47,117 nt of DNA from a virus, in IMG/VR virus record IMGVR_UViG_3300029999_000008, positions 1 to 47,117 of that record; one strand, written 5' to 3'. The notes below the pieces were generated by a model. The model was not told where the DNA came from. It saw nothing but the letters and a program-made list of their open reading frames with translations, and searched no databases. Shown here piece after piece: positions 1 through 47,117 of the stretch. Made by a program: the position numbers and the translations under genes. Numbering within the stretch: the first letter of the stretch is position 1; the number at the start of each line of letters is the position of its first letter.

Positions 1-517
1 CGACTGAGGTGACCCACAGCGTCAGCGGCCCGCCGCCACTCGCGACGTAGAGGCTAAAGTTGAACAGTGCGTCGATGGTAAAGACGCAGTAGTAAACCGT
101 GCCAGGTGTGAACGTGTTGACGGTGTTGACATAATACTCGCCGACGTTCGTGTTGATGTAGATAGATCCGATGTCGCCATAAGGCAGTCGCGGACCGGAG
201 ACGCCCCACGCGCCGCTTGAGATAAGATACTGATCCGCGGTCGGCGTGGACTTGAACCAGAACTCGACGGTCAGCGGTGCCGGAAGCTCAAGCCCCACGG
301 GTAGCGAAATCTGCGCCGGAGACCCGGTAAACAGCACGCTTGACTCGCCATCTGCCAGGAGGGGGGTCTGGTTCAACTCTATACCGGGGCCGACAGGGAT
401 CAGCCCATTGAATCCGTGTCCGGACGAGTCAACGGCAACTGTTCCAGACGAATCATTCAGCTTGAAGAACGCCTGTAGTGCGGCCTCCGCAAGAATTACG
501 GCATCATACCCGTTCAT
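1..517 (-). CDS. LamG-like virion/fibre protein, N-terminal part (cut by window edge)
   Basis: Starts with ATG directly after the TAA of the adaptor gene and stays open to the window edge (172 codons plus one base). Residues 15-37 resemble the first strand of a laminin-G/concanavalin-like lectin domain (FFKLNDSSG then VDSSGHGFNG); residues 75-90 (VEFWFKS) fit the next strand. Such domains bind glycans and are common in phage fibres and head decorations. The one spare base at position 1 plus the two spare bases at the right edge make a GAG codon, so the frame continues into the partial gene at the right end if the molecule is circular. Position next to adaptor and nozzle genes suggests a tail or fibre component. 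The LamG call is by pattern only. Confidence 0.7.
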   Translation of the reverse strand, partial: MNGYDAVILAEAALQAFFKLNDSSGTVAVDSSGHGFNGLIPVGPGIELNQTPLLADGESSVLFTGSPAQISLPVGLELPAPLTVEFWFKSTPTADQYLISSGAWGVSGPRLPYGDIGSIYINTNVGEYYVNTVNTFTPGTVYYCVFTIDALFNFSLYVASGGGPLTLWVTSV

Positions 518-1357
518 TTAGTTCCACCCCGTGCGGCGACGACGGAACCAGGTCCGCATGGTCGTTATCATGTACGTCTTCGACTTGTCTGCCTGCAAAG
601 ACTCTTTCCACTTACGGAGCTTCACGCACTCGCTCGCGAACTTGGCCTCGGCCGCCTGATAGTCCGAGTTCTTGTCCGAAAACAAGCAGTCGGCCACAGC
701 GCGGAAGCAGATCGCGTCCTTGAATCGCGCCGGGAACGCCGACAGGTCTGAAGACACACTCATAGTGAACGGCACGGGGACATGATCGACGATAATCTCA
801 AAGCCGCTTATCAACTTACCGTTGATATCGTACGCCGCGGTAGCGTCCGGCGGCGGGACAAGACCGAGGTAACCGCCGCGTAGATAGTACTCGGGCCGCT
901 GACGCGACGAGCCGTTGGCGAAAATATTGTGCCAGACGGAATTGACCGGAGCGGGTAGCCCCTGGCCGCGCCACCCTCCGATGATCGGGTACGACGCAGG
1001 CTGCTGCGCGATCCACTGCGGCGTCATAGCTGGACCGTTGGACTGGATGCCGCTGCTTTGGTCGAAGATGTCGCGTGTGCGCCCTTCAAGTAGGCCAATA
1101 TCGGTACCGATCAGCGGTTGCCTCGATATACCGTTCGTGACGTACACTCGGAGGATCTTCACCAGATCGACGAGCTGGTACTCTTGTTGGCCCGCGACAG
1201 TACCGTACGGCTCAGACGCTTCCGGGAAGTCTACTTCGTAAGCAACCGCATTTTGAGCATCATTAATCAGGCCCGTTAGGTAAGCGTTTGTCCACCTCAC
1301 GGTGCTGGGCTCCGAAAGTAAGATCCGGACTTTTGCAAGCAAGTCGCCGAGCGTCAT
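518..1357 (-). CDS. head-tail adaptor-like protein
   Basis: 279 residues. The N-terminus (TLGDLLAKVRILL, then LTGLINDAQNAVAYEVDFPE) resembles adaptor/connector proteins of podoviruses that sit under the portal (SU10/phiEco32-type adaptor family): helical start, aromatic-rich beta middle, helical C-terminus. The family call is from memory of the pattern and the position downstream of capsid genes and upstream of fibre and nozzle genes; no catalytic motif is expected. The C-terminus is very basic (WFRRRRTGW). Its stop is immediately followed by the start of the LamG-like gene, indicating translational coupling. Confidence 0.55.
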   Translation of the reverse strand: MTLGDLLAKVRILLSEPSTVRWTNAYLTGLINDAQNAVAYEVDFPEASEPYGTVAGQQEYQLVDLVKILRVYVTNGISRQPLIGTDIGLLEGRTRDIFDQSSGIQSNGPAMTPQWIAQQPASYPIIGGWRGQGLPAPVNSVWHNIFANGSSRQRPEYYLRGGYLGLVPPPDATAAYDINGKLISGFEIIVDHVPVPFTMSVSSDLSAFPARFKDAICFRAVADCLFSDKNSDYQAAEAKFASECVKLRKWKESLQADKSKTYMITTMRTWFRRRRTGWN

Positions 1358-1360
1358 ACA

Positions 1361-1990
1361 CTACGACGCTTTCTTGGATTTTTTTAATCCTGCAGCTTCG
1401 CGGTTGGTCGGCCCAGCTTTAGAACGTACACTGTTGTCGGCACGGCGCTGACCAGATGGCTTCGAGTCGGCAATTTTGATTTTACGACCGGCCTGATTTT
1501 TCTGTATTTTATTCAGCGCGCTGTCGTTCTCAACCGGCACTTTTGTCTTTGGTGCCGGGAGAGCTTTGCGCTCCGAGCCGGTGATAGCTTTACGGGCACC
1601 GCTTAGTGCGCGCGATGTGCCGGAGGCGGCACCCTTTACATCTTTGTCGATAGCATCGCCGGCCTTCGATGCTAGTTTAGATGCACTGCCAACGAGAGCA
1701 CTGCCCGCTGCGCCGGCCGCCCGACGTCCCAAGAGACGAGCAAGACCTGCACCGCCGCTTGCGACTGCGGGAGCGGCAGCAAGAATAGCTTTGTTCCCGC
1801 GGTCGGCATCGACATTTGGAGACTTCTTCCCGAGTTTGCCGTAGATTTTATCAACAGTGCCCTGATCGCCGCGTTCTTGAGCGGACTCGCGCTGGGCGCT
1901 GTAGTATTTTTTCTGTCGCGCAGTGCGATCAGAAGCTGATTCACCCTTTTTCGGCTTAGCATACTGATCTTCCAGCTTCGCTGTCGCCAT
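1361..1990 (-). CDS. lysine/alanine-rich hypothetical virion-region protein
   Basis: 209 residues, start ATG chosen because it lies two bases after the TAG of the upstream gene; a longer in-frame extension would overlap that gene by 136 bases. N-terminus is charged and probably helical (KLEDQYAKPKKGESASDR), the centre (about 68-110) is Ala/Gly rich and weakly hydrophobic, and the C-terminal third is strongly basic with many K, R, S. This composition fits a DNA-contacting or internal virion protein, but that is inference; I recognise no family. It lies between a small beta-rich protein and the adaptor in the late operon. Confidence 0.6.
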   Translation of the reverse strand: MATAKLEDQYAKPKKGESASDRTARQKKYYSAQRESAQERGDQGTVDKIYGKLGKKSPNVDADRGNKAILAAAPAVASGGAGLARLLGRRAAGAAGSALVGSASKLASKAGDAIDKDVKGAASGTSRALSGARKAITGSERKALPAPKTKVPVENDSALNKIQKNQAGRKIKIADSKPSGQRRADNSVRSKAGPTNREAAGLKKSKKAS

Positions 1991-1992
1991 GA

Positions 1993-2442
1993 CTACGTGC
2001 TCGCCATAATGAGGATGCTGACTTGGCCTGTGGGCGCACCAGCCAGGGTGGCCTGGGCTGTGAATCGGATGGCACAGCAGTTTGTCTGGGCGCGCAGCGC
2101 AGTCTTTGGCGTCATCGGATTGACCCACTGGTTAGCTGCTTCCGTGGATGGTGACGGGATCGGTATCCACTCGTTACCGGTGCCCATAGCGGTCGCCTGG
2201 TCAAGCGTGAAGAAGGCTTCGACTTGAATGTTTGTGCCGGCGCCAATACACTGCAGTGTGAACTCTTTGTGACCCTGGATCTTGTTGAAGTGAACTGCGT
2301 TACCGATGCCGGGAGGACCGCTCGGAGAGAACATCAGCGGACCGGAGTCGTAGATATTTCCCGGAGCGGCGGCTATTTCGGCAGCACTCGCGGTGAATAT
2401 GTTGACCCCGGCATAGTTACCGATGGTACATACGTCAGCCAT
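1993..2442 (-). CDS. small virion protein of unknown function
   Basis: 149 residues, mostly short hydrophobic and small residues with predicted beta character (FTLQCIGAGTNIQVEAFFTLD, RFTAQATLAG). No signal peptide or helix-rich stretch. It sits directly after the DUF3494-containing virion protein with a nine-base gap and a plausible ribosome-binding site (AGGAGC), so it is probably expressed with the capsid genes. It could be a decoration, stopper or fibre component; I cannot tell which. Confidence 0.6.
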   Translation of the reverse strand: MADVCTIGNYAGVNIFTASAAEIAAAPGNIYDSGPLMFSPSGPPGIGNAVHFNKIQGHKEFTLQCIGAGTNIQVEAFFTLDQATAMGTGNEWIPIPSPSTEAANQWVNPMTPKTALRAQTNCCAIRFTAQATLAGAPTGQVSILIMAST

Positions 2443-2450
2443 AAGTGCTC

Positions 2451-4007
2451 CTAGTAACTAGAGAGGGTCGGAACCCAGCCTGAGCGGTATGCTTTTTCGG
2501 GGTGCTGATCGACGAGCTGCACAAGCAGAGCGACCGAAAGAGTACCTGCAGCGGCGCTGCTCGTAGTCAAGCGCAGAGTCAGCGAGGCGTTCTTCGGGAA
2601 GATCGCATCGTACTGCACCGGATAGAATGGTTGTACCAGTTCGGGCGTCATGGCTATGGCTTGATCGGCCGCAAACAGCGCCTGACCGATCACTGCGGTG
2701 TTCGGAGGCGTAATACCCGCGCGCGTCGAGTCGGTGTTTGCGATCACCGGAAGTGCGCCGGCCGCCGCGCCACCACTCATCGTAGCTGCGTAAGCAGTGA
2801 CGTTAAGGGATGCAGGGCCTCCCGGCGAAGCAGCGGCGGTGGTCGTGATGCCGTTTCCGCCGGTGCCTGCAGTGCTGTCCACGAAAGTGACGACCGAGCC
2901 GCCGTTATACTGACCGATCGCGTACGCGGTACCGAGAGCGGCGAGCGTAACGTTAGCATTGATCGCTGCCGCAAGGATGACTGCGGCTTGATCGCGCTGC
3001 GTGTTTGCCGGGATGGCCGCAGTAGTGACCGAGGTACCGTTAATGACAACTGTCAGCGTGTCTGTGCCGGCGGGGTTTGCCGATCCATGCACCAGGAACG
3101 ATCCTTGCGCCGGGACCGCGCCCTCGTAGGCTATCGGCCCTTCAACGATGTTGAACGAGGCCGTACCGGCAAGAGAGCCATACGGCAGAACTTCTACCGC
3201 TAGAATCTTGCAGCCGGCCGGCAACGGAAGACGGGCAGCGATTGTGTTCGAGCTTGACCCAACTGCCGGAATAGTGACCGTTGTATCGTCCAACGTGACT
3301 GCGCCCGTGCGAGCCAGGAGGCGCATACTGCCGGTGACCGTGGTTCCGGCAGTGATCGAAGCTTCCGCAAGTACGTTACCTTCGAACGTCGAGCCGTTAT
3401 TGATAGTCGCGGACGAACCGACGACCCAGTATACATTCGCTGCCTGTGCGCCGCCGGTCAAAAGAACCGTGCTGCCAACTGCAGGAATGAATGTGCTCGG
3501 GATCTGAAAGATGAACAGTGCGTTCGGGTTTCCACCAGCGTTAAGATTAACCGTACCCGTGATAGCAAGTGTGCTTACTACGTTATACACGCCTGGCGTA
3601 ATTGTCGTACCGCCGATATCGGCAGCGAGCGTCCCACCCGTGGGCGGTAGTGCATTTAGAGTCGTGTAAGCAGTCGTTAGGTCAACCTGCGCCTGAGCGG
3701 CGGCCGGGGTCGTATCTTGAATGGTGCCGTTGACAACTGTGCCGGGCGGAAATCCGATGATGGACGTGCCGGGATACAGACCGAGGTTACCCGTGACGAC
3801 ACTGGCGCCTGTGTTTGTGACTGTAGTCGCGCCAAGTACCGCGAATGAGGCGGCTGACGCGAGTGCCAGGCTGCCGGCACCGGGGGCTAAGGCAACTTCA
3901 GGGAATCGCAGAATAGAAGCCTGCGTGAACCCGACACCCCGCGGAGCGACGTGATCCTTAGCTTGAATTACCGGCTCAGTCCAAAAGAACGGAGGTGCGC
4001 CTGCCAT
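2451..4007 (-). CDS. virion protein with ice-binding-like (DUF3494) domain
   Basis: 518 residues in three parts. Residues about 1-45 are a virion-like N-terminus. Residues about 46-250 match the DUF3494 ice-binding-like beta-solenoid: SFAVLGATTVTNTG at the start, GTTITPGVY in the middle, then NVYWVVGSSATINNGSTF, GNVLAEASITAGTTVTG and ARTGAVTLDDTTVT, the family's characteristic end. Residues about 255-518 form a separate beta-rich domain (LPAGCKILAVEVLPYG, later VSVALLVQLV) resembling phage decoration or fibre proteins. There is no signal peptide, unlike secreted bacterial members of this family. The gene is eight bases after the major capsid gene, so the product is probably displayed on the virion. 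DUF3494 proteins include ice-binding adhesins, but many members have no known ice activity. Confidence 0.8.
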   Translation of the reverse strand: MAGAPPFFWTEPVIQAKDHVAPRGVGFTQASILRFPEVALAPGAGSLALASAASFAVLGATTVTNTGASVVTGNLGLYPGTSIIGFPPGTVVNGTIQDTTPAAAQAQVDLTTAYTTLNALPPTGGTLAADIGGTTITPGVYNVVSTLAITGTVNLNAGGNPNALFIFQIPSTFIPAVGSTVLLTGGAQAANVYWVVGSSATINNGSTFEGNVLAEASITAGTTVTGSMRLLARTGAVTLDDTTVTIPAVGSSSNTIAARLPLPAGCKILAVEVLPYGSLAGTASFNIVEGPIAYEGAVPAQGSFLVHGSANPAGTDTLTVVINGTSVTTAAIPANTQRDQAAVILAAAINANVTLAALGTAYAIGQYNGGSVVTFVDSTAGTGGNGITTTAAASPGGPASLNVTAYAATMSGGAAAGALPVIANTDSTRAGITPPNTAVIGQALFAADQAIAMTPELVQPFYPVQYDAIFPKNASLTLRLTTSSAAAGTLSVALLVQLVDQHPEKAYRSGWVPTLSSY

Positions 4008-4014
4008 GTGTTAA

Positions 4015-4956
4015 TTACCCCTGGCTTCCGACAATACCGCGTTGTTCGACGGCATCGTACATGATACGAAACTCGGTTTCGTGGACCATGCCTTTACGAT
4101 CCTCGTCGTAATGTGCTTCCTGCTCGTCCCATTTGACGGAGGCGAAGAGTGCATGTGCATCGGTTCCGAGTTCGCCCTTGCCGGCGGTAACGAACCACGG
4201 GTACGGGCCGCCGAACGGCGCCGTGATGTACTTGACCGCGAGCGGATCGACCACTCCGGCGACCGGGTTGACGTCATTTTGCGACGTTCCGGGATAGTAG
4301 AACGATTGGAGGGTCTGGGTCGCCTGTTTGCGAAGATACGTCGGGAACACGAGTTTCCGCGGCGTTTTCGAGGTCAGGAGGACACCACGATCATCCGGCA
4401 TGATTGCCATGAGGTCGATCGCCGCTTGCAAGGCGTCAACCGAGAGGCCGACGTTGAGCAAGAGATTCGAGAACGTTACTGCAGGGTTAGCCGCGCAGGG
4501 GATGTTCGCCGAAATCAACGGGAGACCATTGACCGCGAGCGGAACAGCGGGATTGAAGGCAAAGTTGAGAATCGACCAGATCAAGAACTCCTTGGTTTGA
4601 TCGCTTGAGTAGCGCAGCAAGCCTGGGAGTTTCGGGATCAGCGACTTCGGATCTTCGCGCATCGCTTCTTTCGAAACGAAGTAGCGCAGGGCGTACGTGG
4701 TCCATGCGAAGGACGAACGTGCCGCCTCGCGCGCCACATCGACGGCCGGAAGCGCGCCTTCCGTGCGTTCTTGCAGAACGCCGAAGCCAGCGATGGAAAG
4801 TACGGTCGCGAACGAGCGATCTTCCGGGAAGTCCCAGTCATTGAAAAGCTCAGGGTAGACCACGGGCTCCATCGGAGTCGAGTTCGAGTAGAGCTTCATT
4901 ACGATGGAGGAGTTCGCCTGGAAGAACTCCCGCGTGGTCATGGTATTGGTTGCCAT
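4015..4956 (-). CDS. major capsid protein
   Basis: 313 residues with the layout of HK97-fold major capsid proteins of podoviruses: an N-terminal arm, a long helix-containing stretch around residues 75-130 (VAREAARSSFAWTTYALRYFVSKEAMRED), a loop-rich middle (PDDRGVLLTSKTPRKLVFP) and a C-terminal strand with charged tail (WDEQEAHYDEDRKGM). The statement rests on this pattern and on the order scaffold, decoration, capsid. The nearest visible upstream promoter is in front of the preceding decoration gene, so both are probably co-expressed at high level. Confidence 0.75.
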   Translation of the reverse strand: MATNTMTTREFFQANSSIVMKLYSNSTPMEPVVYPELFNDWDFPEDRSFATVLSIAGFGVLQERTEGALPAVDVAREAARSSFAWTTYALRYFVSKEAMREDPKSLIPKLPGLLRYSSDQTKEFLIWSILNFAFNPAVPLAVNGLPLISANIPCAANPAVTFSNLLLNVGLSVDALQAAIDLMAIMPDDRGVLLTSKTPRKLVFPTYLRKQATQTLQSFYYPGTSQNDVNPVAGVVDPLAVKYITAPFGGPYPWFVTAGKGELGTDAHALFASVKWDEQEAHYDEDRKGMVHETEFRIMYDAVEQRGIVGSQG

Positions 4957-4981
4957 CTGTCTGCTTTTCTAACCTTTACTC

Positions 4982-5578
4982 TTACTCGCCCTGCGTTGCT
5001 TGCAAGGCTGCCGGGAGGAACTCAACCAGGACGCGCGCACCGAGGTCTCCGGCGAAACCGGAACCCCCGCCGAACGGACCATTAGGGGCGAACGGTTTCG
5101 CAAAAATGCGACCGATCAAGTGCGATGCGGTCGGATCGGCAATGTAGTATCCCGTGGTGGCATCTACTGCCAGGCCGACGAGAGTGCCGAGGTTCGCCTG
5201 CTGCGCGCCGCCCGTGATCCAGCCCGTGGTGGGCGTGAGGCTCATCTCGACGCCGATATTCGGGCCGAGAGTCGCGACGATAGTTTGCGCCGGAGACGGG
5301 GAAACGAGGCCGCCAAGGCCGACGTTCGACGCGCCGAGGACGTTTTGAATGTTTTGAGCGGCCGGAGGAGGAGCTTGTCCGCCCCAGTTTGCGTTCGAGT
5401 CGTGCTCAGCAATACCGAGAACAAGCGTCGGATTGGGGCCCGAGGAGGCAATAGTGCCCGCGGTCTCAGTCACGAAATCGGCATCGTTAATGTGCGAGGC
5501 AGGGGTGTAGTTCTCGTGCGGGACGCCGGTCCCCAAGGCCGAGTTTCGAATCAGAGGTGCGCGCGGGGGTAAAAGCAT
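4982..5578 (-). CDS. capsid decoration/head stabilising protein (putative)
   Basis: 198 residues, small-residue and proline rich with beta character (SNANWGGQAPPPAAQNIQNV, GYYIADPTASHLIGRIF, ARVLVEFLP at the C-terminus). First gene after the strong leftward promoter, 25 bases before the major capsid gene, the usual place for a head decoration protein. Start ATG has GAGGA nine bases upstream. The C-terminal part looks like a beta-barrel edge as in head-fibre or stabilisation proteins; this is inference from position and composition, not a recognised family. Confidence 0.6.
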   Translation of the reverse strand: MLLPPRAPLIRNSALGTGVPHENYTPASHINDADFVTETAGTIASSGPNPTLVLGIAEHDSNANWGGQAPPPAAQNIQNVLGASNVGLGGLVSPSPAQTIVATLGPNIGVEMSLTPTTGWITGGAQQANLGTLVGLAVDATTGYYIADPTASHLIGRIFAKPFAPNGPFGGGSGFAGDLGARVLVEFLPAALQATQGE

Positions 5579-5614
5579 CGTTAAGTGTCCTCGGAGGGGC
5601 AGTACTTAACCCTT

Positions 5615-5666
5615 ACTATACCCCTTTCGGACAGTTGCGTCAACTTGTCAAGTGATCCTGGTCACA
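5615..5666 (-). promoter_or_regulatory. leftward late promoter with CRP-like palindrome
   Basis: On the minus strand: TGTGACCAGGATCACT (5666-5651), then -35 TTGACG (5643-5638), a 17-base spacer and -10 TATAGT (5620-5615). This is near-consensus for host sigma-70 polymerase. The palindrome has the same TGTGA-N6-TCACT form as the array near 20.3-22.4 kb but its centre lies near -50, not near -42, so its effect may differ. The predicted transcript starts near 5608 and reads the decoration and capsid genes. Confidence 0.75.
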
Positions 5667-5684
5667 TTATCGGCCAAAGGATCC

Positions 5685-5729
5685 GCCAAAATAAAGACCC
5701 TGCACTTCGCTAGCAACGCATGTGCAGGG
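5685..5729 (-). terminator. intrinsic terminator upstream of the capsid promoter
   Basis: A perfect 8-bp inverted repeat CCCTGCAC ... GTGCAGGG with a 16-base loop, followed on the minus strand by TCTTTATTTT. It lies after the 206-residue gene and just before the capsid promoter, so it separates upstream late transcription from the strongly promoted capsid unit. Confidence 0.8.
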
Positions 5730-5768
5730 CCTATTGCCGCTATTTTCCACCGTTTACCACGGCAATTC

Positions 5769-6389
5769 TTATAGGGAGAACGTCCCGTCGCTAGTAGTAA
5801 CGTCTGCTTCCACGGACACAACGCCGTTCGAGACCATGGAGACGTTATTCTGGAGTGTCTTGAACCCTAGGTGACCGTGAAGTTGGAGAGCTGCCGCCGC
5901 TTCGCGATCTTTGTAGAGCCGCTTCACGAACTTGGGAGCGATCTCGACAAGAACGTGGTTCATCAACTGTACGCCCTCACTGCCGAGCATCTTGCACGTT
6001 ATCACTGACGCTTCACAGTCCTCGCGTAGCTCGTCCGGAGACACCAGGCGGTATGCTTTGGAGCGTAGACGTCCGGCAATGTGCGCGTCATCTTTGACCG
6101 GCCAGCCGTATTCTGCGCCTGCCAGTGGCTCTTTCACGAGAGTGGCGCCGTTCGGGAACATGTCCACGGCTTTGCGGCGAACGTAGTCGTGATCGACAAA
6201 CGTGGACATCGGAAGCCGGAGCCCCGGCTTGATCGTGATGTACGTCTCTTCGAGAGTCTTTGCGCCCTCGGCCTGATTCTCTTCGTTCCGTACTGCCTGA
6301 GCAGCTAGGTTGTCGGCCGCTGCAGCCTTCTCGGAGTAGTCGTGGGACAAGACCTTGCCCGCGTTGTTGGGAGCTTTTGGACGTGGCAT
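5769..6389 (-). CDS. hypothetical protein between scaffold and capsid genes
   Basis: 206 residues; N-terminal third is polar, Ala/Lys/Glu rich and probably helical (KAAAADNLAAQAVRNEENQ), the remainder mixed (LRLPMSTFVDHDYVRRKAVDMFPNGATLV; LVEIAPKFVKRLYKDREAAAALQLHGHLG). It overlaps the stop of the scaffold-like gene by one base. I do not recognise the family. Position suggests a head assembly role. A strong terminator follows its stop codon. Confidence 0.6.
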   Translation of the reverse strand: MPRPKAPNNAGKVLSHDYSEKAAAADNLAAQAVRNEENQAEGAKTLEETYITIKPGLRLPMSTFVDHDYVRRKAVDMFPNGATLVKEPLAGAEYGWPVKDDAHIAGRLRSKAYRLVSPDELREDCEASVITCKMLGSEGVQLMNHVLVEIAPKFVKRLYKDREAAAALQLHGHLGFKTLQNNVSMVSNGVVSVEADVTTSDGTFSL

Positions 6390-7117
6390 TAGCTAGCTTC
6401 CGCTTCCGACGCCGCCGCGGCAGCATCTTTATCGCTCATCCCATATTGACGAGCTAGAGCGATGACATTTTGCTGGTTCTTCGAGAGTTTGCGGGCCTTG
6501 CTGACACCGCCAGTAGCTGATCCGCCGCCGTAGCTAGGAGCCGCGGGAATGTTGTTCGGTTTCTTACGAAGCGACTCGCCGACCGCCATGTTGTAGACGT
6601 TATCGAGCTGCTTGCGGATCTGGTCTGCCGGTACGTTTGCCAGGGCGGCAGGCGTCAGTTCGCCGATGAGGCGATCGAACGTCTCTTCGGCCTGAGGGAA
6701 CAGCGCGTCCGTGGACATAGCCTGCTTGTAGTTGTCGATCGCGGCACGAGTCGCTGTCTCATTGACCGGCGCAACCATCGCGCGAGCCTTCTGCTCGGCG
6801 ATCTTGTCAACTGTCTTCAGAAGGTTCAGGCCGAACTGACCAGGGTTGTCGGCGAACTCCTTGTTCAGTGTAGCGATTATCTGCTGTTCGTCAGCAGCGA
6901 CCGGTATAACCGGACGCGGCGCCAACACGGGGGCCGGCGGCGGTTGATTCTTGACCTGATTCTCTAACTCTTCAACGCGCTTACGTGTCGCTTGCCACTC
7001 CTCGGGAGTGGGGCCTGCCGGAATAAGGGCCGCGGCTGCTGCAGGATCAGGCTCTGCGGCACGAGGGATAAGGACACCGCTGTCGTCAAACTCGAAGTCG
7101 TCGTCATTAAAATCCAT
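6389..7117 (-). CDS. scaffolding protein (putative)
   Basis: 242 residues from an ATG preceded by GGAG. Very acidic N-terminus (DFNDDDFEFDDSG), a Pro/Ala-rich segment with a short coiled coil (RKRVEELENQVKNQ), a helical centre and a C-terminal Lys-containing tail (KARKLSKNQQNVIALARQYG) followed by Ala/Glu. This helical, acidic-to-basic architecture and the position between portal and major capsid genes fit a phage scaffolding protein, in which the C-terminal region normally contacts the capsid protein. An in-frame TTG four codons upstream is too close to GGAG to be preferred. Confidence 0.65.
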   Translation of the reverse strand: MDFNDDDFEFDDSGVLIPRAAEPDPAAAAALIPAGPTPEEWQATRKRVEELENQVKNQPPPAPVLAPRPVIPVAADEQQIIATLNKEFADNPGQFGLNLLKTVDKIAEQKARAMVAPVNETATRAAIDNYKQAMSTDALFPQAEETFDRLIGELTPAALANVPADQIRKQLDNVYNMAVGESLRKKPNNIPAAPSYGGGSATGGVSKARKLSKNQQNVIALARQYGMSDKDAAAAASEAEAS

Positions 7118-7367
7118 CTGGTAAGTCAAACTCCTGTATTATCGCGTCCGGCATCGGCAGATTCTTGTCCACCTTGCGGTACATCGCAGTTATCGTGTGC
7201 TTCAGAACCTGGAACTTCGCGAAGGCCGCTGCATATCCTGCAGAGTCTCTGTGGTCGGTGTGTAGTAACGAGCGGCGCAGCGTTCGGATCGTGGGGACGA
7301 GTTCGTCTGTAAAAATCGTCGCCCATGATGCAGAGCTAAGCGCCTCCCTGAGGCTTGGCCGGTCCAC
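7107..7367 (-). CDS. small helical protein between portal and scaffold
   Basis: 86 residues from a GTG start preceded by AGGGGG. It overlaps the portal C-terminus by 32 bases and the scaffold start by 11 bases, typical of tightly packed head genes. The sequence is helical (TDELVPTIRTLRRSLLHTDH; AAFAKFQVLKHTITAMYRKVD). No known family recognised. It may be a head assembly cofactor; that is positional inference. Confidence 0.55.
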   Translation of the reverse strand: MDRPSLREALSSASWATIFTDELVPTIRTLRRSLLHTDHRDSAGYAAAFAKFQVLKHTITAMYRKVDKNLPMPDAIIQEFDLPDGF

Positions 7368-9273
7368 TGGGTACCCCCTTCGGGCCGATCTTAGAGTGAC
7401 TCATCAGTTGTAGGAGCATTTGCTGCTGTTGCTGTTGTTCCTGCGCCTTAGCTTGCTCCTCGAAGTGCTCGACGCCTTCTTCCATAGTACCAATGATCGC
7501 AGTGACTTCAGGTATGTCAAAGGTCTCAAGTACCATACGGCTAATGGTCCACATGTGCTGTGGGTTGCCCTTAACAAAGGCACTGAGCGTCGGACTCTGG
7601 TCAATGAGGCGAACCAGGAGGAGAATGTCCTGCCGGCGGGACTCCTTGTCGAGAGGTCCTCCCTGCCCAACTACGCCGAACGTGAAGTCGAGAAAGAACA
7701 GCTCTTTCGGGATAATCATCTTCCGCGGATTGCCGCCTGAGTTGGCAACCACTTCCATTTGATCGGGCCCGTACTTGATATTCAGCCCGTGCGAGTACTC
7801 GACCATAGCGCGTGCCCAGAAGCGTATGCGCTGTAAAGACATGTTGGTTTGCATCTGCTGGATAGCCGATATACTCTGTGCAGCTCGTGCCGAAACGCGG
7901 CCTCCAGATTGTGCGGATGCAGCCAGGGAACTGGCCTGGGGTGCTCCAGTGACTTTCGCAGCGTATTGAAGTAGGCGGCTCTCTTCTTGGTCCGCCGACG
8001 GAGGAGGGTCGCCGAGCTTGACGAAGCCGACATCTTGTGGTCCATTTGGTACAATCCACTCTTTCTGCGGCCCCTGCCGGCGCGTTTCGTCGTCTGTACG
8101 GACATTCTCTGTCTTGTAACGATCCGGATTAAGGCACATGTCGAGCCATTGCAGGCGCGCGTTGTGAATCGAGTCAACCTCGTCCTGTATGGGTTTCAGC
8201 CGTTCCGGAAAGCCAATACCATAGAAACGGTTTGGACGGGCTATAAGTGAAAGGGCTTTGAACGGCCGTCCCCCCGGATACTCGAATGGTGCGAACCCAA
8301 TCAGCCGTCTTGAACGGTCCTGTACCCATAGAATGTTCTCCTCCGGGATGCCGTCACCATCAAGGTCAAGAAGATTCGTGTGGATGCGCCACACCTGCGT
8401 CGGTCCGATCGCCATTGTCATGCCTACCGGCGGCGCGATGGATGTATCGACTACATTGATTCGTCCAGCCATCGTGTAAGTGGCGTTGCCTTGCCTATCC
8501 CACGACTGGTCACCTTGAGCAGAGTTCGAGTACGCGACGACCATATCGACGCGCTCTTTAGGAAACACGCCAGCGGCCTGCATAGCGCGCATGTCATGCT
8601 CAGACATGTAGAGCTTACGAGCTACGAGGTCGGCTTTTTCGATTGATGGTGCATGTGCTGGGTAGAGTACAAAGTCACGCAGCTCGACAGCATTCCAGCG
8701 GACGCCCGTGAAGTCAACGTACTTGACCCACTTTTTAGCCTTGTGTACTTGGCCGGTAGCTTCGTCAGTCTCATCTACAACGACCAGCTCGGAGTGCGTG
8801 CTGGTGTCCCATATCACTTCGCCGATGCAGGTACCGTTGAGGATGCTGAGCATGATCGCATCGTCGATGGCCTGGTCCCAGCCATTATCGTGGACCTTGT
8901 TGCAGTACCACTCCTCAACCAGGTGGGAGTACTGGGCGGCCTGGGGATCGTTACCGCGTACCGTGAACAGTCTGTCCTGCAGGATTGTGGCCGTAAGGCG
9001 GGCGCGCAACTCGTCGCACTCGGCGGCGACGATCGGGGACACAAAGTTCGAAGACTCCGGATACGGATTATCGCGCTCTTCGACCGCCATCTCGTACATG
9101 GAGTCCCAGAGGTCTAAAGCAGCGTCGAGCCCGGAGCGATTCCCGAGCCCGAGTTCTACAAGCTGCATAGCCGTCTCGCCGACAGTATCCCACTGGTCAG
9201 ACGAAAGCTCCGGCATCGGGAGCCGGATGTCGGCCTCAGGCTGCTGGGTCTTGGTCGCGGCCCGCCTTTTCAT
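7336..9273 (-). CDS. portal protein
   Basis: 645 residues, in the size range of podovirus portals. Helical N-terminus (LDLWDSMYEMAVEERDNPYPESSNFVSPIV), then the wing/stem region (WYCNKVHDNGWDQAIDDAIML, GEVIWDTSTHSELVVVDE), a segment typical of this portal group (NILWVQDRSRRLIGFAPFEYPGG and FYGIGFPERLKPIQDEVDSI) and a glutamine-rich C-terminus (QEQQQQQQMLLQ). It forms the dodecameric DNA channel at one capsid vertex. Gene order terminase, portal, scaffold, capsid supports the call. Confidence 0.85.
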   Translation of the reverse strand: MKRRAATKTQQPEADIRLPMPELSSDQWDTVGETAMQLVELGLGNRSGLDAALDLWDSMYEMAVEERDNPYPESSNFVSPIVAAECDELRARLTATILQDRLFTVRGNDPQAAQYSHLVEEWYCNKVHDNGWDQAIDDAIMLSILNGTCIGEVIWDTSTHSELVVVDETDEATGQVHKAKKWVKYVDFTGVRWNAVELRDFVLYPAHAPSIEKADLVARKLYMSEHDMRAMQAAGVFPKERVDMVVAYSNSAQGDQSWDRQGNATYTMAGRINVVDTSIAPPVGMTMAIGPTQVWRIHTNLLDLDGDGIPEENILWVQDRSRRLIGFAPFEYPGGRPFKALSLIARPNRFYGIGFPERLKPIQDEVDSIHNARLQWLDMCLNPDRYKTENVRTDDETRRQGPQKEWIVPNGPQDVGFVKLGDPPPSADQEESRLLQYAAKVTGAPQASSLAASAQSGGRVSARAAQSISAIQQMQTNMSLQRIRFWARAMVEYSHGLNIKYGPDQMEVVANSGGNPRKMIIPKELFFLDFTFGVVGQGGPLDKESRRQDILLLVRLIDQSPTLSAFVKGNPQHMWTISRMVLETFDIPEVTAIIGTMEEGVEHFEEQAKAQEQQQQQQMLLQLMSHSKIGPKGVPSGPAKPQGGA

Positions 9274-9276
9274 GTC

Positions 9277-9468
9277 TTAGGCGTGGCAACCGTTGCGGCA
9301 CTTAACCGACCGCTGAGCAGATGCAGGGGCCGCAGCCGCAGCCGGCTTAGGGGCCGCAGTCGGCACATTTGGCTTCAGCGCATTCATTGACGGAATGCCC
9401 GGCATAACGCCGCTATTTTGCGGCTTTCCGAACGTTACGGGTTGGGCTTTTGACGTTGGGTTTTGCAT
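9277..9468 (-). CDS. small Ala/Pro-rich protein with CxxxC end
   Basis: 63 residues: a polar start (TSKAQPVTFGKPQNSG), an Ala/Pro-rich linker (AAPKPAAAAAPASAQ) and a C-terminal CRNGCH. Spacing of a few bases to both neighbours shows it belongs to the late operon just upstream of the portal. Function unknown. The two cysteines and histidine could bind metal or form a disulfide, but the motif is too short to say. Confidence 0.5.
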   Translation of the reverse strand: MQNPTSKAQPVTFGKPQNSGVMPGIPSMNALKPNVPTAAPKPAAAAAPASAQRSVKCRNGCHA

Positions 9469-9470
9469 TT

Positions 9471-9701
9471 TTACGAGTCCTTCACGATCTTACGCTTGAC
9501 GGGCTTTGAGTCATAGGCCGAGGACGGACCGTGCCCGTAGTCATGCGCGATCCGCTTACCTTGAACCTTGAGCTTAGCCTCGATCAGGTCAGCATGTGCA
9601 CGATGCTTCTCGGCCATACCTTTGTGATGTTCGTACTTCGCAAGCATGTGCGCGTCCGGATTAGGAGCTGCTTTCTTTTCGGCCTTCTTTGCGGCAGCCA
9701 T
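9471..9701 (-). CDS. small basic helical protein
   Basis: 76 residues from an ATG with AAGGGG seven bases upstream; an upstream in-frame start would add six residues. Lys/Ala/His-rich helical sequence (AKYEHHKGMAEKHRAHADLIEAKLKVQGKRI) with a basic C-terminus (KPVKRKIV). Several small Lys-rich proteins of this type occur in this late operon. Unknown function; may bind DNA or be packaged. Confidence 0.5.
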   Translation of the reverse strand: MAAAKKAEKKAAPNPDAHMLAKYEHHKGMAEKHRAHADLIEAKLKVQGKRIAHDYGHGPSSAYDSKPVKRKIVKDS

Positions 9702-9702
9702 A

Positions 9703-10188
9703 TTAAACCCCTTGTCCAATCGACGGGAACACGCTCACGATGTTGGCCTGAAGCTCGGCCATAGTGCGGAGCAGGTGTAGCTCGTGAGCCGAATAAACTT
9801 TCCGTGGATCTTTCTTGCCTACCCGGAAAATCGCCTCATTTAATATTGGCGTGACAATCGAAAATGACCAACGAGCATACTTTTCCGCGGCGGTTGGGCT
9901 GGGGTCGTCCTGCGACATATAGGATAGAGAGACTTGATAAAGACAAGCCGCTTCAAAAAACAGGTTAATCCGACTTTTAAGTGGCGTGCTCGCGGTTTTC
10001 GACGCCTTATCGTACTCAGATGCCGCCTTATCGCACAGCGGAATTGCCTTCTCGTAGTCGTGCTGCGCGTACGCGTCGTCACATCGCGCGTCAGTCGGCG
10101 CAGTATGAATGCGGCCTGGATCGGGCGCCGAGGCCCCCGCCAGGGGGAGTACGGCCGCCAAGAGAACGATACGGAACAGCTTTGACAT
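9703..10188 (-). CDS. secreted protein with signal peptide, helical repeats
   Basis: 161 residues. Residues 1-20 form a signal peptide (Lys/Arg start, LLAAVLPLAG core, cleavage likely after GASA). The mature part has helix pairs resembling tetratricopeptide-like repeats (DDAYAQHDYEKAIPLCDKAA; SRINLFFEAACLYQVSLSYM). Export of a phage protein made with late genes suggests action in the periplasm or on the cell surface, for example at lysis or in excluding other phages; this is inference. ATG has GGAG upstream. Confidence 0.6.
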   Translation of the reverse strand: MSKLFRIVLLAAVLPLAGASAPDPGRIHTAPTDARCDDAYAQHDYEKAIPLCDKAASEYDKASKTASTPLKSRINLFFEAACLYQVSLSYMSQDDPSPTAAEKYARWSFSIVTPILNEAIFRVGKKDPRKVYSAHELHLLRTMAELQANIVSVFPSIGQGV

Positions 10189-10470
10189 CTATTTAATCTC
10201 CGCGGCGACGGTCAGTGCGGGCAGCTCGCTCTCGGTCGTAACCAGGAAGACCTTTGAATATCCGCACATGGGGGACTCTTGATCCGTGCTATGCCGATCG
10301 AGCCCCTGGCAGAATATCTGGATACCCGAGCCGCGGATGACCTCCATGCTCAGCGTGTGCTGCTCGCACTGTGGACATGCGGTGCGAAACAACACCGATA
10401 TGTCCGAAGTCATCCGGTTTGTAATGACTTCGATCGCGTCTTCAGAAGCAGTCGTTTTTGACTTTTTCAT
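10189..10470 (-). CDS. small cysteine-containing hypothetical protein
   Basis: 93 residues with CPQC at 32-35 and further cysteines (IFCQG and MCGY), a possible zinc-ribbon arrangement. N-terminus is basic (MKKSKTTASED). Start ATG follows TAGGCG. It lies between the two signal-peptide genes but has no signal sequence itself. No family recognised. Confidence 0.5.
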   Translation of the reverse strand: MKKSKTTASEDAIEVITNRMTSDISVLFRTACPQCEQHTLSMEVIRGSGIQIFCQGLDRHSTDQESPMCGYSKVFLVTTESELPALTVAAEIK

Positions 10471-10478
10471 TTAATCGC

Positions 10479-12167
10479 CTAGAAGATCGCGTAGCTAAAG
10501 TGACCAGCTACTTGAATAGCCGTTCCGGTAGTGATAAGGCACAGATCAGCTCCGGTTGGCACCGTGATAACTTCTCCAAGGCCGGAACCTTCAGAGTAAA
10601 TACCGCCTATAGTCGCGGTTCCGGAGTTTGGGAGTGGTCCCGTAAAACTAGACGTTATGGTCGTACAGCCGCCACTTCCGTAGCTGATCTGAGCAGTAGT
10701 ACCGGCATTGCCGACACTTAGTAGATACGAGCAGACACGAATCTTCATACCGGCGGTTCCGGCCCGGAGAGTGGTAGTCGTTGCCGAGCCGACATTGACA
10801 GGGATCGAATTATCACACTGTGTTAAAACCGTCGAGCCGCCGGAGTTCTGAGCTATGTTGAAGCTCGGAGAGGCGCCAAGTGTGACCGGAATTGGCGTGC
10901 CTGCGGAGTTGCCTTGCACCGTGATGACCGACACCGCGGACCCCGAGCCCGCAGCAGCAACTGCCGGGAAACCTGTACCGGCGTTAGCTGTTACCGTGCC
11001 TGACACGGGCTGTGTCGCAGGGAAGTTGCTGACCGCAACTGTACCGCCGACTGTGAAAGTACCGGAGCCGGACACGATCCACGGTGACGTTGACTGCGTG
11101 ACAGCGACAGTGCCCGCCACTGCAGAGACAGCAACCGAAGTTGTCGGCGGGGGCGTCGTCACTACCCAGGGAGACGTGCCCTGATTTGAGGTAACGGTAC
11201 CGCTTACAGGCTGTGTCGCGGGAAAGTTTGAAACAGAAACGCTTCCCGACACCGGGACAGGAACGCCGCCCGTAGTACCCTGGATTCCTTGGACAAGTCC
11301 ACTCGCGGTTGTTCCAATTGCGGTAGCGGCGCCGAGCGTGGCACCACCGAGCTGAAGCTGGTTAACATTCTGTACTCCTGACGGTGTAACAGTGACAATG
11401 CCACTTACTGGGACTGGGACTCCTGAAACTGAGCCTTGGATAGTTGTAAGACTAGCTCCTGACGTTCCCGCGGCTGTAGCAGACGGGAAGCCCGTACCAG
11501 CGTTCGCCGTAACGGTGCCTGAAACTGGCTGGGTAGCCGGAAAGTTGTTAACATTTACACCTGCTGGTATGGACGATACCCACGGAGAGGTAACCTGAGT
11601 GACGCCGATCGAGGCCGGGAAAGTCACGGTCGTAGCGATCGGAATACCGCCAGTGACGCCTTGGACACCAAGAATGTTTCCGGCTGCGCTAGTTCCGGCC
11701 GGGGTCGCAGCACCGAGAATAGCTCCGCCGATCTGCGTTATATCGACATTGTTTCCGCCGGTTCCGGTAGCGCCAAAGCCAATACCGGCGCCACAGGCGA
11801 AGTAAACCGATCCGCCCGCTCCGGCAATAAGATGGGCACGAGCATTCGCGTACGCGGCAACAGCGGATGTCCCTACACCCGGCAAAGTTAGGGACAGAGA
11901 CGCAATACCGTTAGGAGGTACAACAAGAAGAGGCGTCCACACGATGCCGTCTTGTGATACTTCGACCGCAACAGTTCCACTTCCGGAGGAAGAAGAGACG
12001 GTGCACGATGACTGCCCGATCAAGTTCAGGATGTAAATGTATGGCGATCCGCCGGATACAGTAACTGCTCCAGAGTTTATGTACGGGACATCAGCAAATG
12101 CGGGAACGGCGCTGAGCATTGCCGCCGCGCACGTAATCAGAGCGATGAGTGGGCGGAAATGCTTCAC
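10479..12167 (-). CDS. exported beta-repeat protein with NFPATQPVSGTV repeats
   Basis: 562 residues from a GTG start with AAGGG upstream. Residues 1-25 form a clear signal peptide ending AVPAFA. The mature protein is low in charge and rich in Gly, Thr, Ser, Val; the motif NFPATQPVSGTV occurs three times, each followed by TANAGTGFP or TSNQGTSPW, with TSPWV/I in further places. Such repeats occur in phage fibre and surface proteins. The C-terminal 150 residues (from SFNIAQNSGGSTVLTQC) look like a globular beta domain with cysteines. A signal peptide on a fibre-like phage protein is unusual: it may coat the infected cell rather than the virion. Both readings are inference. Confidence 0.65.
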   Translation of the reverse strand: MKHFRPLIALITCAAAMLSAVPAFADVPYINSGAVTVSGGSPYIYILNLIGQSSCTVSSSSGSGTVAVEVSQDGIVWTPLLVVPPNGIASLSLTLPGVGTSAVAAYANARAHLIAGAGGSVYFACGAGIGFGATGTGGNNVDITQIGGAILGAATPAGTSAAGNILGVQGVTGGIPIATTVTFPASIGVTQVTSPWVSSIPAGVNVNNFPATQPVSGTVTANAGTGFPSATAAGTSGASLTTIQGSVSGVPVPVSGIVTVTPSGVQNVNQLQLGGATLGAATAIGTTASGLVQGIQGTTGGVPVPVSGSVSVSNFPATQPVSGTVTSNQGTSPWVVTTPPPTTSVAVSAVAGTVAVTQSTSPWIVSGSGTFTVGGTVAVSNFPATQPVSGTVTANAGTGFPAVAAAGSGSAVSVITVQGNSAGTPIPVTLGASPSFNIAQNSGGSTVLTQCDNSIPVNVGSATTTTLRAGTAGMKIRVCSYLLSVGNAGTTAQISYGSGGCTTITSSFTGPLPNSGTATIGGIYSEGSGLGEVITVPTGADLCLITTGTAIQVAGHFSYAIF

Positions 12168-12169
12168 GG

Positions 12170-12409
12170 TTAACCCTTTTTGTGTTTTTTGAGCGGCTTA
12201 TTCTTGGGAATCGCTAGTGCGCCCGGCTTTTCCGGTTTCATTGTCTCGGCGTCGCCCTTCTTCATAAAGGCTTTTTTCTTTGCCTTCATGGAGTGACGCT
12301 TGTCGGCCTCTTTGTCGGCAAAGCGCGGCTTACCTTCTGACCGCTTCTTCATGTCTTCGAGCTTGATGACCTTGCGGCCCTCGCCGCCGGGCGCGCTACC
12401 CTTCGCCAT
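12170..12409 (-). CDS. small lysine-rich protein
   Basis: 79 residues, about one third Lys/Arg (KKRSEGKPRFADKEADKRH; KPLKKHKKG at the end). Start ATG overlaps the upstream stop as TAATG. Likely disordered and nucleic-acid binding. No family recognised. It is one of four small basic proteins encoded in the late operon around terminase and portal. Confidence 0.5.
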   Translation of the reverse strand: MAKGSAPGGEGRKVIKLEDMKKRSEGKPRFADKEADKRHSMKAKKKAFMKKGDAETMKPEKPGALAIPKNKPLKKHKKG

Positions 12410-12672
12410 TATTTGGACTTCTTGTGGCTCGGAAGCGCGAACGAGGTCTGCGTCTTGACGTCGGTCAGGGCTATGCCGCCAAAGACATTCTTACTTTTGC
12501 CTTTAGCTTTGCCTTTACCGCCAGATGGCGTTTGACGTGTCAATTTGGCTATTTCGGCCGCGGTCGTCGCGGGGGTGACGGACTCACCCTTCGGCATCCC
12601 GCATTTAGCGCGGAACGCGCGGACATCGAGGTCCGGATGAGAATAGGTCGAGCGGTTATGCATCTCAGGCAT
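12409..12672 (-). CDS. small basic hypothetical protein
   Basis: 87 residues with a structured-looking N-terminus (HPDLDVRAFRAKCGMPKGE), a Gly/Lys linker (SGGKGKAKGKSKN) and a Ser/Lys tail. Start ATG has TAGGAG upstream and lies just downstream of an extended -10 box. It follows the large terminase gene. I do not recognise it; a small terminase subunit is not supported because it lacks a visible HTH. Confidence 0.5.
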   Translation of the reverse strand: MPEMHNRSTYSHPDLDVRAFRAKCGMPKGESVTPATTAAEIAKLTRQTPSGGKGKAKGKSKNVFGGIALTDVKTQTSFALPSHKKSK

Positions 12673-12694
12673 GGAATACTCCTAGGTGTACCTC

Positions 12695-12703
12695 AGTATA
12701 CCA
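12695..12703 (-). promoter_or_regulatory. possible extended -10 promoter after terminase
   Basis: Minus-strand TGGTATACT matches an extended -10 (TGnTATAAT, one mismatch). A start near 12688 would leave a 15-base leader containing TAGGAG before the 87-residue gene. No good -35 is visible. The TATACTGAGG segment is also present in the divergent leftward promoter at 18.39 kb, which suggests a shared design. Confidence 0.4.
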
Positions 12704-12709
12704 GACAGG

Positions 12710-14338
12710 TCACTTTCGCGCTAGCCACTTGTTACAGAACCGGCTGACCGGAGGTTCCATAAGCTCCTTAAGTTTTCCAGGCAGGCGGCCGTGATCCTTC
12801 TGGAAGCGCGCTATGTCCGGGTCAATCGGGTTATCCGCCCCGGCAATCGTTTTGGTGTCGCCGTTGGCGGGCTTGGCAATATCCATATGCTGGACCAGAG
12901 AGTCAAGAATGTCAAAATGATCCTCGGTAAAGTTTGCATTATAGTCTTCAAACTGTTTCTTAAACTCCAGTTGATCGGGCAAGAGATGGATCTCGCCGTT
13001 GTCCCACTTCGGCTGTAACAGCTCAATACGAGCTGCTTTTGGCACGCCGCCGGTGGAATACTCGACCAACTCACAATACAGGCGCCGCTTCTTAAGCTCA
13101 ATCGCCAAAAGGTGAAGCCACAGGAGCTGGCTCTGGACATCCTCACATGAGAGCCTGCTGATCCGGTAACGGGCGATAACGGAGCACACATGGTCCACGA
13201 CCATCGCCGGGGTACCCTTGATGCCGACGGCATGAAGCACCCACCAGTGGTCGTCCGGATCTGTCCCGACAACCGTGATACCGTGCCGATTCGATCGTTT
13301 GGACGCGCGCACGCCCGCGGGGTCCCAGGCGCCAGTGACGAAGACCGGAGCCTGCAGATCATCCGACCGGATGATACCGTTCTTTTTCGTGCCCGCGGTA
13401 TAGAAGTTGAACGGCTCAATATGAGCGTCGATGTTCGTGAACGTCCGGTCCTCGTCCGCGATCGGCTGATTTAGAAAGTTCGCTGCAAAGAGAGTCGCAT
13501 TACGACGACGCTTCTTTTCCAAAAAGTCTTCGGTCAGGCGCTCCGGAAAGTAGAGGCCGCCGTCGGGAAGATAGCACGAGCGATTGAGGATGCACCACTC
13601 AGGCTCAAGCCCCGACCGCTTACGGTCAGCCTCCGAGGCGATGATGCGGCCGTAGGCGTCGTCCCAGTGCCAGCGGGTACCGATCACAACGAGGGTACCG
13701 TTAGGCTCCAGGATCGACGTCAGGTTGAAGATATGCTCGTAGACCTTATCGCGCCCATCGCGCGTACGACAGTTAATGTCGTTCACTAAGTCGTCAGCGA
13801 CGATCAACTCAAAGTGAGAGCCGACCATTGAACGATCGACGCCGCCGGTGGCAATCGACGCGTCCTTGTTACCTTCGGTGCGCGCCGTGATGACGATCTG
13901 GTCGTTCGACCAGATATCTTCCCGGAAGTCAGGACGCCACTCGCCGACTACATCGCGGAGCTTCGTGTTGTTCTCGGCCTGCCACTTGATACCGTACAGG
14001 CGCTTCTTTGATGTCTTGTGATCCGCGGCGTCAATGAGCGATCGCAGGTTAGGGTTCTCTTTCAGGGCCAGGGTGATGAGGTCTTCACAACCGAGCGTCG
14101 TCTTGAAGCAGTCGCGCGGCACGAGAAGCATGTAGAGCTTCTGGCCGCCGTCCTTGAACTTGAAGTCGCCGCAAGAGTTTTGGAGGAACTGCGTCATCTC
14201 CGCGTGCGGCTGCGGGCGCATCAAATTGCGGCCCATGATGTCACGGGACCAACGATACAACTTGTTTAACGGAGGAGTGGGCGCTGCCTCGATATATTCC
14301 AGCGGGCCGATCGCGTCGGCGAGGTCGCCGAAATCCAT
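12710..14338 (-). CDS. terL: terminase large subunit
   Basis: 542 residues. ATPase half: deviant Walker A PRDCFKTT (74-81), Walker B LIVADD (178-183) and coupling motif GTRWHWDD (220-227). Nuclease half: acidic residues in GAWDPAG (Asp339), CED (399-400) and HFDILDS (Asp476-Asp479). This is the motor and nuclease that packages DNA through the portal. The Walker A lacks the usual GxxxxGK form but PRxxxKT variants are normal in terminases. Length is typical. It follows the lysozyme gene with a one-base gap. No small terminase subunit was identified with confidence. Confidence 0.9.
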   Translation of the reverse strand: MDFGDLADAIGPLEYIEAAPTPPLNKLYRWSRDIMGRNLMRPQPHAEMTQFLQNSCGDFKFKDGGQKLYMLLVPRDCFKTTLGCEDLITLALKENPNLRSLIDAADHKTSKKRLYGIKWQAENNTKLRDVVGEWRPDFREDIWSNDQIVITARTEGNKDASIATGGVDRSMVGSHFELIVADDLVNDINCRTRDGRDKVYEHIFNLTSILEPNGTLVVIGTRWHWDDAYGRIIASEADRKRSGLEPEWCILNRSCYLPDGGLYFPERLTEDFLEKKRRRNATLFAANFLNQPIADEDRTFTNIDAHIEPFNFYTAGTKKNGIIRSDDLQAPVFVTGAWDPAGVRASKRSNRHGITVVGTDPDDHWWVLHAVGIKGTPAMVVDHVCSVIARYRISRLSCEDVQSQLLWLHLLAIELKKRRLYCELVEYSTGGVPKAARIELLQPKWDNGEIHLLPDQLEFKKQFEDYNANFTEDHFDILDSLVQHMDIAKPANGDTKTIAGADNPIDPDIARFQKDHGRLPGKLKELMEPPVSRFCNKWLARK

Positions 14339-14339
14339 A

Positions 14340-14891
14340 CTATTTTTTCGCGGACAGGAGGCAAAAGTTCAGATAGCTTTGAAAAACATCACTGGCGTAG
14401 TTGCCATGCTCGGTCACGGTATCAACCTGCTGACCAGAGAGGACGGCCGCTTTTACCGCGGGCTCCCCCGCATTATAACCTGCTGCGACCCCTTTAAGTA
14501 TCTGTCCGGCAGCGCACTGCCCATATAGGCTCGGAGCACTCGCGCGTAACTCTTCCATCTGTCCGACCAAGGGAGTAAGGAACTCCACGACTGCACACGC
14601 CAAATTATCCGGTACAGATTGTAACAGATATTTTCGCCCGCTCTCGCCTTTGAAAGTCGGTCGGCTAATGTCGGCCCAGTTGACGTCGTAGGTGATTTGG
14701 CAAGGGCCCACGCCACAACCTGGTCCAGGTACCGCCCCCTCTTCAAGGATGTTTCGGCCGCCACTCTCGCGTTTAACGATTGCTGCAAGGAAGCAAGGCG
14801 GGATGCTTGTTCCTGAGCACGCTTCATTGATCTGGTCGGCAAGGGGTCCTACCTCTGGATCGGCTGCTGCCGAGAACGAAACAAAGTTCAC
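14340..14891 (-). CDS. lysozyme-like lytic transglycosylase (endolysin candidate)
   Basis: 183 residues with the SLT/goose-lysozyme signature: catalytic ES in VKRESGGRN (Glu42-Ser43), GVGPCQITYD (60-69, usual form GxxQI) and AAGYNAGEPAV (near 133-143). It would cleave the MurNAc-GlcNAc bond of peptidoglycan. Six cysteines hint at disulfides and periplasmic action. It lies one small gene away from a holin-like gene, the usual lysis arrangement. No clear signal peptide. A virion-associated role is possible too. Confidence 0.75.
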   Translation of the reverse strand: MNFVSFSAAADPEVGPLADQINEACSGTSIPPCFLAAIVKRESGGRNILEEGAVPGPGCGVGPCQITYDVNWADISRPTFKGESGRKYLLQSVPDNLACAVVEFLTPLVGQMEELRASAPSLYGQCAAGQILKGVAAGYNAGEPAVKAAVLSGQQVDTVTEHGNYASDVFQSYLNFCLLSAKK

Positions 14892-14894
14892 GGG

Positions 14895-15077
14895 CTACTT
14901 TTTCTTGGCGTACGGGTCTATTGTACCGTTGGCGCCACCAGCGAAGTTTGATAGGAAGGAGGAAACCGCTTTGGTGTCGCTCCCGTCGGCAGACATCCGT
15001 TTCTTCGCGGACGCTTTCCGGGCCTGCGCGATCGCATCGGCATCTTTGCCGAAGTCAACGTCCGACTTCTTCGCCAT
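14895..15077 (-). CDS. small basic protein in lysis cluster
   Basis: 60 residues, helical and Lys/Ala/Asp rich (DADAIAQARKASAKKRMSAD), ending DPYAKKK. It overlaps the holin-like gene end (TAATG) and precedes the lysozyme gene. No membrane segment. Unknown; similar in style to the other small Lys-rich late proteins. Confidence 0.5.
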   Translation of the reverse strand: MAKKSDVDFGKDADAIAQARKASAKKRMSADGSDTKAVSSFLSNFAGGANGTIDPYAKKK

Positions 15078-15346
15078 TATTTCGGAACCAAGTTCTTCGA
15101 CAGGCCGACAGCTTGGGCCGTTGAGGCGACCGAATTGACAGCCGGGAGGACCGAACTGGAGAGCAGCGTCTGGAAGTGTCCGACCGCAACGAGCGCGGCG
15201 CCGAGAGTCACCTGAGTTTTAGGCGACAGAAGCGGGAGCACGAACGGGGCGTACTGTGACGCGATCGCAAGACCTGCGCCGATGTACGTTACCGCGGTAC
15301 CGATGTACGCTGATGCTTTGGTTGCAAGAGAGGAAATGAAACCCAT
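15077..15346 (-). CDS. holin-like membrane protein
   Basis: 89 residues from an ATG with AAGGA upstream. Two hydrophobic segments: about 12-40 (AYIGTAVTYIGAGLAIASQY then APFVLPLL) and about 46-62 (TLGAALVAVG), then a Ser/Val-rich C-terminus. Size, membrane segments and position upstream of a lysozyme gene fit a holin, the pore that releases or triggers the endolysin. No family motif seen, so the call rests on context. Confidence 0.6.
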   Translation of the reverse strand: MGFISSLATKASAYIGTAVTYIGAGLAIASQYAPFVLPLLSPKTQVTLGAALVAVGHFQTLLSSSVLPAVNSVASTAQAVGLSKNLVPK

Positions 15347-15392
15347 TTTATGTATCCTTAAGGAAGCGGGGGAGGCCAGCCTGTCTACCTCA

Positions 15393-15421
15393 ATGATAGC
15401 ATCAGAGCTGCACGGGCACAA
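15393..15421 (-). promoter_or_regulatory. putative promoter for the lysis genes
   Basis: On the minus strand -35 TTGTGC, exact 17-base spacer, -10 TATCAT, ending 46 bases before the holin-like start. It overlaps the end of the second GroES-like gene. Match is moderate. Confidence 0.4.
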
Positions 15422-15818
15422 TGGCTGGGTCAAATACCGCCTCGATATTCTCAACTTCCATCAGCGAGAGCGGCAGTTCGGGGCCGCACCACGCGGGGTC
15501 GATCGAAACGTCCTCGCCGGCCAGCTCCTCGGAGAAGCGCGAGTAGACGATCATGGTACCTGGACGACACAGCGGATAGCGCCGAAGCGTTTCACGCGGT
15601 ATCGCCAGGATCCAGCCCCAGATGCGCGGCCACTTGTCGTTCTTAACGATATAGAGTCCGCCGGGGGTACGGCCTTCAGGGGAGTGCGACCTTAGTACTA
15701 CCAAGCCTTCTCGCAGTCGTTTGACGCGATGGATCTTTGAATGAGCCGGCATACCGCCCCACACGGCGATGTCGTCGGTTAATTCTCGGCCGCTTCTGCT
15801 CGTGTCAGTTTCAGTCAC
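15402..15818 (-). CDS. GroES-like co-chaperonin, divergent
   Basis: 138 residues from a GTG with AGGGGA upstream. Residues about 28-127 follow the GroES layout: VKRLREGLVVLR (first strand), GGLYIV (start of the mobile-loop return), WGWILAIP, CRPGTMIVYSRFSEELAG (matching the GDxVxYxKYAG core) and MEVENIEAVF (final strand). GroES forms a heptameric lid for GroEL; phages carry versions for folding capsid protein (T4 gp31). It is the second GroES-like gene in this operon and more divergent than the one at 18 kb, with a longer N-terminus. A paralogue made for one particular phage protein is plausible but unproven. Confidence 0.65.
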   Translation of the reverse strand: MTETDTSRSGRELTDDIAVWGGMPAHSKIHRVKRLREGLVVLRSHSPEGRTPGGLYIVKNDKWPRIWGWILAIPRETLRRYPLCRPGTMIVYSRFSEELAGEDVSIDPAWCGPELPLSLMEVENIEAVFDPAIVPVQL

Positions 15819-16485
15819 TGGAATCCCCTCTCGGGAACAACCCGGTTTGATGCTGTGGCTCCACGGGCGCTCTCAAAAGCCGTTCATGCGCCTTCGTCGT
15901 CTTCGGAGTGATGTCCTCTTTTGTACTCGCGCGGATTTTGTCCATGAAGTCCTTCGGTCCTTTGACTGGCGGCGCCTTGCGCGCGTCACGTAACTCTTGA
16001 GAAAGATGTGACATCCCGTACATGAAGAGCACCGTATACATTGTCGTGATTGACACGCCGGCTAAGCAGGCAAGTTTGGTCGCCTGTGCGTGCAACTCGC
16101 CGGGCATCTTCATCATAAACATGTACGTCTCGTTGGGGTGATCTTCAGCCCACTTCGCTATCGCTTGCTGCTTCGCCATCCACGGACCGCGCGTCTTTGG
16201 ACGGAAGGGTGCATACAGGCGGACCATAGCTCCGAAACGAGAAATCTCCGAAAGAGATTCGGGGCGCATCGCACCAGTGGCGAAAGCCCTTTTCAAAAAG
16301 CCTCGCCCATCTGGAATAAGCACTGGTCCGTTGCGTCCCGCCGGTATGTGCGCCTTCATATGTTTCGCCCACGGTCCGGCTCCTCCTCGAATGATACGAC
16401 CGCACCCGCGAAAATCGCAGGCACGGTCCGGTCTATAATGTACGCCGCACTTGCATGTCTCAGGCGGGTGGGGACAACCGCGCAT
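15811..16485 (-). CDS. zinc-finger protein with RHH-like segment
   Basis: 224 residues. N-terminus has C4, C11, C13 followed by a C2H2-type arrangement C23-x4-C28-x13-H42-x3-H46. Residues about 124-160 (KMPGELHAQATKLACLAGVS then TTMYTVLFMYG) look like a ribbon-helix-helix/Arc-type strand and helices. The C-terminus is basic and disordered. Together these suggest a DNA-binding regulator or packaging factor. Start codon overlaps the upstream stop as TGATG. A role as small terminase is possible by position but not supported by motif. Confidence 0.6.
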   Translation of the reverse strand: MRGCPHPPETCKCGVHYRPDRACDFRGCGRIIRGGAGPWAKHMKAHIPAGRNGPVLIPDGRGFLKRAFATGAMRPESLSEISRFGAMVRLYAPFRPKTRGPWMAKQQAIAKWAEDHPNETYMFMMKMPGELHAQATKLACLAGVSITTMYTVLFMYGMSHLSQELRDARKAPPVKGPKDFMDKIRASTKEDITPKTTKAHERLLRAPVEPQHQTGLFPRGDSSD

Positions 16486-16736
16486 CAGTATACGTCGCCA
16501 TTGCGCTCAATAGCCTTATCCTCGTACGGCCGCACAACTCGAAAGTAGAACTCCTGCTTAGCGCAATCGAGCACTCCGACAACATCATTCAGAGTCGTGT
16601 AACTTTTACCGATGTGCTTCAGATAGATTTGGCACAGCCTCGTAACGCAAAAATTGAGCTGCCCGGGGCTCAACGGAATCACGCCGCACAGAAGCTGATC
16701 TAAGTGAGCCTTCTCAAACTTTTTTAAGTAAGGCAT
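16485..16736 (-). CDS. conserved phage protein, DUF6899-like
   Basis: 83 residues. The pattern LNDVVGVLDCAKQEFYFRVV followed by PYEDKAIERNGDVY at the C-terminus is one I associate with a small conserved phage family (DUF6899) of unknown function found near early genes. The N-terminus (MPYLKKFEKAHLDQLL) is typical too. Start ATG overlaps the stop of the RHH gene as TAATG. Confidence 0.7.
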   Translation of the reverse strand: MPYLKKFEKAHLDQLLCGVIPLSPGQLNFCVTRLCQIYLKHIGKSYTTLNDVVGVLDCAKQEFYFRVVRPYEDKAIERNGDVY

Positions 16737-16891
16737 TATGCGGGCCCGACCAAAGTTAGTACATAGGTTTGCAAGGCCAGGGCTACCAAATTACTACGGG
16801 ATCGACGTTGTTTTTGAGCCTGCCCATCAAGCATATCAACTAAGTGCTTCGGTAATCGTATAGAAATGGTCTGCGTTTCTTCGTGTTTCAC
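16736..16891 (-). CDS. ribbon-helix-helix (CopG/Arc-type) DNA-binding protein
   Basis: 51 residues from a GTG with AAGGA upstream. The sequence has a complete RHH layout: beta strand TISIRLP, first helix HLVDMLDGQAQKQ, turn with RSRSN, second helix LVALALQTYVLTL. Such proteins dimerise and bind short palindromic operators as repressors. GTG overlaps the upstream stop (GTGA), and its own stop overlaps the next start (TAATG), which supports real translation. It is a candidate for binding operators in this genome, though the palindromes at 20.3-22.4 kb look more like CRP sites. Confidence 0.65.
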   Translation of the reverse strand: MKHEETQTISIRLPKHLVDMLDGQAQKQRRSRSNLVALALQTYVLTLVGPA

Positions 16892-17091
16892 GGTAGTATG
16901 ATCCTTGACGGTTCTTTTGACAGGCTGCCTGATAACTTAGCAACACACGCAGGCGGCTTCCGAGGCACATGCAAGTGACCGTCCTCACACACGTACATGC
17001 GCTGCGCGATGATGACGCCGATCGCTAACTCTTCAAGCGGATTGCCCGCCGACAAAGTTTCTGGGCGCTCCTCGACTACTTCATTTTCCAC
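16888..17091 (-). CDS. small hypothetical protein
   Basis: 67 residues from a GTG start overlapping the upstream small membrane-protein gene. Contains PLEELAIGVIIAQRMYVCEDGHLHVPRK and a C-terminal Ser/Lys-rich part. CEDGH and a later Cys could bind metal. No family recognised. Confidence 0.45.
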   Translation of the reverse strand: MENEVVEERPETLSAGNPLEELAIGVIIAQRMYVCEDGHLHVPRKPPACVAKLSGSLSKEPSRIILP

Positions 17092-17191
17092 GGCACGCCA
17101 TCACAATGACAACAAACATGTAGCCGTACACCAGGAACATGCCGAGTGTTATCGAGCCGGTAATCAGTGTGTGGTAATTATATGGCGTCAC
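17081..17191 (-). CDS. 36-residue single-pass membrane peptide
   Basis: Starts at a GTG overlapping the upstream stop (GTGA) with GGGAG nine bases before. One hydrophobic segment spans about residues 9-32 (LITGSITLGMFLVYGYMF then VVIVMA), ending in a basic CRGK. Overlap with genes on both sides and a good ribosome-binding site make it a likely real micro-gene. Could be a superinfection or membrane-acting peptide; no function can be assigned. Confidence 0.5.
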   Translation of the reverse strand: MTPYNYHTLITGSITLGMFLVYGYMFVVIVMACRGK

Positions 17192-17418
17192 AGTCCGGAC
17201 TCCCTCAGCATCATAGTACTAGCAACTGTGCAGAGATACATGGCACCCGGTATGCCGCCCGTAACGCAGCGCACAACGTAGGGACGCCCTAGGTCAGTGT
17301 TCTGTGGATCTTTCTCTAGCGATATGATTACGATGTCGCACGGGTCTTGCAGGGTCTGCAAGTGCTTAATCAACTGTTGGCGAGTCTTTATCTCGCGCAT
17401 CTGATCGTCAAGACTCAT
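17188..17418 (-). CDS. hypothetical protein
   Basis: 76 residues. Helical N-terminus (DDQMREIKTRQQLIKHLQTL) and a compact beta-like part (CDIVIISLEKDP, RPYVVRCVTGGIPG). ATG overlaps the upstream stop as TAATG, so it is coupled in the leftward early operon. No family recognised. Confidence 0.5.
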   Translation of the reverse strand: MSLDDQMREIKTRQQLIKHLQTLQDPCDIVIISLEKDPQNTDLGRPYVVRCVTGGIPGAMYLCTVASTMMLRESGL

Positions 17419-17882
17419 TATACTAGCTTCGCTGGACGGCCTTCAGTGCGGCGCCAAGTGTCTGAAGATGAGAAGCGTATCAGTCCGCCGAAAACTATGT
17501 CGCGTATACGTTGCAAGTTTTCCGGCGTCGCCTCAGCGCGAATAGCGTAAGATCTATACGGAAGCACTTCAAACTCATTGTTCAGATCAGGCTTCAGTAT
17601 CTCGACGTACGATCTATCCTGACAGTTTAGAGCGTCGATCGGGCCGTCCTTTTGTAACAAGGCCAAGACGTCACTCGGTCCAGCAATACGAATCTCGTAC
17701 TCCATCCACGTTTTACCGTCGTGGGCTTTCTTAGCTTCATCCGGTGTATAGTGACATCCGCCGCCCGTCTGCAAGCAGTCGCAGGTTGCAGCGTTAGTCC
17801 AGACGCGACTCTCCTCCCATTTACGAATGAACCGCGGATCGAACGGCGCCCGAATCCTAGCAAGCTCTGCAGCGTAGTCCAT
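17418..17882 (-). CDS. hypothetical protein with Cys cluster
   Basis: 154 residues from an ATG overlapping the GroES stop as TGATG. Residues 31-46 contain NAATCDCLQTGGGCHY, three cysteines plus histidine, a possible metal site. The remainder is mixed alpha/beta (WMEYEIRIAGPSDVLALLQ; EVLPYRSYAIRAEATPENLQ). No recognised family. Confidence 0.5.
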   Translation of the reverse strand: MDYAAELARIRAPFDPRFIRKWEESRVWTNAATCDCLQTGGGCHYTPDEAKKAHDGKTWMEYEIRIAGPSDVLALLQKDGPIDALNCQDRSYVEILKPDLNNEFEVLPYRSYAIRAEATPENLQRIRDIVFGGLIRFSSSDTWRRTEGRPAKLV

Positions 17883-18175
17883 CAGTCGGCCACAACGCAG
17901 TACACGTCGCACTCCCTAACGATCAACACAGTGACGCCCTCATATTTAATCTCTGAGCCGGCGTACTTTGAGTAAATCACTTTGTCGCCGGGCTGGAGAG
18001 CGATACGCGTGAGCGTCCCGTACGCGTTGACCTTGCCTGGGCCAACGCTGAGGACCGTACCCTCGACCGCCTCCTCTTTCTCGACAGACTCCGGGAGGTG
18101 GATGCCGCTCGGGCGAACCAGAGAAAGTTCGGACGGCTTGATTACGAGCCTATCGGACTGAGGGTAAAGAGGCAT
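17882..18175 (-). CDS. GroES-like co-chaperonin
   Basis: 97 residues, the normal GroES length. Matches the fold in order: DRLVIKPSE, a mobile-loop region with PSGIHLPES, GTVLSVGPGKVNAYG, LQPGDKVIYSKYAGSEIKYEG (the best-conserved core) and VLIVRECDVYCVV as the last strand. It would cap the host GroEL ring and may adapt it to the phage capsid protein, as T4 gp31 does. It lies one base after the RHH gene, so it is made early in the leftward unit. Confidence 0.85.
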   Translation of the reverse strand: MPLYPQSDRLVIKPSELSLVRPSGIHLPESVEKEEAVEGTVLSVGPGKVNAYGTLTRIALQPGDKVIYSKYAGSEIKYEGVTVLIVRECDVYCVVAD

Positions 18176-18176
18176 G

Positions 18177-18383
18177 TTAATTCTCCTTAACTTTCGGGTG
18201 GTACTCTTCGACGTGCCGGAGGCCGTCATCGACCAGGATAGCGATCGTTGTCGGGATAGTCTGCTTCATCTCAAACGCGAGCTGCTTGACCTTCGCGTGG
18301 ACCTCTTTTCGGAGGGTAATGAAGCGCGACACGGAGCCCTCGGGAGCGAGCGGTTTGGAGGGGTGCGGAGGTAGTCCATTCAT
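18177..18383 (-). CDS. RHH-type (CopG-like) regulator, first gene of leftward unit
   Basis: 68 residues. SRFITLRKEVHAKVKQLAFE then KQTIPTTIAILVDDGL fits strand-helix-helix of ribbon-helix-helix repressors. Start ATG carries GAGG five bases upstream, but the predicted transcription start lies at or one base before the ATG, so the message may be leaderless. As first gene beside the divergent promoters it is a natural candidate for autoregulation through the shared AGCAA-GCG-TTGCT palindrome; this is inference. Confidence 0.65.
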   Translation of the reverse strand: MNGLPPHPSKPLAPEGSVSRFITLRKEVHAKVKQLAFEMKQTIPTTIAILVDDGLRHVEEYHPKVKEN

Positions 18384-18390
18384 GTGCCTC

Positions 18391-18419
18391 AGTATACACG
18401 TATCACATTGTATTAGCAA
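18391..18419 (-). promoter_or_regulatory. leftward early promoter of the divergent pair
   Basis: Minus strand -35 TTGCTA, 17-base spacer, -10 TATACT. Predicted start is 18384, one base before the ATG of the RHH gene. Confidence 0.65.
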
Positions 18420-18422
18420 GCG

Positions 18423-18451
18423 TTGCTTTGTGGGCCCTTGTACTGTACTAT
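18423..18451 (+). promoter_or_regulatory. rightward early promoter of the divergent pair
   Basis: -35 TTGCTT, 17-base spacer, -10 TACTAT. Predicted start is 18458, the A of an in-frame ATG. Its -35 and that of the leftward promoter form one inverted repeat AGCAA-GCG-TTGCT (18415-18427), which a dimeric regulator could use to control both. Confidence 0.6.
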
Positions 18452-18457
18452 TCGGAC

Positions 18458-18784
18458 ATGACAACGAAGCTAGGGCGTATCACGATGCGCGGCGGACCGC
18501 GGAACCGGGTCAAGATTGACGACCCCAGTCCGAAGGCCGAGAGCATCCTGATTAGTAACGTGTTGACCGGCGAGAGCTGGCGCTACAAGATCAACGCCGA
18601 GCGGACCGAGGCCGTCTATACGGTGCCGGAGCGCGCGACGGTGTACGTAGGCGACCAGGCGATCGATGGCATGAACACAGACGATGACGAGGGGCCGGAC
18701 GACTTACTCGGGCCGGCCGACTTCGAAGACACAGACTACTGCCTGGGCACCGAGGGCCCAGACTACTACGACGAGGAAGAGTGA
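18458..18784 (+). CDS. early acidic hypothetical protein
   Basis: 108 residues if the ATG at the predicted transcription start is used (leaderless); an ATG nine codons in, after TAGGGCG, is the alternative. N-terminal half is basic/mixed (RGGPRNRVKIDDPSPK; TGESWRYKINAERTEAVY), the C-terminal half is strongly acidic (NTDDDEGPDDLL; DYYDEEE). First gene of the rightward early operon. Acidic early proteins of phages often bind host proteins or mimic DNA, but nothing specific is visible. Confidence 0.6.
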   Translation: MTTKLGRITMRGGPRNRVKIDDPSPKAESILISNVLTGESWRYKINAERTEAVYTVPERATVYVGDQAIDGMNTDDDEGPDDLLGPADFEDTDYCLGTEGPDYYDEEE

Positions 18785-18788
18785 AGCT

Positions 18789-19049
18789 ATGAGCTGGCCC
18801 GTACAGGTCCTGTCCGCCGTCGATACCATCTGCTCGACCCTAATCAAGATCAAGCAGTACGAGTACAGCAGCCCCTACAGCAACGGCGCCCTTCAGGCGG
18901 CTGAGCAGATCGTGCTGCACAATGCGCCGCACACTGACCGGGCCGTCGTAGAGGCCGCTAACGAGTACCTCGTACACGCCTTCGCTCAGGCTAGGAAGCT
19001 CGACCTCAAGAAGGCCGTTGAGGCGACCCTGCCGGACTACCGCCGATGA
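18789..19049 (+). CDS. early hypothetical protein, helical
   Basis: 86 residues, helical (VQVLSAVDTICSTLIKIKQY; AALQAAEQIVLHN-like; VVEAANEYLVHAFAQARKLD). ATG is four bases after the previous stop; its own stop overlaps the next start (ATGA). Unknown function, part of the rightward early operon. Confidence 0.55.
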   Translation: MSWPVQVLSAVDTICSTLIKIKQYEYSSPYSNGALQAAEQIVLHNAPHTDRAVVEAANEYLVHAFAQARKLDLKKAVEATLPDYRR

Positions 19050-19171
19050 GCGACTCTCGGGCTATCCGTGCCATTCTGATCGAGATGACCAAACACGAAC
19101 GCATACCCCGGAAGCTGCTGCCGTACATACTACGACTAGCCCAAGCTGCCGGCCTGGAGGTAGTCCGATGA
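19046..19171 (+). CDS. 41-residue early protein
   Basis: Begins at ATGA overlapping the previous stop and ends overlapping the next start in the same way. Basic, helical sequence (SDSRAIRAILIEMTKHERIP; KLLPYILRLAQAAGLEV). The double overlap supports real translation. No family recognised. Confidence 0.5.
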   Translation: MSDSRAIRAILIEMTKHERIPRKLLPYILRLAQAAGLEVVR

Positions 19172-19353
19172 CTGACGAACATAAGCTCCAGATGATTAAG
19201 TCTGCCTGCGCTACATACCGCGCCCACCGGGGCGACATCGGAGACCTGCGCGGCACTATCGTAGCTAATGACCAAGGCATGAAGTACGCTGAAGCGGCAG
19301 CCACGGGGGAGGTCGCGATCGACGTTATTGAAGGTATTCTTAACTATGACTAG
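19168..19353 (+). CDS. early hypothetical protein
   Basis: 61 residues from an ATG overlapping the previous stop. Helical, mixed charge (EHKLQMIKSACATYRAHRGD; EVAIDVIEGILNYD). Overlaps the next gene by eight bases. Unknown. Confidence 0.5.
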   Translation: MTDEHKLQMIKSACATYRAHRGDIGDLRGTIVANDQGMKYAEAAATGEVAIDVIEGILNYD

Positions 19354-19738
19354 TCTGCCGCAGCAGCCCTATAGCATCCACCAGCTCCGGTCCGCGGCTC
19401 AGGAGCTTCAGTACGCGGCCGACGAGAACGAGTACGGCGTGTCCGAGCGTGACGCCCTGTTCGGCCTGTGTGCCGCCATGTACTCTCTGAACCTTCTTAC
19501 CGAGGCCCAGGTCACTCGGGTGCAGCACGTCTGGGAGCGTGGCGAGAAGCTGACGCAGGCCCGGCGGCGCAGGGAGACGCGTGAGCGCCATGAGGCGTGG
19601 CGCCTGACCGCCACACCCTCGGAGATACACCTCCGTCAGAACCTGGCGAACTGTGCCGGCATGACGCGGGACCTCTTGGAGTGGAGCCTGCTCAATCAAG
19701 CATTCGGACCGGTAGGAGAAGCCAGTGAACAAGTTTGA
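19346..19738 (+). CDS. early hypothetical protein, highly charged
   Basis: 130 residues. Helical with a strongly basic/acidic centre (EKLTQARRRRETRERHEAWR) that may form a coiled coil or bind nucleic acid. N-terminal IHQLRSAAQELQYAADENEY. No family recognised. Confidence 0.55.
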   Translation: MTSLPQQPYSIHQLRSAAQELQYAADENEYGVSERDALFGLCAAMYSLNLLTEAQVTRVQHVWERGEKLTQARRRRETRERHEAWRLTATPSEIHLRQNLANCAGMTRDLLEWSLLNQAFGPVGEASEQV

Positions 19739-19898
19739 AGAGACCCTCGTCCGCTCCCACGAGCACTACCTGACACAGTGCGCCGATACCCCGCTGACGC
19801 CTGAAAATGAGTCTGTGCGCATGCACTACCGCGCTACGGCCGATGTCTTTGAGTTCGTATCAGGTGACAGTTTGTACACACGACGTCACACTTCTTAA
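19725..19898 (+). CDS. small early protein, tail overlapped by inverted HNH gene
   Basis: 57 residues from a GTG with GGAG upstream: ETLVRSHEHYLTQCADTPLT then VRMHYRATADVFEFVSGDS. The last 65 bases overlap the 3' end of the HNH gene on the other strand, so the C-terminus after about residue 36 may be foreign. This could be a gene truncated by insertion of the HNH cassette. Confidence 0.5.
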   Translation: MNKFEETLVRSHEHYLTQCADTPLTPENESVRMHYRATADVFEFVSGDSLYTRRHTS

Positions 19899-20202
19899 TC
19901 TCCTCGGCGATAGCCTTGAAGGTCTTCCGCATGTTCGAGCTAAGTACAAATAGCTTCTGCGTCCCCGGCCGATGATCGAACTGCATGGCAAAGTACGGGT
20001 ACGTACCGCCACAGTCTGCACACGGCTTGTTCTTATGCTCGCGCACATAGTCCCGCTTCCCGCGATACGTCTGCTTCGACCGCACCAATTCACACGACTT
20101 ACAGCGGTTCCCATACCCGTACTTCTTCGAGCGATCCTTGTGAAACTCTGTTATTGGCAAGTACAGCTTACAGCCCTTGCAGAACAGCTCCGGCATCTCC
20201 AT
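19834..20202 (-). CDS. HNH endonuclease (free-standing homing-type)
   Basis: 122 residues. Zinc-binding CxxC pairs at 8/11, 34/37 and 61/64, then FDHRPG (the catalytic DH of HNH), and a late CxxCH (VCTNCHLIRT). This order is typical of small phage HNH nucleases, which nick or cut DNA and spread by homing. It is the only gene in the region read leftward and has its own near-perfect promoter, both signs of an independent inserted cassette. Confidence 0.8.
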   Translation of the reverse strand: MEMPELFCKGCKLYLPITEFHKDRSKKYGYGNRCKSCELVRSKQTYRGKRDYVREHKNKPCADCGGTYPYFAMQFDHRPGTQKLFVLSSNMRKTFKAIAEEIKKCDVVCTNCHLIRTQRHRP

Positions 20203-20223
20203 GTGTCACCTCTTTCTGCCGTA

Positions 20224-20252
20224 ATTATACCCCACATCGACTGCAGAGTCAA
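20224..20252 (-). promoter_or_regulatory. consensus sigma-70 promoter for HNH gene
   Basis: Minus strand -35 TTGACT, 17-base spacer, -10 TATAAT; SD AGAGG follows before the HNH ATG. It is the closest match to consensus seen in the window. Transcripts would run antisense into the early operon. Confidence 0.75.
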
Positions 20253-20350
20253 TCCACCCATCTCATATTGACGCACGGCAACCCCCCCATATCCCCCCAC
20301 GTTTTTCTTCCACCCGGTACCCCCTTAGGTCAAGGGAATCGGTTGGACAT

Positions 20351-20366
20351 TGTGACGCAGATCACT
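20351..20366 (+). promoter_or_regulatory. CRP-like palindrome E2 (no well-placed -10)
   Basis: TGTGACGCAGATCACT, immediately followed by TGACA (giving TTGACA with the last T). CATACT lies 16 bases on, which is six bases too close compared with the other copies, so this copy may be an operator only. Confidence 0.55.
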
Positions 20367-20405
20367 TGACATGCGGATGAATCATACTCTTCGACGGATG
20401 TCAAC

Positions 20406-20435
20406 TTGACAAATGGTCTCGCGATTCGTTGTAAA
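20406..20435 (+). promoter_or_regulatory. possible promoter for 38-residue ORF
   Basis: TTGACA, 18-base spacer, TGTAAA (two mismatches to -10), followed within ten bases by a start codon preceded by AAGG. Confidence 0.35.
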
Positions 20436-20444
20436 GATAAGGTT

Positions 20445-20561
20445 ATGAAAGCTGCCGATGCGTCGGCGACAGAGAACCGTATGCGTGTGAGTACTTGCAC
20501 ACTTACTTATGCTCAGGTTGAGCACTGCTACCACACCAAACTATATTTCATTTGGTCTTAA
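20445..20561 (+). CDS. possible 38-residue protein
   Basis: ATG with AAGG two bases upstream, which is closer than ideal. Product has a polar start and cysteine/tyrosine/histidine-rich end (STCTLTYAQVEHCYHTKLYF). It covers the first of two direct repeats, so the open frame could be accidental. Unknown. Confidence 0.3.
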   Translation: MKAADASATENRMRVSTCTLTYAQVEHCYHTKLYFIWS

Positions 20562-20628
20562 TGCCTTACGTATTTCCTATGCGTGCACGTACTTGCATCG
20601 ACAGAGGTCTTATGCTCAATTTGAGTCT
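20480..20628 (+). repeat. pair of imperfect 45-50 base direct repeats
   Basis: Copies at about 20480-20524 and 20579-20628 share ATGCGTG, GTACTTGCA and TTATGCTCA-N2-TTGAG in the same order. The last element is itself an inverted repeat (GCTCA-N2-TTGAG). Such paired blocks occur at replication origins or regulator-binding regions; either role is inference. Confidence 0.5.
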
Positions 20629-20636
20629 AAGTGACG

Positions 20637-20680
20637 TGTGATCCGAATCACTGGACAGGACGAGTAGGCTATGGGATAAT
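20637..20680 (+). promoter_or_regulatory. CRP-like promoter E3
   Basis: TGTGATCCGAATCACT, then TGGACA overlapping its last T as a possible -35, and -10 GATAAT 22 bases after the palindrome. Shares GGCTATGG before the -10 with E4. Drives an apparently non-coding transcript from about 20687. Confidence 0.65.
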
Positions 20681-20686
20681 CGTTGC

Positions 20687-20850
20687 GAGGGGAACTTCGC
20701 CCGTGCGCTACAGTATTCTGTGGACGAACCTGGAGTGAGGTGCGGCGCCTGAAAGCCGATGCTAGACATGACCGCTAGAGTTTACTCGGCGGTCCTCTGT
20801 CATTTATGGGGCCCTTAATGCCGCGAAAGCGGCGGAGTATGGCGAGAAGT
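20687..20850 (+). ncRNA. putative small RNA a
   Basis: From the E3 start to the next palindrome no convincing protein is encoded (only an 11-codon GTG frame). It contains an inverted repeat GACCGC ... GCGGTC (20770-20794) flanked by GACA ... TGTC, and a perfect GCCGC-GAAA-GCGGC tetraloop hairpin (20820-20833). No uridine tract follows, so the 3' end is uncertain. No known RNA family recognised. Confidence 0.4.
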
Positions 20851-20892
20851 GATCTGAATCACTGGTACTGAATGATTGGGCTATGGCATACT
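20848..20892 (+). promoter_or_regulatory. CRP-like promoter E4 for the 98-residue gene
   Basis: AGTGATCTGAATCACT, perfect 6-bp arms, then -10 CATACT 23 bases later. Predicted start 20899 gives a 12-base leader beginning GGAGGTG, so the ribosome-binding site is at the very 5' end. Confidence 0.7.
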
Positions 20893-20910
20893 GCTTGTGG
20901 AGGTGTGAAC

Positions 20911-21207
20911 ATGATCATTGAAGTAACGCAGGAACACATTGACAAGGCGCTAGCGTACAATCGTATAAGGGCTGCATACGCCCATGAGACTGACCTTGAC
21001 ACCCCGAAGGAGTTGTGGACTTCGTTCAGTTGTCCGATAGCCTTGGCGGCCACGGACGCGTCTGGTAAGGCGGCACAGGTGGACGGCAGTACCGTGTCCT
21101 TCAACATTATTGACAATCGCAAGCTCCCGGAAGAGGCGCAGGCATTTGTGTCGGCGTTCGATTTAGGCGAGACCGTTGAACCGTTCTCGTTTGAACTTGT
21201 GATGTAA
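20911..21207 (+). CDS. conserved small hypothetical protein
   Basis: 98 residues. IIEVTQEHIDKALAYN at the start, SCPIALAATDASG in the middle and LPEEAQAFVSAFDLGETVEP then FSFEL at the end resemble a family of short phage/bacterial proteins (start TxxHI, then CPxALA, ending FDxGxxVxPFxFEL) of unknown function. Start ATG chosen by GGAGGTG; a frame open further upstream overlaps the promoter. The only protein of normal size inside the regulatory island. Confidence 0.7.
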   Translation: MIIEVTQEHIDKALAYNRIRAAYAHETDLDTPKELWTSFSCPIALAATDASGKAAQVDGSTVSFNIIDNRKLPEEAQAFVSAFDLGETVEPFSFELVM

Positions 21208-21241
21208 ATCGCTCGACAAGCCGAAAACGGTGTGTCATACT
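21198..21241 (+). promoter_or_regulatory. CRP-like promoter E5
   Basis: TGTGATGTAAATCGCT (one mismatch to TGTGA-N6-TCACT), overlapping the stop of the 98-residue gene. TCGACA overlaps its end as a possible -35 and -10 CATACT follows after 22 bases. Confidence 0.6.
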
Positions 21242-21247
21242 GAGAAT

Positions 21248-21427
21248 ATGCGGACTGCGTACCTGCAGGGTCCCTAGCGTATCCCTCTTCGGGGGTCGCC
21301 CGGACCTCTAACAGGCTAGCGAGCATGGCGAGCGGCCGTAAAGCGCCGATGGTTCGTGACATCGTAAAACCGCACGAAGAAAGGACCTGTCCCCCGCAAG
21401 GGTAAGCTCAGGTCCTTTTTGTTTTCT
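21248..21427 (+). ncRNA. putative small RNA b
   Basis: About 170-180 bases from the E5 start to a strong terminator. The only frame is a 9-codon ORF near the 5' end (ATGCGGACTGCG...TAG), with no clear ribosome-binding site. Internal CCCTCTTCGGGGG can form a small stem. Promoter and terminator bracket suggests a discrete RNA; no family recognised. Confidence 0.5.
21381..21427 (+). terminator. strong intrinsic terminator
   Basis: Perfect 9-bp stem AAGGACCTG / CAGGTCCTT with a 19-base loop that can pair internally (CCC/GGG), followed by TTTGTTTTCTT. Confidence 0.85.
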
Positions 21428-21447
21428 TAATGCTGCGAACTCGGAGC

Positions 21448-21491
21448 TGTGATACAAATCACTTCCATCTGCGAACTAGGTGCGGTAAGAT
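21448..21491 (+). promoter_or_regulatory. CRP-like promoter E6
   Basis: TGTGATACAAATCACT, GCGAACTAG seven bases later, and -10 TAAGAT 22 bases after the palindrome. No good -35. Confidence 0.65.
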
Positions 21492-21497
21492 AGTGAC

Positions 21498-21721
21498 ATC
21501 GAACAGGTCGGTCGAGGGCAGATAATCCGAGGGCCACAGAAACGGACGAGACTTCGGTCTCCGAGGCAGTCTCAGGTCTAGTCGGTGAAGCGGCTGCGAG
21601 TGAAGGCTTGTTTGGTGGGTTACCGAACCTGAAGTAATCGGCGTAACCGCAACGTATCGCGGCGTCGCTGGCGACGTAGATACCAGACAGAGGGACACTC
21701 GAAAGGGTGTCTCTTTCGTTT
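21498..21721 (+). ncRNA. putative small RNA c
   Basis: About 220 bases from the E6 start to a terminator. No convincing protein frame. Contains GAGAC-TTCG-GTCTC, a five-pair stem with the very stable UUCG loop, and GTCG-CTGG-CGAC near the 3' end. Not a tRNA or a family I recognise. Confidence 0.5.
21689..21721 (+). terminator. intrinsic terminator
   Basis: Stem AGAGGGACAC / GTGTCTCTTT (10 pairs including two G-U) with an eight-base loop, then CGTTT. Placed directly before E7. Confidence 0.7.
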
Positions 21722-21723
21722 AG

Positions 21724-21767
21724 TGTGATGCTTGTCACTGGACCCCGCGAACTAGAAGAAGTACACT
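21724..21767 (+). promoter_or_regulatory. CRP-like promoter E7 for the 31-residue membrane peptide
   Basis: TGTGATGCTTGTCACT, TGGACC as a weak -35, GCGAACTAG, and -10 TACACT 22 bases after the palindrome. Predicted start 21774 gives an 11-base leader beginning GAGGTG. Confidence 0.65.
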
Positions 21768-21784
21768 TGTTATGAGGTGTTGAC

Positions 21785-21880
21785 ATGGAAGATTCATACA
21801 ACCAGCTAACGATCGCAGTGGGCGCCATAGTGCTTGTTCTTTTATCGGTGACAGTCTACGGGATAGCCGGGTTACACTAG
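21785..21880 (+). CDS. 31-residue single-pass membrane peptide
   Basis: ATG with GAGGTG upstream. Polar start EDSYNQ, hydrophobic helix LTIAVGAIVLVLLSVTVYG, short end IAGLH. It is preceded by a promoter of the array and its stop shares a base with the next GTG (TAGTG), supporting a real two-gene unit. Function unknown; the shape is that of small phage membrane effectors. Confidence 0.6.
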   Translation: MEDSYNQLTIAVGAIVLVLLSVTVYGIAGLH

Positions 21881-22035
21881 TGGACGAGTTACTTACGGCC
21901 GCACTTAGCGCGGTACAGGCGGTGCACGTTGACCCACAGGACCGGCGCGCCAAAGACAACGTGGGACAACTCAGGCGGGCGCTATTCGCTCTTAACTTAG
22001 CACTAGACACTCTGAACCTTGAACGTGTGAGCTGA
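21880..22035 (+). CDS. 51-residue helical protein coupled to membrane peptide
   Basis: GTG start overlapping the previous stop by one base. Sequence DELLTAALSAVQAVHVDPQD then RRAKDNVGQLRRALFALNLA, predicted as two amphipathic helices. The 3' end lies inside palindrome E8. No family recognised. Confidence 0.5.
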   Translation: MDELLTAALSAVQAVHVDPQDRRAKDNVGQLRRALFALNLALDTLNLERVS

Positions 22036-22070
22036 GTCACTTGTCCGCACCGCGAACTAGATGATATGAT
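22026..22070 (+). promoter_or_regulatory. CRP-like promoter E8
   Basis: TGTGAGCTGAGTCACT overlapping the end of the 51-residue gene, GCGAACTAG, then -10 TATGAT 23 bases after the palindrome. Confidence 0.65.
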
Positions 22071-22076
22071 AATCCT

Positions 22077-22312
22077 GCCCGAAGTTGACATATGCCAGGC
22101 GGACCGGACGCTATGGTAGGGATGCTCTAGTAAGGCGGCGGTACGCGGCGCCTACGCGATACCGGATGAGGAACCGATAGCAGCCTCCGTTGGGCGGTAT
22201 ACGTAAAAAACCGTCGGCGGCAGTCACGGTCGAAAGCGTGAACGCGTCGGATAGTGATGAGACCGACACAGAGGACACACTTTTGCGAGAGGGTGTGCTT
22301 TTCTGTTTTCTT
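22077..22312 (+). ncRNA. putative small RNA d
   Basis: About 235 bases from the E8 start to a terminator. It holds one 12-codon frame (22092-22130) and then structured sequence, including a GGTACGCG ... CGCGATACC hairpin (22140-22165, one bulged A). No family recognised. A short leader peptide plus structured RNA is also possible. Confidence 0.45.
22271..22312 (+). terminator. moderate intrinsic terminator
   Basis: CACAC / GTGTG stem, extendable by G-U pairs, followed by CTTTTCTGTTTTCTT. The downstream CTGCGAACT matches that after the terminator at 21.4 kb, suggesting duplication of the terminator-promoter block. Confidence 0.55.
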
Positions 22313-22328
22313 CAATCTGCGAACTAGG

Positions 22329-22373
22329 TGTGATGACGATCACTGGCATAATGTTTGGCCGGTGTAGTAAAGT
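22329..22373 (+). promoter_or_regulatory. CRP-like promoter E9 into the rightward gene block
   Basis: TGTGATGACGATCACT, -10 TAAAGT 23 bases later; predicted start 22380 is the A of the next ATG, so the message may be leaderless. CATAAT two bases after the palindrome is an alternative -10 but lacks a -35. Confidence 0.6.
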
Positions 22374-22379
22374 TAGTAC

Positions 22380-22898
22380 ATGAGTACAACAAAAGCGGAC
22401 AGTCTTACAAAATGGATCACGCCGGACTGTTATTTCGGGCATAATCCGGTCGGCGACTACGTGGTAGCGTCGAAGCACCGTAATTCGTACATTTTGGATG
22501 AGAGTAATTTCGCGATAACCGAGCAACGTATCGACGAGGCGCTCGGCGAGAATACGCACGACGCGGATGACGAGGCGTGGTGCTATTCGTTCACTGCGAA
22601 CCATTGGGCGGTTGGCTGGGTGGAGTATCTCATTCTGCGTGCCGATGCGCCACAGGCGGCAATCGACGAGGCGCGAAAGATTGCGTGCGAGTTGGAGGAT
22701 TATCCTGTTCTTAGTGACGATGATTATTCAACGCGGGAATGGGAGGCGGCCGAAAAGTCTTGGGCCGAATCGTCCTTACGTGATCGGATTTACGAGTGTG
22801 CGCGCAACGGTGTGAGCATATTCGCGGCACGCCGGGACGAGATACCGCAAGGCGGCAGTGGCGAGATAATCGGACACCTTTCGGGGGAGATACGATGA
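22380..22898 (+). CDS. conserved-looking hypothetical protein
   Basis: 172 residues. Contains NHWAVGWVEYLILRADAPQA and ELEDYPVLSDDDYSTREWEA, a combination I associate with phage proteins of unknown function. Acidic overall. No ribosome-binding site before the ATG, consistent with a leaderless message from E9. First gene of the long rightward block; its stop overlaps the next start (ATGA). Confidence 0.6.
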   Translation: MSTTKADSLTKWITPDCYFGHNPVGDYVVASKHRNSYILDESNFAITEQRIDEALGENTHDADDEAWCYSFTANHWAVGWVEYLILRADAPQAAIDEARKIACELEDYPVLSDDDYSTREWEAAEKSWAESSLRDRIYECARNGVSIFAARRDEIPQGGSGEIIGHLSGEIR

Positions 22899-23188
22899 AA
22901 CTTGATAACCTGACGCCGACCGAACTAGCCTGCTATGAAGATTGGAACGGGTCCGATCACATGGGCGGGGACTGCGACACGCAGGGCTATGCGTGGGCGG
23001 CATGGGACGGCGGAATGCACGAGGACGAACCGCCGATCATGATCATAGAGGATGAATATGGGTTTGTAACCGCACGAACATTCACGGCCGACGAGAGCGA
23101 AGAGTACTGGCAGTTGGTGGCGCAGTATAAGCACGACGACGAGACGGCGGCCGAATGGGGGGCCATGGCGTGGAATTATCCAGGCTAA
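22895..23188 (+). CDS. acidic hypothetical protein
   Basis: 97 residues from an ATG overlapping the previous stop, with GGGGGAG upstream. Acidic and aromatic rich (EDWNGSDHMGGDCDTQGYAW; DESEEYWQLVAQYKHDDE). Unknown; small acidic phage proteins may bind host factors. Confidence 0.55.
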   Translation: MKLDNLTPTELACYEDWNGSDHMGGDCDTQGYAWAAWDGGMHEDEPPIMIIEDEYGFVTARTFTADESEEYWQLVAQYKHDDETAAEWGAMAWNYPG

Positions 23189-23397
23189 GGCGAGTTTACT
23201 TCTGGGAACGACATTTGAATGTGTTCGCATGGGCCGGCGCCGGTTGGCATTATACCAGGGTGTACTTGATCGGGTACGTGGAGCGTAACCGCAAGACCGT
23301 TACGCAACAGGGGTACTACGCTAGCAAGAAGAAAGCAAAGCGGGCGGTCGCTTACTACAATCGCAAGGAGGCAGAGTTATGTCAGACGAAGTTGTAA
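23155..23397 (+). CDS. small basic protein (start uncertain)
   Basis: 80 residues from the first ATG, which overlaps the previous gene by 34 bases and lacks a clear ribosome-binding site; TTG at 23215 or GTG at 23221, after GGGAA, would give about 58-60 residues. Conserved-looking part: FAWAGAGWHYTRVYLIGYV then QQGYYASKKKAKRAVAYYNR. Beta strand plus basic helix suggests nucleic-acid binding; unproven. Confidence 0.5.
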   Translation: MGGHGVELSRLRRVYFWERHLNVFAWAGAGWHYTRVYLIGYVERNRKTVTQQGYYASKKKAKRAVAYYNRKEAELCQTKL

Positions 23398-23741
23398 CCT
23401 CAGACCTTTCAAGGTTTGGTTCGCGCGAGCTAAAAATGTTAGAAAAGCTGCTTCGCGCCTGGCGCGAGCACGGGCTGCCGGAGGACTTCTATAACGACGA
23501 AGTTGTGCCGGCGATGAACATGAATAGTGGCTACGTGTTCTTAACGAACAGTGATTATCAAGTTGCGCTTATGAACGGCGACAAGCTGGAGTCCTTCTAT
23601 TCGTGCCCGGAATGTGGACACGAAGGCTTCAAAGAGGATATGCAACACGACGGAAGTTCACACTGTCGGCGCTACATGCGCGACATCGGTATGGCAGACG
23701 TAACAGAAGGCGAAGTGGAGGTAATTTGCGATGAATGTTAG
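23379..23741 (+). CDS. zinc-ribbon-like hypothetical protein
   Basis: 120 residues, ATG preceded by AAGGAGG. N-terminal SRFGSRELKMLEKLLRAWRE, then YSCPECGHEGFKED with HC at SSHCRRY and a C-terminal ICDEC. The cysteine/histidine set can hold one zinc ion. Likely DNA- or protein-binding; function unknown. Confidence 0.6.
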   Translation: MSDEVVTSDLSRFGSRELKMLEKLLRAWREHGLPEDFYNDEVVPAMNMNSGYVFLTNSDYQVALMNGDKLESFYSCPECGHEGFKEDMQHDGSSHCRRYMRDIGMADVTEGEVEVICDEC

Positions 23742-23934
23742 TGAAACGAGGATGCGGGACCTGCGGCAGTTTCTCGCGCGCGACGTAATGAAGGAGATTG
23801 AACACTTGCCGATCTACGATCCGTTCTCGCGCGGACTAACGGCCGGGATGGATATAGCAAACCGATCGGCCGTGATTCTATTCGATGCTTTTTTCCCCGA
23901 ACTAAAACCGGAGGTATCCAACGATGTTACGTAG
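23731..23934 (+). CDS. hypothetical protein
   Basis: 67 residues overlapping both neighbours. Helical (RMRDLRQFLARDVMKEIEHL) then GLTAGMDIANRSAVILFDAF. No family recognised. Confidence 0.5.
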   Translation: MNVSETRMRDLRQFLARDVMKEIEHLPIYDPFSRGLTAGMDIANRSAVILFDAFFPELKPEVSNDVT

Positions 23935-24082
23935 CGGATCGCAAGTACGCCACAGGTTCCAACCGGAAATAGGTACCGGCACAGTTATACGGCTATGGGC
24001 CGCCCAATCGCTCCTCCTTGTCATGTTCGATAGGGACGAGCTGCCTCGCGAAGTTACTCTCGTCGAAATTGAGGCTATCTGA
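23924..24082 (+). CDS. 52-residue beta-barrel-like protein
   Basis: ATG with GGAGG nine bases upstream. Strand pattern [18 protein letters not shown], then [20 protein letters not shown] resembles small phage SH3-like proteins (G-x-VRH start, FD then acidic end). Function unknown. Short but well supported by ribosome-binding site and close spacing. Confidence 0.55.
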
Positions 24083-24084
24083 CT

Positions 24085-24873
24085 ATGAAGCAAGCTGAAC
24101 TTAAGCAGATACTTGACGCGCACGCCGAATGGTTACAAGATAATTCAAAAGGCCAACGTGCGGACCTTTCGCGTGCGAACCTTTTGCGTGCGGACCTTTC
24201 GGGTGCGAACCTTTCGGGTGCTAACCTTTCGGGTGCGGACCTTACGGGTGCGTACCTTTCGGGTGCGTACCTTTCGCGTGCGGACCTTACGGGTGCGGAC
24301 CTTACGCGTGCGTACCTTTCGGGTGCGGACCTTACGGGTGCGGACCTTACGCGTGCGAACCTTTTGGGTGCGTACCTTTCGCGTGCGGACCTTTCGGGTG
24401 CTAACCTTTCGCGTGCGTACCTTACGGGTGCGGACCTTACGCGTGCGTACCTTTCGCGTGCGAACCTTTCGGGTGCGAACCTTTCGGGTGCTAACCTTTC
24501 GGATGCGAACCTTTTGGGTGCGTACCTTTCGCGTGCGAACCTTTCGCCACATTCTCTGGTGCCTGAAGAGGGCGAGTTCATAGCATTTAAGAAGCTGAAG
24601 GATGGTAAAGTTGCAAAGCTTTTGATACCGGCCTATGCAAAGCGCGTATCGTCATTAGTTGGACGCAAATGTCGCGCGTCACATGCACTTGTTCTCGAAA
24701 TAACATATAATGGCGTGCCGTACCCAGACGGCGAAGGCGTAAGCTCGCACAACTATAGGTTCAAGTACAAAGTCGGCGAAACAGTCCGTGCCAATCTTAA
24801 CGACGATATTCGTGTCGAATGCGCGTCCGGGATACACTTCTTCATTACTCGTAAGGAGGCGGAAAACTACTAA
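24085..24873 (+). CDS. pentapeptide-repeat protein with DUF5758-like C-terminus
   Basis: 262 residues. Residues 1-25 are a helical cap ([18 protein letters not shown]). Residues 26-155 are 26 perfect pentapeptide repeats A(D/N/Y)L(S/T/L)(G/R/D/P), which fold as a right-handed square beta-helix. Residues about 160-262 ([43 protein letters not shown]) match a domain often fused to such repeats in phages (DUF5758-like). Some pentapeptide proteins mimic DNA and block gyrase (MfpA, Qnr), but this arrangement is not known to do so. Confidence 0.85.
24160..24549 (+). repeat. 26 tandem copies of a 15-base unit
   Basis: Unit close to GCGGACCTTTCGGGT coding for the pentapeptides. Copies are nearly identical even at synonymous positions (the leucine codon is almost always CTT), so the array probably grew recently by slippage or recombination. 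All frames on both strands are open because the period is a multiple of three. Confidence 0.9.
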
Positions 24874-25073
24874 TGCGAAAAGAATCCAAACGGTGCCCGT
24901 TCGATGCAATGTGGCACCCTCAGTTACTACGCGATCTGAAGCGCGAGCGAGTTATGCTTACAGCCGCCCGCGCGGCCGACAGGAACCGAGCTGGAAATAA
25001 TGAACTAGCGACAAATGATCCGGTAAGTGTTCGGATTAACCGTATCGCACAATTTGAAAGGAAGCACGCATAA
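24873..25073 (+). CDS. small basic hypothetical protein
   Basis: 66 residues from an ATG overlapping the previous stop (TAATG). Arg-rich helix (LLRDLKRERVMLTAARAADR) and VSVRINRIAQFERKHA. No family recognised. Confidence 0.5.
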   Translation: MRKESKRCPFDAMWHPQLLRDLKRERVMLTAARAADRNRAGNNELATNDPVSVRINRIAQFERKHA

Positions 25074-25369
25074 TGCCGCCTAAACCAAACAAAATGCAAG
25101 CTCGGCGCGATGAACTCATAAAGCACGGCAAACACTGCGTGCGTGATTTTGACCTTGCTTCGTTTATTTATGGCTGGTCACAGGCACTATCCCTCGCACG
25201 AGAACACGGGCATGAATTGCCGCGCGAAATGTGCAACGCTGTTTGCAAAACACGCAGTATACGACACGGAGTTCAGCGATTTAACTGTATTAAGGTCAAA
25301 AACCACGTAGACGAGCACGAGTTTCGGACTAAACGAGGATCTTCATTCGCAATAGTCGATGAGGAATAG
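25073..25369 (+). CDS. hypothetical protein
   Basis: 98 residues, again coupled by TAATG. Helical N-terminus (KMQARRDELIKHGKHCVRDF) and four cysteines with histidines (MCNAVCKTR; FNCIKVKNHVDEHEF), the second part recalling a CxxH zinc motif. Directly upstream of the primase gene. Unknown. Confidence 0.5.
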   Translation: MPPKPNKMQARRDELIKHGKHCVRDFDLASFIYGWSQALSLAREHGHELPREMCNAVCKTRSIRHGVQRFNCIKVKNHVDEHEFRTKRGSSFAIVDEE

Positions 25370-25372
25370 TCT

Positions 25373-26926
25373 GTGCCCAACGTACCAAAAGAAGTGCTCG
25401 CGTTAGCGGCACCTCTCTTTCCTCTGAAGCCGAACAGTAAGCAACCGAAGGACGGCGGTCACGGGCACTTAGAGGCTAAGCCCCGTACCGCCGATGATGG
25501 TTGGCGTGCCGACGGCGAGAACTATGGCATTGCTATGGCGCCGCGCTTTCTTGTGGTCGATTTTGACCGCGAGGACACCGCGCAATGGAAGGACAAGCTG
25601 CCGCCCACATGGCGCGTCAAAACACGCAAGGGCGAGCATTGGATGTACACTGTGCCCGACGGCTTCAAAGGCAGTGTCGGGAAGTTTCCATCAGGCGATC
25701 TCAAATATAACGGTTACGTCGTCGGACCAGGATCCGAAGTAGAGGGACATACCTATGAACTTACGGCGCAAATCGAACCCGTGGGGGCTCCAGAGTGGCT
25801 CCTTCGTTACTGCAGCGGTAGCGAGACATCTTCGCAGAGAGAAGAGCCGACAACGCAAGGAGCTGATTGCATTATCGATGGAGCTGGGCGTGACAATTTC
25901 CTCGCAGGACTGGCTGGCTTTGGACGACGCAGGGGACTCTCAGAGACAGGCTTACGTCGATTACTTGCGGGCGCTATCGAGCGCGGCGTCGTCGAAGCAG
26001 GCGATAATCCCAAGACCGCCGCGGACGTCCGACGAATAGCCAGGAGCGCGGTCAAGTGGGAGCCGGTCCAAGAAGAGGGTAGCACGTACCGTGACGGCCT
26101 GGTTTTCGCCGATCACATAGAACTTGTCGGCCCGCCGGTTCGTTGGTGGCTGCACGGCTTCGTGCCCCGTGGTGAGCTTGTGATGATGTATGGCAAGGGC
26201 GGCATAGGCAAGAGCACGTTCGCGAGCTGGCTAGCGGCCGAAGTAACAAAAAAAGATGGCAATTTTCTTACAATCGGCGTTGAGGAGCCGTTCGAGCGAT
26301 TCGCGTGGCGCGCGATCCTTGGCGGTGCTGTTCGTGCCCAACTTGGCGGAATGCGGAATGCTTCGCGCATCAAGCTGCCTGACGATGCAGATGCCCTGGC
26401 CGAGATCATTAAGGAGTCTAACATAGATTTCATCTATTTTGACTCGATATATTCTCACATGGGCGGCACGGACGGCCAAAACTCGGCAGAGCGCGCGCGT
26501 CTATGTCTTGGCAAGCTAGCCGAGCTGGCTCAGCAAACTGGGACGACTATCTTGGCAAACTTCCATGAGAACAAGGGCGGTCAGTACCTCGGGTCGGTTG
26601 AAATGGTCAACGTGGCCCGTTGCGTCCTCAAGGCGAGCCGGGAGCACGGCAAGCCACTAATGATTGAGACTGGCACCGCGGAGGCTAAGAGCAACCTTAC
26701 AGCGCCCGAATACAGGCTAGCGTTCGGAGGTACTGTCCGGCAGCTCGCTGATAGCGAGACAGGAGAAGTACAGCTCGAAGAGGATGAGTTCGGCAAGCTG
26801 CGGCCAATGGAGATGCTGATTGCCGAGCGGCTCGAAAATGTGATGGTAGGTACGATTAGTATGGACGAGTTGGACGAAGAGCCGGAGCAAGAGGTAGCAC
26901 AACGCAAGCATCTGGACAGGCTATAG
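25373..26926 (+). CDS. primase-polymerase/RecA-like helicase fusion
   Basis: 517 residues from a GTG with GAGGAA upstream. Residues 1-145: bifunctional primase/polymerase domain, with the metal-binding VVDFD (61-65), GEHWMY (87-92, the histidine motif) and YVVGPGS (115-121). Residues about 245-480: RecA-fold ATPase, Walker A GKGGIGKST (274-282), Walker B FIYFD (353-357) and a downstream LANFHENKGGQYLGSVE loop, as in RepA/AAA_25 helicases. It would prime and unwind DNA at the phage fork. No separate DnaB- or T7 gp4-type helicase was seen. Confidence 0.85.
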   Translation: MPNVPKEVLALAAPLFPLKPNSKQPKDGGHGHLEAKPRTADDGWRADGENYGIAMAPRFLVVDFDREDTAQWKDKLPPTWRVKTRKGEHWMYTVPDGFKGSVGKFPSGDLKYNGYVVGPGSEVEGHTYELTAQIEPVGAPEWLLRYCSGSETSSQREEPTTQGADCIIDGAGRDNFLAGLAGFGRRRGLSETGLRRLLAGAIERGVVEAGDNPKTAADVRRIARSAVKWEPVQEEGSTYRDGLVFADHIELVGPPVRWWLHGFVPRGELVMMYGKGGIGKSTFASWLAAEVTKKDGNFLTIGVEEPFERFAWRAILGGAVRAQLGGMRNASRIKLPDDADALAEIIKESNIDFIYFDSIYSHMGGTDGQNSAERARLCLGKLAELAQQTGTTILANFHENKGGQYLGSVEMVNVARCVLKASREHGKPLMIETGTAEAKSNLTAPEYRLAFGGTVRQLADSETGEVQLEEDEFGKLRPMEMLIAERLENVMVGTISMDELDEEPEQEVAQRKHLDRL

Positions 26927-27001
26927 GCTTTTGATATAGCCTAGTCCGGTATGTGTCTATAAGACAATGTGCAGGATATAACATTCTTAAGGGGTAAAAA
27001 G

Positions 27002-27373
27002 GTGGTTCCAAAACTTATAATGCACGCAAGTATAGTCATTAAAGCTATAAAAAACAGTAACGATATTCCGGCAGCCCGTCGGTATGCTACATTCTTTGAG
27101 AATCAGGCGAAGAAACTTCGCTCATGGGCCGGAGAGTCGAACCGAACACGTATAGCGGCCCGCCCTCTAGAGGACAGAATTAATGCCGCACGCGCTGCTC
27201 TGGATCAAGACCCTGATATAACGTGCCGTAAGTTAGCTCAAGATGCGGATATAGCTCTTGTGACAGCCGCCAAGTATAAACGCATTTATCGCCTACGCCG
27301 TGGTTTACCGGCCAGTAAACTCGGGCGTCCTGCAAACAAGCTTGCCCCCAAAGCTGAAGTAGAGTGCTATTAG
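27002..27373 (+). CDS. HTH-containing hypothetical protein
   Basis: 123 residues from a GTG with AAGGGG upstream (an upstream GTG lacks one). N-terminal helices (HASIVIKAIKNSNDIPAARR) and a C-terminal helix-turn-helix-like stretch (ITCRKLAQDADIALVTAAKY) followed by basic KLGRPANKLAPK. A DNA-binding role is likely. More AT-rich than its neighbours in the first 60 bases. Confidence 0.5.
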   Translation: MVPKLIMHASIVIKAIKNSNDIPAARRYATFFENQAKKLRSWAGESNRTRIAARPLEDRINAARAALDQDPDITCRKLAQDADIALVTAAKYKRIYRLRRGLPASKLGRPANKLAPKAEVECY

Positions 27374-27396
27374 ACTTCGGTTAACACAGAATGCGG

Positions 27397-27423
27397 TATA
27401 ATCGGACGACCGCGCGGCCGTCC
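27397..27423 (+). promoter_or_regulatory. -10 box with GC-rich palindrome
   Basis: TATAAT followed two bases later by GGACGACCGC/GCGGCCGTCC, a 20-base inverted repeat with one mismatched pair. The predicted start (27409) falls inside the palindrome, so it could be an operator. No -35 is evident. The phosphoesterase gene starts 17 bases further on. Confidence 0.45.
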
Positions 27424-27440
27424 TCAGAAAGGCTCAACTA

Positions 27441-28715
27441 ATGCCGGGTAACCATCCAAGCGTACCTTCAGTCGATATCCTTGCACTATTTGTCAAGTGC
27501 GGTTCATACGCTGCGCTTGCCGCGCATCTGAATATCACGGTACAGGCCGCCGAGAGCCGGGTACAGCGCGCAAAGAAAGCCGTTGCCAAGCTGCCAATTA
27601 CGGAGTCGGCGCGACAGGACCGCCTGAATCGTGTTGCTGAGCTACTGCAGGCTGCCCGCGTCGATCCTGACACCGTTCACAAGATAAAGAGCGTTCGGCT
27701 GTCAACGTGGGGCGTAGCCGCAAAGAACGCCGACGGCGAGATTGAGACTACCGCGCTGCACTCGACCAGTGTGGACATTATCCCCGAGGGCGCCGAGCCT
27801 GAGCTGTATACGTTGCGGCCGGCTGAAACCGGGCCGATTCAATTTTTACCGCCGGCCCCAATTTACACGGACGGCATGGAGCGTGGCGTCATCATTTCTG
27901 ATGCTCAGGTCGGCTTCCTGCGCGACCAGGATACCGGAGAATTGGAGCCTATACACGACCCGCAAGCAATGGACGTCTGTCTCCAGGTTATCGAAGCTAT
28001 TAGACCAGATTGGGTCATCTGTATCGGCGACTTTATTGACTGGCCGACTTTCAGCCGTTACGAACAGCACAAAGAGTTCGTCGAGACGACCCAGCCTGCG
28101 ATTGACTGGGGGCACCGCTGGCTGGGTAAGGTACGATCCATCATCGGACCAGACGCCAAGTTCATAATGATCGGCTCGAACCATCAGCTTCGAATCGAGC
28201 GCATGATTAACGAGAAAGTGCCCGGCATGGCAGGAATTAAGCGCGCTAACGAAAACCCTGCCGAATGGGCGGTGTGTTCTGAGCCGTATCTGCTACGATA
28301 CAACGAATTAGGCATCACGTATTCGGGTCAGTTCCCCGGTGGCGAGTACTGGATCACGGACAACCTGCTTGCAATACACGCACCGCCGAAAGTAAAGGAG
28401 TTTCATGGATCGGTCATTCATGGGCATACTCACCACATCACTCAAACGACACAAGTATCACATACTCGATCTGCTCGACAGAATCACTGGACATACGATG
28501 TCGGATGTCTCTGTCGGACGGGCTCGACGACGAATCCAAAACGGCGGCTTAGAACGATTACTCCGTCGGATCGTGGACGCACGGATTGGGCACAAGGAGT
28601 CGCAGTAGTTACGATTCCAAAAAGCAATCGTAACGTACACCAGCTCGACCAGATTCACATTGTTGAAGGAGTAGCTATTTATGAAGGCAGGTTGTACCAG
28701 GGGCGCAATGACTGA
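27441..28715 (+). CDS. HTH plus calcineurin-like metallophosphoesterase
   Basis: 424 residues. Residues 10-50 form an HTH-like helix pair (YAALAAHLNITVQAAESRVQ). Residues 148-340 carry the metallophosphoesterase motifs: SDAQ (Asp154, Gln156 in place of the usual His), GDFID (196-200), GSNHQ (245-249), AIHAPP (His313) and GHTHH (328-332). The enzyme family hydrolyses phosphoester bonds in nucleic acids, nucleotides or proteins. Fusion to an HTH suggests DNA as target. Placed among replication genes. Confidence 0.8.
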   Translation: MPGNHPSVPSVDILALFVKCGSYAALAAHLNITVQAAESRVQRAKKAVAKLPITESARQDRLNRVAELLQAARVDPDTVHKIKSVRLSTWGVAAKNADGEIETTALHSTSVDIIPEGAEPELYTLRPAETGPIQFLPPAPIYTDGMERGVIISDAQVGFLRDQDTGELEPIHDPQAMDVCLQVIEAIRPDWVICIGDFIDWPTFSRYEQHKEFVETTQPAIDWGHRWLGKVRSIIGPDAKFIMIGSNHQLRIERMINEKVPGMAGIKRANENPAEWAVCSEPYLLRYNELGITYSGQFPGGEYWITDNLLAIHAPPKVKEFHGSVIHGHTHHITQTTQVSHTRSARQNHWTYDVGCLCRTGSTTNPKRRLRTITPSDRGRTDWAQGVAVVTIPKSNRNVHQLDQIHIVEGVAIYEGRLYQGRND

Positions 28716-29031
28716 CCAGAAAACAGTATACATTGCTGGGCCAATGACAGGCTACAGAGACTTTAACTTTCCAGCATTTGATAATGCGGCTGAATATTTG
28801 CGGGACATAAATCTGCGGGTCATCAGTCCGGCGGACCACGATCGCGCGATGGGTATTAACGCGGCAAATCCGCCATCGGCGGAGCAACTCAAGTCAGCCA
28901 TCATGTGGGACCTTGAGCAAGTATCCAACGTTGATATAGTATTCTTTTTGATCGGTTGGGAAAATAGTAAGGGAGCGCGCGCAGAACACGCGCTTGCAGT
29001 CTTTCTTGGAAAGGGTCTTATGTATGAGTGA
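28708..29031 (+). CDS. DUF4406/nucleoside deoxyribosyltransferase-like protein
   Basis: 107 residues from an ATG after AGGGGCG. VYIAGPMTGYRDFNFPAFDN at residues 7-26 is the family signature, followed by VISPADHD and DIVFFLIGWENSKGARAEHA, which matches the ligand-binding end of the nucleoside 2-deoxyribosyltransferase fold. Members swap or cleave bases on deoxynucleosides, or are uncharacterised. Next to a dNTP diphosphohydrolase-like gene, it suggests nucleotide-pool remodelling. Confidence 0.75.
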   Translation: MTDQKTVYIAGPMTGYRDFNFPAFDNAAEYLRDINLRVISPADHDRAMGINAANPPSAEQLKSAIMWDLEQVSNVDIVFFLIGWENSKGARAEHALAVFLGKGLMYE

Positions 29032-29362
29032 TACAGAAGTCGGCCGCAAAGATGACGGCGGCAAGCCGCGCATTGATCTTGTAGACCCGTCACTGTTGCC
29101 GGCGGTCGGATCAATCCTTGCGTTTGGCGCGAGTAAGTACGGAGATAGAAATTGGGAGAAGGGCATTGCATACGGGCGCGTGTTCGCAGCAATGCAGCGG
29201 CATTTGTGGGCTTGGTGGAGTGGTCAGGACATGGACGAGGAGAGTGGACTCTCACACCTAGCCCACGGACTTTGCAATTTGATGTTTCTCATTGCATTCA
29301 GTCGGCGGCCGGTAGAGTTCCGTAAGCAGTTTGATGATCGCCCGTGGAAGCGCGATGCTTGA
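29024..29362 (+). CDS. dATP/dGTP diphosphohydrolase-like protein (DUF5664)
   Basis: 112 residues overlapping the previous gene by eight bases. Conserved features of this phage family: KDDGGKPRIDLVDPSLLPAV at 9-28, FGASKYGDRNWEKG, then AAMQRHLWAWWSGQDMDEES and HLAHGLCNLMFL, an all-helical fold with His/Glu/Asp metal sites. Family members are annotated as dATP/dGTP diphosphohydrolases. No PurZ homologue was found, so base replacement with 2-aminoadenine is not indicated. Confidence 0.75.
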   Translation: MSDTEVGRKDDGGKPRIDLVDPSLLPAVGSILAFGASKYGDRNWEKGIAYGRVFAAMQRHLWAWWSGQDMDEESGLSHLAHGLCNLMFLIAFSRRPVEFRKQFDDRPWKRDA

Positions 29363-30644
29363 AGCCTTATACCCCTGGCAAAAAAAAGAAGTGGAAGAGC
29401 ATGCATTTGACACTAAAAGGGCTTTATTCTGCGATCCGCGCCTGGGAAAGACCCTCGCCGCCTCAGAATCTCTTAGTAAGGTATCTCACAGTACCTCCCG
29501 GGTCCTTGTGGTTTGTCCTCTCGTCGTATCCGGCATGTGGGCCCGGCATCTCGCCGAACGTGGAACATGCGGCGAAATACGGGTCATCAACTTTGACCGA
29601 CTCTCTGGACAGCTCGCAGCTCTGAAGAAGTGGGGACCGACACATGTCATCGTTGACGAATCGCACTACATCAAAGGAGTTAGTTCGCAACGAGGTCGGG
29701 CGGTTCGTGCAATCTGTCGATCGGCTGCGTGGGTTAGGTTACTCACGGGAACACCTGCACCAAATAATTACGGAGACCTATGGGGACAACTTGCAGCATT
29801 GGACGAGGATGTCTGGGGTCGCTACTTCAAGTCCTTCCGAGAACGATACCTGATCTGCGATCCAATTTTCCCGACGCGTGTTCTCGGACATCAAAACGTC
29901 GATGAACTTATGGAACGCCTCAAACCGTACGTGACATGGGTCAAGCGGTCGGACGTATTTGGCCCCGATCGTTGGCAGGAGAGCATCTGCGATGTACCGC
30001 TCGGCAAGGAAGCCGGGAAACTGTACTACCAGCTCGCGAAGGCATGGATCGCTGAGGACCCCGGTATCACGGCAACACACACGTTGTCGCGCATGACGAA
30101 GCTGCGCCAGTGTACGACTGGCGTAGTGATCGCGGACGATAAGCAGTCACACATAATAGACACCGGCAAGCTGAAGGCGGTGATGCGCGACGTGCTCGAC
30201 ATCCGCGGCATCGGCGAGAAGTGCGTGATCTTCTACCAGTACGCAGGTGAGGGCGCCGAGTACCTGAAGGCGCTGGAAGCATTACGCCCCGGCGTGCCGC
30301 ATGGCGTGATCCGAGGCGACACGCCGCTTGCAGAACGGGATCGACTAGTCGAACGGTCGGCTGCACCGGGCCCGTTCGCGCTGCTCGTGCAGATGAAGGC
30401 TGGCGGCATCGGTATCACGTTACGTCACATTCAGCACGCACTGGTGCCTACGTTAACATTCAGTTACGCTGAATATAAGCAGGCTATTGATAGAATCTAC
30501 TCACCTGACGAGTCTCGTAGCGTGACGCACTATATGTCACCCGGTACGATCGACGAGTTTCTTATGAATACACTGCGGCGCAAAGAGGAAGTAAACAATG
30601 TTTTACAGAGAGCATCCATCGCATCAATTGCCTTCGGAGTATGA
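29355..30644 (+). CDS. SNF2-type DNA helicase
   Basis: 429 residues. Q-like motif YPWQKKEVE, Walker A variant CDPRLGKT (26-33), LVVCPLVVSGMWARHL (Ia), box II DESH (101-104), LLTGTPAPNN (III), then C-terminal lobe with KCVIFYQYAGE (IV), LLVQMKAGGIGITLRH (V) and YKQAIDRIYSP (VI). This is the compact phage SNF2 helicase form, probably remodelling or unwinding forks or recombination intermediates. ATG overlaps the previous stop by eight bases. Confidence 0.85.
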   Translation: MLEALYPWQKKEVEEHAFDTKRALFCDPRLGKTLAASESLSKVSHSTSRVLVVCPLVVSGMWARHLAERGTCGEIRVINFDRLSGQLAALKKWGPTHVIVDESHYIKGVSSQRGRAVRAICRSAAWVRLLTGTPAPNNYGDLWGQLAALDEDVWGRYFKSFRERYLICDPIFPTRVLGHQNVDELMERLKPYVTWVKRSDVFGPDRWQESICDVPLGKEAGKLYYQLAKAWIAEDPGITATHTLSRMTKLRQCTTGVVIADDKQSHIIDTGKLKAVMRDVLDIRGIGEKCVIFYQYAGEGAEYLKALEALRPGVPHGVIRGDTPLAERDRLVERSAAPGPFALLVQMKAGGIGITLRHIQHALVPTLTFSYAEYKQAIDRIYSPDESRSVTHYMSPGTIDEFLMNTLRRKEEVNNVLQRASIASIAFGV

Positions 30645-30831
30645 TCCAGCAATCGCGATGGAAAATCAGAGGGCCGTTGAATCAAATAACTCGTATTTAT
30701 GCAACGAGTCTAGTTATACACAAGATGATGACCCGGAGGAGTTCGAGCCGGACGAAGACGACGAGTACGGCGACAGCGTACCGTTCGACGTTCCGCCGCT
30801 GACCGGCGGTCCGGGGACGGTGTACGGATGA
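30598..30831 (+). CDS. small acidic protein
   Basis: 77 residues; ATG with AAGAGGAAG upstream inside the helicase 3' end (47-base overlap). C-terminal half is strongly acidic (DDDPEEFEPDEDDEYGDS) then Pro/Gly rich. It could be a DNA mimic or a binding tail for a replication protein. No family recognised. Confidence 0.5.
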   Translation: MFYREHPSHQLPSEYDPAIAMENQRAVESNNSYLCNESSYTQDDDPEEFEPDEDDEYGDSVPFDVPPLTGGPGTVYG

Positions 30832-31223
30832 AACTAGCAAAAGCGGCAGTCTTAGATTTTATCGACGCAGCCATCGAGAAGCTGCGCGCGTCACATGTAA
30901 AACAGCAGCAAGAAGCTGTTGCACAATATGACAAACGCGAGCTGGAACTAAACACGAAATGGGATCGCTTTCTTGCAGTCGCGACAGCAGCTCGTAAGAA
31001 AGGGTCGCCGATCACGAATACGATGATAAAAATGCTCGGTACCGGCGACTACTTTTACCTGAGTAGTCTGGCTAGCGAAAAACCGTCTTCGGATCCGTTC
31101 AAAGTACCGGATGATCTAGCTGGCATGAAGGCTCTAGTATCCGTCGTAATAGAGGATCAAGTAGATATAAAGACTCTCAGTAGTGCCGATTTACGCGACA
31201 TATTCAAGAAATACAGTCGCTAA
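30828..31223 (+). CDS. coiled-coil hypothetical protein
   Basis: 131 residues. Residues 5-60 are one long charged helix (FIDAAIEKLRASHVKQQQEA; AQYDKRELELNTKW), then a helical C-terminal half ending SSADLRDIFKKYSR. ATG overlaps the previous stop (ATGA), and its stop overlaps the polymerase start (TAATG). Possibly a polymerase accessory protein by position. Confidence 0.5.
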   Translation: MKLAKAAVLDFIDAAIEKLRASHVKQQQEAVAQYDKRELELNTKWDRFLAVATAARKKGSPITNTMIKMLGTGDYFYLSSLASEKPSSDPFKVPDDLAGMKALVSVVIEDQVDIKTLSSADLRDIFKKYSR

Positions 31224-33589
31224 TGGCTGAGTGTTCCCTGTGTCCGTTGCATCTGACGGCCGCAAGTGTCTGCATACCGGGCCGTGGTCCGAGCCCTGCG
31301 AGCGTGTTAGTCGTCGGCTCGAACCCGATCGGCTCAGACGATACGCTAGGCGCCTGCTTCACAGGCAAGCACGGGCGCCTGCTGGACGAGCTGCTTACAC
31401 AGAGTGGCTTCGATCCGAGCAACGTGAGGATCACGAATGCCGTGCGCTGTCAGACAGCCGACAAACTGAAGCCGATGCCGGAGTCTGTCAACGCCTGCCG
31501 ACCATACTTGAGGGATGAGATTCATGCAGTTCAACCTAAGATCATTATTGCGCTCGGTGACACGGCACTTCAATCTTTATGCAAGACAAGCGGAGTTTCC
31601 GTCAAGCGCGGCACGCGGATGCTACTGCACGACGACTTCGGGTTTCAGTGCGAAGTCTGGCCGACTTATGATCCGGGTCACGTACTACGACTCCCGAACG
31701 CGCGAGCGGTTGTTCTCGCGGATCTACGAAGAGCACGCGACTCAGCAATCCCCGAAGACGACGTAAGATGGGAGTGGTGGGACCCGAGCAAACCTATACC
31801 AGGGAGATTCATAGCTTACGACATCGAAACTGACTATAAAGGAGATAACCGTGTTACTCAAGCTGCTGTCAGTGATGGGCATTCCGCTCTCGTATGTGCC
31901 GAAGAGTTTCTTGAAGAGTTTCAACGATCCTTGCAGGGGCGTGCATTGGTGGGGCATAACTCTTGGGCGTTCGACGATCCGCGTACCGGCCTCGTTTCCA
32001 GCTTTGACACTATGGCTATGGCCTACCTTTGTGACGAGACTCAGCCTCTTGGTCTTGAGCCTCTTTGTGTTCGGTACCTTGGCGTACGCGGTTGGAAAGA
32101 CGCTAAGGACGCCGAACTCGGCTCCGACGCTTTCGCCGCTTACAATGCACGAGATGCGATCTATACTCACCAACTCCGTGAGAAACTTGCGGCCAATCTC
32201 GGGCCCCGTATCCGTCTTACCGATCACCTCCACGCCGCATATCTCGCCCTGGCAGACTGTACTGCCCGTGGTGTCTGGGTCGATTCGAAAGCCGTAGCAA
32301 AAGCGCGCGAAATGTTCGACGCCGCCGCGGCGGAAGCGCGCAAGAAGATGCCCGAGTTTTACCGCATGACGCAGCTCAACAAAAAGGGCGAAGTCATCGA
32401 CAAACCGATCCCATTCAACCCGCAGTCGAATCACCACATCGCCGACTGGCTGACCGAACAGGGGTTCCACCTGCCAAGTACGGCAACCGGAACAGCCAGT
32501 ACGGCAGCCGCTACAATCGCTGCACTACCACAGACCGGCAGCGTGCTCGCGCTGACAGAATACAGAAAGGCGAAGAAGGCGATCAATGCGTTTGTCAAAC
32601 CGTACGAAGAGTTTGCTTCAACAGGAGACGGACGGGTTCACCCTACTTATACCGTGCTACGTACCTCGACGGGTCGCACATCCGCTCGCAATCCTAATAT
32701 CCAACAGATACCCAGAGATCCGGTATTACGCAAAATGCTTTCGGCATCGCCGGGGCGAGTGCTCGTGTCCGCCGATTACGGCGCGATTGAGTTTCGTGTT
32801 GCGGCCTGGTGTGCCCAGGAGTCCAGTATTATCGCACGATACAACGAAAACGCCGAGTGGGACCCCCACCGTTGGTTCGCAGCGTTGGTGTATTCCAAGC
32901 CTGAGTCCGAAATAACGAAAGAGGAGAGGCAGATCGCGAAATCCGCGAACTTCGGACTACTCTATATGGCGCAGGCGCCGACATTGCAAGAGTATGTTCT
33001 CAAGACGACCGGCATTCATCTGTCGATGAGCCAGTGCGGGGAGATCCGGCGCCTGTGGCACGAGACGTTCCCCGGCTTCCGCGGATGGTACAAGCGCGTC
33101 AACATGTTCATGCGTGAGCATGGGTACGTCGAGAATGCGATCGGCAGGCGCCGTCACTTCGCGAACTTCAACGAGCTGTGCCACAAGCCGCAGGGAGAGC
33201 TTGTACGTCACGCGCGTCAGACAGAGGAGGGTACTCTGATCGCGGAGTCGCAGATGCGGAGCTACGCCGGCGACCTGACCAATGCCATGTGGCGCGAAGC
33301 GGTCAACTTCCAGGTTCAGAGTTTCGCAGCCGACATAGCCCTGGCAGCACTGGACGAGTGTCACTTTAACGATATGCCGATCTGCGCGTTCATTCACGAC
33401 GACATTAAGTTCGAGTTCGAGTGGGATGAGTGGAACAATAATCAGACCGTTTTAGAGTTTACAATACGCCGCTGTATGATAGAATCAGCACTAAGCAATC
33501 TAAAGCAGAACTTCGGAGTCACCTTCGACGTACCGCTTACCGTGGAGATTAAAGACAATGTTACCTCCAAGCTCACCGCCGCCCATTAG
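31223..33589 (+). CDS. uracil-DNA glycosylase/DNA polymerase I fusion
   Basis: 788 residues. Residues 1-172 resemble a family 4/5 uracil-DNA glycosylase: four iron-sulfur cysteines C4, C7, C76, C92, LVVGSNPIGSDD where the usual motif is GEAPG-like, and a HVLRLP end motif (153-158). Residues 195-325: 3'-5' exonuclease, DIETD (200-204), HNSWAFDDP (245-253), YNARD (307-311). Residues 430-788: family A polymerase, motif A DYGAIEFR (518-525), motif B RQIAKSANFGLLY (569-581), motif C HDD (725-727, usually HDE). Replicates phage DNA. The glycosylase part may be catalytic or only bind uracil. Confidence 0.9.
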   Translation: MAECSLCPLHLTAASVCIPGRGPSPASVLVVGSNPIGSDDTLGACFTGKHGRLLDELLTQSGFDPSNVRITNAVRCQTADKLKPMPESVNACRPYLRDEIHAVQPKIIIALGDTALQSLCKTSGVSVKRGTRMLLHDDFGFQCEVWPTYDPGHVLRLPNARAVVLADLRRARDSAIPEDDVRWEWWDPSKPIPGRFIAYDIETDYKGDNRVTQAAVSDGHSALVCAEEFLEEFQRSLQGRALVGHNSWAFDDPRTGLVSSFDTMAMAYLCDETQPLGLEPLCVRYLGVRGWKDAKDAELGSDAFAAYNARDAIYTHQLREKLAANLGPRIRLTDHLHAAYLALADCTARGVWVDSKAVAKAREMFDAAAAEARKKMPEFYRMTQLNKKGEVIDKPIPFNPQSNHHIADWLTEQGFHLPSTATGTASTAAATIAALPQTGSVLALTEYRKAKKAINAFVKPYEEFASTGDGRVHPTYTVLRTSTGRTSARNPNIQQIPRDPVLRKMLSASPGRVLVSADYGAIEFRVAAWCAQESSIIARYNENAEWDPHRWFAALVYSKPESEITKEERQIAKSANFGLLYMAQAPTLQEYVLKTTGIHLSMSQCGEIRRLWHETFPGFRGWYKRVNMFMREHGYVENAIGRRRHFANFNELCHKPQGELVRHARQTEEGTLIAESQMRSYAGDLTNAMWREAVNFQVQSFAADIALAALDECHFNDMPICAFIHDDIKFEFEWDEWNNNQTVLEFTIRRCMIESALSNLKQNFGVTFDVPLTVEIKDNVTSKLTAAH

Positions 33590-33755
33590 CTCGCCCAGCC
33601 CGTTGCCGACGTCATCAGTGCCGTTCAAGCCTCTGATATGCGAAGGCAACCCGATCGACTTCGGTGGCGGACGAGCAGCGATCTATTTCGTGTGTCACTC
33701 CAAGGACGGTAAGATCTACACCGGGCAGATTCCGCTCGGCGAGGTTCGTCGCTAG
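33558..33755 (+). CDS. small proline/serine-rich protein
   Basis: 65 residues from an ATG inside the polymerase 3' end, with GGAG ten bases before. N-terminal 20 residues are Pro/Ser only (PPSSPPPISSPSPLP), then a compact part AIYFVCHSKDGKIYTGQIPL. Stop overlaps the nuclease start (TAGTG). Unknown function. Confidence 0.5.
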   Translation: MLPPSSPPPISSPSPLPTSSVPFKPLICEGNPIDFGGGRAAIYFVCHSKDGKIYTGQIPLGEVRR

Positions 33756-34543
33756 TGCTGTACCTGTCGAGTACGTCTTTGCATACCTGGATGCGGTGCA
33801 GGAAACAGTACGAGCTGTCGTTTATACGCGGACTGGAGCCCAAGGTTAAGCCCGAGGCTATGGGTAAGGGCTCGTCGTTTCACAAGTGCGCAGAGGCATA
33901 CTTCAAAGGCGAACGCGCGACCGACGAGCCGTTGCTGCCGGTATGGGAGGCGTTTATGCTGCATAATAAATTGCCGCTGGATGTCATCTCTGCGGAGTTG
34001 CCTTACTGGTGCGACCTTATACCCGGAGTACGCCTTCGAATCACGCCAGACCTTGTGTACCGCTCCGGTGACTGGATCGTATGCCGCGACTGGAAGACAT
34101 TTTCTAAGGACGGTGAGTGGGACGTCGATCTGGACTTTCAGGGACGCCTCTACACGGCGCTCCTCCGGCAGCACTTCAAAACCGAGAAGGTCCGCTTTGA
34201 GTATGTGAAGGTTCGCTCAGAGCTGGGCCGCGATCTAAAGAAAGGCTACGTTGCATGGACGAACGCCGAGCGTTACCCGGAGCCGGACGAGCTGATACCG
34301 TCGAAAGCTGAGTGCGATATTCTGCTCGCAGAGGCTCAGTATGCAGCCAGTGAGATACTGCAACTTCGGCTCACGGCGGGCTCTGTGGCATACTATCGCT
34401 CGCCACAACGGGGCTTCGACATGAACTCATGCGATCGGTGTCTCGTCAAAGAGGCGTGCAAGAAGGATCTGACCGGAGAGCTTGACGAACAAACGATAAG
34501 TCTGCTCTACAACATCCGCGAACCACTGAAAGAGATCGTATGA
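33755..34543 (+). CDS. Cas4-like PD-(D/E)XK exonuclease with iron-sulfur cluster
   Basis: 262 residues from a GTG. SSTSLHTWMRCRKQYELSF start, His43, Asp99 in ITPDL, Asp112-x-Lys114 in RDWKTF and Gln129-Tyr133 in DFQGRLYTALL make the RecB/Cas4 nuclease site. C15 with C226, C229 and C235 form the four-cysteine iron-sulfur cluster found in Cas4 and AddB. No CRISPR genes are present, so a recombination/end-processing role beside the Sak4-like ATPase and ssDNA-binding gene is more likely. Confidence 0.85.
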   Translation: MLYLSSTSLHTWMRCRKQYELSFIRGLEPKVKPEAMGKGSSFHKCAEAYFKGERATDEPLLPVWEAFMLHNKLPLDVISAELPYWCDLIPGVRLRITPDLVYRSGDWIVCRDWKTFSKDGEWDVDLDFQGRLYTALLRQHFKTEKVRFEYVKVRSELGRDLKKGYVAWTNAERYPEPDELIPSKAECDILLAEAQYAASEILQLRLTAGSVAYYRSPQRGFDMNSCDRCLVKEACKKDLTGELDEQTISLLYNIREPLKEIV

Positions 34544-35301
34544 TTTACCTCCTGGATGGTGACCTTTCCGGTATCGACTCGGTGCAGCACCTGATCGAGG
34601 CGAATAAGATCACCCGTATGCCCTGTCGCACATACACCGAGTTCGTCCGACATACAAAGCACCTTGCCGAAATAGTCACGCCTGCTGACCTTGTGATCGT
34701 CGATACCGTGTCGAAGCTCGCCGAGACGCTGCGCGACGACATCCTGCACGGCGAGGACCAAGACGACAGCCTGGCCGCGATCAGCAAGGAGATCAAGGGC
34801 GAAACGTACGGCCGCAACGCCTACCAGGGGGCGCAGCGCAAGTTCATGCGTCAACTTAAGAACATACACCGCGCCGGAGATGGCGCCCGGGTAATTACCG
34901 TATTCCACGAAACAGACCAGAAGGACCCCTACGATGTTATGCAAACAAAGCGCGCGCCATCGGTCAATCCAGCGTTTTATGAAAGCATTACAGCACAGTC
35001 ATCTGATATCTTTCGACTGTACGTTACGGCCGAAGACATCCTCGACCAAAAGACCGGAACAGTAAAGTTTCCACGGCGCACACGTTTCCTGCAACTGCAG
35101 GACGACGAGCACGCCCTGGCAAAGTATCACGTACGTCGTGATATCGCGGATAAGTTGCCTCGGCGACTTCCGAACCCGACCCTGCCGAAGCTGTGGAAGA
35201 TACTCGGCAAACAGTCAGCGTGGTTGACCGTGTACGGCCCTCCGGGAGCCGGGAAGACCACGTTGGTATGCAGTGAAGTTGAAGAAAGCGAGAAAAAATA
35301 A
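34540..35301 (+). CDS. Sak4/RecA-like ATPase, apparently circularly permuted
   Basis: 253 residues, ATGA overlap with the nuclease gene. The order of elements is unusual: the chain starts with strand IYLLDGD (2-8), then Walker B LVIVDT (51-56), RVITVFHET (117-125, the strand normally after Walker B) and beta strands to about 205; Walker A GPPGAGKT (233-240), preceded by its strand AWLTVYG, is at the C-terminus, which ends 13 residues later. In phage Sak4 recombinases Walker A is at the N-terminus, so the protein reads as a permutation cut after the Walker A helix. Neighbours (Cas4-like nuclease, ssDNA-binding-like protein, VRR-NUC) fit a single-strand annealing/recombination module. Confidence 0.8.
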   Translation: MIYLLDGDLSGIDSVQHLIEANKITRMPCRTYTEFVRHTKHLAEIVTPADLVIVDTVSKLAETLRDDILHGEDQDDSLAAISKEIKGETYGRNAYQGAQRKFMRQLKNIHRAGDGARVITVFHETDQKDPYDVMQTKRAPSVNPAFYESITAQSSDIFRLYVTAEDILDQKTGTVKFPRRTRFLQLQDDEHALAKYHVRRDIADKLPRRLPNPTLPKLWKILGKQSAWLTVYGPPGAGKTTLVCSEVEESEKK

Positions 35302-35303
35302 CA

Positions 35304-35882
35304 ATGGCAGTAGCAGAAGATCTTAACCTTATGGATCTCGCCGATCTTGATGACATCGGCGACTTCAAGCCCCTTCCGCCCGTCGGTAAGTACGTTGTTC
35401 GGCTGACGGAGGCAGTAGGTAAACTTAGCAAAAAAGGCAAGCCTCAAGTAGAGTGCCTGTTCGAGATTCAAGACGGACCACACGCAGGCGATGAGCTGAA
35501 GGCATGGTACGGTGTCGATGTCGCGACGTACACGCGCAAAGACGGCTCAGAGGGTAAACGATCGTTTGGTATCTCGAAGATCCGCCGACTGCTCGAAGCG
35601 GCCGGTGAGCCTATCCCGGATCAAGGTCAGATCCCAACCGGCACACTCAAAGCGGCGCAAGTCATTGCTGCGAAGATCATCAAGAAAAAGCTCACCGGTA
35701 AGAAGCTCGAAATCGAGAGCAAAGACGAGCCTATGTTCGATGGCAAGGGTTCGGCTCGTACGCCGAAGTTGAACGCTGAAGGTAAGCCGGAAGTGTTTCG
35801 CTCGTTCATCCCCCTCGGTTTGGCAACCGGCGGCGCTGCGCTGGCCGTTGATGAAGACGAATACGCGGACGACGCAGCATGA
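35304..35882 (+). CDS. ssDNA-binding-like protein (DUF669-like)
   Basis: 192 residues. N-terminus LMDLADLDDIGDFKPLPPVG then YVVRLTEAVGKLSKKGKPQV, ECLFEIQDGPHAG and GTLKAAQVIAAKIIKKKLTG suggest an OB-fold-like core as in phage DUF669/SSB proteins. The C-terminus is acidic (AVDEDEYADDAA), as in SSB proteins that recruit partners through an acidic tail. Two bases after the Sak4-like gene, the usual pair. Confidence 0.65.
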   Translation: MAVAEDLNLMDLADLDDIGDFKPLPPVGKYVVRLTEAVGKLSKKGKPQVECLFEIQDGPHAGDELKAWYGVDVATYTRKDGSEGKRSFGISKIRRLLEAAGEPIPDQGQIPTGTLKAAQVIAAKIIKKKLTGKKLEIESKDEPMFDGKGSARTPKLNAEGKPEVFRSFIPLGLATGGAALAVDEDEYADDAA

Positions 35883-36262
35883 CCGAGGCACAGTTAGTAA
35901 CAAAGATCCTGGGGGCCCTTAACGGGGTCCCTGAGACCTTCGCTTTCAAAGTTGTGGCGGCTCCGTATGCGCGTAAGGGTATCTCCGACATTATTGGCTG
36001 TCACAGAGGAAGCTTCTTTGCATTCGAGGTAAAGTTGCCCGGCAAAGAAAAAACTCTTACGATACCGCAAGAGAACTTTCTGGCGGCTGTACTCGCGGTC
36101 GGTGGCACCGCCCACACAGTTACATCGGTCGAACAGGCGCTTACATACCTGAGTGCGATAACAGCGTACGAACGGCAGGTGTCAGCAATCCTAAACGCTC
36201 TAAGATACCGCCCAACGCCGCAAACGCCAGAATGCGACCGGCCCATAGGCCCACACGATTGA
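35879..36262 (+). CDS. VRR-NUC nuclease
   Basis: 127 residues overlapping the previous stop (ATGA). Matches the VRR-NUC nuclease core: GISDIIG (Asp37), FFAFEVK (Glu50, Lys52), IPQENFL (Gln64) and VGGTAHTV. The family includes Holliday junction resolvases and FAN1-type nucleases, so a role in resolving phage recombination intermediates is likely. Last gene of the rightward unit; it converges with and overlaps a minus-strand gene by 122 bases. Confidence 0.8.
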   Translation: MTEAQLVTKILGALNGVPETFAFKVVAAPYARKGISDIIGCHRGSFFAFEVKLPGKEKTLTIPQENFLAAVLAVGGTAHTVTSVEQALTYLSAITAYERQVSAILNALRYRPTPQTPECDRPIGPHD

Positions 36263-36359
36263 TCTTGTGAATGGATGACCTTATCAGGAGATTTGTCTCC
36301 TGAGTAGTCTTCAATAGTCCGGGCACAGTCGTATTAGTGGCTGGATCGTAATAGCCCAT
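36141..36359 (-). CDS. small membrane protein, last gene of leftward unit
   Basis: 72 residues from an ATG with AGAGG nine bases upstream; a longer frame overlaps the previous stop and lacks a ribosome-binding site. One membrane helix at about 40-58 (VGLWAGRILAFAALGGIL), preceded by LLKTTQETNLLIRSSIHKIN. Its 3' end overlaps the VRR-NUC gene antisense. Position after the ejection proteins suggests an internal virion or holin-like protein. Confidence 0.55.
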   Translation of the reverse strand: MGYYDPATNTTVPGLLKTTQETNLLIRSSIHKINRVGLWAGRILAFAALGGILERLGLLTPAVRTLLSHSGM

Positions 36360-36396
36360 TAGAATCCTCTCGTGCTGCGCGACGTCAGCCCTCGTT

Positions 36397-38907
36397 TTAC
36401 GGTCTACGAAATGCAGCATTTTCGTCTTCCTTAGTTTGTGATTTTGACTCTGGACGATTGTAGCGCGCCGTCGTAAAGAACTTCATCATCGCTTCTGCCA
36501 GTTTATCGGACAGGGACGACTTCTCGTACGCCTTCTGGCCCTTCGCGTTGCTTGTCTCCATGCCGCGACCGAGAGCGATGTCGCCAAACTCGCGCGCTAT
36601 ACCGTACGGCGGATAGATCGCCTGCGTGAAGCCGTCGAGCATCTCGGACAGCCCCGGATGATCCATCGAATACGCCATCTGAGCGATCGAGCCGAAGATA
36701 CCGGCACGCGACGGGCTGATGGCGTACTTGAGCGGATTCTTAGCCATAGAGGCGAGGTCACCGGCCGGTCCGCCGATGTCTAGCTTGTTAGCGTTCTTGT
36801 CGGTACGGTTGCGCTGAATGTCTTCTTGCACGCGATACACCGTCTCCAAGCGACCCGGATGTTGTGTCAGCGCCTTAGCACCAGCCTTCGGGATGATACC
36901 AAGACCGAACGATACGAACGGTCCGCCGAGCGCCATAAAGGTCTGCACGAAGGCGTTGTGGTTGCGATAGTCGCCTGCGGCGTCGTTGACAAGGTGGCCC
37001 TTGAGCAGCTCATCGGCCGCGCTCTTCGACGGCCCGAGGCGCTTGTCCAGGGTCTCCAGCAGGCCAGCGCGCCAGCTCTGCTCGACGTGCTGCGCGTGGC
37101 GGTTGAGTGCCGACGCCGGGCCGGTAACGTCATGTGTGTACGAGGCCGCCGCACCGATGTCATTCATGCGTTTGACGAGAGCCGGATCCAGGCCGTGTAC
37201 CGTATGCGCTAGTCCGCGCATGAAGGCTAATGGGCCTCCATTCAGGTACGTCAGCATACCGACGTTCCACAGAGCATGGGGATACGGTATGAGTTGCACA
37301 GCCTGCTTGCCGAGGTACCGCGTGATGCCGAGCACTTTATTGAGCCGCGGGTCCATTTGCACAGCAGCCTCCGGCTGATGCGGCACCTTGTCCCAGCTCG
37401 CTTGCACTCCCGGCTTGAAGTGTAGAGTCTGTTTAGACCTGTCAGCGATAGCTTTCTCCGTGATTTTCTTACGGAGGTCTCCGAAGAACGTAGCACGTTG
37501 CTCCGGGGACATGGCAGGGATGTTAACGGCTCGTGGACGCCCGATCATTGGTGCATAGTGATTCGTGTAACGATCGACGGACTTCTGCGTGTCCTTGACA
37601 ATCTCGCGGTCTTCGTGCGACCATCGGGCAGCTTTACCGGCCTCCGAGTTCTCTATCGCGAACCGGCGCATCTTATTTTCTTTGTCGAGATACGGGTCAA
37701 GGTCCGGCCGTGTCTTGAACAGCCACTGCATGCCGTCTTTGATGTCGGTCAGCTCCTTACTCATGGCCGGCAGATGTGCAAACGCCTGCCCGATTCCGGC
37801 AGCCTTCGCTGCCCCGTGCATAGCACGCAGTCCGACACCGATACCTTCACCAAGTTTGCCGACTGGCAGAAAGTTCAGCGGGTCCGTTGATGACTCAACC
37901 GTGAAGTCCTCGCCGCCGCCAATGAGCGCCTTAAGGTGTTTCTGGATGGGTTTCGGCGCATAATGTTCGATGAACATGTTGACCTGCTCGTGCGACGGCA
38001 TATGCGCGTCCTGTTCTAGATTAGCGTCAAGCTCCTTTTGCGCGGCAGCGGACGGGTTCCAGGCGTACTTTTTGACTTCCGCGACGGCATCGCCAAACGA
38101 CTTGTTGCGCTGCATGGCGTCAATGAAGCCGGCGGTACCACGCTCGGCCGTTCCGAGAGCCTCGAACGGGTGCGTTCGGATAAAGTTGAGCGCGTTGACG
38201 GCCTTGGCCTCGGCTCGTGCTAGCGGGTGCCCGGCGGGGAGCGTGCTTGCAGCAATTTGACCGGGGGTGCGACCCTTCGCGTACTGATCGGCGACCTTAG
38301 TCGCAACTTTAGTGAACCCGGGGGGCGGCGCCGGTATCGTACCGGCTTCGACAGGCTTCTCGCCTTGTGATTTTAGGCGGCTGTAATCCCCCAGGACGTT
38401 CCCGACGTACTTCTGCGTCTCTTCATATGGAGGAACGCCTCCATACTGCTGTACGGCCCCAGGGCCGGCGTTATACGCGGCCAGGACGAGCCGGTTGTCG
38501 CCCTTGAACTGCTTGGAGAGCTGAGCCAGGTACTTAGTGCCGGCGGCAATGTTTGCTTCGGGGCTTGTGATGTCAGCGTTCGGGCCCATGAGACTATGGA
38601 ACGTCGCTGGCTCAATCTGCATCAAGCCGTGGGCGCCAGTGGAGGAGGTTGCATTTGGATCGGCCGACGCATCCTCGCGGCCCATGACCGCACGCACGAG
38701 TGCCGGATCGACTCCGTTCGCCTGTGCGTACTTAAGAACTAACGGCATCAAGTTGTTCGGTGTAGCGCCGCCCCCCCCACTGGCCTGCGCATATCCGGCG
38801 GGCGGAGGAGGAATGTCCGAACCCCCGCCACCAGAATAACCTGAGGGCGGGGGAGGAGGAGCACTGCTGCTTCCGCTGTAGCCTGCGGGCGGCGGCGGGA
38901 TCGGCAC
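36397..38907 (-). CDS. internal virion/ejection protein with lytic transglycosylase domain
   Basis: 836 residues. Residues 1-50 hold Pro/Gly repeats (IPPPPAGYSG, IPPPPAGYAQ). Residues about 52-175 are an SLT domain: catalytic Glu78 in VMGRED, GLMQIEP (94-100), LAAYNAGPGAV. The long C-terminal part is helical (KEVTDIKDGMQWL-like; REDVQRNR-like). This is the architecture of podovirus ejection proteins (T7 gp16 type), which are injected and cut peptidoglycan on entry. Confidence 0.8.
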   Translation of the reverse strand: MPIPPPPAGYSGSSSAPPPPPSGYSGGGGSDIPPPPAGYAQASGGGGATPNNLMPLVLKYAQANGVDPALVRAVMGREDASADPNATSSTGAHGLMQIEPATFHSLMGPNADITSPEANIAAGTKYLAQLSKQFKGDNRLVLAAYNAGPGAVQQYGGVPPYEETQKYVGNVLGDYSRLKSQGEKPVEAGTIPAPPPGFTKVATKVADQYAKGRTPGQIAASTLPAGHPLARAEAKAVNALNFIRTHPFEALGTAERGTAGFIDAMQRNKSFGDAVAEVKKYAWNPSAAAQKELDANLEQDAHMPSHEQVNMFIEHYAPKPIQKHLKALIGGGEDFTVESSTDPLNFLPVGKLGEGIGVGLRAMHGAAKAAGIGQAFAHLPAMSKELTDIKDGMQWLFKTRPDLDPYLDKENKMRRFAIENSEAGKAARWSHEDREIVKDTQKSVDRYTNHYAPMIGRPRAVNIPAMSPEQRATFFGDLRKKITEKAIADRSKQTLHFKPGVQASWDKVPHQPEAAVQMDPRLNKVLGITRYLGKQAVQLIPYPHALWNVGMLTYLNGGPLAFMRGLAHTVHGLDPALVKRMNDIGAAASYTHDVTGPASALNRHAQHVEQSWRAGLLETLDKRLGPSKSAADELLKGHLVNDAAGDYRNHNAFVQTFMALGGPFVSFGLGIIPKAGAKALTQHPGRLETVYRVQEDIQRNRTDKNANKLDIGGPAGDLASMAKNPLKYAISPSRAGIFGSIAQMAYSMDHPGLSEMLDGFTQAIYPPYGIAREFGDIALGRGMETSNAKGQKAYEKSSLSDKLAEAMMKFFTTARYNRPESKSQTKEDENAAFRRP

Positions 38908-40118
38908 TACACGGCCTTACCGGATTTATCGCGCCAGGCGCCGTTGTAATACTTCACCGTGCCGGATGGGCCAGTGGAAGAGGGCGCGTTTGCGGGGGCG
39001 CCCTTGAAACTGCCGCCTCCGACGTTCGTAACAGTGACATCGCTCGCACCGGAACCGGCCTTGAGCGACTGTGAGTAGCCCATGTTCGAGATGAGATAGT
39101 TTTGCGCGCTGTCTGCTTCTGGCTGCATTTGGTTGATTTGGTCGTGTAGTGTCGATTGCTGCTGCAGCAGTGTCTGATACTGCGGGTTGTCGTCATCGTG
39201 CTGCGGGTCCTGGGCCATCTTCACGACCTGAGCGTCAACCGACGCCATTGTAGCCGATAGCCGCTGATAACCGGTAATGAGTGCCTTCGCGGACTCGACG
39301 CCCGCCGTGCCTCCGCGAGGCATCATCTTCTGGGCGGTAATAGAGCGCGACCGTGCCTCACTGGCCCGTGTTTCCGAGTCTTTCGCAACAACTGCAGCCT
39401 GCGCGTTAAGCTTATTCGAATAAGCCTGTAACTGCGCGGCTCGGGCTGTATCGACTGTTTTCCGACCGGCCAGCTCGTCGGCCTTCGCGCGTGCGAGTAT
39501 ACCATTCGCCTCCTCACGTTTCGCGGCGACCTCATCGACATTGATATAATGACCAGTCTTCGCCGCAATTTCAGCAATCTTCGCCCTCTGCTCGTCCGTG
39601 ACGATCGCGGGCGCATTAATCATGTCAGGCGTAACACCAGAATAGACGGACAGAGCAGCTTGGCGTTCTGCGCCCGGCTTTAGGCCCTGAATGCGCGCGA
39701 ACTCTTTTGGGTTCTTTGTCGCTAAGTCCTCTACAGCCGGTTTAACGATCGACGGATCAAGCGAGCCATCTGGCATGGTTGGTGCTTCGCCGCCTGTGAT
39801 CGTACGGTACGTGTCCGCGTAGTTTTTTGAGAACTCGGGGTCCTTCGTCCACTTGTCCGGATTTGATTTGAGAATGGTCTGGAGCGCGTTCAGACGCTGA
39901 GTAGCCTGATCGTATGACGCCTTCTGCTTTGCCGCGGCGACTTCGGTCTTCTGGCCCTCAAGCGCAAGCTGCTGACTCTCCATTGCTTGCTTGTACTGCG
40001 GAATGAGTCCGACTTGACCGAGCGCGCCAAGGATACCGCCCAGACCGCCAATGCCGCTGCCGGGCGCCGGAGCCCCGCCGGGGTAGTTCGGTAACGGAAG
40101 TCCAGGAAGTCCAGCCAT
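38907..40118 (-). CDS. internal virion protein, helical
   Basis: 403 residues. Gly/Pro-rich start, then long charged helices (YKQAMESQQLALEGQKTEVA; AKREEANGILARAKADELAG; LLQQQSTLHDQINQMQPEAD). Directly upstream of the transglycosylase ejection protein, it fits a T7 gp15-like ejection-channel protein by position and helix content. No catalytic motif. Confidence 0.6.
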   Translation of the reverse strand: MAGLPGLPLPNYPGGAPAPGSGIGGLGGILGALGQVGLIPQYKQAMESQQLALEGQKTEVAAAKQKASYDQATQRLNALQTILKSNPDKWTKDPEFSKNYADTYRTITGGEAPTMPDGSLDPSIVKPAVEDLATKNPKEFARIQGLKPGAERQAALSVYSGVTPDMINAPAIVTDEQRAKIAEIAAKTGHYINVDEVAAKREEANGILARAKADELAGRKTVDTARAAQLQAYSNKLNAQAAVVAKDSETRASEARSRSITAQKMMPRGGTAGVESAKALITGYQRLSATMASVDAQVVKMAQDPQHDDDNPQYQTLLQQQSTLHDQINQMQPEADSAQNYLISNMGYSQSLKAGSGASDVTVTNVGGGSFKGAPANAPSSTGPSGTVKYYNGAWRDKSGKAV

Positions 40119-41456
40119 CTAGTTCACCTTCAAGATCGACGTTGATTCCCACCCAGTAGACGCCATCTTCAGTAAGTCTTTCTTAACTGCCTCATAAGCA
40201 TCGGTCCGGTACTGGAGGTTTGGTATCCGGAGCTGCTCGTCGAGGTACTCGTATATTTTATCACACATGCGCTTGAGCGAGCGACCGCGCGTGCAGATCA
40301 CGCCGACGAACCCGTAGGGCTCGGCCGTCTGGAGCCCTTCGGGAGTCAATTTGACTCCCATCATTACGAAAAACTTATCCCATAGGCCGTCCGCACCGTA
40401 GATCGGCACGTCCAGACCTGCCTTGAGCTTGTCAACGTCGGCCTCTTCGGCAGGGTACGGCGGCACGGAGACCCGGACGGCCATGTAGCAGTGCGATCGG
40501 TTGAAATACTGCAACGTGTCGCCGCCGGTAGCCAGGGCGTGAATGAACTTGCTCAGACTGCGGATGCCCCGCTGGCTTGTCAGCTCGCTGTCGATACCGA
40601 GCCGCGGCGTCCACTCCAAGAACCAGGCTCCTCGGTGGTCCACGATCGCGTTGATATCGTACAGACCGGCCGGAGCCCTCAAGCGCATCAGGACGGCTGC
40701 CAGCTCGGTGTAGTGGCACTCCTTAGCGATGCGCGGCTCATCATTCTCGTAGAACCAAACGAGATTCAGGGAGCAGCCGGTAGCTGGCCCCTTGTCGTCG
40801 TTCATAAACTTCTTGTTTTCGAGCGTGGCCTGAACCGGAGATGCCCAGGTCGTGCCGTTGAACCAGCGGGCAGTGGAGAGCGGGACTCCGGCAATCTTCT
40901 CTTGCAGGATGCACGATACGCTGTCGCCCCATGTTCGTTGCGCGTACCCGAGAAACTCGATAACTTCCGCGGACGTCTTGCCGACAAAAGTTGCGTTGGA
41001 GCCGAGCTGCCGGTTTGGTTTCCAGGCCCAGCCGCCGTCACCGGCCTCTTGCTTCGGATTGGTCTGCAGGAACGCTATTGCGGCAGCTATAGTGGGAAAA
41101 GGCTGTGACGGCGGGAGCTTCATGCCGATCTTTGCGGCGATCTTCTCACCGAACTCACGGTCCTTTTCTAGCCGATCCATGAACGATCCGGAGTTGACTA
41201 CTCGGCAACCCGAGTTCCGCAGCTCGTCGGCGAGCTTACCGGCACCGCTCTGATCGAAAAAGAAAATAGTGTCGGGTTTCTGCTTACCCCACACTTTCCA
41301 GGTCTCGATACTGCCGGTGAGCGGAATCAGACCGCGGCCGACATCCTTAGCTTCCTTGGCTTTGTTGTAGACCAGAACTTCGCAGCCCTCATCTAATAGA
41401 CGACGAGCCCACGAGATGGCACACTGCCCGCCCTCAGTATAAAATGCAACACGCAT
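40119..41456 (-). CDS. PurD-like ATP-grasp ligase in the virion gene cluster
   Basis: 445 residues. N-terminal Rossmann-like part VAFYTEGGQCAISWARRLLD; ATP-grasp core with EKDREFGEKIAAKIGMKLPP, ILQEKIAGVPL (184-194), NDDKGPATGCS (219-229, like the DGDTGPNTGG of GAR synthetase PurD) and WFLEWTPRLG (278-287, Glu281 as metal ligand). Such enzymes join an amine and a carboxylate via an acyl-phosphate. In purine synthesis PurD acts on phosphoribosylamine, but no other purine genes are here and the gene sits among ejection proteins, so a peptide or cell-wall modification is more likely. Substrate unknown. Confidence 0.8.
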   Translation of the reverse strand: MRVAFYTEGGQCAISWARRLLDEGCEVLVYNKAKEAKDVGRGLIPLTGSIETWKVWGKQKPDTIFFFDQSGAGKLADELRNSGCRVVNSGSFMDRLEKDREFGEKIAAKIGMKLPPSQPFPTIAAAIAFLQTNPKQEAGDGGWAWKPNRQLGSNATFVGKTSAEVIEFLGYAQRTWGDSVSCILQEKIAGVPLSTARWFNGTTWASPVQATLENKKFMNDDKGPATGCSLNLVWFYENDEPRIAKECHYTELAAVLMRLRAPAGLYDINAIVDHRGAWFLEWTPRLGIDSELTSQRGIRSLSKFIHALATGGDTLQYFNRSHCYMAVRVSVPPYPAEEADVDKLKAGLDVPIYGADGLWDKFFVMMGVKLTPEGLQTAEPYGFVGVICTRGRSLKRMCDKIYEYLDEQLRIPNLQYRTDAYEAVKKDLLKMASTGWESTSILKVN

Positions 41457-42616
41457 TACGCGATTGGTGGCGGCGAGAAGTCAGAGATTTGCCCATATTG
41501 CGGGGTACCGCCTGTGGCCGCCGTTGCGAATGACGTATCGTAGCCGCCGGGCGGCGCCGTATACGAAGGCGTAGACGAGCCGCCTCCGTTAAAAGCGTTT
41601 AAGAAGCTAGTGATTGAGTTTCCGGCCAGGCTAGACGCATTAGATCCGGCGTTACTTGCGATCGTGCCCTCGTTGGCCGCAAGGTTGTTTCCAGCCGCGA
41701 CTCCCGGCACAAGTGTGCTGCGCCCCTGATTTAGAAAGTTCATCACTTGATCTATGATGTTCTGCGATGACGTAGACGACGTGCCGATGTTACCGAGCTG
41801 CTGCTGATTGACGCCTTGACCGGCTGTCGAGGCCGTGTTTAGGTTGCCCAGCGTGGCCGTGTTAAGGCCGAACGCACTCTGCAGGGCATCCATGATCTGA
41901 GACGTTTGCTGCGTATCCAGGTTCTGAGCAGTAGACGCGACACCTTGTGCGCCGGTATTCGCAAACTGTTGAGACTGACCGGCCAGGTTACCCGCGAGGT
42001 TGGTTTTCTGTTGTAGCAGCGTATTAAAGTCAGCCTGCTGAGCAGCATTTACATTCTGCCCCGGTTGTGCGTTTGCGGCAGTATTAGCAATGGCCTGATT
42101 GTAGCCTTGTTGAAGTTGATCCTGTGCGTTTTGAGCAAACTGCGGATTGATGCCATTTTGCTGCTCGTTGCTGTAAAATGCAGACAAGCCGGGCGTAGCG
42201 GCAGCAAGATTGGTTCCACCTGTGTTATTCAGCGTGTTAACGTCACCGGCGCCAATTTGACCAAACGAAGTACCGCTCGGATTTGACGCGTATTGCGTGA
42301 GAGCTTGTGTGAGCTGATCCGCATTGATGCCGGTAATCTGTGACAGCATGGCCGGATCAATGCCAGCCTGTTGAAACATGGAGGCTAGGCTGTTCTCCTG
42401 CGAACCTGCTCCGCCTGCTGCTGATGTGAGGGCGGAAGACGTCGGCCCAAGGGCCGGACTATACGACTGGTTATATTGATTCAGCAGCGTCTGGAGAGCC
42501 TGCATGTCCTGGTTATTAACGGCAGCCTGTGAATTGGCGGCCGTTTGAGCAGCAGCACCCTGCTGAATTGCGCCAACGCCGCTCGCGGTTCCGCCAATGA
42601 TATCGCCTAGTGACAT
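41456..42616 (-). CDS. Gln/Asn/Ala-rich internal virion protein
   Basis: 386 residues. Low complexity and helical: GAIQQGAAAQTAANSQAAVN at the start, many Q/N/A/G/S, C-terminal STPSYTAPPGG. Resembles T7 gp14-like ejection proteins in composition and place (first of the internal virion proteins). Stop overlaps the ATP-grasp start. Confidence 0.6.
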   Translation of the reverse strand: MSLGDIIGGTASGVGAIQQGAAAQTAANSQAAVNNQDMQALQTLLNQYNQSYSPALGPTSSALTSAAGGAGSQENSLASMFQQAGIDPAMLSQITGINADQLTQALTQYASNPSGTSFGQIGAGDVNTLNNTGGTNLAAATPGLSAFYSNEQQNGINPQFAQNAQDQLQQGYNQAIANTAANAQPGQNVNAAQQADFNTLLQQKTNLAGNLAGQSQQFANTGAQGVASTAQNLDTQQTSQIMDALQSAFGLNTATLGNLNTASTAGQGVNQQQLGNIGTSSTSSQNIIDQVMNFLNQGRSTLVPGVAAGNNLAANEGTIASNAGSNASSLAGNSITSFLNAFNGGGSSTPSYTAPPGGYDTSFATAATGGTPQYGQISDFSPPPIA

Positions 42617-43029
42617 ACTAACTCCCGTGCGGGACGATAGGCATACATTGAATTGTCTCCCGCGTTATACAATTCAAATCCGTGGCGTTCTGCCCACTTA
42701 AGCATACGGTAGTTCCAAAGAACAATGCGTCCACAGATCTGCTCCGGCATTTTATTAATAATCTGCGACAACGCGTAAATCGCGCGCTTACCCGCAAATG
42801 TAGGCTTACCGTGCCAGTCGGTTTCACAGTAGAAACCGTTAATGAAGAACCTCTTCTCGCTAGTCGCCCGGATTCCGAGTACGCCAATTATGTCTTCCCG
42901 GTCCCGAACGCCGATCCATGTAGCAGCATGATTCTCAACTGTGTTCGTCAGGACGCCCCACAGTTGCTCGTTGGCGCGAATAAACGGCTCCGCGGTCGCG
43001 TAATCAACAATCGTCAGATGCGGACGCAC
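42607..43029 (-). CDS. GNAT-type acyltransferase-like protein
   Basis: 140 residues, small for GNAT. VRDREDIIGVLGIR (strands 2-4), then RFFINGFYCETDW, a helix KRAIYALSQIINKM, and the typical end NYRMLKWAERHGFELYNA. The usual acetyl-CoA loop (Q/R-x-x-G-x-G/A) is not clearly visible, so it may use another acyl donor or be inactive. Only one virion gene separates it from the ATP-grasp gene, which suggests a joint modification pathway. Confidence 0.65.
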   Translation of the reverse strand: MRPHLTIVDYATAEPFIRANEQLWGVLTNTVENHAATWIGVRDREDIIGVLGIRATSEKRFFINGFYCETDWHGKPTFAGKRAIYALSQIINKMPEQICGRIVLWNYRMLKWAERHGFELYNAGDNSMYAYRPARELVCH

Positions 43030-43469
43030 TAGCGCGGACCTACGCCCAGTTGCTTCAGGAGCTGCTGAAGCTGCCCCGCTGGCTGAGGTTGCTGCTGTGC
43101 TTGCCCTTGTGGCTGTTGCTGCTGCTTTTGCGCTTGTGCCTGTTGAAGCATTTGCATGAGCAAGCCCATTAGCGCCTGGGGCGACTGTTGTCCGACCTGG
43201 GTCGCGCTGTCGCTTACAGGCGGCGACTGACCGGCTCCGCCCTGCTTGAGAGACGTAAGAAAAGCCAGGAGGGAGGCTGGGTTCATTTGTGCTTGCGGAG
43301 CGGGCTGCTGCCCAGGCTGGCCCTGCGGCTGCCCTCCCGGCTGACCTTGGGGTTGACCACCCTGCTGTCCGCCCTGCATTTTTTGCATGAGCATCTGGAG
43401 GAGCTGCATGAGTTGGGGCGGCATTTGTCCACCCTGAGGCTGTCCCTGCGTTTGACCCATACCTGCCAT
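43029..43469 (-). CDS. Gln/Gly/Pro-rich low-complexity protein
   Basis: 146 residues: repeats of QGQPGGQPQ type, helical QLMQLLQMLMQKM and LMGLLMQMLQQAQAQKQ blocks, and QLLKQLGVGPR end. Probably disordered with short hydrophobic helices, as in some virion or ejection proteins. Overlaps GNAT start by one base. Confidence 0.55.
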   Translation of the reverse strand: MAGMGQTQGQPQGGQMPPQLMQLLQMLMQKMQGGQQGGQPQGQPGGQPQGQPGQQPAPQAQMNPASLLAFLTSLKQGGAGQSPPVSDSATQVGQQSPQALMGLLMQMLQQAQAQKQQQQPQGQAQQQPQPAGQLQQLLKQLGVGPR

Positions 43470-43634
43470 CTAGAGTCTCGCCTTTCTCAGCTTCGGAGCC
43501 ATTTTACCGATGTATCCTTGCCCTGCACCGGCATAACCGTATAAGGACTTCACAATCTTCGAGGGATCGGGAAGTTCCGGAAGCTCACGCGCCCCATACG
43601 GGTCCGGCAGGGAGGGTAACAGCGGCATCTTCAT
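43470..43634 (-). CDS. 54-residue basic protein
   Basis: Short gene filling the gap between two late genes; its stop TAG is directly followed by the next ATG. Sequence PLLPSLPDPYGARELPELPD then SLYGYAGAGQGYIGKMAPKL and KARL, Pro-rich then basic. GGGATG precedes the first ATG; the second ATG two codons later is the alternative start. Unknown. Confidence 0.5.
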   Translation of the reverse strand: MKMPLLPSLPDPYGARELPELPDPSKIVKSLYGYAGAGQGYIGKMAPKLRKARL

Positions 43635-43649
43635 CCCACAAGTATAGCA

Positions 43650-44195
43650 TTAAGCGGACGCCAGGTACAGAACCGCCCATACGTAGCCGGACACGATCGC
43701 GTCTGTCAAGGTCCCAAAGTTCGTCGCTGAGACGTCAATTACCGCCTGGAACGTCCGGAACTTGCCTGAGCCGAGGAAGGGCCCCGGTAAATAGATGTTG
43801 TCAGTCGTGATAGCCTGCGCGTCCGCAGTCACGTTAGCCAGGGTGTCACCGGGGATAGCGAGGCCCTGCACGCCGACGATCATTATGAGGCGGCTGCCGG
43901 ACAGGATCGAGAGCGGGTCGGTTTGCGTGTTCTGAGCGTTAATCGAACTCGTTGAGTTGTTCCGTACCGGCAGTGCGGGGAATGCGACTGTAACCTCCGC
44001 AGTCACGAGCCCCGCGCCATTCAGCGTGAACGAGAACGGCTGGGCATCTACACCAAGCAGATACGTTGGCTGGTCAATCGGCAAATTATATACCGGAAGC
44101 GACTGCTGCGGAGCCGCAGGCGTGATGCCCTCTGTCACCGTGTACTGAGGCGACACGAACGCGATGGCTGGGGCGGCTGAGCCTGGAATAGCCAT
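43650..44195 (-). CDS. small beta-rich virion protein
   Basis: 181 residues, beta-rich (FSFTLNGAGLVTAEVTVAFP; LSILSGSRLIMIVGVQGLAI; IVSGYVWAVLYLASA at the end). Immediately after the nozzle gene, possibly a tail or fibre component. No family recognised. Confidence 0.55.
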   Translation of the reverse strand: MAIPGSAAPAIAFVSPQYTVTEGITPAAPQQSLPVYNLPIDQPTYLLGVDAQPFSFTLNGAGLVTAEVTVAFPALPVRNNSTSSINAQNTQTDPLSILSGSRLIMIVGVQGLAIPGDTLANVTADAQAITTDNIYLPGPFLGSGKFRTFQAVIDVSATNFGTLTDAIVSGYVWAVLYLASA

Positions 44196-46009
44196 TAGCC
44201 TTGTGACACCATTAAACGTTTGACCTTGCCGACGACTCCGACTTTATTGACAATTGTGCGCTGCATTGTAAACAGACGGATAGTCACTTGAACTTCGTTG
44301 CCCATGAGAGTCTTCGGTAGCCGTACCAGGTAGCGGTTCGCGCGCGTGAACTGCGTCGGATCGCTGAAGAGACTAACGTCAACATCATAGAACGCTTCTT
44401 CATCGCCTGGATTCACAACTACGCGTACCGCGGCCTTCTGACCAGCTTGCGACGGAGCCTCGACGATTACAGCCTCATAGTCCTTGGTGGCCTTTGTATT
44501 TGGAGCATCAGTGATGCGTGTCGTCAGGTACGAGTTCATAGTATTGCCGAGATCAAGCGGAGAGTTGAACCACTGATCTATTTCGCCGACCGACTGCGGG
44601 TTAGACGCGATGACGTTGACCGGATCTTCCGGGTCAAACAGCACCTGCGTGCAAGACCAGCCAAGACGGAACCACTGGCTTGTACGAGTGTCCCAGAAGT
44701 ACGTTTTCAGCACGGTCGGGAACGACAGGAAGTACATGTTATCCTGCCAGAAGCCGACACTCTGACTCATGTCGTTATCGTCAAATCCATCAAGCACTGA
44801 CTTGATGTTGCTCTGCTGGTACTGACCGTCGGATATTTTAACCGGCGTCAGACCGTTATGAAGGAATACGCCTTCTCGCGACTCCCACGCGCCGATGCCG
44901 TACGCAGAGGCAATGGAGCGCGATGATATACAGCCGATCTGACCTCCCGGTACAGCTTGGAACGTAGCTGCATCCGTACCGATGATCGTCCAGTAACTCT
45001 TGTTTTTCAGACAAACCAAGTTTGTTCCGATCGGCAGCAGTCCGACGCCATCGTCCCCGAAGCTGTTCTCTTGACACGATAACGTGCTTGTGTCTGAGTT
45101 GAACCCCCAAGGTTCGTTTACGTTACTAAACCAAACGGTTGAGTGTGCCCCCGGCAAGTTGAAGCCCCAAATTAGGTTATAGTACGCTACGATGTACTTG
45201 AACGGCGGAGGAGGATCACGGAAGACAACGAGCAACTGACCGTCTAGGGCTGCATCCGCCTGCGTATCGGTGTACGTTGTCGTTACATTGTCCGGTATAA
45301 TCGCAACCAGGAGCCACTCTCCCAGGCTGCCGCCGAGTCTATATATATTACGCTGTGTGACTTGCGGATCAGGCGAGATCGGTATACCTGTCAGAGTAAC
45401 ACCGTTGCTAATCGGTACCGTAATTGGTAGAGAGACAGTGCCCTGAGACGATTCCTGCACTGCGTTGCCAAACGTGATGCAGTAATAATAGACTCCGGGG
45501 CCCATAGCACCAGCGCCGCTTAGCGTCAGGATCGGCGCTGTAGCGGGTTTAACGATGCCCCAGTACGTTACAGTGAACGTAATGTCAATTTTCAGTGGTA
45601 TATCGACACCGTTCGTGAGAAACAGCCACTGACCGGCACTTGCGAAAACAGTCTGCTGATTAGGAGTCAATCCAACCGGCGTCACAAGGGGAGCTGGAAC
45701 GCCCCCCGCAACGGCCTGATATAGTTTCCCGACCCCAGCAACAGTAACCGCGAACACGTAGTGATCGACACCCGCGACTGTAATCTTTCCTATACCATCT
45801 GGCTGCGAAGGTAAGGGCGCGGCCAGGAAAACAGTACGTCCCTCGGCGGTATAGTAACCGCCGTACCCGGCATTTGGTACGAAGTTCTCGCCATCAACGA
45901 AGTTAGTCGGCGACACGTAATATGGCGAAGTAGTCGTGTCCAGACCGCCGAAGGGTCCAACGGTTAGCAGGTCCTCGTAGTAGTCATTAGTTTGCTGGTT
46001 GGAGCGCAT
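44195..46009 (-). CDS. tail nozzle/DNA-stabilising protein (putative)
   Basis: 604 residues. Start motif VGPFGGLDTTTSPYYVSPTN and later PPFKYIVAYYNLIWGFNLPG, WFSNVNEPWGFN, VCLKNKSYWTIIGTDAAT and GREGVFLHNG-like blades resemble the beta-propeller nozzle proteins of podoviruses (P22 gp10/SU10 nozzle type) that close the tail below the adaptor. Its place two genes from the adaptor across the genome joint supports this. The family call is by pattern. Confidence 0.65.
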   Translation of the reverse strand: MRSNQQTNDYYEDLLTVGPFGGLDTTTSPYYVSPTNFVDGENFVPNAGYGGYYTAEGRTVFLAAPLPSQPDGIGKITVAGVDHYVFAVTVAGVGKLYQAVAGGVPAPLVTPVGLTPNQQTVFASAGQWLFLTNGVDIPLKIDITFTVTYWGIVKPATAPILTLSGAGAMGPGVYYYCITFGNAVQESSQGTVSLPITVPISNGVTLTGIPISPDPQVTQRNIYRLGGSLGEWLLVAIIPDNVTTTYTDTQADAALDGQLLVVFRDPPPPFKYIVAYYNLIWGFNLPGAHSTVWFSNVNEPWGFNSDTSTLSCQENSFGDDGVGLLPIGTNLVCLKNKSYWTIIGTDAATFQAVPGGQIGCISSRSIASAYGIGAWESREGVFLHNGLTPVKISDGQYQQSNIKSVLDGFDDNDMSQSVGFWQDNMYFLSFPTVLKTYFWDTRTSQWFRLGWSCTQVLFDPEDPVNVIASNPQSVGEIDQWFNSPLDLGNTMNSYLTTRITDAPNTKATKDYEAVIVEAPSQAGQKAAVRVVVNPGDEEAFYDVDVSLFSDPTQFTRANRYLVRLPKTLMGNEVQVTIRLFTMQRTIVNKVGVVGKVKRLMVSQG

Positions 46010-47117
46010 TACGACACTCGCGTTGCAACGATGATGACTAAGACTTTGCCGAGCCCGCCGGGCGAGACAGCAACGTGAATTGACGGTATGTTAGTTGTAT
46101 TGTTTGCGGTCGAAGTAGCTGTAAAGGTTCCTGACGTTACCGCAACATCGGCCGCGGCTAGAGTAGTCGTGAACGGGCCGCCGGTACAGAATGTCGCAGC
46201 CGTGAATGTGAATGTGAACGGGTTACCGGCCGTAGAGCCTAACGCTACAATGCTTATGTCCAGATTCCAACCCTCGGCCGGATTTGCACGCGGTATCGGA
46301 ATACCCTCGTTACCAAGTGATCCTGCCGTGATGACAGCAATGTTAGTCACGATTTCGCCGACGTACGACACAACGGGAGCCGCGCCGGTAAGCACCAGGT
46401 CGGCGCCTGTCAGGGTACCATTTGTATTAATGTTTCCGTCAACCTGCTCGTTTCCGGTGACGTGTGACGTATCCGTGGTTAGCCCGCCGCTGACGAACAA
46501 GCCGTCATGCGCGTATGCCGGACCATCGGCATTGAAATTACCGCTGACCGTTAGCGCGTCAACGTTCTCCCCTCCGGTTACGGTGAGGCCGTCCTCCATA
46601 ACGACCGGACCATTGAACGTAGCCGTGCCAGTGAAGGTCGGGTTAGCCGGGAGTACAAATCCGCTGATAGCGGAAAATGGGACAATGCCGTTGACCAGCG
46701 TGCCGTCTTTACGTACCTGCCACACGACAGTGCCGTTGACCTTGAACTTCTCAAGGAAAGAGTTCGCAGCGGAGCTTGTGTCCGTAACGTCCTGCTCGAA
46801 CGAGCCGGTAGTTGTCGGCGTGCCGACGTTCCAGATCGGCTCTAGCTGCAAGTTATCGACCGGAGTCGTTTGCACTAGCGGCGTGGAGCTGATGTTACCG
46901 GCTCCGTCTACTTCAAACATCTGGACCCAAGTGACATTGATATTCGGGGCCGTTGTCGCAATAGCGGAGTAACGAATTGAGTTACCGTTCGCCATTAGGC
47001 GCCAGGCGTATGCCGGATCAGCCGGATTGCAGGGCGTATTCTGCTGGAACGTTAGCGTGTTCGTGTTGAACTGTGCGTTGGTGACCAACCACAGGTCGCC
47101 GGAAACTTCGCGAATCT
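46009..47117 (-). CDS. LamG-like virion/fibre protein, C-terminal part (cut by window edge)
   Basis: Open at the right edge; an internal TTG is the first possible start inside the window, but the frame continues upstream as IREVSGDLWL. Beta-rich, with many repeats of short strands and N/D/G turns (AHDGLFVSGGLTTDTSHVTG; NEQVDGNINTNGTLTG), the look of a beta-helical fibre or intramolecular chaperone region. With the part at the left edge it forms one frame of about 541 residues. The C-terminus (LAAADVAVTSGTFTATSTAN then VSPGGLGKVLVII) may be a receptor-binding tip. Inference. Confidence 0.65.
   Translation of the reverse strand, partial: IREVSGDLWLVTNAQFNTNTLTFQQNTPCNPADPAYAWRLMANGNSIRYSAIATTAPNINVTWVQMFEVDGAGNISSTPLVQTTPVDNLQLEPIWNVGTPTTTGSFEQDVTDTSSAANSFLEKFKVNGTVVWQVRKDGTLVNGIVPFSAISGFVLPANPTFTGTATFNGPVVMEDGLTVTGGENVDALTVSGNFNADGPAYAHDGLFVSGGLTTDTSHVTGNEQVDGNINTNGTLTGADLVLTGAAPVVSYVGEIVTNIAVITAGSLGNEGIPIPRANPAEGWNLDISIVALGSTAGNPFTFTFTAATFCTGGPFTTTLAAADVAVTSGTFTATSTANNTTNIPSIHVAVSPGGLGKVLVIIVATRVS

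Follow-up and report, generated by a model that had tools for sequence, protein, structure and literature searches.

Ice-binding proteins are known from cells. Phage virions, for their part, carry Ig-like accessory domains, optional and portable beta domains on structural proteins that are thought to bind surfaces. Among the described proteins that the domain presented here resembles are the secreted ice-binding proteins EfcIBP (6EIO) and AnpIBP (7BWX). Mutation has identified the b-face as the ice-binding face of AnpIBP; positions 1, 2, 4 and 6 of each of its six-residue strands point outward, and replacement of S153 and T156 by Tyr brings the activity down to 17% (PMC7277481). Column 2 of this face is in EfcIBP of the type of the weaker binders, while the all-Ala type belongs to strong binders such as SfIBP (PMC12337378). 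"Ice-binding-like" genes of the same Pfam family, PF11999 (DUF3494), have been described in viral contigs and are read as genes for host cryoprotection, with no account of their gene context in the passages concerned (PMC11515562). A literature search found no paper that contains both words, DUF3494 and phage. The domain described here lies in an IMG/VR virus record (IMGVR_UViG_3300029999_000008), and we refer to the whole stretch analysed, 47,117 nucleotides in length, as the window. It matches EfcIBP and AnpIBP over the full length of the domain (E 4e-43 and 2e-31, respectively) with aligned b-face strands; however, it has no signal peptide, is part of a phage protein encoded beside the capsid gene and comes without any ice-activity data. 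With the Ig-like virion domains it shares the character of an optional, portable beta domain fusion, but it belongs to another fold family.

A DUF3494 insert in the protein encoded behind the capsid gene

The 518-aa protein is composed of a short N arm, the DUF3494 insert and a C-terminal phage domain (Table 1). The PF11999 profile matches residues 57-245 over positions 1-208 of 208 (E 5.2e-53, 180 bits against a cut-off of 28.7), which meets the test for family membership, a score over the curated cut-off along the entire domain length. This is the only copy that the profile search finds in the whole record, and the same search of 14 control genomes gave no match; together with the E value of 5e-53, this rules out a chance match. 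The first-pass annotation had placed a DUF3494 domain at residues 46-250 or so, and the profile match bears this out. The closest solved structures are ice-binding proteins, with EfcIBP 6EIO at the top (residues 47-248, E 3.8e-43), followed by 5UYT (E 4e-40) and AnpIBP 7BWX. From homology to these structures we infer that the domain would adopt a right-handed beta-solenoid fold with a long helix. Secretion by a signal peptide is usual for cellular DUF3494 ice-binding proteins, and the window protein does not meet this criterion: a signal-peptide-like N terminus was sought in the 518 residues and none was found, in agreement with what had been noted at first pass. The gene does follow directly behind the capsid gene as noted then, with a spacing of 7 rather than 8 bases, and lies on the minus strand, which had been left unstated.

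Table 1. Positions in the window of the DUF3494 protein gene, its parts and nearby phage genes.
Feature	Positions	Strand	Basis
SU10-type adaptor protein gene	518..1357	-	PF24175, E 1.7e-17
Next gene after the DUF3494 protein, 149 aa	1993..2442	-	Kept in L111 and L184, 31-36% identity
Post-capsid protein gene, 518 aa	2451..4007	-	Open reading frame; orthologues in L111 (with insert), L184 and L182 (without)
C-terminal phage domain, residues 248-518 plus stop	2451..3266	-	33% identity to L111; aligns with L184 and L182
DUF3494 (PF11999) domain, residues 47-247	3267..3869	-	Profile match, solved homologues
N arm, residues 1-46, with Ala/Pro/Gly-rich linker at its end	3870..4007	-	No signal peptide
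Major capsid protein gene	4015..4956	-	Phage_capsid_4 (PF25209), E 9.6e-9; relatives
SU10-type portal protein gene	7336..9273	-	PF23899, E 7.7e-18; 39.5% identity to L111

Around the DUF3494 gene we also find genes for the terminase, an internal virion protein and a virion protein with a lytic transglycosylase domain. Three further IMG/VR fragments (L002, L003 and L020) come from the same virus, from samples that we take to be Swedish palsa peat, although a search by sample number gave no paper on the habitat; palsa, fen and NGEE labels are found in the titles of records from bacterial relatives. L003 connects window positions 453 and 47117 with about 1.3 kb between them, so the record probably represents a nearly closed genome that is circularly permuted. 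A LamG-domain protein gene (window 2-517, minus strand) runs off the start of the window and has its counterpart at 8137-10203 of L003. The two proteins are 59% identical, while the flanking ~8 kb are 99.5% identical. With this LamG-domain protein, the phage also carries a lectin-like domain in addition to DUF3494.

A divergent relative, L111, is a 50-kb viral contig that was found by a scan with viral DUF3494 domains. The gene for its 541-aa protein starts 2 bases behind the capsid gene. This protein aligns with the window protein over DUF3494 and the C-terminal domain, and both genomes have the gene order capsid gene, DUF3494 protein, a 146/149-aa gene and then the adaptor. DUF3494 is the best conserved of the stretches compared (48.5% identity, against 32.5% for the C flank, 36% for the capsid, 33% for the adaptor and 39.5% for the portal). 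A scan with the C-terminal half alone gave matches only to the same virus, and it is the L111 orthologue that shows the C-terminal flank to have relatives. The N arm by itself does not match L111 significantly; a likeness to the gene after the capsid gene of another contig (L059) was not significant either. A Pfam and PHROG search with the C-terminal part of the window protein gave no hit, neither to a known decoration family nor to any other, and phage head decoration proteins are very diverse in sequence.

Two more contigs, L184 and L182, were found by a scan with the two capsid proteins, and their own share 90-92% identity with the capsid protein of L111. Their post-capsid orthologues resemble the window protein in their place in the head cluster and in a homologous C-terminal domain, but have only 320 aa, and the whole DUF3494 stretch of ~200 aa is absent. 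The L184 and L111 proteins are 77% identical in the N part and ~78% in the C part, and a PF11999 search of the L184 record gave no match. The DUF3494 domain is an insert in a phage protein, cleanly present or absent among relatives, and since relatives without it exist, it is not essential. The place beside the capsid gene, which is what we asked of a head accessory protein, is conserved in the window, L111, L184 and L182. That the domain sits within a virion protein remains an inference from gene position and relatives, without proteomics for this uncultivated phage. An HNH-endonuclease-like gene lies between the capsid and post-capsid genes of L184 (5977-6585) and L182 (2133-2741) and is absent at the matching place in L111 and the window.

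Recurrence and history of the domain in viruses

DUF3494 in phage is not limited to one phage: the scan with viral DUF3494 domains finds at least 94 viral loci that encode a relative. Our census started from the domain of the window and covers the best 80 of these at least 94 loci; 90 proteins were analysed, reduced to 61 non-redundant ones at 95%, and with the domain masked these fall into about 20 flank families. A signal-peptide-like start is present in 3 of the 61 viral proteins compared to 25 of 29 cellular homologues (Fisher p 6e-15). The calls rest on a simple home-made rule, the cellular homologues were fetched with the window protein, and some census contigs are perhaps miscalled as viral, for example the three with signal-like starts. 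These counts bear on the reading as an auxiliary gene for protection of the infected host against freezing, in line with which three Arctic viral PF11999 genes are annotated in PMC11515562. Such a gene would be expected outside the structural cluster, with a product that acts in the host cell or is secreted by it. Gene anatomy makes this reading a poor fit here, because a head-cluster protein carries the domain as a fusion, an insert-free orthologue occupies the same place, and 58 of 61 viral proteins have no signal peptide. We therefore reject host cryoprotection on anatomy and regard it as very improbable.

A second clean insertion is seen in a 1632-1768-aa protein of several contigs when compared with gp19 of the cultured Tunturiibacter phage Tunturi_3, which is without the domain and is annotated in its record as head decoration protein. 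Like the window protein and its orthologues, gp19 and its homologues in L055-L058 represent a phage scaffold with DUF3494 in some members only; the scaffold is, however, unrelated, and its DUF3494 copies fall in another clade. This phage structural protein scaffold of 1.1-1.8 kaa occurs in L055 (3224-8122), L056, L057, L058 and L061 (18001-21411), with the insert, where present, near the C terminus, and the insert-free homologue comes from a cultured tundra acidobacterial phage. A third clean insertion concerns a ~400-aa protein with neighbouring paralogues that are devoid of the domain, and several phages encode two DUF3494 proteins per genome. Neighbouring genes of recognisable family are mostly those for major head protein, terminase, protease and tail fibre, and most neighbours match nothing. 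DUF3494 recurs in what are probably shell and tail proteins of many phages. No credible match was obtained in 50,697 isolated-phage records searched with the whole protein and two DUF3494 domains. In 45 more distant capsid relatives (L012, L065-L108) the genes behind the capsid gene are very variable, and DUF3494 is found there in only one lineage (L012, L096). Some of the other post-capsid occupants, in L075, L077 and L101, have signal-peptide-like starts. An extra segment of ~85 residues, a nested insertion, is located in the middle of DUF3494 in L012 (2508-4022) and L013 (2365-3879), and one protein of a 310-kb contig from a large viral genome (L014, 5635-6861) combines one DUF3494 copy with a partial second.

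Of the 62 viral domains in the tree, 53 belong to a single clade. Within it, the 15 scaffold families (52 rows) require 20 changes, and DUF3494 therefore appears to pass from one phage protein to another. A cellular domain (L022, 59% identity) from a metagenome-assembled genome labelled Frankia groups with those of the window and L111. The tree needs four changes between viral and cellular labels, the AU test does not reject a single viral clade (p 0.27), and the sister grouping of window and L111 is weakly supported (53). Hence, we claim neither a number of captures nor one event for the inserts of window and L111.

The b-face and its possible ligands

Mapped onto the window protein by sequence alignment only, the AnpIBP b-face strands correspond to TTVTNT, STLAIT, STFIPA, SSATIN, ASITAG and GAVTLD, starting at residues 61, 145, 171, 198, 216 and 235. 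Their outward residues are A, G, S or T in 21 of 24 cases (p 6e-5 against the domain's own composition), 15 of them T or S, and on this alignment the criterion of a flat, small-residue face with Thr/Ser rows is met. The ice residues S153 and T156 of AnpIBP align with S198 and T201, i.e. Ser and Thr are found at the matching positions. Column 2 reads T, T, T, S, S, A and resembles that of the weaker binder EfcIBP rather than the all-Ala type, which speaks against strong ice binding. A T/S-rich b-face is a family trait that cellular copies have too, and alone it is no proof of ice binding. Across the 62 viral domains, the outward b-face residues are 85% A/G/S/T compared to 47% elsewhere and form the least variable surface (entropy 1.04 against 1.45 for the rest), whereas the corresponding residues of 37 cellular domains show no reduced variability (1.93 against 1.85). 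One clade dominates among the viral domains, but the comparison was made within the same sequences.

This conservation speaks to the question whether the domain has a ligand at all. It could be an inert, stable spacer or particle stabiliser, retained because it folds well, and its dispensability in relatives agrees with such a role, as does the frequent occurrence of compact beta folds among phage decorations. An inert spacer would have no need for a b-face that is the least variable surface, and the conservation of this face in the viral copies disfavours the spacer option that had been offered at first pass, which we consider improbable. The companion suggestion, a carbohydrate- or ice-binding decoration, gains support from the dispensable insert in the head cluster, the recurrence without signal peptides and the b-face conservation.

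If a ligand is bound, ice is the preferred candidate, since it is the ice-binding face that is conserved. The displayed domain might instead serve as a weak adhesin, comparable to the Ig-like domains of phage heads, that holds on to the host cell surface, to extracellular polysaccharide or to polymers in soil, with the b-face binding a repetitive sugar surface. One viral scaffold fuses DUF3494 to a fibronectin-III-like segment, and the nearby LamG-domain protein differs strongly between strains that are otherwise nearly identical, both of which would suit adhesion. Surface adhesion is another described setting of DUF3494, which is found in ice-free places too (PMC12337378). Against an adhesin stands that the conserved face is the one for which mutation of AnpIBP has shown ice binding (PMC7277481) and that no sugar-binding site was found. 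We hold an adhesin for rather unlikely; polysaccharide is nevertheless the main rival ligand, and the choice between ice and polysaccharide is undecided.

With a confidence only slightly better than even, we propose that the domain is a portable binding module displayed on the virion with ice as the likeliest ligand, where virion assembly, outward display and ice binding are all inferred. The gene product would be a structural protein associated with the head of an SU10-type tailed phage, with DUF3494 inserted between the N arm and the C-terminal domain via Pro/Gly/Ser/Ala-rich linkers. The phage part, probably the C-terminal domain, would attach to the particle, and the DUF3494 domain would project outward on the linkers and bind surfaces through its flat Thr/Ser-rich b-face, most likely ice or the ice-water interface. 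Particles might in this way be retained at the ice or within the unfrozen film, or freeze damage might be limited.

Possible significance for phages in frozen habitats

The empty-site pairs (L111 and L184; the DUF3494-bearing homologues and Tunturi_3 gp19) provide matched controls, so a test with recombinant proteins is possible. Beyond this locus, we tentatively suggest, at somewhat less than an even chance, a class of phages whose virions bind ice directly via DUF3494 domains inserted into head and tail proteins, with a domain clade that moves among scaffolds. The way viral PF11999 genes are read in the literature is corrected in so far as they need not be host-protection genes. Because the domain recurs in phage proteins, it is possible that some virus particles adhere to ice or to surfaces resembling it. 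If the virion does carry the domain, adaptation to freezing would be a property of virus particles and not of their hosts alone, which would affect how viruses survive and are transported in frozen soils.

Follow-up and report, generated by a model that had tools for sequence, protein, structure and literature searches.

How can a RecA-like ATPase carry its Walker A motif at the very end of its chain? The question is raised by a plus-strand gene at 34540-35301 of the window, by which we mean the whole 47,117-nucleotide stretch of virus DNA analysed here (positions 1 to 47,117 of IMG/VR virus record IMGVR_UViG_3300029999_000008). Positions 34540-35298 encode a protein of 253 amino acids in which Walker B (LVIVDT, residues 51-56, at 34690-34707) precedes Walker A (GPPGAGKT, residues 233-240), with 13 residues left to the C-terminus. 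An earlier reading of these letters without database searches (the sequence-only reading) had noted this motif order, which the translation confirms, and had taken the protein for a circularly permuted Sak4/RecA-like ATPase, a view that is supported by the profile comparisons and homologues described here.

The gene is in frame and part of an operon: its ATG overlaps the stop codon of a PD-(D/E)XK nuclease gene (33755-34543, plus strand; PF12705, 58.8 bits) by four nucleotides (ATGA, 34540-34543), and three nucleotides past its own stop codon begins the gene of an SSB-like protein with an acidic tail (35304-35882, plus strand; phrog_7778, 2.5e-4; homologue in the permuted contig L128, 1.4e-17). 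This is the coupling to nuclease and ssDNA-binding-like genes that had been read from the sequence. GC content at the three codon positions (0.61/0.39/0.67) is like that of the neighbouring nuclease gene (0.59/0.40/0.68), indicating that the 34540 frame is likely coding. Remnants of the old N-terminal piece were sought 5' of the gene, with nothing convincing found.

Two profiles connect the protein to Sak4. It matches phrog_124 (Sak4-like ssDNA annealing protein) with 1.7e-16 in native order and 1.1e-17 when rotated, and Pfam AAA_24 (PF13479) with 8.5e-13 and 49.0 bits (curated cut-off 27). Both match the native protein in pieces and the rotated protein in one continuous stretch: for AAA_24, the best stretch in native order pairs protein 24-192 with profile 42-189 and thus starts well past the P-loop of the profile, and rotation yields a single stretch over profile 6-189. 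For comparison, 80 related IMG/VR loci were fetched via the polymerase, together with two named phages that have the same gene order; the resulting canonical set consists of 56 Sak4 homologues, including a protein of Mycobacterium phage Patience, and most of them adjoin a polymerase and a nuclease. Walker A precedes Walker B in all 55 canonical comparators whose P-loop end is covered, consistent with the N-terminal Walker A that the sequence-only reading had ascribed to Sak4 recombinases.

Rotation of the chain restores this order and improves the match. Against a profile of the 56 canonical proteins, the best single stretch of the native window protein reaches 33 bits and covers profile 92-297 only; when the protein is rotated with a cut at 227/228, it reaches 56 bits in one stretch over profile 67-297. 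The best of 200 composition shuffles scored 9.7 bits, and each of eight canonical proteins, when the profile was built without it, scored best at or near its native order. When the five-member permuted family (the window protein and four relatives, see below) was compared with canonical Sak4 profile to profile, the native chain split into two hits in crossed order (query 2-223 to template 110-323 and query 224-242 to template 88-106, with scores of 124 and 63) and the rotated chain gave one continuous hit (88-322, score 178). This puts the cut after the Walker A helix and before the strand that follows it, where it had been suspected. A mixed alignment was dropped, as it set canonical C-termini on the P-loop. 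The rotated window protein matched no RecA-family chain in a phmmer search of the PDB, and resemblance to RecA is by fold only. Judged by these profiles, the window protein is homologous to the phage annealase Sak4 and circularly permuted relative to it; we file it as a permuted variant and not as an ordinary member, because the Walker order is B then A both in the window and in four relatives.

These four relatives, each on a separate IMG/VR contig, were found with a signature of the joint (NPT codons, followed 36-66 nucleotides later by GxxGxGKT codons) that occurs once in the window and not at all in shuffles. The signature matched 42 stretches in IMG/VR, of which four are permuted Sak4 genes: L115, L117, L090 and L122 (L115 and L128 are the same contig, as are L117 and L130). 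A scan of IMG/VR with the family alignment recovered these contigs again, now with more flanking sequence, and added none. Identity to the window protein is 41% (L115/L128), 39% (L090/L129) and 38% (L117/L130) almost end to end, and 31% over about 200 residues for L122, which is nearer to canonical Sak4. All four match phrog_124 (4.4e-15 to 1.7e-27) and exceed the AAA_24 cut-off of 27 bits (L128 44.2, L130 30.6, L129 31.5, L122 57.5). The three closer members likewise gain bits when rotated at the same place. In L122 the two pieces are kept apart by an N-terminal extension, so that rotation brings almost no gain in bits, but two separate matches make its order plain. Walker A is C-terminal in every one of these proteins. 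K239, T240, D55, H123, R159 and NPT (212-214) are invariant in all five, and each of the five records has one Sak4 and no second copy.

A decayed or truncated Sak4 that has lost its N-terminal P-loop and carries an unrelated C-terminal GKT by chance would account for the missing canonical N-terminal arm and for the low similarity to canonical Sak4 (about 20%). Such decay is highly improbable, given that the same order is found in four other phages at 31-41% identity with invariant catalytic residues, that profile comparison recognises the P-loop strand and helix of canonical Sak4 in the relocated piece (hhalign 95%) and that coding statistics look normal; the sequence-only reading, too, had seen no sign of decay in the gene. 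It is equally hard to believe that assembly or binning rotated one gene artificially: all five sequences do come from uncultivated virus contigs, and an isolate with the permuted form was not found, but the joint recurs on five separate contigs whose identity is about 40% at most, their flanks are intact, and in two of them an in-frame stop directly precedes the start codon (L128 TAG ATG, L130 TAA GTG). These stops fix the N-termini of the L128 and L130 proteins and leave no in-frame P-loop hidden upstream.

Several features differ between the members. The L122 gene (L122:3445-4239) encodes the most canonical-like permuted protein, with an N-terminal extension of about 24 residues before the first core strand that is possibly a trace of an earlier stage. 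At L129:7985-8006 there is no ATG, GTG or TTG at the expected start and AAGGAG lies about six nucleotides before ATT ATT; this gene may be translated from ATT. A small open frame lies between nuclease and Sak4 in L128 (7434-7805), L129 (7520-7990) and L130 (2479-2991) and is absent in the window; these frames of L128, L129 and L130 have no P-loop and no clear similarity to Sak4.

Other searches added no members. IMG/VR was scanned with the window protein, alone and in a first alignment, and with the polymerase and the terminase as single proteins; none of these scans gave a relative, probably because such a search requires near-exact short peptides. There was nothing convincing in a tblastn search of phages and plasmids with the window protein, and no permuted Sak4 among the matches listed for either an IMG/VR scan with the AAT-codon version of the joint or a scan of bacterial genomes with the AAC version. 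Serratia phages Serbin, Tlacuache and Opt-155, which seemed permuted in a tblastn search with L122 (match to residue 251), were rejected: their Walker A is N-terminal and the C-terminal match is a chance basic tail. L109, L231 and L241 matched the joint pattern with both NPT and P-loop at the N-terminus and are canonical.

In a tree of Sak4 proteins, the five permuted proteins (rotated) form one group (support 99/96), and the four available polymerases of the permuted contigs also form one group in the polymerase tree (100/99), in which the branch of L122 is long (the root is unplaced). The permutation probably arose once, when a Sak4 gene was duplicated and then lost its first and last pieces.

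The path of the chain can be followed through the gene. The protein now starts with a predicted strand at residues 2-6 (IYLLD, 34543-34557); its counterpart in canonical Sak4, by alignment, is the strand that follows the P-loop helix and is second in the core. Walker B follows, with D55 invariant in an alignment of 37 rows, and then the sensor-like His123 (34906-34908), which aligns to the conserved H/Q found after the next core strand in canonical Sak4. Residues 212-222 (NPTLPKLWKIL, 35173-35205) correspond to the C-terminal motif NPT[LM]P and helix of canonical Sak4 (of the type NPTMPQVIEAW; a Pro is aligned at this motif in 50 of 53 canonical rows), and in the window protein they run via a new five-residue linker (GKQSA, 223-227, 35206-35220) from the old C-terminus into the old N-terminal strand. 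The relocated P-loop unit (35221-35298) comprises strand 228-233, GPPGAGKT, helix 239-249 and a short tail; linker and unit are defined by the rotation scan, the profile-profile comparison and AlphaFold, and the linker also by the homologues. All 253 residues are accounted for by elements of the RecA core, and there is no RecA C-terminal DNA-binding domain.

AlphaFold was run on the native order with an alignment whose canonical rows lacked the P-loop piece, and from which three rows from two named phages (L002, L003) were left out; the P-loop was thus informed by permuted rows only. The model has a pLDDT of 85 and a pTM of 0.81, and replaces an earlier one with canonical P-loop fragments (pLDDT 82). 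Its secondary structure ends with strand 228-233, the P-loop and helix 239-249 at the C-terminus, so that the C-terminal GKT lies within a strand-loop-helix unit; from pLDDT, pTM and sequence, the C-terminal strand is predicted to insert into the core sheet. The nearest folds of the chain as encoded are RecA-like: Foldseek, which keeps chain order, matched a RAD51 paralogue complex (1.9e-4), RecA (8.7e-4) and DMC1 in the PDB, all with weak E-values, and phage AAA-ATPases and RecA-like recombinases among viral models (best 1.8e-10, TM 0.64). With a linker of just five residues and the P-loop unit at the chain end, the unit might complete the ATP site of a neighbouring subunit by a domain swap, but we regard this as quite unlikely, as confidence is high across the unit in the monomer model (pLDDT of 93, 93 and 82 for blocks within 211-240, in addition to the pTM). 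The chain runs from the second core strand via Walker B and the sensor strand to the helix of the old C-terminus, and reaches the P-loop unit through the linker; the folded core should be unchanged, so that Walker A and Walker B would come together at a single ATP site.

The permuted contigs share a module, as far as each of them reaches, that consists of an SNF2-like helicase, a polymerase, the nuclease, the permuted Sak4, the SSB-like protein and a VRR-NUC-type endonuclease. In the window, the other members of this module, all on the plus strand, are the SNF2-like DNA helicase conserved in the permuted clade (29331-30644; phrog_62, 5.3e-76), a family A DNA polymerase (31223-33589; phrog_17, 2.1e-106) and a small endonuclease of VRR-NUC/resolvase type (35879-36262; phrog_93, 2.4e-13). 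The N-terminal domain of the polymerase is presumably UDG-like; a fusion of such a domain to the polymerase is common to many of the 80 related loci. The L128 homologue of the SSB-like protein matches DUF669 with 23.3 bits (cut-off 21), and the SSB-like gene of L122 stays under this cut-off with 17.6 bits. The module is followed on the opposite strand by a long virion protein with a transglycosylase domain. Upstream, at 24085-24873 (plus strand), the window encodes a pentapeptide-repeat-like protein with many A[DN]LSGA units and a C-terminal domain, for which the fetched loci contain no homologue. Portal and internal virion proteins suggest that the virus is a podovirus. It is isolated: its terminase large subunit has only about 25% identity to those of named phages.

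What does the protein do? The canonical Sak4 of HK620 binds ssDNA and anneals it in an ATP-dependent manner, and is stimulated by a DUF669 SSB via the SSB tail (PMC5928155); replication of phage phi11 needs Sak4 and its SSB (PMC5499656). From homology and gene order we infer a canonical-like mode of action, in which the protein binds ATP, anneals single strands and cooperates with the SSB: it is very probably a Sak4-type single-strand annealase with a RecA core that works as canonical Sak4 does, its Walker A strand and helix having moved from the N-terminus to the C-terminus. The PD-(D/E)XK nuclease would produce single strands, the phage SSB would coat them and the permuted ATPase would anneal the coated strands, leading to recombination and concatemer formation. 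ATP use may matter less than assumed, as one report on the Sak4 of PA73, as cited in PMC5499656, describes a Walker A mutation without effect on recombination.

The canonical arm before the P-loop strand is missing from the permuted protein. N-terminal arms in RecA and RAD51 help polymerisation, and it is plausible that the loss of this arm altered subunit assembly. Together with RAD51 paralogue complexes and RecA as the best PDB fold matches, the missing arm would also fit a permuted Sak4 that no longer anneals and serves, as RAD51 paralogues do, as a mediator or filament cap. We consider this unlikely: the permuted protein is the only Sak4 of each record, it occupies the canonical slot in a module kept with nuclease and SSB-like gene, and the canonical HK620 protein does anneal. 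An annealase that acts like canonical Sak4 thus remains our preferred reading.

Among known systems, the protein is closest to Sak4 (phrog_124, AAA_24; e.g. the HK620 protein), with which it shares a core that is homologous by profile throughout, both Walker motifs, similar size, the lack of a RecA C-terminal domain and an adjacent SSB gene (common, although not universal, in the family); it differs in the C-terminal position of strand, P-loop and helix, in the joined old termini and in the loss of the basic N-terminal arm. Caudoviricetes sp. ctfzr933, Pseudomonas phage Lebethron, Serratia phage Serbin and IMG/VR loci L006-L085 have Sak4 in the same slot, after a polymerase and a PD-(D/E)XK nuclease and ahead of an SSB-like or hypothetical gene, but with Walker A before Walker B in all of them. 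RecA, RadA, RAD51 and the RAD51 paralogues share the core ATPase fold by Foldseek; the permuted protein differs from them in chain order and lacks both filament and strand-exchange domains. Circular permutation is already well established among P-loop proteins: the circularly permuted GTPases RsgA/YjeQ, RbgA/YlqF, YqeH and YawG are working P-loop NTPases with the motif order G4-G5-G1-G2-G3 (PMC6912228). They belong to the TRAFAC class, have another cut site and act in ribosome assembly, and we claim no homology. In a search of full-text literature, which covered few subscription papers, no paper turned up that describes permutation in RecA, RAD51 or Sak4, and the sequence-only reading, too, knew of no described circularly permuted phage recombinase of this type; as far as the literature found goes, such a protein is new.

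A bolder proposal, which we offer tentatively and which may well go too far, is that this protein is the first RecA-fold recombinase to be circularly permuted in nature: a single event in a podovirus lineage would have brought the P-loop to the C-terminal end and cost the protein its N-terminal arm, with the enzyme kept through deep divergence, and the free P-loop helix and the lost arm would alter assembly on DNA, allowing annealing without the usual RecA-type polymerisation contact. A permuted annealase with its own SSB is a candidate for recombineering. Because standard profile searches recognise such a permuted protein in part only and can label it as truncated Sak4, further cases of this kind may lie unnoticed in phage annotation. 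The five natural sequences offer a direct test bed for the roles of chain order and N-terminal arm in ATP use, DNA binding and assembly.
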